The notes under the pieces: model-generated
The model's database searches: none
What the model saw: only the letters and a program-made list of their open reading frames with translations
What the model was told of the DNA's origin: nothing
Part shown: positions 1 through 64,000 of the stretch, piece by piece
Numbering within the stretch: position 1 is the stretch's first letter
Layout: each line of letters starts with the position of its first letter
Position numbers and translations under genes: made by a program
NCBI GenBank assembly: GCA_035772405.1
Contig: JAYKKM010000309.1
Location: 203,501-267,500 of the forward strand
Direction: 5' to 3'
Source of the DNA: Chrysogorgia sp. JL179-B06
Taxonomy: Eukaryota; Cnidaria; Anthozoa; Scleralcyonacea; Chrysogorgiidae
DNA: 64,000 nt

Positions 1-931
1 TGGTTCCATCGTAAAGCGCGTCGTTGTTGGGCGGATGTTGTGATCTGTTTCAACCAAATAATAATTGGTAGTTATGACCATTTACTGTTTTGGTTCGTAT
101 AACCATTTTAACCAATATCTAGTGGTGGTTTCAATCAAGAATGTTGGCTAAGCAGATGCAACTGAGACAACCGATAGACATTGGTTGCTTGTTGCATGGT
201 AACCAATTTGAAATAGGTTAAAATTAAAATGATAGATTTATGCATAACGAGCGTGAATATCGAGCAAAAATACGATAAATAACCCAAACATTTACTTACA
301 TAAAAATATAATTACCATACAAAGATTCATTAAATTTCCTATGCATACAATTACACATGTAAATGCTGCAAAATCTGTACAATTTGGCGCATAATTAGCA
401 TATTACATTGATCATGGTAAACAACAAGCGTTCTATCATCAGTAAATTTAAGCTCTAAAGTTGTTTATAAATAAGTTTAAGCTCAAAAGTTGTACAATGT
501 GTTAAAGGTGCGACATTTTGTCGGATTTTTTCGACAACCAGCCCAATATTCGACATAATTTGAATATTTATTCAGCTTTTCTCATAATAATAACCACGCT
601 ATGAATTTACAGTTGTGACTTCTCTGCGGAATGATCTTTGCGAATTAAAAAAGCATATCAAGATTTTTGAACTGGAAATTCTCAGGGAAAAAGTTCCCTA
701 AAGTCCTTTTCATTCAGAATATATATCTTGGTGTTATTTAAGTTCTGTAGCGAATCGAGTTCAGGTACTAGCGAAATGACTTTTAGTGAATCGACCGATA
801 ATGTCTGAAATTACAGCAAACGTGCCGCTATTGCATCTTAGCATACATTATCATACTGGCATGCGTTATGTCAATGTCGGACCTGTAGGCGTTAAACCAA
901 AAGGTCCGGTGTTGGACTTATAACCACAGCG
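1..931. other. Unassigned AT-rich sequence
   Basis: I see no gene here. The first 230 bases contain several scattered TTGGT and ACCA words in both orientations, which suggests an old degraded inverted repeat, but I could not define its ends. Confidence 0.4.
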
Positions 932-1470
932 TTAAAGGGATATGGCAATATAAATAAACTTTATCTCATTTGAAAGAACTCGTAAAATGGTATAAGAAGA
1001 CCTTTTACAATTTTTCTGTATCTTTCTTGGTTTTTGAAATATATCAGATAATTATGACAAAAGACAGTCTACAATCCGCCATCTTGTTGTAATATTTTAC
1101 CTGATTAACTAGGAAATTGGTGACGTCACAAGCAAGGTAAACCTGATGAAACTACTCCATAGGTGACCGAATTTCCGTGGAAGGCTTTTTAAAATGTTGT
1201 GGGCCAATTGGAAATGGAAATAGTGCAACATAATAGAGTTTCTGGCTCATAATGTCGTAAGGTTGGCAAGATAAAAATTTCACTTTACCCTACTTATGAC
1301 GTCACATGCATATCGAAATTAATTCCAAGATGGCGGACAGCACGCTGTCTTTCGTCAACTTATTTCGAAAACCAAACAAGATAAGGGAAAATTGTAAAAG
1401 ATCTTTCCATACCATTTCACGAGTTCTTTCAAATGAGACAAAGTTAATTTATATTGCCATATCCCTTTAA
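932..1470. mobile_element. Fold-back MITE with TTAA ends
   Basis: The left end (TTAAAGGGATATGGCAATAT, about 932-1096) is repeated in inverted orientation at about 1323-1470, with few mismatches over roughly 150 bases per arm. Both ends finish in TTAA, the target duplication expected of piggyBac-type elements. The arms include an ATCCGCCATCTTG/AAGATGGCGGA pair and paired GTGACGTCAC words. There is no coding capacity, so this is a non-autonomous element. The superfamily is inferred from the TTAA only. Confidence 0.8.
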
Positions 1471-1762
1471 GTTTGTTCGATAATGACTCAGGACTTTATC
1501 TGAGAAAAAAGAACACTCGTGCTAGAATGAAGTACTGCGTCAGTGGTACGTGTTGTAAACAGAGCTCGTTTGACGTAGATAGTTGTTATTGTTTTCCAGA
1601 TTCGATTTTATCGAAGGTTTTCTATGCTTGTTTGCTATGAAGTTCGCAATATGGAATTTTCCTAACTTACGAGACCATTCCAAGAAGAAAACAATTGTTC
1701 TTTTGAAGTGTCTGCTGATTCTTTTCATCATAATTTTTTCCGTAATGGTTTGCTCCCAAATA

Positions 1763-2207
1763 TTAAAGTGCCTATCCGGGGTTTCGGTATTTTCCATATT
1801 CGTAATCCTAGGGTTCTACTAAAAAGAAATGTAATATAACTTGTTGTTCGAAAATTGCATCTTCACGCCTTTTCTCCCTGCTAAAGTTCACAAGAAGTGA
1901 CGTCAACCCAGGGACACGCGATATTTTGCGGCGTTATTCAACAGTGAATGTTTAGGAATTGATTGAATGTTGTCTAAACAGGTTGTTTAAAGTTCAAAGC
2001 CAAATTTTCGCTGTATTTCATTGCTGAATCACTCCGTAAAATATCGCGTGTCCCTTTTTTTTTTTTTGCGTCTTGACGGTTGACGTCACTTCCTGTGAGC
2101 TTTAGCAGGGGGGAAAGGCATGACAACAAGATATATTACATTTCTTTTTGGTAGAACCCAAAGATTACGAATATGTAAAATCCCCAAACCTCGGATAGGT
2201 ACTTTAA
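1763..2207. mobile_element. Second TTAA-bounded fold-back MITE
   Basis: The left end TTAAAGTGCCTATCCG pairs with the inverted right end (TTAAAGTACCTATCCG on the minus strand). The arms continue through ATATTCGTAAT, GGGTTCTAC and AAAAGAAATGTAATAT on both sides and include a paired GACGTCA word. It is a different family from the MITE at 932-1470 but has the same TTAA boundary. A poly-T run at about 2056-2068 lies inside. Short open frames across it are translations of the repeat, not genes. Confidence 0.78.
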
Positions 2208-2870
2208 GCAGAATTCAGTTAATCTTACTAAAATAACTAACCCTAAATTTTCTCGTGCAAGCCATACTTCTTCTACTGGTCCATACAAGTCTGCTGTGTA
2301 TGAAAGATTGCAATATGTTTTCATATCTTGGTAGATCTTAATAGTCCCCGATTAGTAGACTACTTGTAGTTGGCTAGAAGATTGACACATTAATAAAGTT
2401 TATAATAATAATAATAATTATCAGCCATATGAGACGTTATTAAGGACTGGGGGCTAGCCAGGTTTACTGCTTAATTCTCACTTTTCCCCGGTGAAGCGGG
2501 ATCCTGGTTGCGACTGCATGCCGGGATCCAGGCCGGGCGGGATGTTTTATCTTCATATGAACACATTTTTTTACTTCATATAAATACAACAAAAAAGATC
2601 CCGGTTTGCCCGGATGAAATCGATATTGCTAATTGGTTCTTTTGTCGCATTTTAAATGGCCCTAACCCTAACATTTAACACGGTATCTATTTCTGAGAAC
2701 TGCTGCTCTACTTACTTATAAACGTTAAAGGGCATATAACGTCAAAATGTTTTCTTTGATCAAAGACGATCAAAACAAGGTATAATGAAGATCATGACCA
2801 AGGCGACATCTACCACATCAACATTTTCAGAATCACGGAAATAACTCAGCAACCACTACTCAAGGGAAGA
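2208..2870. other. Unassigned spacer with an ATA microsatellite
   Basis: It contains an (ATA)n tract at about 2403-2418, a GC-richer patch at 2480-2620 with repeated CCGGGATC-like words, and one CCCTAACCCTAAC string near 2659. No gene is recognisable. Confidence 0.4.
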
Positions 2871-3503
2871 ATGAAGACACGAGACTTCAAGGCCCAAATC
2901 GTTATCAACAACAGCCTCGCGACGGTTTTGGCTGATACAGGTGCAAGTATTAGTGTCTGTGGAAGAGAGCAAACACAAAGGATGATCAACACGAAAACCA
3001 AGATCAAGCCATATAACAGCCCCACGATAGCAGTGGATGGAATTGCCAAATGCGCGGTCACATTCGGAGCTACATCCATCTCAGTCGACTGGCACAGTAT
3101 CGACAGCCCATGTGATTGCAGGCAAAGTGCAGAGCAGCTTGGGATAATCAAGTTCGACGCTCAACCCGACGTCTTCCAACCAGTATACGGATGATCCAAT
3201 CCGGCAACAAGGAATCTCTTCAAGATATCCTGAAGAACTTCCCACAAAATTTCGAAGGCCACGGATAGATAAGATAAGATAAAAAACCACCAAGATAAGC
3301 TGCATGTCAGTGTTAAACCCGTCGGTACACCAGCACCACCAGTATCACTTGGAGCGTGCTGCCAAAGAAATTGAAAAGATGATAGAGCAATACGTAATTG
3401 GAGAACATCCGCCTACAGAACCAGCACCTTGGGTCTCCAATGCGGTCATTGCACCCAAAGCTGACGGCGCCATTCGTATGACCCTCGACGCGCGCAACCT
3501 TAC
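2871..3503 (+). pseudogene. Ty3/gypsy pol remnant (protease and start of RT)
   Basis: The open frame at 2871-3194 encodes a retropepsin-like segment with the active-site triad in the context LADTGASISVCG. After a short frame-broken linker, 3304-3500 encodes the N-terminal part of a gypsy reverse transcriptase, including PWVSNAVIAPKADGAIRMTL. The order here is the usual protease followed by RT, unlike the LTR element at 30.8 kb. The RT stops where LINE coding sequence begins near 3505, so the remnant is cut off there. No LTRs are seen. Gypsy assignment is firm from the two motifs; the clade is not determined. Confidence 0.8.
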
Positions 3504-3504
3504 C

Positions 3505-4796
3505 ATACCTTACCTCATTCATACATAACGGAATGTCTTGATATGTTTGGGATAGCGAAAAATGTTAAAGAATTCCTGAAAGCAAGTTGGAGAACTGGAA
3601 AACAGATTTAAGATCATGTGGTGAATAACTGGGGAATGCAAACATAAGGCATTTTTCAAGGTGACAGCCTATCCCCGTCATTGCTGTTCGTCTTGTCATT
3701 TTGTGTATGATACCCTGTCAAGCATACTCCGAAAAGCAAATGCAGGATATGAGTTCAAGCAAATGAAATATAAAATAAATCATTTAGTTTTCAAGGAGCA
3801 GAGGAGGTCGGGGATTTATCAGCGTTGAAAGCTGCATCCGGAGAGTAGAAAATAGCATGGGTTGGTATTTCAAACATAGCGTTGATCCACTATTGGAGTA
3901 TGTGAGCGCTGGCAATATAATCGAAACTACAGATTGCATTGAGCCAAAAGAATATAAAAGAATAGAAGAAGAGGAACACGAGAGAACATGGAGAGAGAAA
4001 AAGGTGTATGGACAGTTGAACGTAATGGAGAACAGGTTGAGAAACAATTGTCCTGGACATGGATGTCCAAATCCGATCTAAAAGCTACCACTGAAGATTT
4101 GATCTTTGCGGCACAGGAACAAGCGTTAAGAACAAACTATGTCAAATTTCATATTCAAAAAGCAACTGAATCACCGTTGTGTAGAATGTGTGGCCAGAAA
4201 GGTGAAACTATTTGACACTCGATTAGTACCTGTAAGTGTAGTAAGCTGGCGCAAAGACAATACAAAGGTAGACTTGACAATGTAGCCCGTAAAGTCCACT
4301 GGGAATTGTGGAGAAAATATTATCTGGAACATGTTGATAAATGGTATGAGCACGAACCACTAAGTGTAATGGAAAGTGGTATATAAAAGTTATTGTGGAG
4401 CTTCGATATTCAATGCGATCATGAAATTGAGCACAGAAGACCAGATCTGATTATAGTGGATAAAGAAAAGAAGGAAGCTTGTATTATTGACATTGCAGTA
4501 CCTGGAGACAATAGGGTAGGAGTGAAGGAAATGGGAAAAATCATGAAGTACCAGGATTTAAAAAGGGAAATAGCAAGAATATGGAAGTTAAAACGTGTGG
4601 TTGTCCCAGTAGTTGTTGGTGCCCTGGGACAATATCAACATTTTTTTGAAAAGATTGGGGCAGCAATACCAGTGGAAATACTACAAAAGACAGTATTACT
4701 TGGAACAGCGAGAATTATTCCACAGGGAGCCGTAACGTCTATTAGTGAAGCGAGTTTAACAGTAAATCGGGTTTATTTGGTATTTTGTACACAATA
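3505..4796 (+). pseudogene. 5'-truncated RLE-type (R2-like) LINE, RT to endonuclease
   Basis: From 3505 broken frames encode the middle of a non-LTR RT (PHSYITECLDMFGIAKNV, then a decayed GIFQGDS-like block near 3655). At 3857-4215 the post-RT region follows in two frames and ends in a CCHC knuckle that starts LCRMCGQKGETI. A stop interrupts it at 4213. The ORF at 4393-4797 carries the restriction-like endonuclease signature RPDLIIVDKEKKEACIIDIA, the PD...D pattern of R2-type elements, then PVVVGAL and a LLGTARI tail. The same family lies on the minus strand at 44.1-47.0 kb. It is a dead copy with at least one frameshift (about 4020) and several stops. Confidence 0.82.
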
Positions 4797-6214
4797 ATTG
4801 CATTAAATCGCTATTAAAATGTTCTTACTTGTTAATTTTGTCGACAATCAGGACAAATTACAGGCAACCAGACCAGAAAGGCAACGAGTCAGTGTTTACA
4901 TCGATTCGGACGGCCGTTGACTGTGGTTGTCCCGCCCCCTTCGTTAGTGTCTCGCGCGCTTGTCACATTTAAATTCAGAAGGCCGTTAGATAGCCCCTTC
5001 GTGGGCGTCTCGCGATTTTCGGTAGTAATATAAAGAAAAGTGAGAAAGGATGAAACTCCAATAAGCTTTTCGTAGCATGAATGCCCCAACTTGACTCGAC
5101 CACTTACTTATGCAATGTGTGACGTAGAAATAATAAATGAACGCCGTCAACCTGTGGGAGTAGACCAAATACTTTTGAAATAAAAATAACGGACATTTCG
5201 ACCTCACTGGCATTCATTCTCATAGTGAACTGATCTTTTTTACCCAGTGCATTGGCTTATTTTGTGGGATTATCAACTGAAAATATTTTTTGTCCAGGGC
5301 GCTAACGACTAACGAGGGCGCTAAATTGTAGAATAGTAAGAACACCCGCCACCTTTGCTTCGTTTTATTTAAAAAACCCATTTAATTTGATAACTATCAA
5401 CAACTACACACAATATAAAATCCTGGTTTGTATTTCTGCCTTTAAATACGGTTTCAAAAGTGGACGGGTCTCAGGCTACGACAAGGTTCTGTCGGAAAGC
5501 GGAGAAGATCATATGTCAACATCGCGCAGTGTCCAGGATAGTCATCTGCAAAATTCTCTCTCGTTCGAATATTTGAAGTAATTTTACCAGCCAGGTCACG
5601 GTTTTAATCGCTGTGCACAAAACCATGACACATTTGTATATTTTGTTCATGTCAGTGTGTAAAGTATCTTCCGAAAGAGTTGGCCGAAATATCTGGAATA
5701 TTCGAGCGCTGGTAGTCAACCGTGGGAGAAAATTATGTTGACAAAATATTATTTATTTTGTGTAAAAGATTGACAGATGGGAGCGTGTTTGACTAATTGA
5801 CTTCCGGTGGTCGACTCAAGTTGGGGCACAGATGATACGAAAGGTCTCCACTAAAAATGTTACCAATATATAAGTTACTACAGCTTTCAATAACAAAATT
5901 TTCAAAACGACTGTCAACATTAACCTTTAATCTATCATGTAGCCGATTTTCAAGCTAAAATTTTACCTAACAACTACATTAAACGTCAAAACAAATCGCT
6001 ACCGAAATAAAGTTGCTTCCCTTCTCTCTTTCTTATATATATACGCGCGCGGCGCTCGAGACGCTAACGAAGGGGGCGGGGCAACCACAGTCAACGGCCT
6101 TCCGAATTGATTTAAACACGGACTCGTTGCCTTTCTGGTATGGTTGCCTGTAATTTGTCCTGATTGTCGACAAAATTAACAAGTAAGAACATTTTAATAG
6201 CGATTTAATACAAT
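4797..6214. mobile_element. 1.4-kb TIR transposon, non-autonomous, with TA target duplication
   Basis: The left end (ATTGCATTAAATCGCTATTA) and the inverted right end match for at least 160 bases with only about eight differences, and weaker inverted similarity runs further in (the CCCCAACTTGA words near 5090 and 5825). TA at 4795-4796 and at 6215-6216 fits a target duplication. Removing the element rejoins an RLE-LINE 3' region. The 64-codon frame at 5387-5581 resembles nothing I know, and no transposase is present. Confidence 0.8.
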
Positions 6215-6440
6215 TAACTTAGGATATATCTGTTTCCCTGCCCTGTGTTGCGATCTCTCAAGAGCAGCAATATTAAGTTATCCACATCCCTACCACCTCC
6301 ACATCGCAGTAGTCCAATGTGGGTAGAATTGTCAACTTACTGTATATAATCTATCCACACAAACAATCGGCGTGGAATCCCTAATGATACGTAATAATAG
6401 ACTAATACGTCTTAGTAAACCCAATTGGAAAGGACCCCTA
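6215..6440 (+). other. 3' untranslated tail of the RLE LINE
   Basis: Sequence resuming after the TIR element (CCCTGCCCTGTGTTGCGATC, then a block around ATAGACTAATACGTCTTAG) looks like the 3' UTR of the same RLE LINE family. Recognition is from memory of this repeat type in invertebrate genomes. The exact 3' end is uncertain. Confidence 0.5.
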
Positions 6441-8363
6441 TATATTTATACTATATACACCCCCTAGTCCTAGACATTTGAACGAAGTTGATTTTTTAAA
6501 GGGAACCCATTGTATGATAAAGATGCATTTTATTCCTTCAACAGCCTTTGGTTTCTGTTTATACTACTGATTTGATTATTTCATGAATCATCAGCAGTGT
6601 GAGACAAGTAATTTCTTTCTTAGTGATTGATGGTAGAAATAGCAGTAGACTTCCCCACTATATATTTTGTTCAGTGCAGGTACTCAACCCAAAAATTAAA
6701 AAGTTTGGGCTATTTAGTTATTTAGATATGAAACAATTAAATTCAGATAACACAAAGCTCTCAGAGATTTTGTCACTGAAAATCTATTCAGTTTGGAAAA
6801 TGAATGGGCTATTACCTAATTCAAGTAAAATAGCTACTGTATAAAAGTTGCAAACCGTATGCTGGCGAGGGGTTGTTGCGTACACGTATTTGTAGTGTAG
6901 AAGACTAACCCTTTTCTGTTCTTAAAAAGTGGCCAAAATCCAGGAATTTGAACTTTCATAACGTTTGATCACATGGGCCAATTTTGATGAAATAAACACC
7001 AACATGTTTTAAACAACCAGCTCTTTCAGACTAGTCTGTTTATGATGGTTTGGTACAAATTCGAATTTTCGATCGCATCAGTGGTAGAACAAGCATGTCA
7101 AAATGAAAATCTTTTGAATATTCCATAGTAACGGAGGGACTGGACAAGTTCTATATAACAACATTACAATAATTTTTATATATATAATATTTTGGTTTTA
7201 TTACTGATGTTTGTTGTGAAGAAGAGTGCTTTTGATAGCTTGAACAAAAAAGGAAATAAAGGCTATGCTTGCAGGGTAGTTGAAATCAATCATCTTCCTC
7301 GAATCCGGTCATGTGATCTCCTTCAACAGTAAATTTCATTCGAGTGGGGTGATAGGCACATGATGGCAAAGGTATTGTTGACTTTACTCACGAATCTTAA
7401 AAATATGAAATTATCAAAAAAATATTTAAAATATGGATATTTGCGTATTTAAGATATGGATATTTATTAAAATATGTTTGACACTGACTAAAATGAGTGT
7501 TGTATCGTATTACGTTATCAGGTTGTGCCGTTTGTGCCTCGAAATAAATGCTTTAAAATTGTTTTTGTCCTAATGCTTTTGATAATCCTTTGTGCGTGTT
7601 CGTGTTTCTAAATATACCGTGATTGTCTTTGTGTACTTTTTCGTGGTACCATTCTCCTCCCGGTGGTTTAATCTGGGGTTTATTTTGGCCGCATATGGTC
7701 TGGTTCGCCTTCATTTAAATTCAGTTTCAAGATTACAGTTTTCTTTGGGTATACTGCTCCAGATTCGATAAGAAACTTGGATTTTATTGTCTTAAGTCTG
7801 CTGCCAAGATTTACTGACGATCCTTCAAAAAATTATTCATCGTTTTATATTGTAACCGTTGGTTTGTACAAGTTGTGTTATTCGTTGCCTAGTGACAGTG
7901 TTTTCAATTTTCCGCGCTGATCAAGTACCTTTAATATATTTCTGGCATCTAACTGTCCGTAGTACATTTTCCAAGCTATTGGGATTTGACAGTCCTCTTC
8001 AAATTTCATTGCAAATGAAATGAAATGGATTTCATTGCAAACAGTTTACTATCGATTTTGGTGTTTTAAATTCATTCTCAAAATCATTTGTAACCTGAGT
8101 CCTCACCTTCAACTTGCTGTTTCGTTTCGTTTCATGTTCGTTTTGGTGGCCTCTGTAATTGTTCTTCGTTCGTTTGCACCAAAGTTTCTTGGTTTATTTG
8201 AATATGTTCCGTCTATAACCGTTGCCGAAGTTTTGTCTCCTTGGTTCCTGTGAACTTTGAATTATTTATCTTCCTAGACATTTGACCGTTGGTCTGACCT
8301 CGTTATTTGTAACTTGAGCTCAGAACGTTTTTGCTGCGTGACATATCTGTTCGTTAGTCGTCT
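6441..8363. other. Unassigned; may include the LINE-A 5' region
   Basis: No protein is recognisable. The frames at 6599-6844 and 8020-8253 have no motif I can name. From about 7500 the plus strand is T-rich with recurrent TTCGTT words and may be the 5' UTR of LINE-A. Confidence 0.35.
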
Positions 8364-8414
8364 TTCGTAAATTTCGTACATATTTCGTACATATTTCGTA
8401 CATATTTCGTACAA
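8364..8414. repeat. 11-bp tandem repeat, about 4.5 copies
   Basis: ATTTCGTACAT is repeated head to tail with the first unit diverged. It lies about 270 bases upstream of the LINE-A leader ATG. Confidence 0.75.
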
Positions 8415-8680
8415 TTATTTCTGATTGCACCTTCATGATGAGTGGTCGGAAAATCTTCTGTTCACGAAAACTTTGGCTCTTTCTTTACATTTATATCACG
8501 TTTCGCGGATTTTTTCTTTTGAAGAACTGCAAATCAACAAATACAATTATACCAAGACGTACACTTCTCTACGTGATTTAAAGATGTTGTCGCAAATAAG
8601 ATTCCGTTTAACAACAAACATTTTCGTAGATCAACAATCAAGCAACAACCGTTGGCGAATTCGCTAAAGTTTGTACTAGG

Positions 8681-8761
8681 ATGCCGTTTTTCCTCTACGC
8701 CTCATTCGCGGCTTTGTTAATCAGTTTATCCGGTGATATAGAAATAAACCCTGGTCCTTGA
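8681..8761 (+). CDS. LINE-A leader: hydrophobic segment plus 2A-like motif
   Basis: A 26-codon frame begins at ATG 8681 with a signal-like hydrophobic stretch and ends with GDIEINPGP, a perfect match to the DxExNPGP consensus of 2A 'ribosome-skipping' peptides. 2A-like sequences at the N-terminus of APE-type LINEs are established in several invertebrates, and some double as signal sequences. In this copy a TGA (8759-8761) directly follows the final Pro codon. In-frame sequence continues into the endonuclease, so the stop is probably a disabling mutation, though it falls exactly at the skip site. Confidence 0.8.
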   Translation: MPFFLYASFAALLISLSGDIEINPGP

Positions 8762-9771
8762 ACTACTAACAGCAGGTCATCAAGTAGTTTTCTTGGCTCT
8801 CGCGGGTTAAAAGTCGCTCATCTCAACATCAGAAGTATCAACGGCAAAACGGACTCCTTAAACCTTTTCCTCAAAGAAAAACCTTTCGACATTCTTACTG
8901 TCTCAGAAACCTGGTTGAACCAAAACATTAGTGACCATGAAATATCTATCTCTGGCTACACATTTTCTAGGAATGACAGATCTGAAAAATCTGGTGGTGG
9001 AACACTCGCATTATTTCGAGATGGTATTACCAGAACTGACTTACAATGTAATACACTAGAATCAAGTGTCATTGAAATTACTCGACCCAAATGCAAAACA
9101 CTTCTTATTTTCACAATTTATAGAGCTCTAGATAAATCGCTAGACAGTTTTATTAATGATCTCAACACCTGCACTCTTTCATTGATTCCCTCTGAAAACG
9201 AGATTCTACTACTTGGTGACTTCAATGTTAACTTTTTGGCTTCTAAAACTGATTCAACTTAACTTATGAAACGGAAATTTACTGCATTTGCTAATTTAAA
9301 TAATCCCTGGTAGGATCATTGAATATCGATCTTACAAGAACTATTCAAAAGAGTCCTTCCTTCGTGATCTAAAAGAGGCACATTGGGATGTGATTGATGA
9401 AGAACCAGATATCAATGCCGCTGTGAAAATTTGGAACGACATATTTACAGACATAGCTGACCGACATGCTCCAACAAAAAAGTTTCGAGTTAAAGGAATC
9501 CAGACACCATGGATTACTTCTGAACTTAACAGCGCAATGCAGGATCGCGATTACCACCACCGTAAGGCAGTCAAGTCTAGTTCTAGTTTTCACTGGGAAA
9601 TGTACAAAAAGATAAAGACTTACGTTAACAAAACTATTCTTGAATGCAAAGCTAATTATTACTTAAATCTAGTCTGGTGAACTATGGAAAACCCTAAACA
9701 AGATATGCTCAAGAAAATCTATCTCTCGATACTGCATCGAAGCACATGGTGTATCATATACAGAACCTACC
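8762..9771 (+). pseudogene. LINE-A APE endonuclease and linker
   Basis: After the stop at 8761 the same frame continues through KVAHLNIRSINGKTD, DILTVSETWLNQN and GGGTLALFRDG to LLLGDFNVNF and a stop at 9260. These are the N, E and D-containing blocks of the AP-endonuclease of CR1/L2-like LINEs. The terminal SDH block is not visible because about 100 bases around 9263-9390 are frame-broken. The frame at 9390-9680 encodes the linker before RT (DRHAPTKKFRVKGIQTPWIT). The piece ends at the left copy of the 19-bp target duplication (9753-9771). Confidence 0.82.
9753..9771 (+). repeat. Target-site duplication, left copy (R2-like LINE)
   Basis: ATCATATACAGAACCTACC is repeated exactly at 13090-13108 and brackets the inserted LINE. 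Across the repeat LINE-A reads through in frame (SYTEPTSIAEIL). Confidence 0.9.
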
Positions 9772-10076
9772 ATTTTGTCAGCGGTAACTGAGGCGTAAAG
9801 ACGCTATTTTAAGTGCTCTGCATTTCTTTGAGAATTTTATACACTTTTGGTCAGTGACGGGATTTTTCACTATTCAATATCCTGGCTAAGGATCTCGTGG
9901 TAATAACCTGGTAAATATTACTATCAATTTTGGATTTTTTTATGAAAGAATCTACACTTTTCTACAACTTTGGTCGTTGATTGATACAGACTTCGCACGC
10001 TAATCCGTTGGGAGCGTGCAACGTGATTTGGCGTACATTGGTTGATCGCGTGATCAGCGTGCGCTAATTACGAACG

Positions 10077-11654
10077 ATGACGCAAGAAAACCGGGACGGA
10101 GAACGTAGATTCCCGTGTCCTATGTGCCCAAAACATTTCAGCACAGAACGAGGACGATCAATACACCTAAATGCATGCAAGAGAAAACACGATAGCAACC
10201 AATCTCAGCCGGTAAGTGGAGAACCATCAACTGTCACTGCTGCGGCTGCCGTGAGTGTGGCGAGTGCGAGTGGCCTGCTGCAGAGCAGTTCACCATGTGT
10301 CTGGGGCAGCCATACCAAGGATGACCTAAAACAAGTGGTTGATGCTGCGTACGAGGAAATAGTCTTCTGGCGGAAGAACTTATTTCTGTTACCAAGTGGA
10401 GCTGCTGGGAAGTCGTTCGTCAGAGAAACTGAGAAATTAATAGGTGCATGGAACTCTGATTCTCAAATCCTGCGTGATATTTTGTTGAAATTTGTGATGA
10501 TCATGCCGGCTCTTCTTCTACAAAAACCATGTTTCAAGTCAAAGTCGAAAGAGCATACCTTATGTTTGGCACGACGTCTGCAGTTATGGCAACAGGGGGA
10601 ATTTGATGGGCTACTTCGGGAATGTAGAACAATCCAGTCGACGCTAACCGCTGCCAGGAAGGTCACTAATGAACAACTTTCCAAGACCTTCGCCAGTCTC
10701 ATCTTCCGTGGCAAAGTCAACGGAGCTCTTCGCTTGCTAGACGAGCAATCATCCGGTGGTGTACTTCCTCTTAGTGATGAGGTATATCAAGATCTGCGAA
10801 AGAAACACCCAGCCGCGAAACTGGAGGACGGTTCCGTCATGTTGCAAGGTGAAGTACCATTCGTTGACCCAGTACTGTTTGCCAACATCGACGAGGAAAC
10901 CATTTCGAAAACTGCGATGAAGACCAAAGGTGCTGCTGGTCCTTCAGGCCTTGATGCTCTTGGCTGGCGACATATCCTGGTTTCTCGGAATTATGGAGAC
11001 GCCGGAAGAGATCTGCGTTCTTCCATTGCGCTAATGGCGAGAAAGCTGGCTACGCAAATGGTAGAGGTCGAACCCGACCAGTCCACTAGTTTAGAGGCGT
11101 ATCTATATTGCCGTTTGATACCACTGGACAAGAACCCGGATGTGCGGCCTATTGGGATTGGTGAAGTGCTCCGGCGGATCATAGGCAAGGCGATCATCTT
11201 TACCATCAAGCCCCACATCATTGATAGTGCGGGAGATCTTCAACTTTGTGCCGGACAACCTGCAGGCTCTGAGGCCGCAGTTCACGCCATGTCTGAGATT
11301 TTTGCGGAAGAAGAGACAGATGCTGTCTTGCTGGTGGATGCTGCTAATGCCTTCAATTCCATCAACCGGAAGGTCATGCTGCATAACATCAAGTACATTT
11401 GTCCTGCAATGGCTGTGTACACATACAACTGCTACTCCACAGCATCACGATTGTTTGTGCAAGGGGGTAAAGAAATTTCATCTGCAGAGGGCACTACGCA
11501 AGGTGACCCGATAGCCATGCCGTTGTATGCCGTCGCCATTACTCCCTTGTTGCAAATGATCAAGTGGAATGAAGCCCAGGATGTACGACACGTTGCCTTC
11601 GCTGACGACCTGAGTGGTGCTGGTAAGCTGGTGTTACTACCCACGAGCCGATAA
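10077..11654 (+). CDS. LINE-D ORF, N-terminal zinc finger and reverse transcriptase (truncated)
   Basis: The 525-codon frame starts with MTQENRD. A finger CPMCPKHFS..HLNAC at residues 14-34 resembles the N-terminal DNA-binding fingers of R2-type LINEs. The RT blocks follow: GPSGLDALGWR near residue 290, YCRLIPLDKNPDVRPIGIG (about 342-360), LLVDAANAFNSINR (about 418, first catalytic Asp), TTQGDPIAMPLYA and the catalytic FADDLSGAGK near residue 510. The frame runs into LVLLPTSR and a stop. The next recognisable segment (YYPRADKTWLIVK) is in another frame, so some residues after the FADD motif appear deleted. An upstream start is not excluded. Confidence 0.85.
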   Translation: MTQENRDGERRFPCPMCPKHFSTERGRSIHLNACKRKHDSNQSQPVSGEPSTVTAAAAVSVASASGLLQSSSPCVWGSHTKDDLKQVVDAAYEEIVFWRKNLFLLPSGAAGKSFVRETEKLIGAWNSDSQILRDILLKFVMIMPALLLQKPCFKSKSKEHTLCLARRLQLWQQGEFDGLLRECRTIQSTLTAARKVTNEQLSKTFASLIFRGKVNGALRLLDEQSSGGVLPLSDEVYQDLRKKHPAAKLEDGSVMLQGEVPFVDPVLFANIDEETISKTAMKTKGAAGPSGLDALGWRHILVSRNYGDAGRDLRSSIALMARKLATQMVEVEPDQSTSLEAYLYCRLIPLDKNPDVRPIGIGEVLRRIIGKAIIFTIKPHIIDSAGDLQLCAGQPAGSEAAVHAMSEIFAEEETDAVLLVDAANAFNSINRKVMLHNIKYICPAMAVYTYNCYSTASRLFVQGGKEISSAEGTTQGDPIAMPLYAVAITPLLQMIKWNEAQDVRHVAFADDLSGAGKLVLLPTSR

Positions 11655-12147
11655 GACCTGGTTGATTGTGAAGCCACATCTGGAAGAGACAGCCAAAGAA
11701 ATCTTCGCTGGAACTGATGTTTGCATTTCAACCAGTGGACACAAATACCTTGGATGATACATCGGCTCGGAGGAGGGGAAAGCTGAGTACGTCCGAACTT
11801 TGGTTGGGAAGTGGTGCAACCAGCTCCATGTGTTAAGTGAGATTGCGAAATTCCAGCCTCAAGCAGCGTATGCCGCTTTTGTGTCTGGGTTTACTTACCA
11901 CATACGCACAATCTCAGGTATCGAGACGGATATGCAGCAGATCGACAACGTCATCGACACGAAGTTCCTGCCTGCACTCCTCGACCACCGCAGTTTGTCC
12001 AGACATGAACGTGGACTGCTTTCGCTGCCTGCTGGACTGGGAGGTCTTGGTATACCCATCTTCTCGGACATTTGCGCAGAAGAAAACGCGAACTCGAAGA
12101 CCATCTGCCAAGATCTCTGTTCACAACGTCACTGTTACACAACTTGA
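11655..12147 (+). pseudogene. LINE-D RT thumb region
   Basis: The segment reads KTWLIVKPHLEETAKEI and HKYLG, meets a stop at about 11,756, then is open at 11,800-12,147 with FQPQAAYAAFVSGFTYHIRT and LLSLPAGLGGLGIPIF. These blocks follow the catalytic core in this RT lineage. It is out of frame with the upstream ORF because of the damage near 11,635 and shifts again near 12,080. Confidence 0.75.
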
Positions 12148-12937
12148 GATCTAGCATGAACGATGAGCAACTCCGGGCAAACGACATCGTCCAACAGAAA
12201 GGATCCTCTAGCTGGTTGACAGCGCTGCCGCTCGCCGATGAAGGGTACGTCCTCGCCAAGCGTGAGTTCTACGACGCGATCTATACCTGCGCTACCGGTG
12301 GCAGTTGAAGCGCCTTCCATCCTATTGCGCTTGTGGTAAATCTTTCACTGTAGACCACGCCTTGTCGTGTCTGAAAGGAGGTTTTATCCACCGTAGACAT
12401 GATGAGATCCGTGATCTACTTGCAGCTGCCATAAACGATGTTGCATACGACGTGTCAATTGAGCCCGTCCTTGCTCCACTTACTGGTGAAGTACTTCCAC
12501 CCAGTGCGAACTCGGCTGATGACCCAGAGTAGACATAGCTGCGAGGGGCTTCTGGCAGAGATGTGAAAAGGCATTTTTTGATGTCCGGGTTTTTAACCCT
12601 TACGCCTCGACACATCGACGTCAGACCCTGAGCAGCTCGTTCAACGCCAACGAACGGGAGAAGAAGCGACTGTACAACCAACGAATTGTTGAAGTTGAGC
12701 ATGGCTCCTTCACACCGGTCGTTTTCAGCGCTTTTGGTGGATGTGGAAGGGAGACCCATCACTTCCTCTCGTTCCTTGCTGAGAAGCTCGCCACCAAGAA
12801 GAAGTTTGCGCCTTCCATTGTCCTGAGCTGGCTAAGGAGGAAGATTGCCTTCGCTTTGCTTCGAAGTCAAGTTGTGTGCGTCCGTGGCAGCCGCACCTGG
12901 AGAAACATTTCCATTCCGTCGACCAGTGACATTCCAT
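12148..12937 (+). pseudogene. LINE-D C-terminal zinc knuckle and RLE-like nuclease
   Basis: Broken frames encode WLTALPLADEGYVLAKREF, then a knuckle CACGKSFTVDHALSCLKGGF and RRHDEIRDLLAAAINDVAYD, followed by an acidic ADD segment, an FFDV block near 12,570 and VEHGSFTPVVFSAFGGCGRE. Knuckle plus D...DV is the arrangement expected of a restriction-like endonuclease tail. Stops near 12,305 and 12,530 and frame changes show that it is inactive. The nuclease label is inferred from motif order. Confidence 0.7.
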
Positions 12938-13089
12938 TATCTGAATGGAATTATAATATAAATTAATTATTGTAACTGTTCATTGACTGAGAGAGTGTAA
13001 ATTATTCGTAATTGTTCGTATTTATATATTCATTTTATGTAAAATGATTATCTTTGTTGATCCAATGATTAAAAATTTTATGTTATTAA

Positions 13090-13723
13090 ATCATATACAG
13101 AACCTACCTCTATTGCTGAAATTCTAAACAATCATTCAACTATTGGAACCAAACTAGCAACTAGAATAAAAGAAAAACTTGGCCTTTTTACTCGAAATCT
13201 CTCGACCATTCCCGCAACTTCTACCACTCCCGCAATTTCTACCTCATCCTGCAAAAACAAATTTACTTTCCATGAAGTAGATGAAAGTTTCATATCTAAC
13301 CAAATTCAACAGCTAAAAACTAACAAAGCAATCGGACTAGATCGTATTAGTGCCAGATTATTAAAAGATTCTTCTGGTGTCATCTCTCCTGTTCTAACAA
13401 AGATATTCAACCGCTCACTTGACTCTTCAACATTCCCATCGTACTGGAAATTAGGAAAAGTAACTGCTATTTTCAAAACGGGTGATCGATGTAATGCCAA
13501 TAACTGCGGACCAATCACTATTCTTCCAACTGTTAGTAAAATCCTTGAAAAAACGGCACATATACAAGTTTACAACTATCTTACCAGTAGTAACTTTCTA
13601 TCTCCGCAGCAGTTTGGATTTCGACCTAAGCTTTCAACCGAAATAGCGTTAGCCCGTTTTACAGACATCATATTGTGTAATCTAAACAAAGGTTTAGCAA
13701 CTGGAGCCGTTTTCCTTGACTTA
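13090..13723 (+). pseudogene. LINE-A reverse transcriptase, first half
   Basis: This piece starts in the right copy of the 19-bp duplication. It encodes NKAIGLDRISARLLKD, VISPVLTKIFNRSL, FPSYWKLGKVTAIFKTGD, ILPTVSKILEK and QQFGFRPKLSTEIALARF, the ordered N-terminal blocks of a CR1/L2-like RT, then GAVFLDL where the first catalytic Asp lies. It breaks at the TA (13722-13723) that is the target site of the 11.2-kb transposon; the block resumes with SKAFDTA at 24,944. The frame across this piece is largely open. Confidence 0.85.
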
Positions 13724-13755
13724 CAGTACTGCTAAGAAATAACCTATCAAAAATC

Positions 13756-13871
13756 GCGTCTGTTTTGCGTTCGTCTTGCGTTCGTCTAGCGTCCGTCTAG
13801 CGTCCGTCTAGCGTCCGTCTAGCGTCCGTCTTGCGTCCGTCTAGCGTCCGTCTTGCGTTCGTCTTGCGTCT
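13756..13871. repeat. Left subterminal array of 11-bp repeats
   Basis: About ten head-to-tail units of GCGTCCGTCTA and its variants (TTG for TAG, TTCG for TCCG) start some 30 bases inside the left end. The same units lie in inverted orientation at the right end. Repeated subterminal motifs are typical transposase-binding sites; that function is inference. Confidence 0.85.
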
Positions 13872-14032
13872 CGCTGAAAGCTGTACTCGCTGGACGCAGA
13901 GCTCGCATCACGTTCGGTGATACGATTTCATTGCGAAGGTTATCCGAGTCGTTCTGTTCTGAATCTGATTGTTGATTGTTCTCTCAATCTCTCCTGCTCT
14001 ATCACTCGAATCTTGTGTTCACACAGATAAGA

Positions 14033-17000
14033 ATGGGAAAGCTTTCTCAATTCGCCAGAAATCGAATTGTATCGTTAAAATCTTCTGGCGTTTCCATTAC
14101 GAAAATCACAGAAATTTTGGAGAAAGAAGAAGGAATCAAGACATCGCGGTTTGCTGTAGGAAAGTTCATCGCTCGATACAATCGAACTGGTAGTACAGCC
14201 GATGCCCAACGCAGCGGAAGGAATCCCATTTTAAGTGTCAATGACCAAAACTTCATCGACGAGCAAATGAGCAACAACGACGAGTTAACATCGAGCGAGT
14301 TACAGAACCGTCTGCTTGACGAACGAGATGTAAGTGTTTCCAGCGCAACTGTTCGAAGTGTCCGACGAAAAATTGGATGGAAACACGAAAGGGCACGATA
14401 TTGTCAACTGATTCGGGAACCCAACAAAATAAAGCGGATGTGCTTTTGCTTAAAGGCATTTAGAGAGAAGGACGCGTTTGAAGATGCCATCTTCACCGAC
14501 GAGACGAGTGTCGAAATACAGCAGTACACGAGATACTGTTTTCGAAAGGGTGGTAGTTTACCGAAACGCAAAGGTCGTCCAAAACATCCGCTGAAAGTAA
14601 GTTAAATGTTTATTATTTTATGTAATAATTTAAACGAAGTGGCTATATTTACGGCAGGATTAACAACGATATATAGGCGGTTCGTTCCCAAACCCGCGAT
14701 TTCCGGCGAGTTTGATAAAAATTAGTTTGCCTTTTCTGCATAGTTTTGTTTGGTTAGTGTTAGTATTTTGATAAAGGTTAGTCTTTTGGTTATGATTAGG
14801 GTTAGGGTTAGGATTTTGGTGATGTTGGGGTTAGCATTTCGTTGAATTCTAAAATACTGCCGTAAATATAGCCTGGCGAAGTCCGTTTACGGGCTCGTAA
14901 ATATAGCCACAGCCTAGTATCATATGCTTGATTGTTTCTGGTTTGAACCGAGGGCTGCATCCCAAATATTCCAAAGACAATTAGTTTAATGGCTGCTCAT
15001 GTATTAATATTTCTCAGGGGCAGAAACATTTATTGTATAAAGTAATCTCACTCTTGGTTTTTACTAGCCTCCTTCGCAGGCATCACCACGCGAAAAAAAC
15101 AACATTCAACTTTTATCAGCATTGTTACTAGCTGCAAATGCCATGTCAATCCAATGTCAAGATATGTTTGCATTGATAACTGGATGTTCTCATAATGCTT
15201 TCTCAGTTGCTGACACTATAAACAGCCAAACAGGCCTGTGTCTGAGACAGCAAAACAACTTTAGATAAAAATGTGGAACCCTCGGCTATAATAATAGTCT
15301 GCGAAAGCAGACTCTGTATAATAAAGGAAAGGTTTTATATTGTAGAGTGAATGCAAATGTGGGTCCAACAATGTTTCGATTTATTGTATTCTTTCTTATA
15401 GGTCCATGTATGGGCAGGTATATCCCATCGTGGTGCCACGCAGGTTTGTGTGTTCACTGGATACATGGAGAGCCTTGGTTACCAAAAATTTTTGGAAAGA
15501 AACTTGCTGCCCTTCATTGCCAGTACATATGCAGATGGTCATCGGTTATGGCAAGATAATGACCCCAAGCACACCAGTAACTCCACCAAAAAGTGGATGA
15601 AGGATAATGGTGTTAATCATTGGGCAACACCTCCAGAATCACCGGTTTGTAATCATTATTCATAGTATACAGTAAAAACCTACATAAATGAACCACATTT
15701 TTCCAAGTCAGGCTAAAATGCTTCTTATATATTGGGTGTCTAGTGAGAAATCAAGCTGACTGGTATCTTAACAGGTTCTAATACAGTACGCGTATCATTA
15801 TCAATGTTAGGGAGGGGGTGGGGTCGTGCAAGGGGTGAGGATTTGACTATGTAACAATAAAAATTATCAAATACATAACCATTGGGACAAAATCATTGTC
15901 AAATTCCTTATTACCCAGGACAGATCCAGATTGTGTTCATACTTTTTAACATACTAAATCACCTGCTTGTTTCACTATTTTAAAATGGCTTTACTTTCTG
16001 ACAGTGGTTGTATACACAGTTCAATATTATTAAACTCAATTGATGATTTTAATTACCGTAAACAATTTTTGACGGTACTATTTTCATGAAGAAAAATTGC
16101 AAGTTTAAAAAATACCCCAGTTTACAAAATTGACTGCAAACAATGAAAATAAGTAGTAAGACATGTGACGAAGGGTATGTGTTGCTCAAACATACAGTGT
16201 AATGTCAATACGGGCAATATTAAATCTGAAAAGGTGAATGAGTTTTTACTATTTTTAACAAAATGAACCAAGAGATATTAAGAACAAATATTAAGGGTGA
16301 CCACTTAATACAGGTATTTGCCAAATCGTGTTGTTTATACAGTAGGTAATTTGGTGACCGTTCAATACAGTTTCAAGATAATGAAATATGTTTGACTGTA
16401 TTCACACTAAACATTAACCCAACTGTAGAAACTTATAAACTACAATGCTTTTTACTTATGTGTTCTTACCTTTAGTTATAAACTGCTTCATGCTGAACTA
16501 GTTCTTATATATAATTGGCTAAATTTCAGCCTGTAAGTTTCTTATTACATGTTGGTTTTGGTGAATAATCAACAGGTGAATAATCAATAATGGTGAATAA
16601 TCAATAATCAATAATTTTTGGTGAATAATCAATAATCAACAGTATAATTATGAGGTTTGATAATCCCCCGGCCCATGACCTCCTGCTACGGACCAGTGTC
16701 TTAGCCAGGATCTGAAACTTGGGTGTCCAAATTGGCCATCGCGGGCCAGAATACCCCTGAACGGGGGGAGTTGCATATTTGCCGGGAATCCCCCTGTCAA
16801 TGTGTATTCTAAAGGCTCAAATTGTAACTTTTCATTCTCTTTAAATTCTTACGATTCATTCTCATGCATTATTCATGACAAGAATCACGACTTACGAGGC
16901 TTAGTCGACAAAAATGTGCAACAATCGACGAATAGTACGAATAGTCGACAAATAGTATGAATATTTGACGAATCGTCGCTACTCGTCAATAGCGCGGTTG

Positions 17001-17612
17001 TGAATTCAAAATAAATGTCTTGTGCACGATAAATGTTTCGCTGATGGCCGATTTGACTTAATAAAGCTACCAAAATACTAGAGTAGCGAAAGGTGTCCTT
17101 TAGATTTCTTACTGGCCGTCCAAAAGGTGTCAAAATAGTAAATAGCCGTCCAAAAGCCGTCATCAACTGGCCGTCTTAAATCGAAACTGGCCGTCCAAAA
17201 GACGGCTGGCTAAGACCCTGCTACGGACATGTATTGGCTAAAATTCATCATTGGATTTTGCCATTCTCTGTAGTACAGGCGTACAGCTGTTTAATCTTTG
17301 ACATTTCATTATGCCCGAGAGCCACATTGGCTATAGCTATTGTTCATGATTTTCTGTGTATAATTTATTATGTACATCCAACTTTTTTCATTTACCAATT
17401 GATAGGATTTAAACCCAATTGAAAATCTGTGGGAAAACCTAAAACACCATCTTAGGAAGTACACAAAACCAAGAAACAAAGAAGAACTGGTTCAAGGAAT
17501 TTGGGATCATTGGAAAACTGTGACACCAGATATGTGTAAACGTTATATTGAGCATGTACATAAAGTTGTGCCAGCAGTTATTGCCTGTGATTGTGGTCCA
17601 TCTGGATATTAG
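14033..17612 (+). CDS. Tc1-like DD34E transposase, three exons
   Basis: Exon 1 is 14033-14596 (188 codons, donor AAA|GTAAGT), exon 2 15402-15644 (acceptor TTATAG, donor CCG|GTTTGT) and exon 3 17406-17612 (acceptor GATAG, stop TAG). All junctions are phase 0 and the sum is 337 residues, the usual Tc1 length. Exon 1 has the paired helix-turn-helix region (FARNRIVSLKSSGVSITKIT, then SATVRSVRRKIGWKHERAR) and the first catalytic Asp in IFTDETSVEI. Exon 2 has the second Asp in WQDNDPKHTS. Exon 3 begins DLNPIENLW with the Glu, exactly 34 residues after the second Asp. I chose ATG 14033 (MGKLSQF) by family likeness; an in-frame ATG at 13976 is possible. No internal stop is seen, so the protein could be functional. 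Splicing is predicted from the sequence only. Confidence 0.85.
14639..14910. mobile_element. MITE in transposase intron 1
   Basis: GTGGCTATATTTACG at the left is matched by CGTAAATATAGCCAC at the right, and a second inverted pair (TTTACGGCAG...CTGCCGTAAA) lies just inside. It contains a short TTAGGGTTAGGG run near 14,800. No target duplication is clear. Confidence 0.65.
15669..15790. mobile_element. Partial copy of the CAGTAAAAACC MITE family, intron 2
   Basis: TACAGTAAAAACC followed by TTTTTCCAAGT, AGGCTAAAA and CTTCTTATAT matches the left arm of the TA-flanked MITE at 44,238-44,737. The right end is not visible nearby, so this is probably a truncated or degraded copy. Confidence 0.5.
16555..16645. 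repeat. AATAATCAA-rich tandem repeat, intron 2
   Basis: Units of GGTGAATAATCAATAATCAA of variable length repeat four or five times. Confidence 0.7.
16694..17220. mobile_element. hAT-like MITE with 8-bp target duplication, intron 2
   Basis: The ends are CAGTGTCTTAGCCAG and, inverted, CAGGGTCTTAGCCAG. They are flanked by a perfect 8-bp duplication CTACGGAC (16686-16693 and 17221-17228), which is the hAT signature. Several GGCCGTCCAAAAG words repeat inside the right half. It is non-coding; the open frame at 16885-17166 is not a recognisable protein. Confidence 0.85.
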
Positions 17613-17891
17613 ACTGCAGTATATTAATTATTGTACTGTAGGTGCAATAATCATTGTGTATTCAAGTGAACAACAATATGATTGCTGGTGATGTCCTGCA
17701 TTGTTTTTCTATAAGTATCCCTCTGTAATAGCTATTTAAAAACAATTTACAGTACCATTTACACTATTATAATATTATCATCAACTGAACTATCAACACT
17801 GCAGTTTTTTTTTTAAGTAAAAGGATAGGGGAACTAAGTTACTAAGGTGTACATGTAAGTTGTATGTACAATCTGCATTCAATTTAACGTA

Positions 17892-17930
17892 TTAACAAGA
17901 CGCCCGCTAGGCGTTAACTTGGGCTACTGT
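17892..17930. repeat. Copy 1 of the AGACGCCCGCTAGGCG end sequence
   Basis: TTAACAAGACGCCCGCTAGG followed by CGTTAACTTGGGCTAC matches 18,128 and 58,951. The core ACGCC-CGCTA-GGCGT can form a small hairpin. Confidence 0.75.
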
Positions 17931-18127
17931 AGCCTGTGCATGGAGCTACCGTATGATGCTACAAGATACTTCCCAGTGCACATAACTGACTTCAAACACT
18001 TGCAAGCAAGTAGCTGGCTGGCAAAAACAATTCAGTTCAAACCACTTGATCAAAAAAGGATTTTATGTTGATGTTATTAACAAAAAAAGTTTGTGAGAAC
18101 TTTAGAATATCAAATGCAAATTTATAC

Positions 18128-18543
18128 TTTAACAAGACGCCCGCTAGGCGTTAACTCGGGCTACTTGAGCTAGTGGCTTGTTTAAAGACACTGTAGGCAA
18201 ATTCAATATATCCAAATATATATATACTTCCCAGCCACATAAAACGCATGATCGCAGGTTATTCGAACACTTGAAAGCAATCCTTTATATATCCTTGGCA
18301 AAAACTCTTCTCTTCGAAAGTCGAAACACGAAAAGAAAGACGCGCTCGCAAAGCCTGTTGGAGGCCTGGGCCCAAGTCTCGACCCCAAAAATAGTTACGA
18401 CTAACAAAAAAACAGGGAACCTAAACACTTGCTAACAGCTCGCAAAGCCTGTTGGAGGCCTGGGCCCAAGTCTCGACCCCAAAAATAGTGACGACCAACA
18501 AAAAACCAGGAAACCTAAACTCGGCTATCGCCCGAGTAAATAG
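18128..18543. repeat. AGACGCCCGCTAGGCG-family element, copy 2
   Basis: It starts with the same sequence as 58,951 and has the inverted words CTCGGGCTA and CGCCCGAG near its ends. Within it, 18348-18436 and 18437-18520 are a near-identical tandem pair (GCTCGCAAAGCCTGTTGGAG start). Sequence just downstream (for example GTGCAGGGGTGG at 18,730) is also shared with the 59-kb copy, so the true right boundary may lie further on or the copy may be nested. Confidence 0.55.
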
Positions 18544-19940
18544 TTGAAAAGAAATGAAACAGTTGTTTTGGTGAATTTCTCAGTGTAAAATCCTCTTAAT
18601 TTCTTAAATTTGACCAAAAAATCTGAGGTCCAGTTGTTTATTAAAGGCTGGAAAGTTGCCTTGTTGGCAAATATATAACAAATATATGTAAATACATAGT
18701 TAAAGTAATCAGATACAGTGCTGTCAGTGCAGGGGTGGTTAAATTTTCCAAACTTTCAACATTGGCAAACTGCATGCCAGTAACAAACCACCTTAATTAC
18801 ATGGAGGCAAGTTGGCTCACAAAGCTAGTCAGCATGCAGATGATTCCTGTTTATGCTGACACCATCAACATATTTCTAAGTTTAGTTCATTTATAATTCG
18901 AGTATGTTGGCCAGATTTAGTATTGGACAATTGACAAATAACTGTCATGGTTAGTGAGCAAACTCAGATACTGTGCCAGCTCAGCTGTATTAAATCATTT
19001 GCAAACTCAACATTATGCTCAATCAAATCGAAAAGCTATATCTACAAAATTTGTGAATAGACGGATAATAAAATGTATGTACATTCGGACATTCATAATA
19101 TATGTATCTGCGACAAGCAGGTATTAAAAATAATGAATAAACTGGTTGAAATTAGTACACGAAACATGACAATACCGTCTATACTACCAAAAAAATGGCC
19201 AATATTTTAGTGTTTTAGTGAAGTGGTAAATGAAGATATGCATTGCCCTTCAATAGGGGGTGTATGGATATTAAATGGCCCAATAAATAAGGTCAGATAA
19301 ACTACCAAATAAATGGGAAATAATTTTGTTTATCCAAAACCCCCATTTCTCTTTATTTTTGAAAAAGCCCACAGAAAACCTACTTGTACACTGAACTGTG
19401 ATTGGCCCAATTTGGCAATTAATGAATAATCACACTCTTGTGAACCAATAAGATTGTGGCATTTGTGAGTTATCACATAAAATGACCTGTTTTCTTGCAT
19501 CTTTTTAGTTTTGAGCACTCTTCTTGAAATACATGTATATGTGACATAGAAAAAATCTCATCAAATGCTTTTGTGGGTTTATATCATGCTTTTGCTGTCA
19601 CCACCAAGCTTCAAGAACATGTAGCAAAGCAAGGCTTGGTGGTGATAACAAAAGCATGAGGTAAACTTGCCTAAGTCCCAATTTGTGCAATTGTATCATT
19701 AACACTAGTTAAACATGTTAAAGATGTTTAGATGGAACCCTCAATTGCTAGTATATATAAGGTGACACTGGTAAAATTCTTGATTAGGTCTATGCCTGGG
19801 ATTTATGAATTATATACAGTACTGTACATACAAACTGGGTAAATAGATGTAGCTGAAAAAATTTAATTACAAAGTAATATAAATTATAAATTACCGATAG
19901 TTAAATACAGACTTGTACTCTAGGCTGATAAAATTAGAAT
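18544..19940. other. Transposon interior, no gene recognised
   Basis: AT-rich. The stretch 18,711-18,870 resembles 59,078-59,245. The inverted pair GCTTTTG...CAAAAGC (19,566 and 19,649) with CACCACCAAG/CTTGGTGGTG words suggests a small hairpin. The frame at 19330-19518 has no known motif. Confidence 0.35.
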
Positions 19941-20240
19941 TGCTGTGCGGCACAAGGTTCATTATCTCGGTTTTAATGAATAACATACCGTACTACGGTA
20001 ATTTGGCAAATATAAAAATAATGTGCATATTTAAAAAAGCTTAGAAAAAAGTGTTTAATAAAGTTTTCGTAATTAAGCAGAGTCAATGGCTTTGCTGTGC
20101 GGCACAAGGTTCATTATCTCTCGGTTTATGAATAATATACATACCACGGTAATTTGGAAAATATAAAAATAATGTACATATTTGAAAAAGCTTAGAAAAA
20201 AGTGTTTAATAAAGTTTTCGTAAAGCAGAGTCAATGGCTT
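19941..20240. repeat. 152-bp tandem duplication of the BEN-gene 3' end
   Basis: A unit starting TGCTGTGCGGCACAAGG at 19,941 repeats at 20,093 with few differences. A third partial match (GCTTTGCGGCAC) lies in the BEN reading frame at 20,236. The units include the final coding words (complement of AAAGCCATTGACTCTGC) and the 3' flanking sequence, so the gene's end has been duplicated downstream twice. Confidence 0.7.
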
Positions 20241-21015
20241 TGCGGCACAATTTCCATGCCTCACGTTTGTCCACCACACTGTATTTTTTAAAAATGCACT
20301 CTTTGATTTTAGTTAATCTGGGATCAATTTCAAGTCCCCGCTTTCCCTTAACACCTGCACAATTTGCACCTAGCAGTTCATCTCTGCGGAACATGTCAAA
20401 CACAAGGTTTTTGGCATAGTTTGTCATGGAAGAACTTCTTCGGAATATTTCCTCATATATTTGTGGGCTATCTGGCAAAGTGTTTTTCTCCAGCTGTACT
20501 GCCACACGAGTTTCCACATTAGAAAATTGTTCATTTCTTTCTAATGTCTGACTTTCTTCCACTGGCTCACTTTGTTGAACTGGACTTACCAGCAGTGTAC
20601 ATATATCTGAGTCAATGAAATTGGTCAAGACTTGTTGTTGTTGGCTATCGGAAGGTTCTTCCAACTTACTTATAGCAGTCATAAGTAAAGTTTTTATTTC
20701 TTCCTGGTTTGCTAAAACTCGATCTTGACAACAGCACGTTGTTGGCATGGTTTGCACTGCAATTGGCATACATTCTTTACGCGGGTGATGTACAACTGGT
20801 GCATGTACAACACCTACCACTTCTTCTGTTTGAGTCGAAGCATCATTCCCCTCCTCTTTCTCACAAAGCTCCAGCATTCTCTGCACCCTTAGTTGTTCCT
20901 CTGGACAGAGAAAGTCAAGTGATCCTGGCTTTTTTGCTGGTTTGGGCTTGACACCACTTATTGATTGCTCGATACAATCATCGCCTGGTGAACCCTCCGC
21001 TTCAATTGTAATAAT
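20206..21015 (-). CDS. BEN-like domain protein, terminal exon, carried in the transposon
   Basis: A 269-codon frame runs from a likely acceptor (TTTCATAG before 21015) to a TAA at 20206-20208. The first part is acidic and low-complexity, with Gln and Glu runs (QQQQ near the middle) and a basic patch KPKPAKKPG. The last 75 residues (YAKNLVFDMFRRDELLGANC, EIDPRLTKIKECIFKKY, EAWKLCRKAIDSALRK) resemble a BEN domain, an alpha-helical DNA- or protein-binding module found in chromatin factors and some viral and transposon-linked proteins. It is transcribed opposite to the transposase. Upstream exons are not resolved: the 21,153-21,404 frame has no phase-0 donor that fits. BEN identity is by eye and moderately confident. 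Confidence 0.6.
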   Translation of the reverse strand: MITIEAEGSPGDDCIEQSISGVKPKPAKKPGSLDFLCPEEQLRVQRMLELCEKEEGNDASTQTEEVVGVVHAPVVHHPRKECMPIAVQTMPTTCCCQDRVLANQEEIKTLLMTAISKLEEPSDSQQQQVLTNFIDSDICTLLVSPVQQSEPVEESQTLERNEQFSNVETRVAVQLEKNTLPDSPQIYEEIFRRSSSMTNYAKNLVFDMFRRDELLGANCAGVKGKRGLEIDPRLTKIKECIFKKYSVVDKREAWKLCRKAIDSALRKLY

Positions 21016-21152
21016 CTATGAAATATATGTGACAAAACATTAAATTTTTCGACCAGAAATATGACAATACTTTACACGCATATATAATTATTATTGTGAT
21101 TTTGCAAATTGATTTATGATCAGAGGATTGAAATATTCACGTTCGAAAATGA

Positions 21153-21404
21153 CTATTGAATTTTTAGCTTGCATTTAATAAAATACTTATTTTGAAGATA
21201 ACCAGAGCAAGCACATGCAGAGCCAGATTCACCCTGACTAGCATGAGTGTCAACCGTGGTGCATTGCGCGTTTGTGTTTATATTTCCGTACGATAACAAA
21301 GTGTTTTGAAGTGCTTTGTTGCCTACTTGATGTGGTATAAATACTTCAGAAATTCGCCTTGTCTTCTCAGAAAACCCTACAGAGGCTTTCTTATTCATCC
21401 ACAA
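21153..21404 (-). CDS. Possible upstream exon of the BEN-like gene
   Basis: An 83-codon frame starting MWMNKKASVGF lies about 140 bases upstream of the BEN-like exon on the same strand. It has no motif I recognise. No donor in this frame joins in phase to the acceptor at 21015, so the link is only positional and it may be a chance frame. Confidence 0.2.
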   Translation of the reverse strand: MWMNKKASVGFSEKTRRISEVFIPHQVGNKALQNTLLSYGNINTNAQCTTVDTHASQGESGSACACSGYLQNKYFIKCKLKIQ

Positions 21405-22494
21405 TCCAAATACATCGACTTGGAACCTGATTTTTTTGTTTGAACCTCGTCACTTGGTCTTCTACGCTTCGCCTCAGTCAAGGCTGACAATTCGAAACGA
21501 AAGTCAAGAAAATGTTGAGTTTTGTGAAAAATGCAGAAATAATTACTTTCTAAGGTATATCTTCTTTCAATTAAAAGACAAAATGAATAATTTATATCAA
21601 GGATTGACAAGATATTTATGGATGCAGTTCACCAAGGGAATTTCGTGCTTCAAAAAATGGCCGACCGAGCGTGCAATGCGTCACGGTTGACACTCACTCT
21701 TTAAGAATCCATAATTTTTACGTGTATGGTGATCTCATCCAAGGTGAGATTAAAATAAGACTCTGTGAACAGACTTAAATTTTTTACAAATTGAAACAGA
21801 AGTCAAATACAGTACAATGATCCCCTGTATAATATAATCATAAAATATTAATAAATGTAAAATCTTATATTGTTAGATGATGAAATGCGTCATGGTTTGT
21901 GTTCAAATAGCATTATAATGTTTATATTTACCATTTTTGGTTATCCTAATAGAGGGGCCCAAGGCACGGTTTTGAGACCGGGCAAATATTGCAGTGCTTT
22001 AGCAACGCTTTATATATCCCATGTGCGAGTTCGTTCGTTCAGAATCAACAACAAGCATCTACTTCATGTATGCAGATTTTTTAACGAACGCCACAGGGCA
22101 CCGCACTTTAGTACTGTGTACATGTAGGTTAATTCTCTATCCAGACCGACCAAAAATGGTAAATAAGTAAATAACATATTATTTGTTTATTATACAAGGT
22201 AAAAGAGTTACTTTAGTTTGGTAAAACTGCATTATTTGGATAAGGAAAGAAAAACAAACCAAAATACTTTAGTTTTTGTATAATATAATATAGCTATTTC
22301 CAGCTTAGTTGAATCAAATTCTGTATTAATTTTCCAGTTAATAATAAAGCAAAAATCACGATAACATTTTTTTAGCATTTTGGATTCTGTGAACATGGTC
22401 AAAATATCGTAAAATTCTGCCTGCTGCTGCAGCCAATCAGGTTACAGGAAATGCTGGGATTCTGCCCGCTCACGATACAAAAAAATAAAACATT

Positions 22495-22730
22495 TTATTT
22501 TTAACAATTCATCGCTCAGAATTATGAAAGTGCAACCGAACCACAGCATTAGCATGCTTCTAGTGTGGCAGAGGAAGCTACGACCATTATAAAATTAAAT
22601 GTAAAATGTTATGCTGTTATAATGATGAAACGCATCATGATTTGTGTTCAAACAGCATATTTTATTTTTAATAATTCAGCACTTAGAATTACGAAAGTGC
22701 AACAAAACACAGTATTAGCATGCTTCTGAG
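22495..22730. repeat. Pair of about 70-bp direct repeats
   Basis: ATTTTATTTTTAACAATTCA followed by AGAATTATGAAAGTGCAAC and TTAGCATGCTTCT near 22,495-22,565 recurs in slightly changed form at 22,659-22,730. A related pair (GCGTCATGGTTTGTGTTCAA and GCATCATGATTTGTGTTCAA) lies at 21,888 and 22,632, so a unit of roughly 740 bp may have been duplicated. Confidence 0.55.
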
Positions 22731-22872
22731 CAACAACGAAAAATCAACACCTTTAGGCACTATAGATACCAAAAAATTTCAGACCTTTCAGACCAAAAAA
22801 TTTCAGACCATGATACGTGTCACGCTCTAAAAATAGTTATATAATATCATTTGGCTACAAACTCGCTCAATG

Positions 22873-23515
22873 CAAAAATAATGTGACAAGATGACAGATC
22901 TATCATCTATTCTGATCTATTGTGCTTTTCACTGCTCGAGATTAATTTCATACGCAAAGTACTGCCAGAAGCTACACTATAATTTCGAGAAGAACGGCAC
23001 AGATTATTAAAAGAACGGCATCGAGACGACGATAAAATAACTAATTACATGAGCTATCTGAGTTCACTTAATGCATGCAAAATAATGTGACAAGATGACA
23101 GATCTACTGTAATGATCTATTCTGATCTATTATTGTCTTTTCGTGGCTCGAGATCAACTTCATAGTTCATACGCAGAGGCTACAGTATTATCTCGAGGAG
23201 AACGGCAGAGATTATTGAAAGAACGCCATTCAATATACGTAATACGGCGTCTACGAGACGACGATAACATTAATTATGCCGAATTACATATTGAGCTATC
23301 TGCGTACTAGCGCTGTCCATGCAAACAAATGTGACAAGATGACACATCTATTCCGATCTATTGTGCTCCTCACAAACATGTTTTTACGGCTCGAGATTAA
23401 CTTCATATAAAGTACTGCCAGAAGCTACAGTAATCTCAAGGAGAACGGCAGAGATTATTAAAAGAACGCCGTTGACGAGACGACGATAAATTAATTATGT
23501 CGAATTACATCCTTA
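22873..23515. repeat. Three-copy tandem repeat, about 190-240 bp per unit
   Basis: Each unit begins AATGTGACAAGATGACA and contains GGCTCGAGAT or CTGCTCGAGAT, AGAACGGCA-GAGATTATT and GAGACGACGATAA. Units start near 22,880, 23,085 and 23,328; indels of up to 40 bases separate them. Confidence 0.75.
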
Positions 23516-24735
23516 ACGCTATACCACCTAAACATGCGATACAGCAACAGAATTGCAAAATATTAACGAGATTTTTTTGCGACATGAGAATATTGCGTGG
23601 CAAGTTGAAATCTTTCAACTTTGAAATCTTGAAATCTTTCGCCAAAATAAGTCCATTATAGGCTGGATTTTCACTTGGCGATAGATGTCGCGCGAGCGAC
23701 TTTTTTTCTAGTCTGTCTTATATTAGCTATCAACTGGGACTAATTAGTATCTAGGAATCTATTGAATTGTGCATATTTTTGTCGCATCGTGTAAACGCGT
23801 CTTCACTCACGTTGATTAATATGTGTAACGTGCCGCCAAGGCATTGTATAAGTTTTTGATACGGGATCAAAAACTTGCCACTCTTTATCAATACAATTAT
23901 TATATCGTGAATACAGAGAAGACGTTGGGTTATCACGAGTCCCGGCCTCCCTACATCCAAAATTCAGGACGATAGTGAAAAATATCCGATAACTCAATAT
24001 ATTACATAGGCGGATGGCCCGATTTATCTTGCAACACTATTTAGTATTGCCACATAAATCGGCGTGTGTAAACCTTGGGTTATTACAAAGATAGATCTAC
24101 GGTCATCCAGTACTAAATCTACTGCTAGTTTAGAATTAGTTTTTGTTTCTTTAACGTTGTTTTGTTAGTTTTCATGTTCATAACTATCTATTTCCACACC
24201 GTTTTTATTAAATAAAACTTCTGCCGAAGGAAGCGTCACTATAAAGTTCCGTTTCGCTTGACTTCCTGGCGTCCTGCCACATTTAAATTTGGCGTTTCTT
24301 CGCAATCAACATTTTAACGGAATTCCTCGCACAATTTGCTGTATGTATTGAAAAGGTCTGTAGACATGTGTTCGCATTTCAGTCACTCATCCACTGATAC
24401 AATTATTGCTGTCTGCTTTTACGCAATATAAAACACTCCGACACTCAAATTTACTATACTCTATAGCTTCCTTTAGCTTTCGTCTAAAGAAAAACACATA
24501 CGCTTTCAAACTGTAGAGGAATTATCTAAACAACGTTCCAGTGACTTTTTAAAATGTTTTTATTCTTGCAAATAAGCTCCGCAGAAATTATGGATGTGAA
24601 CGTGCGACGTTTATTTGAGAGCGCTGAGAGCGCGGCGATTATTTGACATTAGCGCTAAATCGAGTACTATTCAATAATTAAACGTGTACCGACGTTTCAC
24701 GACAAGGAACTTCGGTTCTGCGTCTGTTACCCTCC
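23516..24735. other. Transposon interior, nothing recognised
   Basis: No open frame of note and no clear repeat. The minus-strand frames at 23751-23997 have no known motif. Confidence 0.35.
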
Positions 24736-24910
24736 CGGACGCAAGACGGACGCAAGACGGACGCTAGACGAACGCAAGACGGACGCTAGACGAACGCAAG
24801 ACGGACGCTAGACGAACGCAAGACGGACGCTAGACGAACGCAAGACGGACGCTAGACGAACGCAAGACGGACGCTAGACGGACGCTAGACGAACGCAAGA
24901 CGGACGCAGA
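24736..24910. repeat. Right subterminal array of 11-bp repeats
   Basis: About sixteen units of TAGACGGACGC, AAGACGGACGC and TAGACGAACGC, the reverse complement of the left array, end some 30 bases from the right terminus. Two variants tend to alternate, so the array has a 22-bp higher-order period in places. Confidence 0.85.
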
Positions 24911-24941
24911 CGCAGTGAGAGGTTATTTCTTAGCAGTACTG

Positions 24942-25591
24942 TATCTAAAGCATTCGATACGGCGGTTGGTTTTTGTTTCAAAAACTTACCTTAGCTGGTT
25001 TCTCTGATGAATCTACTAGTTGGTTCAAATCTTACCTATCAAACAGAAGCCAAGTGACCACTTTGTCAAATGCCTTCTCTCTCAAACCTATTTCTGTTGG
25101 CGTTCCCCAAGTAAGCATTTTAGGACCGTTGCTTTTTCTCATTTATATCAATGGTTTATCAACCTGTATTAATTACTGCAATATTTCTCTATACGCTGAT
25201 GATACAGTTGTTTACTATTCCTCTAACAATGCCCACGATATTGAAGAAAAGCTTAATTCTGACCTTGAACGATTATGTGGTTGGTTTAACGCCAACCTTC
25301 TTACACTAAATGTTTCTAAATGTAAATTAGTAATATACGGCAGCACTCGCAAACTTTCGAATTTTAGTCATGTTTCAGTAAAAGCGTATGACCAACCATT
25401 TGAGAGAACCGATTCATTTAAACGCTTAGGAGTAACAATAAATCAAAACATGTGCTGGTCAGACCATATTGATTCCATTTGCAAGAAAGTAAATCAACGC
25501 CTTGGCATCATCCGTCGTGTGAAACACTTACTACCTCTCCATGCTGGACTCACCCTTTACAACAGCCTTGTACTTCCTTTATTTGATTACT
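24942..25591 (+). pseudogene. LINE-A reverse transcriptase, second half
   Basis: The piece resumes with the SKAFDTA block and is open from 24,973 to 25,608. It has FSDESTSWFKSYLSNRSQ, GVPQVSILGPLLFLIYING, the catalytic ISLYADDTVVYY, then LNVSKCKLVIYG and the thumb FKRLGVTINQNMCWSDHI. Relative to the usual GVPQGS motif, Gly is Val here. The end, LVLPLFDY, is cut by the hairpin repeat. This part of the gene is well preserved. Confidence 0.87.
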
Positions 25592-26188
25592 TAACAATTA
25601 GTCACTGAAGTCGAGGTGACTATCGTTGAATATTTACCGAACCGCGAAGCGGCGAGGTAAATATAACGATAATCACCGAGACTGAGGTGACTAATTGTTT
25701 TAGTATAATTTCAGGCTTGAACTGAATATTCAATTGAGAAGTTTTAAATAGACAGTTTGAACTGTGTTATGCTCGATGTTTTCTTACGCTTGACAGCTTT
25801 CAAAAACACACTACGATCAAAACGGACGCACAAATACAAATAATTATACGATAAACAACTTCCTTACCCTTAGACAGTTCTATCTTGAGAGAAACCTGAT
25901 ATATACAATGTCTTTATGCTACGTTTTTGAGCCTTTTCGACGATTTTTTAGTTATAATAATATAGTCGCCATTTTGAAAAAAAATTCGTCGTGTTTTAGA
26001 AACCATACATCAAAATGATGATTCCGAGAGGGGACTGGAACGAATAAATATAGTCTGGTTACAAAAAACACTTTTTCAAGTATGATTTCTAGTAAAGTGA
26101 TAGTCACCGCGCTACGCGGTGACTATCGTCTCAGATTTACTGGCCAGTCAGCCAATCAGAGCTCGTTTAAGCTCAGAAATTATACTAA
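25592..26188. mobile_element. Hairpin-bearing repeat, about 597 bp (copy 1)
   Basis: It has a left hairpin (GTCACTGAAGTCGAGGTGAC, then ATTTACC...GGTAAAT, to GAGGTGACTAATTG), an internal TTTTAGTATAATTTC whose inverse GAAATTATACTAAA is the right end, and a second short hairpin (GATAGTCACCGCG-CTACG-CGGTGACTATC) near 26,097. No target duplication is evident. A second copy is at 62,198-62,747. It is non-coding; the superfamily is unknown. Confidence 0.72.
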
Positions 26189-26760
26189 AGTGACATAGTG
26201 TGGGGAGACAAAAATAATTCCACACTCATGGAACGCCTACAAGTTCAACAGAACAATGCCGCCAGACTTATCCTCGATCTTCCTAACTACGCCTCTGCTA
26301 CTATGTCATTAAAATCTCTTAACTGTAAACCATTATCTCTTCGTCGTCGTTACCGTCGTTGTCTCTCAATTTTTAAGCATGTCAACCATATCGCAGACTT
26401 TGATTTTGAACTTCTGAAGACTTCCAACATTCACCACTGCAACACACGTCGGCGAGACAATTTTCATCTACCGCGACCACGTACCAACTGGGGTAAACAG
26501 CAAATGAAGTATCATTCTGTGTGCGATTGGAATTTATTGTCAACCGACCTAAGGGAATCCTCAAGTTTAGAATATTTTAAAACAAACTTAAAGAAACTAT
26601 TCTAACCACATCAATTTCAAATTACTTTATTTGTTTGAGCGTAACGTTTCTCTTCTTATAGTTTTATAATCTATCATGTATTTACATTACTTATATATTT
26701 ACGACAGGACCTACCTGAAAACCACCATTGGTGAGCGGAGCATCCTGTATAAATATTAAA
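26189..26760 (+). pseudogene. LINE-A C-terminal region and 3' end
   Basis: The frame at 26198-26605 gives QVQQNNAARLILDLPNYASA, then LSLRRRYRRCLSIFKHVNH and a C-terminus LEYFKTNLKKLF with a TAA. This is the conserved tail that follows the RT thumb in CR1/L2-like LINEs. About 150 bases of 3' UTR follow, ending in an AT-rich TATAAATATTAAATTAAAT tail near 26,760. Confidence 0.8.
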
Positions 26761-27740
26761 TTAAATAAAAGTAAAAATTAAAAAATGTTGGTAAAAAGAC
26801 TTGACTAGAAAAATCTAGTCTTCCTATACATTTTTAAATTATTTTTTTTAAAAATTAAAATTAAAATCTTTTTCTGTCAAGGTAAAAAACTATATATTAG
26901 CACAATGTCATAATTAAGGAATATGGTCATCAGGGATTTATACATACAATCCTGGCCAAAATTCATTCGAACATCTCCGTACAAACGATGGTAATCAGAA
27001 AAACGCCATCCCCCTCTGCCCCCGGACTAATGTTGGTTTAAGAATCTCTCCAAACCTTCATAATATATTGTTGTAAACTAGACTATTGTAGTTTGTAGAC
27101 TATTGTATAATGCTCCTAATACGTCTTTTATTATTATTATTATTAAAAAGTGAAATGGGGATGTCCGGATTAACTGTAAGCCAGTTGTCCCAGTGATTTT
27201 GGCCAGGATTGTAGATGGAATTTGTATATGTTCGTTTCCTACTTTTGTGTCAGCGATTGATTGTCACGCTTCAAGAAAGGTTCCCTTTTGCCAATTATTC
27301 TCATTGTCTAAAAAATTCAAATCGGCTACCAAAAATACCTTCCTTCATGTCTTCCTTCGACAACACAACCTCATACCCAGAGCCTGCATTCCTTTTGGCC
27401 TGCGTGAAACTCGTCATTTGATTGGTCGATGCTGAGATCTCGCACCAGTTTCTTTAGGTGCTATTGATAGCGAAGTTTGCATTATCGAATCGCGGTAAAT
27501 AAACAGTTCTTTCAGAACTATGGCTGCTAAAGATTTATTCGAACCTGTAACACATAATTATACACGACAGACCCAAAATACAAATGAACACGTGAAATAA
27601 TTCAAAACAGCAAAAATCCCGACAAGTTAAAACTTAAAACTATTATTATTCTCTTTTCGTCGAAACAAACATCCATCGTCTGACTTGTCTCGTAATTATT
27701 CGCAGTTTCGCCTCAGAACTTTAAAATTATATTAGAGACG
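26761..27740. other. Unassigned, with an ATT microsatellite
   Basis: A (TTA)n tract is at 27,128-27,146. Frames at 27193-27435 show no known protein. Confidence 0.4.
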
Positions 27741-27910
27741 CGATCGTCAAGCTCGTATCCTCAGAAAAATTATTCTGATTCCCCGACAGGAATCGAACCT
27801 TAAACCTTCTGATTGCCGGTGAGACGCTCTAACCATTGAGCCACCGAGACAGGTTCGATTCCTGTCCGTGACTCAGAATCATTTTTCTGAGGATATGAGC
27901 TTGACGATCG
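27741..27910. repeat. Inverted pair of tRNA-derived SINE heads
   Basis: About 60 bases at 27,741-27,800 (CGATCGTCAAGCTCGTATCC start) are repeated inverted at 27,851-27,910. Both arms contain a perfect B-box, GGTTCGATTCC (minus strand in the left arm, plus strand in the right). Between them the minus strand completes a tRNA-like body. Confidence 0.72.
27781..27850 (-). pseudogene. tRNA-like sequence (SINE head or tRNA pseudogene)
   Basis: On the minus strand there is an A-box-like TGGCTCAATGGTTAGAGC and, about 35 bases later, the B-box GGTTCGATTCC. The acceptor and T stems pair poorly and one anticodon-stem pair is lost, so I call it a tRNA-derived repeat rather than a tRNA gene. Confidence 0.55.
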
Positions 27911-28198
27911 TCCATGTATCGTCTGTCTACTCCAAGCTCTCCCACATTTACTACAGCAGTGTGTATATTAACAGTAAGAAATTATAGGGAACTTGGAACC
28001 GGAGGACTGGGAACGAAAGACCCAATTTTGAGGACTTTTTCATTGGAGTTCCCCAGAGCCTCTGTTTCTTGTCGCAGGCCAAAAGGAACGCAGGCTCTGG
28101 GTACGATATTGTCGACAATGTGGGCACAAGAATGGAACCACTGAGACCAATTAACCGTGAGGGAACTGGTACTAGAAAATAAATATGCTCACTCAGTC

Positions 28199-28247
28199 AC
28201 TAACCCTAACATAACCCTAATCCTAACATAACCCTAATCCTAACACT
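28199..28247. repeat. CCCTAA-rich short repeat
   Basis: TAACCCTAACATAACCCTAA and TCCTAACATAACCCTAATCC repeat with ATA interruptions. It is telomere-like in composition but short and imperfect. Confidence 0.55.
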
Positions 28248-28733
28248 ACATGACATGCGTATCCTAACATCCATCGTGTACTCTTTACATGGTTACTAAT
28301 GGGAGAATCGTCTGTATTTGTTTGGGGGCCGTAGTAACTGGCATTAGCTGTTGAAGTCACCCTGCCTATTATTATAATGTTTGTAAATCATGTTTGTAAT
28401 ATGTACATCATGGCAAAGCTAATAAATAAAATAGAATATCTGTTAATTCATTTGGTCGTACAGTGGAACCCCGCCTTACGGCCACCTCGTTAATACGCCT
28501 CGTTAATACGGTCACCTCGTTATTACGGCCACTTGTTTTGTCCAGGCAAAACGGCAGTGCATTTCCTTATAAAAATACCCCGTTAATACGGCCAACGGCC
28601 ACATTGTAAAATCCCAACGTTAACAATCACCACGTTTATATTATACGGCCACTCCAACGAAACATGCATTCTAAAATCTAAAAGACAAGTGAGTAAGTGA
28701 CAAACGGAAATATATCTTGAGACAAAAGACTTA

Positions 28734-29317
28734 AGCCGGTTTTCCACTTCACCATTTCGCTCGCTGCTAGAGAAATATTTCGCCGATGACATCATTTTTT
28801 CCCGTTTTCATTGATCGACAACTGAAAAAAATGATGTCATTGTGGAAATATTTCGCTAGCGGCGAGGCAAATGTCGAAACCGTAGACGGTCGGACACCTC
28901 ATTGATGGAACACACCTCAGGTGGAGGCTATTTCAGAGTACGGTAGACCACCAAACCCAACCCCAACACAACAAAGATCCTAACCAGGGTTGTCAGCAGA
29001 TCTGAGCCCGAAGTAGCCAAATTCAAGATCAAAAGAAGCCAAAAAAAGCCAAACTGAAACCCAATCTCCTACCTAGAGGATCGCGCCTAAGGTAGCTGAA
29101 TTACGTAATTCTTAAGCGTAATGGCATGATAGAAGAACTCAGAAATCTGTTTATTACATCTTTAAATAAGAAGAAATTTTGATGAAATCTATATAAAAGG
29201 AAAATAACTTTATTATTTGACAACATTTCGATATTTTACACTCTTAATGAGGTGTCCGACCGTCTACGGTTTCGAAATTGGCAGCGGCGAGCGAAATGGT
29301 GAAGTGGAAAACCGGCT
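28734..29317. mobile_element. Middle nested MITE with TTA target duplication
   Basis: The left arm AGCCGGTTTTCCACTTCACC and its inverted copy end at 29,317. TTA lies on both sides (28731-28733 and 29318-29320), as for PIF/Harbinger. A further palindrome inside (AATGATGTCAT words near 28,790 and 28,831) adds a hairpin. It sits within the pogo-like MITE and is interrupted by a third element. Confidence 0.78.
28873..29275. mobile_element. Innermost nested MITE
   Basis: TCGAAACCGTAGACGGTCGG followed by ACACCTCATT at the left is matched by its exact inverse at about 29,245-29,275, giving some 30-bp terminal repeats. A target duplication cannot be separated from the symmetric TCGA at both ends. 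Confidence 0.72.
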
Positions 29318-29569
29318 TTACACCTCCAGACTTAATTTTAATTGAAAGAGTCTGTAACATGTCATGTAATAAAGTTTCAGATAAGCAGCAGAGTTCTCAA
29401 TATGGTTTACTTTTCTTACTATTTCCTTCTTGCTTTGTGTGTCTTTTTCTTATTTCATTTCTTACCTTATAACAGCCATATTTTTAACAGCCATCAAATT
29501 TGACCCTTCCCCGTTAATACGGCCAAATTGTTATGGCGCGTTGGTTACCGTATTAACGGGGTTCCACTG

Positions 29570-30141
29570 TAATCGTATTTGTGAACGTTCGTGTATATGT
29601 GTATAGATTTGCGTTTGACTCAGTGTCTCGCGTCCAAATTTGACGAATGTTAACCGTGTAACGGTTACATGTTAACCGTGTAACGGTTACGGAAACGAGA
29701 AGTTAGAATTCTCGTCATTCTAACTGCTGTAGACACACATGCACCTATTGGATGCCTATTTTTTATCCTGTATGTCGCACTTGTCATTAAGATATTTAAG
29801 TTGCCACCGAAATTGGGCAAACCGCGCATGTCCGGTTTATCCATGAATTTTACTCCTTAAATATTTCATAATCTCATTCGTTTATTCTTCATTAATGTTT
29901 GCAATTTTGTTAATATTTCTGATACGTTTAGGCGAAATTTAATAGAAGACTATTTAAAACAAGAAAAAATAGAAAGGGGTTTGAAAATCGAAACCTGAAG
30001 ATTTCATCATCAGTCGCTTCTTTGGTGAGCATCTTGGTTGGTTGGTTGGAAAATGGTGATGATCATCGTTGATAATTAATTAGATTCGTAATTAATGCAC
30101 GCAACAGCGAGTTTGCCTAAATTTTTTTTGGGAGCGCCAAC
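29570..30141. other. Spacer with a palindromic tandem pair
   Basis: TGTTAACCGTGTAACGGTTAC is repeated twice at about 29,649-29,690, each unit nearly palindromic. The rest is unassigned. Confidence 0.45.
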
Positions 30142-30775
30142 ATGGCTGCCAGACCTGTTATCTGGTTCTTTATATTTTATTTACTATTGCCTCTAACTTG
30201 CACTAATAATGTATTACGGAAACACAAAATGTACGTTCCTAACGACCTGAATTATCTTCAGGCTGGTGAGTCATCCACTGGTATGTTTATGGTTTCGATT
30301 AATCTGCAATTTATTAATCTTCATGTACGTGTGAGACGAAGAGAACTTGCATCTCATTATTATTCTCGGCTTCCATCATCCAAATCCCGGTTTGCTTGGC
30401 ATTGTTTGCTTGGCCTTTGTAAAAGATCTCACTGTTCATGTCGATGTATCTAGAAATCCTGGTCCAGTTAAGTCCGCTTCGAACTGTCTTGAACCTGAGA
30501 ATTCAAGCGGTAGTTCGTCATGGATTACCGCTCACAAGCTAAGTTATTCAAGAACAAAGTTGTTTTCTCTTAAACGACATCCAACTCAATTATCCCTGAG
30601 ACTGCCGCTCAGCTGAAGTTCCTTGACCTGTTTAAATTTCGTGGTACTCGTGCTGGTCGCCAATCTGCACAATACAGGAACATCGATGCGCTGAAGCCTT
30701 CGCACTCTCGCTACTTGCCAGTTCGACCCTTTTCGCGCAGAACTGCTAATTTTACAAATTTAATTCACGTGGTAC
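30142..30775 (+). pseudogene. LINE-B N-terminal leader with degenerate 2A-like motif
   Basis: An ATG at 30142 opens a frame with a strongly hydrophobic start (IWFFIFYLLLPLTC). After a frame change the 30347-30616 frame reads hydrophobic LLGIVCLAFVKD and then DVSRNPGP (30443-30466), which keeps the NPGP core of 2A peptides but has Ser for the usual Glu. Beyond it, FRGTRAGRQ near 30,640 resembles the basic linker before the endonuclease in 2A-bearing LINEs. The LTR element interrupts this linker. Confidence 0.65.
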
Positions 30776-31458
30776 TGTAACATGGTATCATATACCATGT
30801 AATATATTATATAATTATAAGACCTTAGTTAACCTTCCTCGTATGAATAAGCAAATACTTATTTTCCCACAAACGTGTAAACAGACATGAATCAGCATAG
30901 AGATTAAACAACCACAGGAAAACGCCTAGTTCCACAAACGCGTAAACGGACATGAATCGGCACAGCGTTGGTGGTTTTGTGGTTGCTAGAACTTGTTTTC
31001 ACATACTGTATTGCGTAGAGGAAATTCATCATAGTTTAGGAATTCTTCCTCTACCATGTATTATAAAAGCTGAGCACAATAGAGTATAGGAGGAGAAGAT
31101 TCAGAGGTATCACGAAAGCCAGTTAGGCTGAAGTGAATCACGAAAGCCAGTTAGGCTGGAGTATTGCAGAGATTGAAGAAACTGAACATCTATTAATCAA
31201 AGAATCACAAAGTTAAAGAACGAAGAAGATACCAAGACCAAAGTTGTGCTCAGTCAGAAATAAAGAGATAAGTTGAACAAAATAGGAAAGTTGTTATTAA
31301 CATTATAGAAATACATATATTTGAAGTATTAATAAATATTGTAAAAGGTAATTGGTTTCACGCTATATAGTGTTACGAGGAGAATATTATTGAACCCAAA
31401 ACTAGAGTCTACAAATAATTATAAACAAACAGTCGACGCATATCTCCTCCCCGTAACA
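30776..31458 (+). repeat. 5' LTR
   Basis: It starts TGTAACATGGTATCATATAC and ends CTCCCCGTAACA. It contains a short tandem pair around ATCACGAAAGCCAGTTAGGC (about 31,108-31,160) and a TATTATAAAAGC box near 31,060 that may be the promoter TATA. Confidence 0.9.
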
Positions 31459-31460
31459 AT

Positions 31461-31478
31461 TGGGGGCTCAGACGGGAA
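31461..31478 (+). promoter_or_regulatory. Primer-binding site, tRNA-Pro-like
   Basis: TGGGGGCTCAGACGGGAA begins two bases after the 5' LTR. The first nine bases match the tRNA-Pro primer site used by several retroelements; the tRNA assignment beyond these is inference. Confidence 0.65.
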
Positions 31479-31644
31479 CCTTCGTTGTAACAATTTGATC
31501 CGAAAGTAAGAAACAAAAAAAAAAGGCGGCGAGAAGAAACTAAATCGAAAAGTCATTTCATTCATAAGATATTAATCGGAATTTGAAAAATACTGTCGGC
31601 GTAAGTGTTAGTACACAGTGTGAAACCAGATACCTTAATTAAAC

Positions 31645-32994
31645 ATGTCAACATTAAATCCAGAGCAATTTATGTTGGAACCAAATCTCGAAATACTTAA
31701 TAACCTCAGAAAAGATGACCTTATTACTACACTAGGCAAACATTTCAAATTAGAAGTAAAAAGCTTACAAAGAAAGTGCCAAAATTTCAATATAATTAAG
31801 AACCACCTTGTAAAATCAAAAACATTCGAACAGTCCGATTTTAATACAGATCAAGATAGTGAATCTGATACTATAACTGTAGAAGATATTGATGTTAATA
31901 ACGATGAGAAAAGCGAGATAGATAGACAGTGGCAAAGAGAACAAGAACAAATCTTGTGGGAGAGAGAAAGAGAGAAGCGCGAATGGGAAAAAGAAAGAGA
32001 AAGAGAAGAGAGAGAGTTTATGTTAAGGGAGCATGAAATCGAATTAAGAAAGCTAGAATTACAAGCGAAAACGCAAGGTCATCTTGAAAAGAGTTCAGGT
32101 CAAAAATTTGATCTAACAAAACATATTCGAATGGTTCCACCTTTCCAGGAACGGGAATCTGACCAATATTTTTTACATTTTGAAAAGATTGCACTAAATT
32201 GCGATTGGCCAAAAGAAAGCTGGACAATGTTGCTGCAAAGTGTCATGGTCGGAAAAGCTCGCGAAATTTATTCTCAACTTTCCATCGAGATATCGGCAAA
32301 TTATGATATGGTAAAAGAACTTACCTCAAAGGTTATAAGTTGGTCCCTGAGGCGTATCGTCAAAAAATTCGAAATTTAGAAAAAACCGGCAATAGGAATC
32401 ATGTCCAATTTGCACAAGAAAAAGAACAATTATTCGATCGGTGGTGTTCATCTGAAAAAGTTAATAAAGAATACAAAAAATTGCGAGAACTAATTTTAAT
32501 AGAAGAATTTAAACGTTGCATAAATCCCGAGGTCCGCACATTTATAAATGAACAAAAGCCAACAAGTTCCACTGCTGCTGCACGTTTAGCAGACGATTTC
32601 GCCTTAACCCACAAGAATTCGTTCGGAAGTAAGTCACAATCACCTTCCTTTGAACCACAAAATAATGGTGACAACAGACAAACACCCAGAAATTTCCCGC
32701 GCGATAACCGAGAAAGTAAAGCAGGTTATAATGACACACGAACATCGCGTGACTCAAACAATTGGAGACGGTCCACGAACAATTTTAAGCCGAACATACA
32801 AAATAGAACACAATAATTTCAGAATAAAAACAATAAAAAAACCTTTTAATTCGATCACTTGTGGTTATTGCAGACGTAAAGGACACATGATATCGGATTG
32901 TTATTCCATGAGACGAAACCAACAAAATCAGAAAATCAGACAAAAAAACAGGCTTTATTTCACGATCAAAACCGAACTTTCAAAATTATACTAA
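31645..32994 (+). pseudogene. gag of the Gmr1-like element
   Basis: Frame 1 (31645-32379) starts MSTLNPEQF, has a long charged coiled-coil (runs of ERE/KRE near 31,930-32,050) and enters the capsid. Frame 2 (32340-32816) continues with VPEAYRQKIRNL and a C-terminal capsid segment LRELILIEEFKRCINPEVRT, then a Asn/Arg-rich linker. Frame 3 (32650-32994) has a CCHC knuckle CGYCRRKGHMISDC (32860-32901) for nucleic-acid binding. Two frame changes break what should be one ORF. The capsid end looks SCAN-like, in agreement with the published origin of vertebrate SCAN domains from Gmr1-type gag. Confidence 0.8.
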
Positions 32995-33079
32995 ACAACA
33001 ATCAACATCTGTTTCTGATAATAGCAGTGTTATTCATTTCGACAAGGGTTTAGCTATCAACGGTAATACTGACCCTATT

Positions 33080-33703
33080 ATGAAGATATTTGAACGATTT
33101 GTTAATAAGGCTAAGGTTTCACTTTTGAGCGAACCAACAAAATTTATTCCGATTCAAATATTACGAGATACCGGTGCATCCCAATCTTTAATACTGACAA
33201 ACACATTACCATTTTCTGACGAGTCATATTCGGGTACGAATGCTTTAATTAAAGGAGTTCACTCAAGCGATTATAGTCCAGTTCCTTTACACAATATTAA
33301 ATTGCAGTCCGATTTAGTCTCAGGAGATGTTTCTATAGGTATCATTGATTCTTTACCTTTTGATGGTATACAGTTGTTATTAGGAAACGATCTGGCTGGT
33401 GAAAAGGTAACCATAAATCCCATACTGACAAATAAACCATGTATGACACAGAATCCCGACGTCATTGAACAGGAAATTCCAAATTTATATCCTTCATGTG
33501 CGGTAACCAGAGCAATAGCCAAACAACATAAATTAGTGGACATTAACGAAGACGAACTTGATTTATCCGATACCTTTTTTGCGGATATATTTGAGAATCC
33601 TACAAAACACATACTACGAAAAACAATGCGGCTGATACACCAAACATGTCACAATCTAATCTCATTAATGAGCAAAAGAATGATCCTGAGATATCTTCAT
33701 TAA
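33080..33703 (+). pseudogene. Protease region of pol (Gmr1-like)
   Basis: A 207-codon frame has the retropepsin active site in IQILRDTGASQSLIL (Asp codon at about 33,167) and the flap/C-terminal GIQLLLGNDLAGEK that usually ends the fold. It is the first pol domain. The frame ends where the integrase frame starts, overlapping by about 58 bases; whether that is a natural shift or decay is unclear. Confidence 0.8.
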
Positions 33704-34935
33704 TTCAACAAGCTTTCGATGATAGAGAAATAGCAGAACACGCAGTGGGTTATTTCACTAAAAATGGAATATTAATGCGGAAATGGCGACCCCCTGAGGT
33801 TAGCGCGAATGACACATGGTCTATTCGATACCAAATTATAATCCCAAAACCATATCGAGACGAAATCTTAAGCTTAGCACACGAAACACCCCCTTCAGGT
33901 CATTTGGGAATAAACAAAACACATGAAAAGATTTTGCGACATTTTTATTGGCCTCGAATTCGGAAAGACGTAGCCGAATTCTGTAAGACATGCCATACTT
34001 GCCAAGTAGTAGGAAAACCAAATCAGGTTATTCCGAAAGCACCGTTACAACCAATTCCAGCTTTTGAAGAACCGTTCAGTAGAATTATGATTGATTGCGT
34101 CGGACCATCGCCTAAAACTAAAAGAGGTAACCAATATCTGTTGACAATTATGTGCGTTCGACGCGTTTTCCTGAAGCCATTCCACTTCGAAATATTAAAG
34201 CTAAAACTATTGTTCAAGCCCTGACAAAGTTTTTTACTTTGGTTGGTCTTCCAAAATCTATCCAATCTGACCAAGGATCAAATTTCATGCCAGGATTATT
34301 TCAACAAGTCATGCATGAACTAGGTATCACGCAATATAAATCTACGGCTTATCACCCAGAAAGCCAAGGTGCAATCACCAAACCTTAAAACAAATGATTA
34401 AGACGTATTGTTTCGAAACTGAGAAAGATTGCGACGACGGAGTCCATTTACTTTTATTTGCAGCTCGTGAGTCGGTTCAAGAATCATTAGGGTTTAGTCC
34501 TTTTGAGTTATTTTTCGGCCACACCGTAAGGGGACCACTTAAGCTTTTAAAGGAAATTTGCTTTCCGAAGACGGCGTTTCGTTTAACCTTTTGCAGTACG
34601 TGTCCGACTTTCGCAACAAATTAACGAAGGCCTCTGATTTAGCACGAAAAAATCTTCAGTCGGCTCAAAATCGCATGAAGCGTCATTACGACAAGAACTC
34701 GATTACTCGTAGTTTTCAGCACGGTGATAGAGTTCTTGCGTTTCTTCCGGTTCCTGGAAAGTCCCTACAAGCTAGATACTTTGGCCCTTATGTTGTGGAA
34801 AAGAAAGAGAATGATTTAAATTATGTAATAGTAACCCCAAATAGGCGTAGAAATAAACAACTTTGTCATATAAATATGCTTAAGCCATATCATGAAAGAA
34901 AGAATGCAGTAGAGGCTGTAAATGTAGTCAGTTAA
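33646..34935 (+). pseudogene. Integrase, placed before RT (Gmr1-like)
   Basis: The 33646-34224 frame carries the HHCC zinc domain (HETPPSGHLGINKTHEKILRH, then CKTCHTC) and the first catalytic Asp in RIMIDCVGPSPK. After a shift, 34152-34388 has the second Asp in IQSDQGSNFMPG and the Glu in YHPESQGAI. Frames at 34394-34624 and 34558-34935 finish with a GPY/F-type tail (LQARYFGPYVVEKKEN). The three D, D, E residues are intact, but at least three frameshifts break the gene. Its position upstream of RT is the diagnostic feature of the element. Confidence 0.85.
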
Positions 34936-35028
34936 GATATAGATAGTCATAACAACAATGAAGACAAATCTGAACTCTTTAATCTGTCTGAGACAACGAA
35001 ACTAAGGAACTCCGATGTTTTACGAGAT

Positions 35029-35494
35029 TTGGATTCGAAGTTATCTCATCTTCAACCATCTCAACGCCAAGATGTTCTACACCTTGTTCAAGAGTATTCC
35101 AAATTATTTCCTGACGTTCCTTCCCAGACCGAAATGATTGCCCACGACGTGGATATTGGCGACGCCGTTCCTATAAAACAACACCCTTACCGGTTAAACC
35201 CAACCAAGCAAAAATACCTTCAACAAGAGATCCAATACCTCCTCGAGAGCGATTTCATTGAACCTAGCCAGAGTAGTTGGAGTTCACCTTGTATTTTAGT
35301 TCCAAAACCAGATGGAAGTTATCGCATGTGTACGTACTACTGTAAAGTGAACAATTTAACGAAATCGGATACTTTTCCTATTCCTAGTATGGATGATTGT
35401 GTTGATAAAATTGGAAATGCGAAATTTGTTTCGAAATTTGATTTACTGAAAGGATTCTGGCAAATTCCACTGAGCGAACGTGCCAAAGAAGTTT
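35029..35494 (+). pseudogene. RT N-terminal part, interrupted copy
   Basis: It encodes the inter-domain start DLDSKLSHLQPSQRQDVLHL, VPIKQHPYRLNPTKQKYL, the fingers SSWSSPCILVPKPDGSYRMC and palm FVSKFDLLKGFWQIPLSERA with the first catalytic Asp. It stops at 35494 where a LINE tail begins. Bases 35139-35494 are repeated at 36168-36499 on the other side of the LINE. Tyr replaces Asp in MCTYYC relative to the second copy. Confidence 0.82.
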
Positions 35495-36167
35495 GTATAA
35501 ACATATTTTATTAATAAATTAATTAATTAGTGTTTACCCAAGAGCGTAAACGCTCATCGAGGGGCTCACACTACATTTAACAATATAAATAATTAAATAA
35601 CGTACACTACAAGAGAAAACAAACACTAAGTATATGAACAATAAGTAAATAAATTTAGATCAACAGCAAAAATTGGTCAAAGCTGGTTCCATTGAAAGTT
35701 CAAAGATAGAATAGGTTAATCTTTAGAAAAATGATTAGTTTGCTTGATGTATTTTTGAACATGCATAAATATACATCTATTACTATCTATACTCAAAACG
35801 ATTGAACCAAATAAGAAAATTTTCAATTTTTGAAAATCCGACAAAAGATACCAGCCTTCACCATAAACTTGAGCAGCAGCCGAGAGTAAGGATAATCTAA
35901 GAACAGCATATCGGGAACAATATAAAAAGTAATGAATTACTGTTTCACAACAAGCTCCGCATAAACATGCTGGAGATAAACTACAATTAATTTTAAACAG
36001 ATAATAATTCAAAGCATTACAATTTAGGCGAAGACGAGTATGTAAAATAGAAGAGTATCTATCAATAGAAAAATCATAATAACTAGTATAAGTTTGAATG
36101 TCGAAGAAAAATAATGATTTCTTAAATAAACCAATCGACATTGAATTGCGATCAATAAGATCAATAC
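35495..36167 (-). mobile_element. LINE-F, 5'-truncated LINE 3' end inserted in the gypsy RT
   Basis: On the minus strand, the frame from about 36,165 to 35,716 encodes a C-terminal LINE segment with LHTRLRLNCNALNYYLFKI, a CxC..H..C cluster (CLCGACCETVIHYFLYC) and FLFGSIVLSID. This is the kind of zinc-bearing tail found after RT in several APE LINE clades; the clade is not fixed. The 3' end has an ATTA-rich tail at 35,500-35,530. A 356-bp direct repeat of gypsy sequence flanks it. Confidence 0.72.
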
Positions 36168-36717
36168 TGCCCACGACGTGGATATTGGCGACGCCGTTCC
36201 TATAAAACAACACCCTTACCGGTTAAACCCAACCAAGCAAAAATACCTTCAACAAGAGATCCAATACCTCCTCGAGAACGATTTCATTGAACCTAGCCAG
36301 AGTAGTTGGAGTTCACCTTGTATTTTAGTTCCAAAACCAGATGGAAGTTATCGCATGTGTACGGACTACTGTAAAGTGAACAATTTAACGAAGTCGGATA
36401 CTTTTCCTATTCCTCGTATGGATGATTGTGTTGATAAAATTGGAAATGCGAAATTTGTTTCGAAATTTGATTTACTGAAAGGATTCTGGCAAGAAGTTTC
36501 AGCGTTTGTTACATCACACGGATTATATCAGTACAAAGTCATGCCTTTTGGAATGAGGAATACACCTGCCACCTTCCAACGCCTCATCAACCAGATAATT
36601 TCTGATATAGATGGTTGCGAAGGTTACATTGACGACGTGATCATCTATAGCGACACCTGGGAAAACATCTTCAGATCTTACGAACGTTTTTCGAACGGCT
36701 CCGCGAAGCCAAACTAA
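36168..36717 (+). pseudogene. RT of the Gmr1-like element, continuing copy
   Basis: The frame 36178-36717 repeats the fingers and palm (SSWSSPCILVPKPDGSYRMC, FVSKFDLLKGFWQ), then lacks eight codons (IPLSERAK in the first copy) and continues EVSAFVTSHGLYQYKVMPFG, TPATFQRLINQII and catalytic YIDDVIIYSDTW. The 24-base loss lies between two CAA words and keeps the frame. After 36,700 the frame is lost through the connection region until 36,861. Confidence 0.85.
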
Positions 36718-36860
36718 CCATCAATTTAATAAAGAGTGAATTTGGATGTGGTCATGTAACATACTTAGGCCATATCGTTGGTCAGGGCCAAGTTAAACCA
36801 GTCAACGCCAAAGTCGACGCGATTGCAGATTTTCCACCACCCACAACTAAAAAGCATGTA

Positions 36861-37427
36861 ATGCGATTGCTCGGCATGGCTGGTTATTACCGAAAGTTTT
36901 GCCCAAACTTCTCATCAATTACGGAACCCTTGACGCAGTTGCTACGAAAGGATGTTAAATTTGTTTCGACAGAACATTATCAGTTGGCTTTTGAGAAAGT
37001 CAAAGCTATGCTACAAAATTCTCCAGTTTTATCTGCACCAGATTTCAGCCGTCCATTCAAGCTAGCGGTAGACGCGAGCGATGTTGCTGCCGGTGCAGTT
37101 CTGTTACAAGAAGATCAAGATGGAGTCGATCATCCAGTATGTTATTTTTCTAGAAAGTTCAACAAACATCAGCGTAATTACTCCACGATCGAAAAAGAAT
37201 GTCTTGCCCTTGTTCTCGCGCTTCAACACTTCGAAGTTTATGTTTCTTCACCGAATGTACCACTCGAGGTGTTCAGTGACCACAACCCTCTAGTTTTTCT
37301 CCATAAGCTGAAGAACAAGAATCAACGTTTGCTGCGGTGGAGTCTAATATTGTCCGAATACAATATGAAGATACAGTACATCAAAGGACGGGACAATCTA
37401 CTTGCTGATTGTCTTTCGAGACCATAA
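36861..37427 (+). pseudogene. RNase H domain, end of pol
   Basis: A 188-codon frame opens with MRLLGMAGYYRKFCPNFSSI (RT connection) and carries RNase H with Asp in FKLAVDASDVAAGAVLLQ, Glu in YSTIEKECLALVLALQHF, Asp in FSDHNPLVFLHKL and the closing GRDNLLADCLSRP. A stop follows at once and the 3' LTR starts 64 bases later, so no integrase follows RNase H. The segment has no internal stops but is no longer in frame with the upstream RT. Confidence 0.85.
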
Positions 37428-37480
37428 ACTTTTCCAAACCAACACGATATATTGTACTTTAACGAAACTTTCTTTCTTTC

Positions 37481-37491
37481 AAGGGGGAGGG
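37481..37491 (+). promoter_or_regulatory. Polypurine tract
   Basis: AAGGGGGAGGG lies directly before the 3' LTR, the expected plus-strand primer site. Confidence 0.8.
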
Positions 37492-38173
37492 TGTAACATG
37501 GTAGCATATACCATGTAATATATTATATAATTATAAGACCTTAGTTAACCTTCCTCGCATGAATAAGCAAATACTTATTTTCCCACAAACGTGTAAACGG
37601 ACATGAATCAGCATAGAGATTAAACAACCACAGGAAAACGCCTAGTCCCACAAACGCGTAAACGGACATGAATCGGCACAGCGTTGGTGGTTTTGTGGTT
37701 GCTAGGACTTGTTTTCACATACTGTATTGCGTAAAGGAAATTCATCATAGTTTAGGAATTCCTCCTCTACCATGTATTATAAAAGCTGAGCACAACAGAG
37801 TATAGGAGGAGAAGATTCAGAGGTATCACGAAAGCCAGTTAGGCTGGAGTGAATCACGAAAGCCAGTTAGGCTGGAGTATCGCAGAGATTGAAGAAACTG
37901 AACATCTATTAATCAAAGAACCACAAGTCAAAGAACGAAGAAGATACCAAGACCAAAGTTGTGCTCAGTCAGAAATAAAGAGATAAGTTGAACAAAATAG
38001 GAAAGTTGTTATTAACATTATAGAAATACATATATTTGAAGTATTAATAAATATTGTAAAAGGTAATTGGTTTCACGCTTTTTAGTGTTACGAGGAGAAT
38101 ATTATTGAACCCAAAACTAGAGTCTAAAAATAATTATAAACAAACAGCCGACGCATATCTCCTCCCCGTAACA
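37492..38173 (+). repeat. 3' LTR
   Basis: It is 682 bases, with the same termini as the 5' LTR and about 16 substitutions plus one single-base indel by eye. It is followed by the GTAC target duplication. Confidence 0.9.
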
Positions 38174-39149
38174 GTACCTTCCGCTAACAACTTCTTGGAA
38201 CAAACCTATGGCATTCCTGTGTTGGTTACCGCAAGATCAGAAATTAATGACGAGCGATGGACTTGTTATACACGATCAACGGAAAATTCAACACGAGTCT
38301 TCGAGTCTCCTGCGCCTTTTATTTCCCGTGAAGATAATGGGATTTGTTATTCTGATGTGCATTATTCTTGTGACCCTCATCCAACTAAGGCCAACAAAAA
38401 TAACTTGATTACAGTTCTGCGTTCACCATTAGCACCCTCTACCGACTTCTCTAGAACAGTCGACCTGTGCCTCTTAAATGCTAGATCGGTGAATAACAAG
38501 TCCCATATTATTAAGGACTATATCGTCGACAACAACATCGATATTATGGCACTAACAGAGACATGGCTACAAGGGAGCATTGCTGACCAACGGATTATTA
38601 ATGATCTTTGTCCTACTGGCTATTCTCTTTATCATTTACCTCGTACGGGATCTAGAGGGGGCGGTGTAGCAATGCTCTACAGAAAATGTTTCAAATTGAA
38701 AAAAATGTCAACTAATGCCTCTTATAAATCATTTGAATTCATTGATTGCATGATGAACTATTCATCTACTGTATAGGCCGCCGCCATCACAGAAAAACAG
38801 GCTGAATGTTAACTTATTCTTGGATGAATTTGGTTCACTCCTTGAACGGCTCATAACTACTACTGGACCACTGATCATACTTGGTGACTTTTATTTCCAT
38901 CTGGATATACATAATGATTTTGCTGCAGCTCGCTTTCTGGGTTTACTCGAAACCTTCAACTTGATGCAACACGTTAATGTCCCCACTCATAAAAATAGAC
39001 ACACCTTAGATCAAGTGATCACTAGAGCTGGTGATGAACTCGTAAAGAACATCAAAGTATTTGATCCCATCATATCTGACCATTCTGCAGTGCACTGTAG
39101 GCTCTCGTTGAGGAAACCAAATTTTGAACGCAAAGTAATTACTTATTGA
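38174..39149 (+). pseudogene. LINE-B linker and APE endonuclease
   Basis: After the LTR element the frame to 38,773 reads DLCLLNARSVNNKSHIIKDY, DIMALTETWLQGS and GSRGGGVAMLYRK, the N, E and Arg-Gly blocks of an AP-endonuclease. A shift near 38,790 leads to 38820-39149 with IILGDFYFHLD, HTLDQVITRA and ISDHSAVHC, the GD, D and SDH catalytic blocks. All expected active-site blocks are present, but the gene is frame-broken. Confidence 0.83.
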
Positions 39150-39356
39150 AAGCTGCGATCAGTGGACAGAGATCTTCTAATCCAAGATATTGAGAATTCG
39201 GTACTGGTCAATTATAAGGAATTCAATAATGTTTCAGATCTTGCTGAATGTTACGATACCACATTATCATCATTACTTGAACATCATGCACCTTTAAAAA
39301 AACGTAACTATAAGACCTGCAGCACCCTGGTATTCTGATCAGATTAAGCAGAAAAA

Positions 39357-40692
39357 GTGAAAAGAAGGAAACTGGAACGTCTATGGCGTAGAAATAAACT
39401 TACAATTAACCGAGAGATCTATGTTGATCAATGCAACCGCGTTAATAAACTAATCCTTGATTCCAAGATGAAGTTTTATGCTGATGTCATAGAAGAAAAT
39501 AGCAACAACCAACGTGTATTGTTTTTATCAATTGCGAAGTTGTTAAACCTTAAGACCATCAAGAAATTACCATCTCATGACAACGCTCGTGTACTATCAA
39601 ATGGATTTGCTTATAAGGTACAGATTATAAGGGACAGCTTTCCATCTGAGATAGATCCTATTCAAAATACATGCTGTTGTGACCTGAACTTAAATGAGTT
39701 TTCTCCAACGACCACAGATGAATTGTCTTCCCTTTTAAGAAATATGGCTGGCAAATCATGTATTCTGGATCCGTTACCTGGTATTCTGTTAAAAGATTGC
39801 TATAATGTCCTATTACCTGTTATGACAACAATTGTAAATCTTGTGAACGCTACCGTACCTAAGAAATTTAAAGAAGCAGCTTTGACTCGGACGATCAAAA
39901 AAGATTCATTTGACCATGAACTGTTTCCCAGCTTCATACCCATTTCAAACTTAAGGTTTTTATCTAAAGTGACAGAAAAGGTGGTGGCCAAACGCCTGAA
40001 CTGTCATCTGGATGACGGTGATCTAAAGGAATTGTCGCAGTCGGCGTACAAGGCGGGCCACAGTACTGAAACAGCTCTTATTCGTGTTCACAATGACATC
40101 CTTGGTGCCATTGATAACCATGGATGTGTTATACTCGTATTATTAAATCTCTCGGCAGCTTTTGATACCGTAGACCATGAAATACTACTTGCTAGACTTA
40201 AAAGCCACTTCGGCATCAATTACACTCATATTTGTCTAATCGAAGCCAGTTTGTGTATGTGGAAAATGAAAGATCATCAAGTAGGGAACTTAGCTGTGGG
40301 ATCCCACAAGGTTCCGTACTGGGACCCATTTTATATTCAATGTATACTGCACCACAGGGAGAAATAATCAAGAGCATAACATGGCTTACCACTTCTATGC
40401 CGATGATACGCAAATATATTTGTCAACTGCACCACTGGGAGAAATATTCAAGCAGCATAACATGGCTTACCACTTCTATGCCGATGATACGCAAATATAT
40501 TTGTCATTCCATCCATCAGCCCATGGGGAGCCGGAATACTCGAAGACTCGTGTTGAACAATGCATTCGTGATGTGAACCAATGGATGACTACAAATAAAC
40601 TGATACTCAACAATGATAAAACGGAACTTCTTATCCTTAATGCTCGTCACCGGACTCCACCCATACTGGACTCCATGCAATGCGGAATCTGA
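39357..40692 (+). pseudogene. LINE-B reverse transcriptase with duplicated YADD block
   Basis: Frame 39357-40367 holds the linker and RT blocks: GKSCILDPLPGILLKD, FKEAALTRTIKK, PISNLRFLSKVTEKVVAKRL, LSQSAYKAGHSTETALIRV and LLNLSAAFDTVDHEILL (first Asp). A frame change leads to CGIPQGSVLGPILYSMYTAP. Then an 80/81-base unit carrying HNMAYHFYADDTQIYLS occurs twice in tandem (40346-40425 and 40426-40506), so two YADD catalytic motifs are encoded in succession. The sequence goes on to MTTNKLILNNDKTELLIL. Confidence 0.85.
40346..40506 (+). repeat. Tandem duplication of the RT active-site segment
   Basis: Units of 80 and 81 bases start ACTGCACCAC and differ at three or four positions, one of them a single-base indel (AGAGCAT against AGCAGCAT). 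Confidence 0.88.
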
Positions 40693-41510
40693 TCTTATAT
40701 CTGCATCGAAATCAGCTAAGAATATTGGTGTTTGGTTCGACACTGCACTCTCCATGGATAAACAAATCACTTCGATATGTAAATCTGCATTTTACCACTT
40801 ACGAAATATCGCTAAGATTAGGAAATTTATTTCATTCCGCCTTTGTGAGATTCTGATACACGCATTCATAACATCAAAGCTAGATTATTGCAATTCGCTT
40901 TAGTCAGGCCTTGCACAGAACCAAATTCAAAAATTACAACATGTTCAAAACTCGGCTGCGCGCCTTTCGACAGGCACACGTAAACACGATCACATTACAC
41001 CTATATTGAAAGAACTATATTGGTTGCCAATAGCTGAGAGAATTGATTTTAAGATTTTACTTCTTACTTTTAAATCACTTAATGATATGGCACCTTACTA
41101 CCTATGCGAACTTTTAACTCCTTATATTCCTATGAGGACATTGCGCTCTTCCAATAAATCATTACTGGCAATACCAAAATGTAACCTTAAAACGTATGGA
41201 CAAAGAGCATTTTCTTTTACTGCGCCCATATTATGGAACACTTTGCCAGATGATATAAGAAGCTGCAAGTCTCTTAACATTTTTAAATCTGAGATAAAAA
41301 CTTTTCTTTTTAGACGGATTTTTACTAACTGAAATATAGGACTGAATTAGACATTTCTAACTTGGTATAGATTATTAGATTTCAGTATAGATTATTAGCC
41401 TGATTTTAACCTTCTTTAATATTATTGTAATTACTGTTGATATTGTAAAGCGATGTTGGATATTCATAGAAATTGCGCTATATAAATAAAGTTATTATTA
41501 TTATTATTAA
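40693..41510 (+). pseudogene. LINE-B C-terminal region and 3' tail
   Basis: Broken frames encode KNIGVWFDTALSMDKQITSI and YHLRNIAKIRKF, then 41006-41332 reads KELYWLPIAERIDFKILLLT, LLAIPKCNLKTYGQRAFSFT and LWNTLPDDIRSCKSLNIFK to a stop. This conserved tail is typical of CR1/L2-type LINEs. The 3' UTR ends with GCGCTATATAAATAAAG and a (TTA)n repeat. Confidence 0.82.
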
Positions 41511-42844
41511 AATTAAGAGTGCAGGTGTACCCAATATAATGTACTTTATGTATGTCATTTCTTTTAGATTTTCAGTAATAAAAGGCAGAAAAATTGGTCT
41601 GGGTTAAAAAAGATTGGAGCTATCTAAAGCCGAACTAATATTAGTCGATTTCTGTTACATGTTGGTGACAGTTTACTGTTTGTACTGTAATGCTAAAAGC
41701 GAGCAACCATTCTCTGTAATTTTGCAGCGATGTGAAGTACAATTATCCAATAGCTAATTGACTCATCGTGGGTTTACCAAAACCTCATAATGCCGTGTTC
41801 CCAAAGAGCTTTTTATTCCCGGCTAATTGCTAATATAACACCTATATGTTAACTGTTAAGCGACAGTAAATTTATTGCCTAATTGCCGTCCTTTGTTTTA
41901 ATTGTCGTAAAAAAAATTATTTAACATACTAGCAAGAGTGTGTATTCATGTTGATGGTTTACAACTAGCAATCGGCTGGTCTAGGAAGGTCCTTTTGGGT
42001 CATCACTTTTAGCTAACCCCGTTGCTTCGACAAACGCGATGAAAATTTTCCCTAAAGCCTTGGCTAAACGATGCAGCTTTGCTGTATTTGACACCCAATG
42101 TTGGTCCAACATTTATGTTGGAAAAAATGTTGGATAATGTTTGATCTCGATCAAACATTTCCTGCAACATTTTAACTATCCAGCAAATGTTGGATCGTTT
42201 GGTCGGTCGCAAACATTGTTGTGGCGAACACGGGCGTGGGAAAAAGACTGGGACAAGTATTGGACCAATCAAAATGCACACAGCATTCACTAGTCACCAA
42301 ATCCTTTCTCAGTCTTGACATTTTAAAATGGCGGATGCAAATGCAGATAATGCTGATGTGGTTGAGATTTCGCCTGAAACTTGTTAAAATACCACTGCTA
42401 AAACCAGAAAACAGTGGCGATATATGATATAGCAGGCAAACCTTTCAGCTGCACAAATTGGTTCACCACCCATCGTGGTATGCTGTTTGGATATGTTTCT
42501 TTCGTTCAAGCTCACGATTTCTTTGAATTGATCGAGTATCTTCGAGTGCTAATTCCCTAATTGTAACATATAAACCTTGTTTTCGTTTCGCTAGCCAATT
42601 GCGCGTTTTCGTTTTCTTTCGTGGTATTTTATCGTCTTCGAGAAGCTCAAGTATAGCATATATAGCAACCAACAAAGTTCGATAATGTTGTACAGCAAAG
42701 TTGTATCGTTTAGCCAAAGCTTAAGGTTGAAATCGATAACGCTAATTGATTGGCTATAGATTTTCAGGGCGAAAAGCGTAATCGATGTATAAAGATAAGG
42801 CTCAATATACGTAAATGTATTGCCATAATATCTTCCGCAAGCCC
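41511..42844. other. Unassigned, with inverted CCAACATTT words
   Basis: At 42,098-42,195 the words CCAACATTT and AAATGTTGG alternate and could fold into hairpins, which suggests a small MITE whose ends I could not fix. The minus-strand frames at 42463-42857 are unrecognised. Confidence 0.35.
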
Positions 42845-42938
42845 AAAAATTCCACATGAACGTGTTTCAAAATCACATGTGATCACGTGTGATCACATGT
42901 GATCACATGTGATTTTGGAACAGTCCATGTGGAATTTT
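42845..42938. repeat. Near-perfect 94-bp palindrome with GATCACATGT repeats
   Basis: AAAATTCCACATG at the left pairs with CATGTGGAATTTT at the right. The centre is a run of GATCACATGT/GATCACGTGT units that are each self-complementary. Confidence 0.8.
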
Positions 42939-42942
42939 AAAA

Positions 42943-43950
42943 TAGCTACGCCGATGACACCCAATTATATTTCTCCTTCAAACCCAATTCTGAGACCTCC
43001 CAAGAAGATTCAGTCAAGATCATTGAAAAGTGTATATCTGATGTTCGTTCCTGGATGGTATCTCATCGTTTAACGATAAATGATACAAAAACGGAATTCC
43101 TTATTATTCGCTCTCACCAACAACTGTCGAAGATCAATGTTGGTGAGATTAATGTTGGTAAGTCCACCATTACACCAGTGAAGTCTCTACGAAATCTTGG
43201 TGCGTGGTTTGATTGCCATCTATCTATGAATACACACGTCGGAAAAGTCTGCAGCAAGGCTTTCCACAGCCTTTAAAATATCAGACACATTAGGAAGTTC
43301 CTTTCAGATGACTCGACAAAGATATTAATATATGCATTGGTGACTTCCCATCTCGACTTTTGTAACTCTCTTATGTATGGTTTACCAAAGTATTAATATG
43401 ATCGTTTGCAAAGAGTTCTTAACACAGCTGCTAGAGTGGTCTGTCAAGTACCGAAATATAGTCACATTTTTCCGCTGGCTTCCGGTAAAATATCGAGTCA
43501 TTTTCAAGATCCTGATACTAGTTTATAAGGGACTACACGGCAAAGCTCCAAGCTATCTTTCCGACTTTCTCAAGACCAAACATAATGGTCGATACCATCT
43601 TAGATCTGACAACCAAAATATGCTGGTTATACCAAAGACTTCCTGCAAAACGTTTGGTGATCGATCTTTTGCCAAAGCTGACCCCATTTTTATGGAACGA
43701 ATTACCATTAAATATTAGACAATCGTCAAGTTTAGAAGTGTACAAGAACCATCTTAAAACCTTTTTATTTACGAAAGCTTTTGGAACGTAATATTTTAAA
43801 CATTTTCTTACTGCTGTATTTATTTTATATTTAAGTTTTCTTCTTATCTTTCAGTTTTTAGGTACTAGTTAGTATATAACTATTTACTTGTTCAAGCGCT
43901 TTAGAATATTTTATAGTTTTAGCGCTATATAAATGTACTATTATTATTAA
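42943..43950 (+). pseudogene. LINE-C, 5'-truncated CR1/L2-like LINE
   Basis: It starts in the middle of the RT active site (YADDTQLYFSFKPN) and continues VSHRLTINDTKTEFLIIRSH, LRNLGAWFDCHLSMN and KILIYALVTSHLDFCNSL. Then, in other frames, it gives WLPVKYRVIFKILILVYKGL and WNELPLNIRQSSSLEVYKNH. The 3' end has GCGCTATATAAATG and an ATT tail. It is similar in plan to LINE-B but clearly diverged. Confidence 0.83.
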
Positions 43951-44060
43951 AAAATTATTATAAATATTATTATTAAATTATTATTATAAAAAATATATAT
44001 AAAATATATATAAATAAATAAAAAAATATTATTATTGTTATTATTATTATTATTATTATG
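43938..44060. repeat. ATT/TTA-rich microsatellite between two LINE tails
   Basis: Runs of ATT, TATATA and AAATA form about 120 bases shared by the 3' tail of plus-strand LINE-C and minus-strand LINE-E. Confidence 0.8.
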
Positions 44061-44064
44061 TTTT

Positions 44065-44235
44065 GTGTTTCACGTTTCACGGTAAAGGTATACCGGTATT
44101 TAATCCTCACTAACAGGTTTCTTCAACTTAAGCCAGTGATTCTTCTGTCGTTCTTCACTCCATCGCTAGTAGCACTGAGTGTTGTAAATCATATGGGATA
44201 TCTAGTTTTTTAAGGTAGGACTGTAGATCCTTTGG
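44065..44235 (-). pseudogene. LINE-E C-terminal scrap
   Basis: Read on the minus strand it gives PKDLQSYLKKLDIPYDL, which lines up with the region between PVVVGAL and LLGTARI in the RLE LINE at 4.6-4.7 kb, then a stop. It is separated from the RT by the MITE and an internal deletion. Confidence 0.5.
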
Positions 44236-44237
44236 TA

Positions 44238-44737
44238 CAGTAAAAACCCGCGTATAAGAACCTAGATTTTTCCAAGTTAGCCTAAAAAGGTTCTTATATA
44301 AATGGTGTTTACTGCAAAATTAGGCTATTTAGGTTCTTGAACAGGTTCTTATTTTCTTAAGAAAAAAGCGACTTGGTTTTGGTAAGTGTGGTCTATTATT
44401 TATATAAATTATGCATAAATGTCCTCCAAATGACGGCAGTCTAAGCAAATACAAACCCTGAAGCTACATTGTGTACAAACCCTAAAGTTACAGCTTACTG
44501 TGTGTAAAATAACGTATACAACTGTAGACATATATACACTATTTGTCTGGTTCTGGCTCATTTTCATTACTTTATTTTCTTTGATTTATAAATTTTTAGT
44601 TTTGATGCTATTTGATAAAATAAAAACCTGCTTTCACATTTTAGCCTAAAACAGGTTCTTATGTAAAGGGCGTCTAAATGGAAAATCTTAGCCTAACAGG
44701 TTCTTAAAATCTAGGTTCTTATATGCGGTTTTTACTG
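44238..44737. mobile_element. MITE with CAGTAAAAACC ends and TA target
   Basis: The ends are CAGTAAAAACCCGCGTATAA and a near-identical inverted copy. TA flanks both sides (44236-44237 and 44738-44739). GGTTCTTAT and AGGCTAA words repeat in both arms. It interrupts LINE-E. A partial relative lies at 15,669. Confidence 0.85.
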
Positions 44738-44739
44738 TA

Positions 44740-45760
44740 CTGCCCTTCGTCCCCTCTTCAATGTCACTACTGCAGACTTGGATATCCCAAACTCCATACC
44801 AATATCAGTACTACATTGTCGGATGGTTTGCACCAGTGAATCAACTTCATTGTCATTTTTGGCGAAGACTTTAAGGTCATCCATAAATAACATGTGATTG
44901 ATCATTGGGCCATTTTTCTCCAGTTTATATCCCATTCCTGTCTCTCGTAGCACATGTGCCACTGGTATTAGCGCGATCACGAACAACAAGGGTGAGAAAG
45001 AGTCTCCTTGGAAGATGCCCCTGTTAATGTTCACTGGGCCCTAGACACTCCCCATTAGAGTACAGATTGGTTCTCCATTTGGTCATACTTCTGGACATCC
45101 GGTCAATCACATTGTCTGCTATGCCAAACATTTGCAATGTTTTTATTATCCAAGAATGTGGTACCATGTCATATGCCTTTTTATAATCTCGTTTGCAATT
45201 TTTCAGTACACATTTATCAATGGAGAGATGTTCCTTGACATCCTTTCTGCAGCCTTTCTGTTCATCAGGGAGAATGTTGTTTTGTTCCAAGTGGGAGTAA
45301 GTTTTTTCACTAATCATAGCTGTCAACAGTTTCTATAAAAGGTTCAGGCATGCAATTGGTCTGTAATTGATCCTTTCGTAGGGTCTTTCTAACAATATAG
45401 TTAGTCCTTCTACCATCCAATCAGGTACATTTCCCGTTGTTATACATTCATCCAGAACTTTTGCCAAGCACTTATGGAGACATGTAAAGTTTTTTAACCA
45501 ATAGCCTTTGTATACCATCATGACCTGGTCCCTTCCAGTTGGGCATGTTTCTTACTTGTTGTGCAACATTCTCATGTGTAATGTTAATATCCTTCTGCCT
45601 ATCTACTTCTAATTTTTCCTCAATCCTACGGATCCATTCTGCTCGATCATTATGGTAAACATTAGTTCCCCAAATATTCGACCAAAACTTTGTTGCCTCT
45701 TCAGGGTTTGGTGATGCTGTTCTCATTTTTTCACCTTGAAGCGAATTAAAGAACATACCT
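44740..45760 (-). pseudogene. LINE-E reverse transcriptase
   Basis: Minus-strand frames give WSNIWGTNVYHNDRAEWI, MPNWKGPGHDGIQ, ERINYRPIACLNLL, a region with [17 protein letters not shown] (first catalytic Asp), GIFQGDSFSPLLFVIALIPV and NHMLFMDDLKVFAKND, where the catalytic box is FMDD rather than the common YADD. The latter is also seen in R2-like relatives. Three frame changes or stops break it (about 45,500, 45,330 and 45,030). Confidence 0.83.
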
Positions 45761-46869
45761 TGGTTTGATGAAAACAGACGATTATCCTGGAACTGCTTGA
45801 CTCTTTTTACATATCTTTTAACCTTGGAAGCCTTTTATATTACCCTTTGCTTGATCTCTTCCATTACAATGTGAAAACCCTTCGCCTTCAACCTGTATTT
45901 TCTATCAAGTTTTTCCTTTTCACTCTTCCTTCCGTTCTTTCTTTCCTTTGAACCAAGCTTCAATCTTACCCAAATCTCTTCTCAATCGTTTAATATCACC
46001 CTCAATGCGTCTCTTCCAATATGGCTCCTTCTCTTCTCTCTTCTTCCTTTCTTTCACCCCAAGCAGTTCGCGTATGAAAACCGATGCTGCTTGCACGACA
46101 TTGCGTATTTCAGTTATATTTTCAACGGTATATACTTCAAAATTTCATTCACTTTTGCAGTCTCCTTTCTTAATCTAACTCGATCAACATTTCTTAGGTT
46201 TTGTGCCTCCTTCTTTTCTTTACTTCCCAGTATCACTTTCAGTCTCTGTAATAGTATTTGGCTTTCTTTGTCCAACTCAGTTCCATCCAATCGATCTCCT
46301 TGCCTGGCTCCTTCTCGTTCCTCGACACCCTCTTGTATATCATCCGATGTGACATCCTTCACACCAACTTCCTCCACCATTGCTTCTGCCTCTACAGCAA
46401 CCTGCTCCACATCATCCTCTTCAACGTCTACCCCATCATCTGTTTCTCCTTCATCTTGTTCTTCCTTTTCCATATTCCTCCTTACCGATTCTATCTCTAC
46501 TTCCGTCAGCCAACCTTTCTTCATAATTGCCCTAATTTGATTCATTAGGTTCGTCTCAGTAATTTCAAACATGTTCTTTTCCATCCAGTACATATGTACT
46601 TTCTTACCTAATCCTCCTTTAACACCATCATTCTCCGCCCTAATCCTGCACTCTATTGCCATCTCATAATCCAACTTTTCCAACTTCCTCCTACCTTTCT
46701 CATTCCTTGATACTTTTCCCTTCTTATTTGAGTAAAGTCGACGCCTATGGCACCTAGCAAGAACCTCATTGCACACGAGGTCCCCGGTTTGTGCAGAGCT
46801 TGAAGCTCCCTTTGCACGTATATCTGAAAATTCAGAATTATTATTCACTTTGTTATTAAGGTCATTCAT
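45761..46869 (-). pseudogene. LINE-E N-terminal region
   Basis: The frame 46869-46114 encodes 251 residues: CNEVLARCHRRRLYSNKKGK, a basic region, an IRAIMKKGWLTEVEIESVRR segment, an acidic Glu/Asp-rich stretch and a Lys/Arg-rich end. After a shift near 46,120 it continues VVQAASVFIRELLGVKERKK and YWKRRIEGDIKRLRRDLGKI, which usually precede RT in this LINE family. No zinc finger is visible in this part. Confidence 0.7.
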
Positions 46870-47045
46870 AATTGGCAGCCAGGGCCCTTGTAATAATGGT
46901 CGGGATTAAAACGTCCACCCAAAGTTCCCCGCCACATTGGGTAAGGTTAAAAATACTCCACAGGTTTACTAGCTCTGCGAGTTGTCGTGCACGACCACAT
47001 TACGCTGTGACATCCACCCTTCAGCACGACTAACACTTATCTTGG

Positions 47046-47072
47046 GTTTATTATTATTATTATTATTATTAT
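47046..47072. repeat. (TTA)n microsatellite
   Basis: About nine TTA units abut the 5' side of LINE-E. Confidence 0.85.
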
Positions 47073-47114
47073 ATGTTAACAAGTCGAGATTTAGAACATA
47101 TTTACTAACGTTTC

Positions 47115-47745
47115 CTTGCGAACTTACAACGAACTTACGAACTTACTTATGTCCTCATTGAGAGACGGTTTGATTTTAGAAATCAGTAAACTTTCTCGAA
47201 TTAGGAGTTCAAAGTTGGAAGAAGAAAGAGAAGAAGAAATAATAGAGAAGTAATCATGTGGAATAATAGTGTGATGGGTAGAATGAGTATGAGACTGGGT
47301 AGCAGAAATGGAAGTGGTTGCTCGTTTCTTTCCGGTCAAAGGCGATACCCCATGTGTTTTGAGATTCGCGTATGTAAATGCACCGTGTTTTGGTCCAGGT
47401 ACAATGCACCAGAGCATCGACAAGTGTATTTATAGACAACACACGATCTCATCAACATAGGGATCCGACTTTGAAGGGAAAGAAAATAGACAACATTCGT
47501 CCTGATTGAAAAATAAAACGCCAAGAGGTTTGTGGGACGACTTGCGAACACAATTTAGAAATATGTGTCCGATAAGCATGAGATCCGGTGAAAGGCAGAG
47601 AAAAATAGACAACATTTTTCTGAGGAGAATTAAGGTATTTAGTAGCGCGGCAAAACACGAGTAAGACAATCAATGAAGTCTTCAGGATAACCATTGCTTA
47701 ATAAGTAATTTGTGAGTTTGATTACGTCGGCGTGAAAAAGATGAT
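47115..47745 (-). pseudogene. Penelope-like element, RT C-terminal linker and GIY-YIG endonuclease
   Basis: On the minus strand, broken frames read LLSNGYPEDFIDCLTR, YFSLPFTGSHAYRTHISKL, MLSIFFPFKVG, then CVVYKYTCRCSGALYLDQN and HLHTRISKHMG, followed by ATTSISATQSHTH and NFELLIRESLLISKIKPSLN. This is the GIY-YIG nuclease domain of Penelope-like elements, with VYKYTC...ALYLDQ replacing the usual IY..GQT. It shifts frame at about 47,455 and 47,345 and looks non-functional. Confidence 0.82.
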
Positions 47746-47756
47746 ACAGAGCAGAT

Positions 47757-48240
47757 TTTAAAATATCGATCAAGAAGAGTATAGACGAGAAAAGCATCTC
47801 CGTAATTTCCGCCTGTCTCTTAAGAAGGACAATGCTATCTCTGAAGAACTGTATGAACGATTAGCTCCTTCAGGCTCTAGACTAGGTATATTATACGGCT
47901 TACCTAAGGTGCACAAGACTAGTCTACCGTTCAGACATCCTTTCTGCTATCTCCACTCATTCTTATAACCTTTACAAATTCCTTGTCTCTATTCTAACGT
48001 CTTTAATTTTTCATTCCTTGAAGATTTACGATCTTTTAACTTCGGTACCGACATCGTGTTTATGGCTAGTTTTGACGTGAAATCGCTTTTTACCAATGTT
48101 TCGCTTGACGAAACTATTGATATCATTGTTTGTAAGGATTTCCAAAGTGCAAATCTATCACGGTCTTTCTGTTACCCAGTTTCGCAAACTTTTATGTTTT
48201 GTAGTAAATAATTGTCATTTTTAGTGCAAAGTTTTTTAAA
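47757..48240 (+). pseudogene. Penelope-like element, RT fragment in opposite orientation
   Basis: Plus-strand frames give EELYERLAPSGSRLGILYGL with PKVHK, then a frame change to ILSAISTHSYNLYKFLV, FMASFDVKSLFTNVSLDETI (first catalytic Asp region) and SVTQFRKLLCFV. These are N-terminal RT blocks of a Penelope-like element. The catalytic second half is absent. Confidence 0.75.
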
Positions 48241-50580
48241 CTTTGCAGTATTGTGATGAGTGGCTTTGCAGTAGTGTTAGCATCCAGGGGTGGCGACATT
48301 ATTTCGAAGTGTTTTGGTACTTCAATGTACTTTTGTGAGTGGAAAAGTGAATGTGAAGTTCCTGGATAATGAGTGTAGACCGCTAAGTGAGTTATCAATG
48401 GGTTTTTTACGCGTCAAATTGTAATGCAGTTTGATTTCGATATCTTGAATATTTCATGTCTCGAATATAAGCTGCATCCTCCGGGTTTTTATTTTAACAT
48501 GCTACTGCGTACGCGCGAGCGGAAATTTTGATAACATCGATATAATCATGGCCGAGTCGAAGGAGCGAGCGATAATAATATCTTCTATAGAAACTGGGAT
48601 TTTGTGGTCTTAAATATGGAATAGGAGAAATTATCCATAGTCTGTTAGGGGAAGGCAGCCTGGATATAAAATAAAGGTCTGACATTCAGGATATTTCTGC
48701 CACGTTTTGTCATGAGTCAACCTATCAGGCAAGCGCAGCCGCAGGTTTAATTGTGGTTATACACCATGTTTATTTAACGATATAATTCACTGAGCTTTCG
48801 TCCCGTAAACATGCGTAAACTCGGGACTTCGCCAGAGTGTGACTAAACGTGAACTGATTAAAAACAACAATTTCAAAGTTTAATATTTGTACTGTATGCC
48901 GTGATATGCCGTATAACTGCAAACGTTTGATTTTATTGTGACTACCGCTATAAGCGGGAGCCACTAAGCCAGCGAGTTATTGCTTGAGTGAGGGAAGGTT
49001 TGAGTGGTTGTCTTGGACCTCAATACGTCATACTCGCCCAGCTATCGTGAGATGTCGACAAGATCGCCAGGTATTCGAGAAGTGATCGCGTTAGATCGTG
49101 CGTTATCTGATTTATAAAGTAACAATAAAGGCTTCACAAAGCGCCATGTTCACGTTCGACATTGTTGCTGCCTCCCCTCAGGGAGGCTGCTTTAAATTAT
49201 GCCAAGACCTCCGCGACAGCTATGTATAGTCTACATGAATCTCGATTTATGAAAAATTCGGATTTCTGTTCGCAAATCCGGGGCAACAATGGGGGGCACT
49301 GACGAAGCGGGCGCGAAACAGCGCAATTGCGCATGTTGCACTAACCGGTCCTGACGAATGGGCTTTGTTTTGAGCGTACTCTGAAGATTAATACGGTAAG
49401 AACAATTGGTTTGTTTGTTTACGTTGTCTCTACTTGCTTGTGGCAAGGAGTATCCATCAAGGTCATGACTCATGAACGGTTTAGTGGCGAGTCTCGAACA
49501 AAACAGTGTTCCTTTATAAGTTTATCGGCGCTTTTAAACGCATAGAACATTCATGTTAATGAGTGGAACACGGCAACAATCAACAGAGTCTTAATTCAAA
49601 CCGAAGGAGTTCCATGTTTTTAATTTGAGAACGGTGAATTACTTCCTTCAACAAGGAAACTAAATAAGACATGTTCTTTTGTTTACTGTGAATTAAAGTT
49701 AAGCATATGGATACACCATCTCCTCTGGCTCAACCTTTGGCACTACATCTATTTATTCTCACTGTGCGGAATGTGATTTATTCAATGATCACATACCACT
49801 ATAAACATATGACTTGGATTTGAGAATTGAGGAAATGGTTACTACAATGGTTCGTGCACAAAGCTGTATGTGGATACACTGTATATGTAATAAACTGTAC
49901 ATGGAATTGTCTTCAAGAAATTATTCACCTCAACTTTGCGGACAATTCAGTGGACAATGGCAATTATTTGTGTGCCAGGGATAACCATAATATTTGGTAT
50001 GCAGTAAATAAAATATTACAAGTTATTTGAGAAAATAAAATAGTTGTACAGTGGTTGCAGTGGACTGTGGTGTATTCGCGAACGACAATTGCAGTATAAT
50101 ATGTGGATTTGTGGACATATGCAATAAACTAATACATCACAAAAATCTCCTTGAAAGTACTGCAATCTCAACAAGAAGTCCAATAAAAGTTATAGACAAT
50201 ATAAACAATCGTGCAACAATATCGTAAACATCTGTTGCATACATACCATTTCTGGTATTTATTTAATCAGCGCCTATTTGTTTTGCGCTTTGCTTTTCCA
50301 TAACATATCACAGGGGCTGCGAAACACGGGGGCTAGGGTGGCTATAGCCCCCCCCCCATACTTTTTTCGCCGATTATGTTTATTTTTATATGTTTACGTA
50401 TTTGTCCTAATCTTGGTCGAAACTTCCGAAATCAAAACTACATCACAAGCCAGCTGAGAAAATCGCGCGCAAACCAACGCTGGTCCCCCAAGAGTCATCT
50501 GTGCGTCATTTTTGTTGCCAAACGTTCGAAATCTGAAATCTGCTGTTTACAAGCTTCAGTTTGATGCATTACTCAACAGT
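48241..50580. other. Unassigned sequence
   Basis: No protein or clear repeat is recognised. Small features include the hairpin GCCTCCC-CTCA-GGGAGGC at 49,171-49,188 and a C10 run near 50,349. The open frames at 49231-49473, 49827-50030 and 50376-50564 show no known motif. Confidence 0.4.
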
Positions 50581-50582
50581 AT

Positions 50583-50650
50583 ACAGTGAACTCTCTCTAA
50601 GGCGGACACCTTCGGGGCCAAATTTGTTGTCCGCCTTAGAGAGAGTTTTA
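50583..50650. repeat. Short hairpin, GAACTCTCTCTAAGGCGGAC
   Basis: AACTCTCTCTAAGGCGGACA at 50,589 pairs with TGTCCGCCTTAGAGAGAGTT at 50,627-50,646. The CAGTGAACTCTC start is like a pogo/Tigger terminus, so it may be a minimal MITE. Confidence 0.65.
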
Positions 50651-51421
50651 TTATACATGTAGTAAATAATGTAAAAGCGGCCGAATACTTTTCAAACTTT
50701 GCCTACCGGATACTAGTAATTTGGACTACGATACCGGCGTTCGCTGAGCAGTCAATCGAAGGCATGCTTTTGAATTTGAGAAAGGACACGTCGATTTATT
50801 TCTTAAAGAGGTATAAATGAACTTAGAATCACCACAAGAGGTTCAACTTTTTAACTATAGTATCTTTAATTTTGTAAAATAAGCGCCTACATTTGGTAAA
50901 CACGAGGACGTTTATGGTGTAATATAACGCGCTTTTGCGGTGTTGACGAGGGAAGTTTGCATCGAGAAAGGACCGATAAACTGTAATAAAATCATAAACT
51001 GTAATATAGCAAAATAAAAACTTCTGCATAGAAACTGTGATTTAACACCATTAAATTGATCCAAAAATTGAAAGCTGTTTGAAGCTAATTTAGCAAAAAG
51101 GAGGCATTTCTAGCCATTTCAGAGGCCCTAAATTTCCATGCCCCCGGACCCCTCTAGATTGGCCTAGCACTTCATGCTCGGAACTCTGACAGTAAACGTT
51201 ATGACTATTAAGGCTTCGTTTAATCATTTCGTAGTGTCTGTATACCAAAAGCGGAAAACCAAGATACACAGTACAATTTATTGAATGGATTGTTTATATA
51301 TTGTTTCTCATAGAACATAGATTTATTAACACCGTATCAAGTTGCAAGTCTAGTTATTTCTGATGAATTGTTTTAATATCTTAATATTTTAGATCTGACG
51401 CCTCTGGAAATTGTTTATATA
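50651..51421. other. Unassigned sequence
   Basis: Nothing recognised. Confidence 0.4.
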
Positions 51422-51712
51422 CAGTACTGGCACTGCTCAGAATTAACCTAACGAAAAACGCGTTCCGTACGCGTTCGGAACGCGACCGGAACGCGTTCTA
51501 TTCTCGTACCGAACGATATACTTTCTGTTTTAATCTCATCTACCAGCAATCAAATAATCAAGTTAAATCCGTTTACAAGTTTACTAAAGTCAGAAATTAA
51601 CGAAGTCTTCCCATTAACTTTTTAAGCGAAGTCACAATGATGTTCCGAACGCGTTCCGAACGCGTACGGAACGCGTTTTTCGTTAGGTTAATTCTGAGCA
51701 GTGCCAGTACTG
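51422..51712. mobile_element. TA-flanked palindromic MITE, CAGTACTGGCACTGC ends
   Basis: The ends are CAGTACTGGCACTGCTCAGA and its exact inverse, with TA on both sides (51420-51421 and 51713-51714). Terminal repeats run for about 60 bases and include ACGCGTTCCGTACGCGTTCG words rich in CG. The first eight bases match the ends of the 11.2-kb transposon. Confidence 0.88.
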
Positions 51713-51722
51713 TAACGCAGTG

Positions 51723-51747
51723 TTAGGTTATTTCTGAGCAGTACTGT
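51723..51747. repeat. Solo transposon end, AGGTTATTTCTGAGCAGTACTG
   Basis: GGTTATTTCTGAGCAGTACTG followed by TA differs by one base from the right end of the 11.2-kb transposon (GGTTATTTCTTAGCAGTACTG). No partner end is seen nearby. Confidence 0.65.
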
Positions 51748-51931
51748 AGCTCTGTGTCCTTAGAATGGTAGGAGACAATTGGCTTGTTGAAAGTCTGACG
51801 GTTATGGTATCCATTGATATTTTTTTTTAATTCCAATTTTTATTATAATCGTCTGTCATTTACTGATTCAATCTATGCAAAGCACAAGGAGTTTCACATA
51901 CCTTCTCCTTACAATACAATATTATATTTTG

Positions 51932-51959
51932 TTGCATTGCATTGCATTGCATTGCATTG
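51932..51959. repeat. (GCATT)n pentanucleotide repeat
   Basis: Five units of GCATT; the last merges with the target duplication of the next MITE. Confidence 0.85.
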
Positions 51960-51961
51960 TA

Positions 51962-52317
51962 CAGTGTGTATATAAAAAAGTGAACCCGTGGAAAACGGTC
52001 TTATACTCTTGGGAAATTAAAAACACGGTCTTAATACACCTGGGGAATTAAGATAACTTGTAATCGTATGAAGGAGCACAACTGCAAAGAAACATGTTAA
52101 ATATATTAACGTTTCTTTGCAGTCGTACGTTTACAAGTTATCTTAATTTCCCGTTTACAAGTTATCTTAATTTCCCGTTTACAAGTTATCTTAATTTCCA
52201 TTAATTTCCCGTTTACAAGTTATATTAATAATTTCCCAATTGTGTATTAAGACCGTGTTTTTAATTTCCCAGGAGTATAACCGTTTTCTAAGGGTTCACT
52301 TTTTTTGATACACGCTG
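51962..52317. mobile_element. MITE with CATTGTA target duplication
   Basis: The ends are CAGTGTGTAT and, inverted, CAGCGTGTAT, continuing through AAAAAAGTGAACCC, AAAACGGT and GGGAAATTAAAAACACGGTC on both arms. CATTGTA flanks it (51955-51961 and 52318-52324), a 7- to 8-bp duplication that fits hAT. The right half has three or four tandem GTTTACAAGTTATCTTAATT units. Confidence 0.8.
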
Positions 52318-52324
52318 CATTGTA

Positions 52325-53185
52325 ATGAGAACTGAAGGTATGTACTAGTGTAAACAAACTTTTTCCTTTGTCCATTTTGTTCGAAAGTTTGGATTTTGCA
52401 TCTGGAGAGATATTGGAGTCCATTTCCAATTCTGAGGATAAAAAATGGGCTAGCTTTCTTTCTATTCTCGTTCTCTCTTCTGTCACAAATAGAAATATTA
52501 CTTTGTTCGATCCTGACTGAAGAACGTACATCCAATAATCGCACATCCAATAATCATTGTTTTTATGGCCATTATGCAACACTTTCCAAAAATTCCGACC
52601 ATTTTAGGAAAATTTAGTGCCAAATCTAACAATGGCCTCTTACGTACTGGTAGGGAAGAGTTATTAAGAGACTAAATCACAAGACACAAGTCTAGGTAGG
52701 GCTCCCTGTGCAAGTAGGTTTGTAAACGACTGATAATGCAGGTTTAAGGCCACAGTTCTTAAATAATTTTTTCCTTAATAATTCGTTTCTTCTACCACGT
52801 TTACGTGTTATAAGAAACTTAGAGAAAAATCATTTCTACAATTTACAATATTTTACATTTTTGATGAATGTTTCTTCAAATAACATGTCAAAGAATATGG
52901 GAAACCTAAAATACCATGTTTTCTTGTATAAAATTACTAGTTGCGAAAAATAAAAATATGTCCGAAAAGGTTAAAGAAAAAGTTGTGCAATGCGGTTTTT
53001 ACTCAACTCGTAAATTGGTCGCAATGACGTCACCATACTGAGTAAGAGGTGACTTGCAATATGCCATATCTTCTAAACAAGGTTGGTCATCCCAACTTTA
53101 TAATATAAGTATGTCAATAACTTTAAGACTGGGAAGTTTCAGCAAATTTTCATTTCGGAAAGAATTACTGAGGAATTACCTTAAA
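52325..53185. other. Unassigned sequence
   Basis: Nothing recognised; the short frames at 52247-52617 fall partly in the MITE. Confidence 0.4.
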
Positions 53186-53692
53186 GTGCCACTACGATGA
53201 AAATTCACCCTCGTCTTTTAGATTTTCTTTAGCATAGAATAGTATTTCAGGGTCGAAAGTGATCATCGATGTAAAAATAAACTAAAAATTGGTATTTTGA
53301 GCTCTGAAATCACTACTAGTTAGGCCACCATTACTAAAAACGTGTTCCAAGTGAGCCCGCAATTTCAAAAGGTAATATTGTTTGTGACGTCAGATTCTCA
53401 ATGCTACGCCTGCATTTCGGTCGAGATTATTTGTTTTCTTGTTTTTTTCGAGAAGTAGATGAAATGTTCAGCCTTTCAGACGAATAATTTGAAAAAACGA
53501 CCTTGATTTACTTGAAGAATTAGCTACGTGGAGTCTTCGCGTTGAGAATCTGACGTCACTTCGTTACGCTGGTCAAGAACATGAACGATTAATGGCGGAC
53601 ATAACAACTCCAGATTCGGAGTAAGAAAAATAATACTTGCCTTAAAATAATACTACCAAAATAATACTACCAAAATTTGATCGTAGTGGCAA
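53186..53692. mobile_element. Imperfect fold-back MITE
   Basis: AGTGCCACTACGATGAAAATT at the left pairs with AATTTGATCGTAGTGGCA at the right. A second inverted pair (GTGACGTCAGATTCTCAA and TTGAGAATCTGACGTCAC) lies inside. No target duplication is certain. Confidence 0.7.
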
Positions 53693-54177
53693 GTTATTAT
53701 TTAATCAACAAGTCAATCCTAGTGTTCCTTTAACAACTGCATCTGATGATCTACACTGTACATACACTGTATATTGTTTAGTTTTGAAGGTAAATTATTG
53801 CTAGTGAAGTATTTAAGCCAAACCATTTTGTGCCAATTGTCTTTGGGGTTTCTTGGGGAAAAGGATGCTATCACAGATAGCCTCCAAACAAACTCCAAAG
53901 CGGAGTTGTGCTAATGCTCCTGTTAGGCCGGGGCACTGGTAAGAGCAGGCTTATAGCCAGAAGGGCGTCCGGGTGTCGTTGGATACCCCTACAATGAAAA
54001 CTGGTCACCCAAAATTTGGGGGAGAAAGAAATTCTCAATGCTTTGCCTAAAATATATATATATAGTCAGGCAGATAAATGTATAAAAACTTACGGTAGCA
54101 TGGGACAATTCAATTTTGTCGTAAAAGTATTGTTCGATAATTAACATATTTCTGAATGTTGGACGTGTTGATATTTA
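53693..54177. other. Unassigned sequence
   Basis: Nothing recognised except a short TATATA run near 54,052. Confidence 0.4.
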
Positions 54178-54288
54178 GTTGTGGTCCTCAGCCAACATCG
54201 TTTTTCTAGGCCGCTCTGGCTCTGTCATTGTGAATCAAAATAGCGGCGAATATATGGTGCCAAAACCAGGGTTATATAATGAGCAACA

Positions 54289-54395
54289 TTAACACATTGA
54301 CCCACAGCATTACCAAATTGATCCACAGCATTACCAAATTGATCCAAAGCATTAACAAATTGACACACAGCATTACCAAATTGATCCACAGCAAC
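54289..54395 (-). repeat. 21-bp minisatellite, left arm
   Basis: Five units of AGCATTACCAAATTGATCCAC. On the minus strand this translates as DQFGNAV repeats, which is a by-product of the 21-base period. Confidence 0.85.
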
Positions 54396-54654
54396 AGCAA
54401 ATAGCCTCACACCAGGCGTAGAGGGAGGGTGATCACGCCATTATCCCGGTTTGACGCAAGCAATAATCTTCTATACGATCTTTTATAGTATCTGCGAGAG
54501 ATGCCTATATTATGACAACTTTGATCATAACCCTAACCCCAACCCAATGGGTTTTCTAACCCTAACCCCGCGTGATACAGGAAAGCTAAGTAAAAATTAT
54601 ATTACTAAACTTAATACTAGCTTAATACTAATAAAGGATCGGTGAGGCTATTTA

Positions 54655-54905
54655 CTGTTGCTGTGGATCAATTTGTTAATATTGTGGATCAATTTGTTAA
54701 TGCGGCGTGTCAATTTGTTAATTTTGTGAACGATTTGTTAATATTATGAACGATTTGTTAATGTTGTGAACGATTTGTTAATGTTGTGAACGATTTGTTA
54801 ATGTTGTGAACGATTTGTTAATGTTGTGAACGATTTGTTAATGCTGTGGGTCAATTTGTTAATGTTGTGAAAAAATTGTTAATTTGTGGACAATTTGTTA
54901 ATGTG
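54655..54905 (+). repeat. 20/21-bp minisatellite, right arm
   Basis: About twelve units, first GTGGATCAATTTGTTAATATT and then GTGAACGATTTGTTAATGTT. They are the inverse of the left-arm unit with a homogenised 20-bp variant in the middle. Confidence 0.85.
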
Positions 54906-54922
54906 GTGATAGTTATGGACCA

Positions 54923-56416
54923 CCGTAATAATCAGTCAAAATTTTATTTATTAATGATAGTTTGAATATGTGTAAATTCAACCCCAAATATCAGATGAAA
55001 TTTTGTTTCAAGTTTGTGTGTTGTTAAATATCCTGTTCAAAAAGGTACATAATAACTACAAAAACTAGGTCCAAAGTGGCCTCAAAATACAGGAAATGGT
55101 GCTCAGGGGCTTTTAATTTCAAAATCTTCCCGAGGGGCATGCTTCGGTGGTCTTGGACTACGCCCTCGATCCCCCACTTTCAGGTACCGATTTGCGCTCT
55201 TGGTTATCACTGTGCATCAAACTAATGCCTGTAAAACCTGTTCCATCCTAGATAACTGGGGATCACAATATCTACATAAATCTTCTGTGCATGGCAATTA
55301 AAAACAGCCACGAAACCTCAATAAAACATTAAATAATATATAACTTGAGACAGGACAAACGGAATAGAATTTTTAACAGCACGTTTTTTTAATTGTACTA
55401 AATACTGTAAAACAACAACATACAAAGAATAATTAATTTCCCTCTCTCTTCCCTGTCTCCCGAGTGGATTGCACTACAATTAAAACAGCACGTTAAAGTA
55501 CCTATAACCCGATATTACTGATATAGATTCTACATGAAGTGAATAATTGAGCAACAAAAACTTTAAATTTTTGAGATGTACGTTGATGTTCTGTAAATGT
55601 TTGTTTTCCCGAAATGCTGTGACGTCAGATCAGTCACCATTTCGGATACAATATTCCGCAGCTCGAGAAATTTCACTTAATTCAAACGTTGATGGTATAC
55701 TTAATCACTGCTACAATAGACATGTTATCAACTTTTCAACTCAAATCCTCAACCAGTTTATCATGCGGAAAGCATAAAAGAAGATAAATTCCTGGGATGT
55801 CACACTCATTCGCATTATAAAAACATAAACCTGTATTGAAGAAAAGATGAAATCAAAGAAACATTTCATTGTTCAATTATTTGCCTTATATAGAATGTTT
55901 ATAAATAATAAGAATTTAGGGAAGAGAGGCATTTTCAACGCTTTGTGTAAACTCTGCACTGACGTCGGATTCATAATATTACTTTCTTATCTCGTGTCAC
56001 ACCCACAATTCATTAATCACACTGAACCGTTAAATCATTTGTTCAACTGATTACCATGCACAGTATGCATGCTTACGATTCAAAATGTGTGATAACAACT
56101 TATCACACTACTTATCGCAAAGTAATGTTATTTTTTCGTTTTCAGTAAATAGTAACCAGAAAACAATTTAATGGTGGGTGAGTGTTTGAGATAAGATGGC
56201 CAATCGATGATAACTCTTGTAATAAATGATTTAACATGGCTCGTGAAGCTGTTATCACACCCGTTATCACTGCTTAATTATTTCTAAATGTACGCGAAGT
56301 ACTATTTTCCCTTACACGCGGTATCATCATCACGAGGTATCCAACTCACTCAAGAGTGAGAGTCCAAAACAGGCTTTCCATTCATCAAGCGAAAATTTTA
56401 GGACAAAAATCAAATC
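54923..56416. other. Unassigned sequence
   Basis: No gene recognised. The hairpin GTGTGATAA-CAAC-TTATCACAC is at 56,088-56,109. The frames at 55547-55777 and 55847-56050 show no known motif. Confidence 0.4.
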
Positions 56417-57751
56417 GAAAAATGTGGATATTCCCAAATGCCTTCTAAAGCATTTGTATACAAATGTATCTGAACAGATCTAAAAATGTAGATTTTCCCA
56501 AATGCCTTCTACGGCATCTGTATACAAATGTATCTGAACAGATCTAAAAATGTGGATATTCCCAAATGCCTTCTAAAGCATTTGTATACAAATGTATCTG
56601 AACAGATCTAAAAATGTAGATTTTCCCAAATGCCTTCTAATGCATCTGTATACAAATGTATCTGAACAGATCTAAAAATGTGGATATTCCCAAATACATT
56701 TAAAGCATTTGTATACAAATGTATCTGAACAGATCTAAAAATGTAGATTTTCCCAAATGCCTTCTAAGACATCTGTATACAAATGTATCTGAATAGATCT
56801 AAAAATGTGGATATTCCCAAATGCCGTCTAAAGCATTTGTATACAAATGTATCTGAACAGATCTAAAAATGTAGATTTTTCCAAATGCCTTCTAAGGTAT
56901 CTGTATACAAATGTATCTGAACAGATCTAAAAATGTGGATATTCCCAAATGCCGTCTAAAGCATTTGTATACAAATGTATCTGAACAGATCTAAAAATGT
57001 AGATTTTCCCAAATGCCTTCTAATGCATCTGTATACAAATGTATCTGAACAGATCTAAAAATGTGGATATTCCAAAATGCATTCTAAAGCATTTGTATAC
57101 AAATGTATCTGAACAGATCTAAAAATGTAGATTTTCCCAAATGCCTTTTAAGACATCTGTATACAAATGTATCTGAACAGATCTAAAAATGTGGATATTC
57201 CCAAATGCCGTCTAAAGCATTTGTATACAAATGTATCTGAACAGATCTAAAAATGTAGATTTTTCCAAATGCCTTCTAAAGGTATCTGTATACAAATGTA
57301 TCTGAACAGATCTAAAAATGTGGATATTCCCAAATGCCTTCTAAAGCATTTGTATACAAATGTATCTGAACAGATCTAAAAATGTAGATTTTTCCAAATG
57401 CCTTCTAAGGTATCTGTATACAAATGTATCTGAACAGATCTAAAAATCTGGATATTCCCAAATGCCTTCTAAAGCATTTGTATACAAATGTATCTGAACA
57501 GATCTAAAAATGTAGATTTTCCCAAATGCCTTCTAAGACATCTGTATACAAATGTATCTGAACAGATCTAAAAATGTGGATATTCCCAAATGCATTCTAA
57601 AGCATTTGTGTACAAATGTATCTGAACAGATCTAAAAATGTAGATTTTTCCAAATGCCTTCTAAGGCATCTGTATACAAATGTATCCGAACAGATCTAAA
57701 AATGTGGATATTCCCAAATGCCTTCTAAAGCATTTGTATACAAATGTATCC
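56417..57751. repeat. Satellite array, 64-bp monomers in 128-bp dimers
   Basis: About 21 monomers of 64 bases. Two types alternate: A (TGTGGATATTCCCAAATGCC, AAAGCATTTGTATACAAATG) and B (TGTAGATTTTCCCAAATGCC, AAGGCATCTGTATACAAATG). Both end GTATCTGAACAGATCT. The alternation is regular along the array, so the true repeat unit is a 128-bp higher-order dimer. CATTTGTATACAAATG in type A is a perfect palindrome. Confidence 0.95.
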
Positions 57752-57782
57752 AAAACAAGTGAATACGTAGCCTAATAAGTGA

Positions 57783-58192
57783 AATTGGATTCTACACTTT
57801 TTCATTGGTGATATTGAAATCCATTCCACATTCGACTTTTCCGTCGACTTTTTGGCCGAATTTCTGACCGAATTTTCTGTGTAATTTTTGGTCGATATTT
57901 TTATCGAATTATCTGTGACTGACAGACGTTTGGTTGCGGTGATATATTATCAGTAAAAGTGGTGACTAGGTTGTGCCACCGAGAGAGGGAGCCAACGCGC
58001 GAGGCAGACAGACAGAGAGAGATACACTGTAGACACCGACAGAACGATTCATAAGAGAACTCGAGCGAGACAGTGACTAGAAGAGAGGGAGTAAAAGAGA
58101 GAGGAACACACCGAGTCTGAGTTACCGCGAGAGAAAGAGAGAAACCGCGAAAGAGGCCACGCGGGAAAGAGAGAGATCACGTTAGAGGGACA

Positions 58193-58229
<37 letters not shown>

Positions 58230-58500
58230 CGATAAAGAATGCGAGATACCTCGCTCGGGAGTCGGGACTCTAACACGGTGACTCGTACTTAGTGACTCTT
58301 TCGGTGACTCTTTTGGTGCCATAATCTTTTCAAGTCTCATACGGATAATACCTCAACGAAATCAGAAGTATGCCAGTGCTAGAAAATTCCACAAAAAAAT
58401 CCACAAAAAATAGATTGAAAAGTAGATAAAAAAGTCGATAAAAGAAAATACAAAAAGTGGAGTGGATTTCAATACCAGCAATGAAATTATGTAGTGGAAT
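57783..58500. mobile_element. Inverted-repeat element with a purine-rich core
   Basis: TTTCATTGGTGATATTGAAA and the following TCCATTCCAC at the left match the inverse of GTGGAGTGGATTTCAATACC with AGCAATGAAA at the right. The centre, 57,960-58,230, is strongly purine-rich on the plus strand and includes a (GA)n run. Ends and class are uncertain. Confidence 0.5.
58195..58227. repeat. (GA)n microsatellite
   Basis: An uninterrupted GA run of about 30 bases within a longer GA-rich tract. Confidence 0.9.
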
Positions 58501-58950
58501 TTAAACTATCCTATGGGGCTGCGGTAGGAAACATTGCATGACTGTCTACTGAACCCAATGTCCTTTTTTTACCTTTTAAACCCAACTATCTAAAGGATTA
58601 AGGACATTTAATAGTAAATAATGAAGTAGAGGATCACACTTTTGATTCTTGCACACCATCCGGATCAACTATAAAACAGATTTAAATAAACATGAATTAT
58701 AGTTGGTGTGATATCAAAATATGTTACCATCTTTAATAATAAATAATTATTATACAACCTTTAACAACAAATCAAGGGATATTATGACCGAACATATTTC
58801 TGTCATTTCACCTTTATGAGGAACAGCGCACAACCTGCTGTTCATTTTCCACAGTATTGTGCTACCAACTGTGAAAAATGTTGCGCTGTGTACGTGATGA
58901 ACAATGTTGTCGAAAAGGTGTTTTAATCAGTCATTCATGCAAACTATTAG
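58501..58950. other. Unassigned sequence
   Basis: Nothing recognised apart from the weak inverted words CAGCGCACAACCTGC and the ATGTTGCGCTGTG region near 58,825-58,890. Confidence 0.35.
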
Positions 58951-60676
58951 TTTAACAAGACGCCCGCTAGGCGTTAACTCGGGCTACTTGAGCAAGTGGC
59001 TTGTTGAAAGACATTGCAGGCAAATTCAGCAATTTGAAACAATTCTATAGTTGTAGATAAAATGGTACATGTGATGATACAGCTGTCAGTGCAGGGGTGG
59101 TTTAATTTTCCATCATTGCAAACCCATAACATAGTGTTGGCCAACGGCTTTGATTATATGAAGGTGAGTTAGCTCAGTATCCAAGCTGGCTTACTGAGAA
59201 GTCTTCCCCGCCAAATGAGCCATCCTGTTTGCTGACCTAATCCAGTTGTAGCCAACAGGGTCAGCCTGGCAAGCGAGCCGGCTCATGTAATAACAATTCA
59301 TGTGGTCAGTCCGGCAAACAGGTTCAGTTTGAGCAAGCATTACATTTTCTCAGTGTATAAGGCATAGCAGTAAATCAAAATGAAGTTATATAAAATTTTG
59401 AGCCAGTAAACATATTCATAATTTTAGCATATTATTATTTGAGAGGCTTTATACATACTAGTGACTAGTCCAGTGGGCCGGCCAGCTCGCTAATTGTAAT
59501 ATAAAGACAGGTTAAAACAATAGCAATCGAGGTGCCAGGTGGAAATCGTAATATGGTAATACAAATAATTGCCCAGCAGACTATGGTTACTGTCTCCGTT
59601 AGCGAGCCAAGTCGCTTAACATGTAGTCAAGGCCAAAATTCAGTTCGAACGGTATGTATCTGGCTGTATACAGACCAAGTATTATAACAGTTTGCAAATG
59701 GTGTGCTTGTGAGTCAGTCTGACAAGTGGGCTAGCCTGCCTCATGTAATATCAGGACAAATTACTGTTTTGGTAATAGAAATCCAGCTTCATGCCTCCAT
59801 GTACAGCTACAGTAATCATGAATGTCAAAAATCAGTTTGAAAGGTGTGTATTTATTGGGTTGAGGGACAATGGAAAGTACATAGCTGAACAGATAAGTCA
59901 CTGGTAAAACAGCAAACAATAACAAACTATTTACTCCTTGATCTTGATAGTTGGTATGGGTGTCAGAGATTTATATACTGTGTGTTCATTTGTAAGCATT
60001 CGTGTATAATAATATGAAGAATCGATACAAAGTTATTGATAACCCAGAACATTTTTGAGCCCAATTTAAGCTTACAGGTAAAATATCAAGTGAAACAGGG
60101 TTATTCAATGGCAACATTGCAACTTAGTACTTGGTATATATGAAACAATAAACTGTAGCATCGACTTTATTTTGTATAATATAACAATAAACAATAGAGG
60201 CAACAAAGCTTATAAAAATATTAGTTACCTCAGAACAGTTAACATATTTCCATCAGCATTCATTTGTTGAGTCTCATATTAAATTATTAAACATTTAGTA
60301 GACAAAAAGCGTATGGAAACAGATAATTTGATCGAGTACAGGTTCTCGAAATCGCAGACCAACCCGTTTCGAAAGCGATCGGGATTGTGAGCGTACATAA
60401 GATCAAGATACTTGTCAGCCACATCAAAGATTTTCAGTGAAGAACACTCGAAGAAAGGTGATAAAATGAGTAAATCACAATGGCGCATAAATATTATTAT
60501 GCAGTAGTTTTAGTTTCGCAAAGGTGAAAAGCCTGGGTACGAGGTTGATCGGGATGATGCAATAATTGCCATTTCGCGACGACGACAAAAAAAAATAGTA
60601 AAAAATTAATAAATAAACAGAGCCGAAACCTAGACTCGGCTACCACTGGTAGCCCGCTAGCCCGAGTAATTAGTTG
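58951..60676. repeat. AGACGCCCGCTAGGCG-family element, copy 3 (1.7 kb)
   Basis: It starts TTTAACAAGACGCCCGCTAG, with CTCGGGCTA soon after, and ends with GTAGCCCGCTAGCCCGAGTAA, whose TAGCCCGAG is the inverse of CTCGGGCTA. The first 300 bases match the copies at 18.1-18.9 kb inside the large transposon. The minus-strand frame 60279-60488 (FDVADKYLDLMYAHNPDRF) is the only sizeable frame; I do not recognise it. Confidence 0.6.
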
Positions 60677-61722
60677 TTTTTGTACGTCACGTGATCCTGT
60701 TCATGTGACAAATCATTTTCCGGAAAGGGGGAAACTACTTGTAAATTTCAAGTGAAACAAACTGACAATTTGTTAAAAAGTAAGGATAATGAGCAAAGAT
60801 TGTAATTTGTATGGATTACCTGTATTTTGAAAGAAATTATGTTTGAAACATTTACGGTTATTCATGGCAAATATAGCTTTCGAAGGTAATTCAAAGGTTG
60901 TTCAACCATAATAACAACATTCCTAGAGTAACTATCAAGTCATCAATAATGCTACAACATGGTTGGTTCAACAATATCGTTCAGCCATGATACCGCATTG
61001 TTAAAGTATTATTGAACAAACAATGTGTTGCAACTTCTGCGATTTGTTAGTGTCGGTAATAGCGTGATTTCGAATGCAATTGGACGATTAACGTTTTCAA
61101 AGACGATCAAACCGTGCTATTACTTATTAGTGATATATAAGAAAATGTTCGTGACAAATGAACCTTCAACGAGCACTCCCAGCAGCTTAATTTGGTAGTT
61201 AAAAACGCTTCGTCTTTTTACCATATATTACTTGAGAACGTTCACTCATAATATTAATAATCATCTACAGTAGTCTACTGAGAAGATATTTTCCCGGCAA
61301 TATTAAAGTATAATTCACATTATATTTTAACGAAATATACTGCGGGTCTTGGCTGCTATGTTGGTTTTCCCACAAAAAAGAATAAGACATCCTTCAAAAT
61401 CCGACATTTCCAGATTTTATTGTTTTTGAACTAATCAGAAAAGGTGATTACACAAATTTGCAACGTAATTGATTACATAATTGGGCATTGTTATTGCACA
61501 ATTACATCGTGATTACACAGTTTTTACATTGTTGTTTGTGATTTACTGCATTGGAATCACCCAATCAGTGTCGACAAAAACGTTTTCCGAATTTTCAGTT
61601 CGGGTCGAGCAATGCATTTTTCTAATAGTCGAAAATTGTTCAAATGTATATACCTATACCAAACACCCCCGTCGCGCGCATTGACTAAATTCTTGAATGT
61701 ATAATAAATGTAACCACATTAC
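60677..61722. other. Unassigned sequence
   Basis: The frame 61481-61684 has no known motif. AACAACATT and AACAATATCGTT words near 60,920-61,030 hint at an old repeat. Confidence 0.35.
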
Positions 61723-61803
61723 CTGTTCCTCCAGTGTCACCCATTTCATCAAAGGGAATATCTTCGGGCACTGGCTTAGCCCAATCTTGCTGTTGCTTCT
61801 CGT
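61723..61803 (-). CDS. Possible lone internal exon
   Basis: On the minus strand, a pyrimidine-rich stretch and TTAG precede 81 bases that are open in two frames and end at CAG|GTAATG. One frame reads EKQQQDWAKPVPEDIPFDEM, an acidic Gln/Pro/Glu-rich string typical of linker exons. No partner exons are identified, so this is a weak call. It could belong to a host gene running to lower coordinates. Confidence 0.25.
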
Positions 61804-61814
61804 CTAACGGAAAA

Positions 61815-61860
61815 ATATTATTATTATTATTATTATTTGTGTTAATATTATTAATATTAT
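61815..61860. repeat. (ATT)n microsatellite
   Basis: ATTATT units with one TTTGTG interruption. Confidence 0.85.
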
Positions 61861-62197
61861 TCAGTGTCCCTAATAACTAAATGTAGATATAAAATAACTA
61901 GTATACTTAATAACCAAATAACTAATACATTAATAACTAAGTATAGTATTATATTGGCTTGAATTATCGAATAATTTCTTTCCTAATTATACTATTTAAC
62001 AATTAGACAATGAGCCCGCATTTTCTATCATCAGCCAATAGTTAGATATATAGATATATAAAACAAGGGCGAGATGTCTAATTGTTTTAGTATAAATTTC
62101 TAACCTAAGAAATAACTTTTATTTCACATTTTTCAATAAAAGGTAAATACAGTATTTTTTCTAAATCACGCGATATTTACCCCAGAGATTTCTATTT

Positions 62198-62747
62198 AAC
62201 ACTTAGTCACTGAACTCGACATATTATCGGTGAATATTTCCCGAGCCGCGAAGCAGAGAGGTAAATATATAACGATAATCACCGAGTCTGGGGTAACCAG
62301 TTGTTTTAGTATATAATTTCAACTGGCCTGAACTGAACTATCGAATTGAGAAGTTTTTAACAGATGATTTGACCTGTAATAGATATAATTTGTAAATCCA
62401 ATGCTCGATGTTTTCTTCATGCAAGACAGCTTTCAAAAACACAATAACGATAAAAACGGACGTAACAATAGACGGTTATATCTTGAGAGAAATATAATGT
62501 ATACAGCTGTGTCTTTATCCTAAGTTTGCTATTAATTTCGACGATTTATTAGTTATAATAGTATAGTCGCCATTTTGAAAATAAATTCGTCATATACATC
62601 AAAATGATGATTCCGAGAGGGAACTGGAACGAATAAACCCATCTGGTCACAAAAAGTACTTTTCAAGTATAATTTCCAGTGATGTGATCTCAGAGTTACT
62701 TACCAGTCAGGCAATCACAATTCGTTTAAGCCCAGAAATTATACTAA
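62198..62747. mobile_element. Hairpin-bearing repeat, copy 2
   Basis: It has the same order as 25,592-26,188: TTAGTCACTGAACTCGAC, GAGCCGCGAAGCAGAGAGGT, TAACGATAATCACCGAGTCT, TTTTAGTATATAATTTC and the right end AGAAATTATACTAAA. The second small hairpin is partly lost. A further partial piece (CTAATTGTTTTAGTATAAAT) lies at 62,078. Confidence 0.72.
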
Positions 62748-63090
62748 AAACGGATAGTAACTCCTGCGATAGCCAATGAAAATTGGGGATAGATAGAAAC
62801 TTGTCAATTTATACTAATATCGTTTATAGACGAGGAGATTTGACGAAATATTACATCGATTTATCATCCCGACTGGAAAAAGTAGTTGTTTTTAAGAAAG
62901 TTTGTCTTTGTTTTATCTAGATAAAGCTTACAAACATTGTTTATTAAGTTATTGTTTGTTAAATACTTTCCTATTTTTACATCTCATTATTATTTGTTAT
63001 TGTTTCTCGCACCCGTTTGTCTTATTTTTGTCTTACGCTATTATTTATTCTATAAAAGTCTCACTCAGTTTTATATTTCACTTTACGTTT
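62748..63090. other. Unassigned T-rich sequence
   Basis: No recognised feature. Confidence 0.4.
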
Positions 63091-63265
63091 AAGGCCTGGT
63101 TTAGACGTCGAAGTTCCGTAAATTTGATGTCTAAACTGATTTTATTCGAAGCGTTGCATTTAATTCGACAGCGTCGAATTATGCGACGAGCTATGTCGCA
63201 TAATTCGACAGAAATGCGACGCCGGTTTAGACGTCGAATAAAATACAGTCGAATAAAATGCATAA
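63091..63265. mobile_element. Short MITE with TTTAGACGTCGAA words
   Basis: GCCTGGTTTAGACGTCGAA at 63,094 is echoed by GCCGGTTTAGACGTCGAAT at 63,221. Between them is a palindrome TCGAATTATGCGAC...GTCGCATAATTCGA. It is probably a non-autonomous DNA element; ends not fixed. The frames 62902-63270 and 63078-63263 derive from it. Confidence 0.5.
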
Positions 63266-63275
63266 ATTAGTATAA

Positions 63276-63645
63276 TTGCATTTTCTATCCCACAATATCC
63301 CAAAATATCCCAAAATGTCCCACAATTTCATGGTTCGTGGGGTCCACGAAATCATTTTGAACATGGCTTCAGAACAGCAACCTTGTTGTGTTTGTGGATT
63401 GACGACGAAATATAGTTGTATTATTTGTGCTCGACGTATCTCTAATCGTTCAGAATGTTCTGTGCCAGAAGAGAACGACGATATTGATGGTTGCATGGGT
63501 TGCCAATAAAAGTGTGGCTTATTGCAGAGATTGCAATTTTCAACCGGGAGAGAGTCAAGAGATGGTCGAACAAGTCGAAGACGAAGGAGACGATTCCACA
63601 AAGGCAAATAAAAATATGGGAAGAAAGTATTTATGGCCCGCATAA
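63276..63645 (+). pseudogene. Cys-rich zinc-binding-like protein, frameshifted
   Basis: The frame 63276-63509 has CCVCGLTTKYSCIICARRIS, then NRSECSVPEENDDIDGCM and a stop. A shift near 63,495 continues NKSVAYCRDCNFQPGESQEM and an acidic tail to a stop at 63,645. The paired CxxC motifs followed by an EEN-D and VAYCxxC block look like a small zinc-binding module. I associate this type with repeat-linked proteins in cnidarians, but cannot name a family. With no promoter or exon evidence it may be a transposon gene remnant. Confidence 0.45.
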
Positions 63646-63811
63646 CACCTCGACGACATGGTCGCACCATTACGAGTAACGAGAGGCTTAAGCGAAAGCT
63701 GATATTCACTAATAACAAGCGAGCAACCAACACCGTGGTTTATGAACTCGTTTTGAAACAGATAAAGGAGAGACATCCATCGTTCTCTTTCACCCTTCCT
63801 CAAATGAGAAC

Positions 63812-63847
<36 letters not shown>

Positions 63848-64000
63848 ATGCATTGCTCACTGCTCGCAGTTTGAGCACTCTGGTGACTCCACAATGCAAT
63901 CCAACAATGTGTAGCCGTACATAGTGGGTCCCAAGTCCACAGTTACCATAAAGCCATATGGTGATAGCCGGTAGGGCACATTGTATACTTTCGTATATAT
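63646..64000. other. Unassigned, with an (AT)n microsatellite
   Basis: A (TA)n run is at about 63,813-63,842. The frames across 63,633-63,914 have no known motif. Confidence 0.5.

Follow-up and report, generated by a model that had tools for sequence, protein, structure and literature searches.

Transposons of the very common Tc1/mariner superfamily usually measure 1.3-2 kb and are commonly described as one-gene elements; the Tec/TBE elements of ciliates, which are Tc1/mariner-related, span several kb and carry extra genes. The plant transposon En/Spm (CACTA), with TnpA and TnpD, has a transposase and an accessory protein, which binds multiple short subterminal repeats at both ends. VANDALs are Mutator-type elements, and their VANC is not known to be a BEN protein. 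In PMC5735166, the targets of VANC are described as short sequence motifs, which build up in tandem and change from one related element to another in step with the VANC proteins.

The locus described here shares with Tc1-like DD34E transposons the TA target, the cut-and-paste anatomy, the combination of a paired-type helix-turn-helix with a DDE domain, and the D34E spacing, but it differs from them by its size of about 13 kb, two introns, a regular second gene, and phased subterminal arrays. Compared to Tec/TBE, the extra gene, the host, and the biology are different. With En/Spm it has in common a transposase plus a (here putative) accessory protein and short subterminal repeats at both ends, but En/Spm belongs to another superfamily, uses another DNA-binding domain, and obtains its accessory protein as a splice product of the transposase gene region, not from a convergent gene. 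The likeness to the Arabidopsis VANDAL/VANC system (PMC5735166) lies in an additional gene that encodes a DNA-binding protein (here putative) and in tandem motifs that differ between relatives; anti-silencing has been demonstrated there, whereas the role proposed here is a prediction. The domain of our second gene resembles that of BEND3 by profile, and BANP and BEND3, which favour unmethylated CpG/CGCG DNA (PMC11472053), may offer a parallel to the CpG-rich arrays described below, although the domain studied here is transposon-encoded, very diverged, and below the Pfam cut-off. No report of a Tc1-plus-BEN two-gene design was found among the open-licence papers listed; the one paper among them that contains the term BEN domain (PMC5704228) has it in its references.

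A Tc1-type insertion with a three-exon transposase gene

In the window (the whole stretch of 64,000 nucleotides that was analyzed), a Tc1-type insertion of 11,218 bp occupies positions 13724-24941 and interrupts a LINE. An end-match search identified the left terminal inverted repeat CAGTACTGCTAAGAAATAACCT (13724-13745, plus strand) and its right counterpart (24920-24941, minus strand), which equals it exactly over 22 nt. The TA target-site duplications at 13722..13723 and 24942..24943 (neither with a strand) were assigned from the sequence and from the LINE frame that rejoins without the element. This reverse-transcriptase frame, on the plus strand, is split into a 5' part (13073..13723; ORF list, rejoined frame, and LINE copies elsewhere) and a 3' part with PF00078 (24944..25608; ORF list, rejoined frame, and Pfam), and after excision of the element together with one TA it reads GAVFLDLSKAFDT. 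The single insertion with matching ends, TA on both sides, and a LINE block rejoined upon removal, as proposed by the sequence-only reading, thus proved exact to the base. When up to three mismatches were allowed, CAGTACTGCTAAGAAATAACCT matched three times in the window, the third time at 51725-51746, versus no match in 100 shuffles; in the assembly, TA plus CAGTACTGCTAAGAAATAACCT occurred 120 + 103 times, and the reversed control 0 times. We searched for empty sites with the 200-nt joined flanks as the query, and scored 40 of the 45 candidates (41 rows, two of them the window's own halves). Among the scored candidates, 10 uninterrupted LINE copies elsewhere span at least 199 of the 200 bases at 85-93% identity, and 14 further copies are uninterrupted over 199 bases at 77-78% identity.

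The transposase gene runs on the plus strand. Its first exon (14033..14596; 188 aa) carries PF13565, PF01498, a PAX-like helix-turn-helix, and the first catalytic residue, D156; exon 2 (15402..15644) contributes D240, and exon 3 (17406..17612, with the stop codon) E275. Intron 1 (14597..15401, plus strand, GTAAGT..TATAG) and intron 2 (15645..17405, plus strand, GTTTGT..GATAG) were assigned from their GT/AG borders and from relatives. The joined exons encode 337 aa with no internal stop, and 34 residues separate D240 from E275 (DD34E); the earlier intron coordinates, exon structure, residue count, and intact frame all hold without change. In the Pfam search, exon 1 lies above the cut-off for PF13565, PF01498, and PAX; DDE_3 stays below it when exons 2 and 3 are searched separately, and full-length homologues carry PF13358. 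Among named matches, a 'Tcb2 transposase' from Paramuricea clavata ranks first (75%). Relatives support the introns: P0011-P0013 stop at the first donor, whereas the reading of P0010 extends into both. Moreover, GT is found at residue 188 in all 13 loci whose alignment reaches there (out of 20 related loci), some of these being copies of one family.

The DD34E triad, the paired-type helix-turn-helix, the TA duplication, and the inverted repeats place the element among Tc1-like transposons, and TA and inverted repeats were confirmed as well at three sister copies (C277, C47, C207) and in a second family (C452). A small size with a single gene, a trait that is usual for Tc1-like elements and not a defining one, is absent. 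The earlier assignment to a large Tc1-type element therefore stands, with the DD34E signature, TA, inverted repeats, and sister copies of 12.8-15.8 kb.

Sister copies, deletion derivatives, and the second gene

The three sister copies are 96.6-99.5% identical by segment, which would be an indirect sign of transposition, and measure 12.8, 13.3, and 15.8 kb. In C277 (13,319 bp, flanked by TA), every one of the six exons is open and bordered by GT/AG. The six exons are present in C47 as well, where transposase exon 1 lacks 10 nt, and in C207, where BEN exon 3 is broken (one TAG, the match split in two). All three keep about 1.85 kb that is lost from the window at 22775/22809 and holds exons 1-2 of the second gene; this absence is scored as an alignment gap against the sister copies (matches of at least 120 nt at more than 88%). 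The scar of the deletion (22776..22808, no strand) carries filler in which the neighbouring ACCAAAAAATTTCAGACC is repeated. The window holds an internally deleted copy from a two-gene family of about 13 kb, whose native size is not the 11.2 kb of the sequence-only reading. This deletion had escaped the earlier inspection.

Of 40 left ends, 28 could be paired, and in 25 of these the right end lies 1.75-2.62 kb away. Another 18 left-end loci were examined, and in 17 of them a left portion of 373-616 bp (to 14,096-14,339) is joined to sequence from 22,882-23,672 onward; transposase exons 2-3 are lacking in the stretch examined and the right part of the region is retained, with the right end itself not seen at one of the left-end loci (L003). 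These 17 loci are deletion derivatives and not the parent form. Copies of 1.5-4 kb without the 17.6-24.7 kb portion had been named beforehand as the case against a large element; such short copies do exist, but the 17 loci just described keep the right part.

The second gene lies on the minus strand and comprises three exons, and its 399-aa product ends in a putative, diverged BEN DNA-binding domain. In the window, the last exon with the stop codon is present (exon 3, 20206..21015, minus strand; 269 codons open, acceptor AG at 21016-21017), and the BEN-like C-terminal domain of 87 aa corresponds to 20209..20469 (minus strand), as judged from family profiles with BEND3 as top matches. When the BEN family profile was compared with PDB, four BEND3 chains scored E 0.0032-0.052 (next match 1.7); with a profile of 12 sequences, the number of BEND3 chains rose to five and their E values were 0.00038-0.015 (next match 0.55), which is weak in absolute terms. 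The Pfam BEN model PF10523 was not reached: the best score, from one of seven members, was 14.6 bits (E 0.04) against a gathering score of 23.2, and the other Pfam searches of the protein gave no PF10523 match. Eight related proteins were found by protein search, and an alignment-based query returned the same eight. None of 40 stretches from viral contigs was confirmed as holding a relative, none was found in phages, the 20-nt element end was absent from the viral contigs searched, and an ncbifam search gave nothing credible. The ORF list holds no further convincing frame in 17.6-20.2 or 21.1-24.7 kb; the single frame from these regions that was compared with Pfam, the minus-strand ORF 21153-21449, has a match below the cut-off. 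We also considered a one-codon exon 1 in the window (at about 21934, a minus-strand ATG with GTAAAT after it and a TATA-like stretch upstream) and rejected it because the three sister copies hold exons 1-2 in the segment missing from the window. The significance of the minus-strand ORF 20206-21015 had been passed over in the earlier reading.

Co-descent of the two genes and the subterminal arrays

BEN-like matches in the genome (77 rows) represent 55 loci. At 30 of them, transposase exon 1 is found within 16 kb, against 0.34 expected, and all 30 pairs are convergent; the count is based on 150 scored transposase rows (92 + 58) out of 1,662 candidates. Since 30 of 55 loci are paired where 0.3 would be expected, always convergently, the BEN gene is not random cargo. 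The remaining 25 loci have no transposase exon within 16 kb among these 150 of 1,662 scored candidates, and they include C378 and C86, both close copies of paired loci. The second family, C452 (11,572 bp), shares gene order, ends, TA flanks, and 22-bp arrays at either end with the window family; by tblastn, its transposase is 63% and its BEN exon 3 is 44% identical to that family. It shares the first transposase donor and the third-exon acceptor, and its BEN exon 1 ends at the same residue. The C452 transposase is probably broken, since a clean second donor is lacking and its exon 3 can be read only in two frames.

Across ten family representatives, transposase and BEN distances agree (Mantel r 0.861, a value reached in none of 20,000 permutations). 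A dN/dS value was obtained for 19 (transposase) and 18 (BEN) of the 45 family pairs, and in 12 and 16 of these dS was under 3; the median is 0.09 across the 12 transposase pairs and 0.136 across the 16 BEN-domain pairs, both of them low. The recent pair C345/C204b has a BEN-domain dN/dS of 0.717 on very few changes. In the transposase tree, 12 BEN-linked transposases fall into one clade together with two Paramuricea homologues and one further homologue (97/98 support; 15 of the 33 rows). Some forks common to the transposase and BEN trees are weakly supported. A search for a BEN-less clade of transposases to serve as a control yielded none: of eight loci examined, six had arrays of families already recorded, and C78 and C93 had neither end nor array. 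Both genes, together with the ends and the arrays, have descended jointly through about ten families. What had been called possible cargo is thus a real extra gene, as supposed, but a regular second gene of about ten related families and not an acquired passenger.

The left subterminal array (13756..13870, no strand) contains 10.5 copies of the 11-bp unit GCGTCCGTCTA, and 163 nt lie between its end and the start codon of the transposase downstream; the right array (24736..24912, no strand), with the 11/22-bp unit CGGACGCTAGACGAACGCAAGA, is inverted relative to it. The CpG observed/expected ratio is 1.94 in the left and 2.02 in the right array, whereas the interior has 0.85 and the flanks have 0.97. 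Neither array appears in the sequence-only reading. Among 18 further left ends, 15 have arrays, or 12 under the control criterion of at least 60 nt, and 13 have complete ends after TA; in the control stretches, the count is 0 of 43. The array motif varies between clades while the 11-bp period stays constant; of the four main motifs, two contain CGCG and two only other CpGs. The match between motif and sub-clade is imperfect, as C75 has the motif of C196 yet groups with C204a/C270, and C204a and C301 have two motifs each. Neutral turnover of tandem arrays is also possible.

Possible roles of the BEN-type protein

We consider it probable (about 0.7) that the locus represents a recently active, two-gene DD34E element of about 13 kb, whose BEN protein is a putative accessory end-binding factor acting on the arrays. 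The rightward gene with its three exons would provide a Tc1-family transposase that recognizes the conserved outer ends and inserts at TA. The leftward gene, also of three exons and placed tail to tail with the first, would provide a protein with a C-terminal, diverged BEN domain that may bind the subterminal repeats of both ends, which are rich in CpG and helically phased. Bound there, it could serve as the element's own accessory factor by bringing the ends together and/or keeping them active, a role likened to that of TnpA in En/Spm; the element may still be mobile.

Several other explanations were weighed against this one. That the structure reflects an assembly error, or two separate insertions lying side by side by chance, has practically no probability: the sister copies, which are long, collinear, and found three times on other contigs, refute it, and the paired ends with TA, the single rejoined LINE frame, and the uninterrupted LINE copies elsewhere oppose it too. 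No point in its support was found. A captured host gene that is merely carried along would fit a BEN gene that lies on the opposite strand and outside the transposase gene and that the element may or may not need. This explanation is disfavoured and very unlikely, as 30 of 55 loci keep the order and orientation and the ten representatives show low dN/dS and distances that agree.

Alternatively, the BEN protein might bind the arrays so as to repress the transposase or block the ends, thereby limiting the element. Some BEN proteins repress transcription, BEND3 among them (PMC11472053), and the left array ends 163 nt before the transposase start codon. This appears improbable, given a right array that has no known adjoining promoter and a conserved BEN gene, for which frequent loss might be expected in active lineages. 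Less remote, although still unlikely, is that the protein, bound to the arrays, mainly keeps the element unmethylated and transcribed, as VANC does, with little part in cutting. The tandem targets of VANC that co-vary with their proteins (PMC5735166) may have a counterpart in the motifs, which differ between clades at a constant 11-bp period. BANP and BEND3 are repelled by CpG methylation (PMC11472053), and both arrays are enriched in CpG over interior and flanks. Against it, the arrays lie just inside the ends in strict register, whereas VANC21 targets are introns and upstream regions; the derivatives retain both arrays, but most end-keeping derivatives would.

To return to the accessory end-binding factor, we tentatively propose, with more doubt than confidence, that in this animal lineage the BEN protein reads helically phased, CpG-rich arrays whose sequence has been rewritten several times while the 11-bp period stayed constant. 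Protein and arrays would then form a lock and key that co-evolve, sense methylation, and license the ends for transposition, in parallel with the plant VANC and TnpA systems and independently of them. That one lineage combines phased arrays, whose motif differs between clades, with a conserved additional gene for a putative DNA-binding protein suggests that a two-component system can operate within Tc1/mariner. Its approximately ten matched protein/DNA pairs form a natural set from which the site choice of BEN domains could be learned, and transposon-encoded anti-silencing in animals becomes a directly testable question. Short Tc1 copies in such genomes may derive from much larger parents. The right non-coding part of the window copy contains three diverged direct repeats of about 210-245 nt (22863..23510, no strand), which are retained wholly or largely in 12 of the 17 deletion derivatives.

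The element in the window and its transposase

The window (C309:203501-267500, from an assembly of 781 Mb in 522 contigs) contains at 13724-24941 an element with identical 22-nt ends and TA at either side. Its host site is a LINE reverse-transcriptase frame that is rejoined exactly once the element is removed; these features bear out the sequence-only reading, which had described a single TA-flanked insertion interrupting a LINE. Elsewhere in the assembly, we found 10 uninterrupted LINE copies spanning at least 199 of the 200 joined-flank bases (85-93% identity) and 14 further copies running through the same site at 77-78%. The three-exon transposase was likewise recovered as described, its frame reading 337 amino acids with the D/D34/E residues at D156, D240 and E275, and this frame is intact across all exons. 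The donor of intron 1 lies at an identical position in all 13 loci whose alignment extends that far, among 20 related loci compared, and for both introns the sequences of database relatives continue into the same introns. The closest named relative is a protein of the octocoral Paramuricea clavata (75% identity), which points to an octocoral as the probable host. By every structural test that could be run on its sequence, the element qualifies as a Tc1-type transposon.

The BEN-type gene and its association with the transposase

On the minus strand, the element carries an open reading frame of 269 codons (20206-21015), which represents exon 3 of a BEN-type gene. Eight protein-database homologues, 35-80% identical over part or the whole of its length, were recovered; none of them is named or has a Pfam domain assigned. 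The C-terminus of the product is BEN-like on visual inspection. A whole-family profile searched against the PDB gave BEND3 as its sole match at E ≤ 10 (E 1.4), a profile of the last 87 residues gave four BEND3 chains (E 0.0032-0.052; next a lipase, 1.7), and a twelve-sequence profile gave five (E 0.00038-0.015; next match 0.55). Since the product scores under the cut-off of the Pfam BEN model, the predicted C-terminal domain would represent a highly divergent form of the BEN type.

Three sister copies are collinear with the window element over nearly the full length (96.6-99.5% identity by segment): C277 (13,319 bp), with all six exons open; C47 (15,796 bp), which carries a 2.96-kb insert and has lost 10 nt from transposase exon 1; and C207 (497393-510184; 12,792 bp, read over all but about 700 bp), whose BEN exon 3 contains one TAG and matches in two pieces. 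Transposase intron 2 is missing some 260 bp in both C47 and C207. All three possess a segment of about 1.85 kb that is missing from the window copy at 22775/22809, where the junction holds a filler built of repeated adjoining sequence that resembles, we infer, interrupted gap repair. This segment contains BEN exon 1 (196 nt, encoding MSLRSITRSLAKRMLVFFEADK...) and exon 2 (194 nt, encoding DDPTKLSMAETDF...), the splice phases of which fit exon 3 to give a protein of 399 amino acids. This protein combines exons 1-2 of C277 with exon 3 of the window copy; the exon 3 of C277 itself is open and 99.5% identical. A full-length BEN protein cannot be made from the window copy. Scoring of all 24 candidates placed exon 3, at 91-100% identity over most of its length, at six sites (C309, C277, C47, C207, C114 and C275).

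The window also contains an inverted-repeat stretch at 21244-21696 (27-nt arms, TGAGTGTCAACCG...), probably an element nested within the intron of the BEN gene. A 92% similar stretch adjoins a short derivative in locus L007 (2954-3345), and C277 has a separate palindromic insert of 353 bp at its edge.

A second, diverged family is represented by C452, a TA-flanked element of 11,572 bp with the ends and the convergent gene order of the window family, and with 22-bp arrays at either end (transposase 63%, BEN exon 3 44% identical; tblastn). Its transposase has the donor after KHPLK and the acceptor before DLNPIENLW at the same places, and its BEN exon 1 terminates at the same point. Lacking a clean second donor, and with an exon 3 that is readable only via two frames, the transposase of this copy is probably broken there. 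Genome-wide, 77 BEN rows merged into 55 loci. At 30 of these, compared to 0.34 expected, a match to transposase exon 1 lies no more than 16 kb away, in convergent order in every case. Addition of 58 transposase rows absent from the first pairing count (150 rows overall) yielded no further pairs; the 25 unpaired loci include C378 and C86, which are close copies of paired ones. Among ten representatives, the protein distances of transposase and BEN product are correlated (r 0.861; none of 20,000 permutations as high), and both gene trees contain the groups WIN (the window copy)+C452, C345+C204b+C360, C196+C321 and C204a+C270+C75, with weak support in the BEN tree for some of the shared forks. 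Median dN/dS is 0.09 for the transposase and 0.136 for BEN. In a midpoint-rooted tree of 33 transposase N-termini, the 12 BEN-linked rows of this genome form one clade (97/98) that also includes two proteins from Paramuricea and an unnamed one; the other 18 homologues, including one from a mussel and one from a pearl oyster, fall outside. As read from these sequences, the association fits a single old acquisition. The proposal of a large Tc1-type element with possible cargo is partly supported: the element is large and Tc1-type, but the window copy is incomplete and the extra gene is tied to the transposase by order and descent. Among the matches listed in the open-licence literature, we found no report of a two-gene Tc1-type element of this kind.

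Subterminal arrays and candidate roles of the BEN-type protein

Just inside the element ends lie tandem arrays with an 11-bp period. The motif is GCGTCCGTCTA in the window; the C452 arrays have a 22-bp unit; C345, C360, C339, C98 and C204b (22-bp) have AACGCGTTCCG or close forms; C204a, C301, C270, C490 and C262 have ATCCGCGGATG or close forms; and C196, C75 and C501 have GGTCGAACCTA in rotations, close forms of which occur in C398, C113 and the second arrays of C204a and C301. Among 18 further left ends, several of which are copies of one family, 15 possess arrays (all except C321, C78 and C93), 12 of them at least 60 nt long, the threshold used for the controls; 43 control stretches of the window contained zero such arrays. 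A complete end follows the TA at 13 of the 18, the exceptions being C204b, C321, C113, C78 and C93. The two arrays of the window copy have CpG observed/expected values of 1.94 and 2.02, compared to 0.85 for the interior and 0.97 for the flanks.

The outer 22 or so nucleotides vary little, and the array motif changes between the main clades at a constant period. These conserved outer ends are the expected binding sites of the transposase; the changing arrays suggest a second reader besides it. The only other credible gene found in the element encodes the predicted BEN-class domain, and within this class BANP and BEND3 favour unmethylated CpG DNA (PMC11472053). On these grounds, the BEN protein is a putative accessory factor that would bind the arrays at the ends. 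We consider it foremost a candidate for assembling the ends. Ranked behind this is a role in shielding them from silencing, by analogy with VANC proteins, which protect against silencing through tandem motifs (PMC5735166); repression of the element would come third.

Short derivatives and other repeats

When the assembly was scanned for other copies with both ends, a check that the sequence-only reading had proposed, mostly short ones were found. With 40 of 466 candidate left ends and 40 of 395 right ends scored, a partner among the listed right ends exists for 28 left ends. In 25 of these pairs the spacing is 1,753-2,621 bp; in the others it is 11,218 (window), 15,796 (C47) and 21,757 bp (C122, a derivative enlarged by an insert). 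Besides the window and C277, 17 of 18 left-end loci have their first 373-616 bp fused to sequence from 22,882-23,672 onward, with several distinct breakpoints and, in some, additional internal loss; the right end was not seen in one of them (L003). The 18th, C442, continues into transposase exon 2 and then stops. A search of the assembly for TA followed by the first 22 nt of the element gave 223 occurrences, compared to zero for the reversed control. With six copies of BEN exon 3 against these 223 ends, the family has a small number of large parents and a large number of derivatives with internal deletions, as is usual for cut-and-paste families.

An insert of about 19.6 kb, with some 7 nt of flank overlap, interrupts the C122 derivative (L025-L027). 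Mutually alike 157-codon transposase remnants account for 20 of the 150 rows (50% identity over 1-173; two TGA and one TAA), and the left end of C398 (L089) has a C196-like array; this is an amplified non-autonomous subfamily retaining a transposase fragment. At 51422-51712, the window contains a TA-flanked short element of 291 bp whose end is doubled (CAGTACTGGCACTGCTCAGAATTAACC...) and which holds repeats of the AACGCGTTCCG type, adjoined by a further end, CAGTACTGCTCAGAAATAACCT, at 51725-51746; it is a miniature element related to the C345/C360 families. A tandem satellite of 64/128 bp, in which the 64-bp unit recurs about 21 times, occupies 56414-57750, and a 28-bp unit, ATCACGAAAGCCAGTTAGGCTG(A/G)AGTGA, forms two-copy tandems at 31109-31162 and 37825-37878, 6.7 kb apart.
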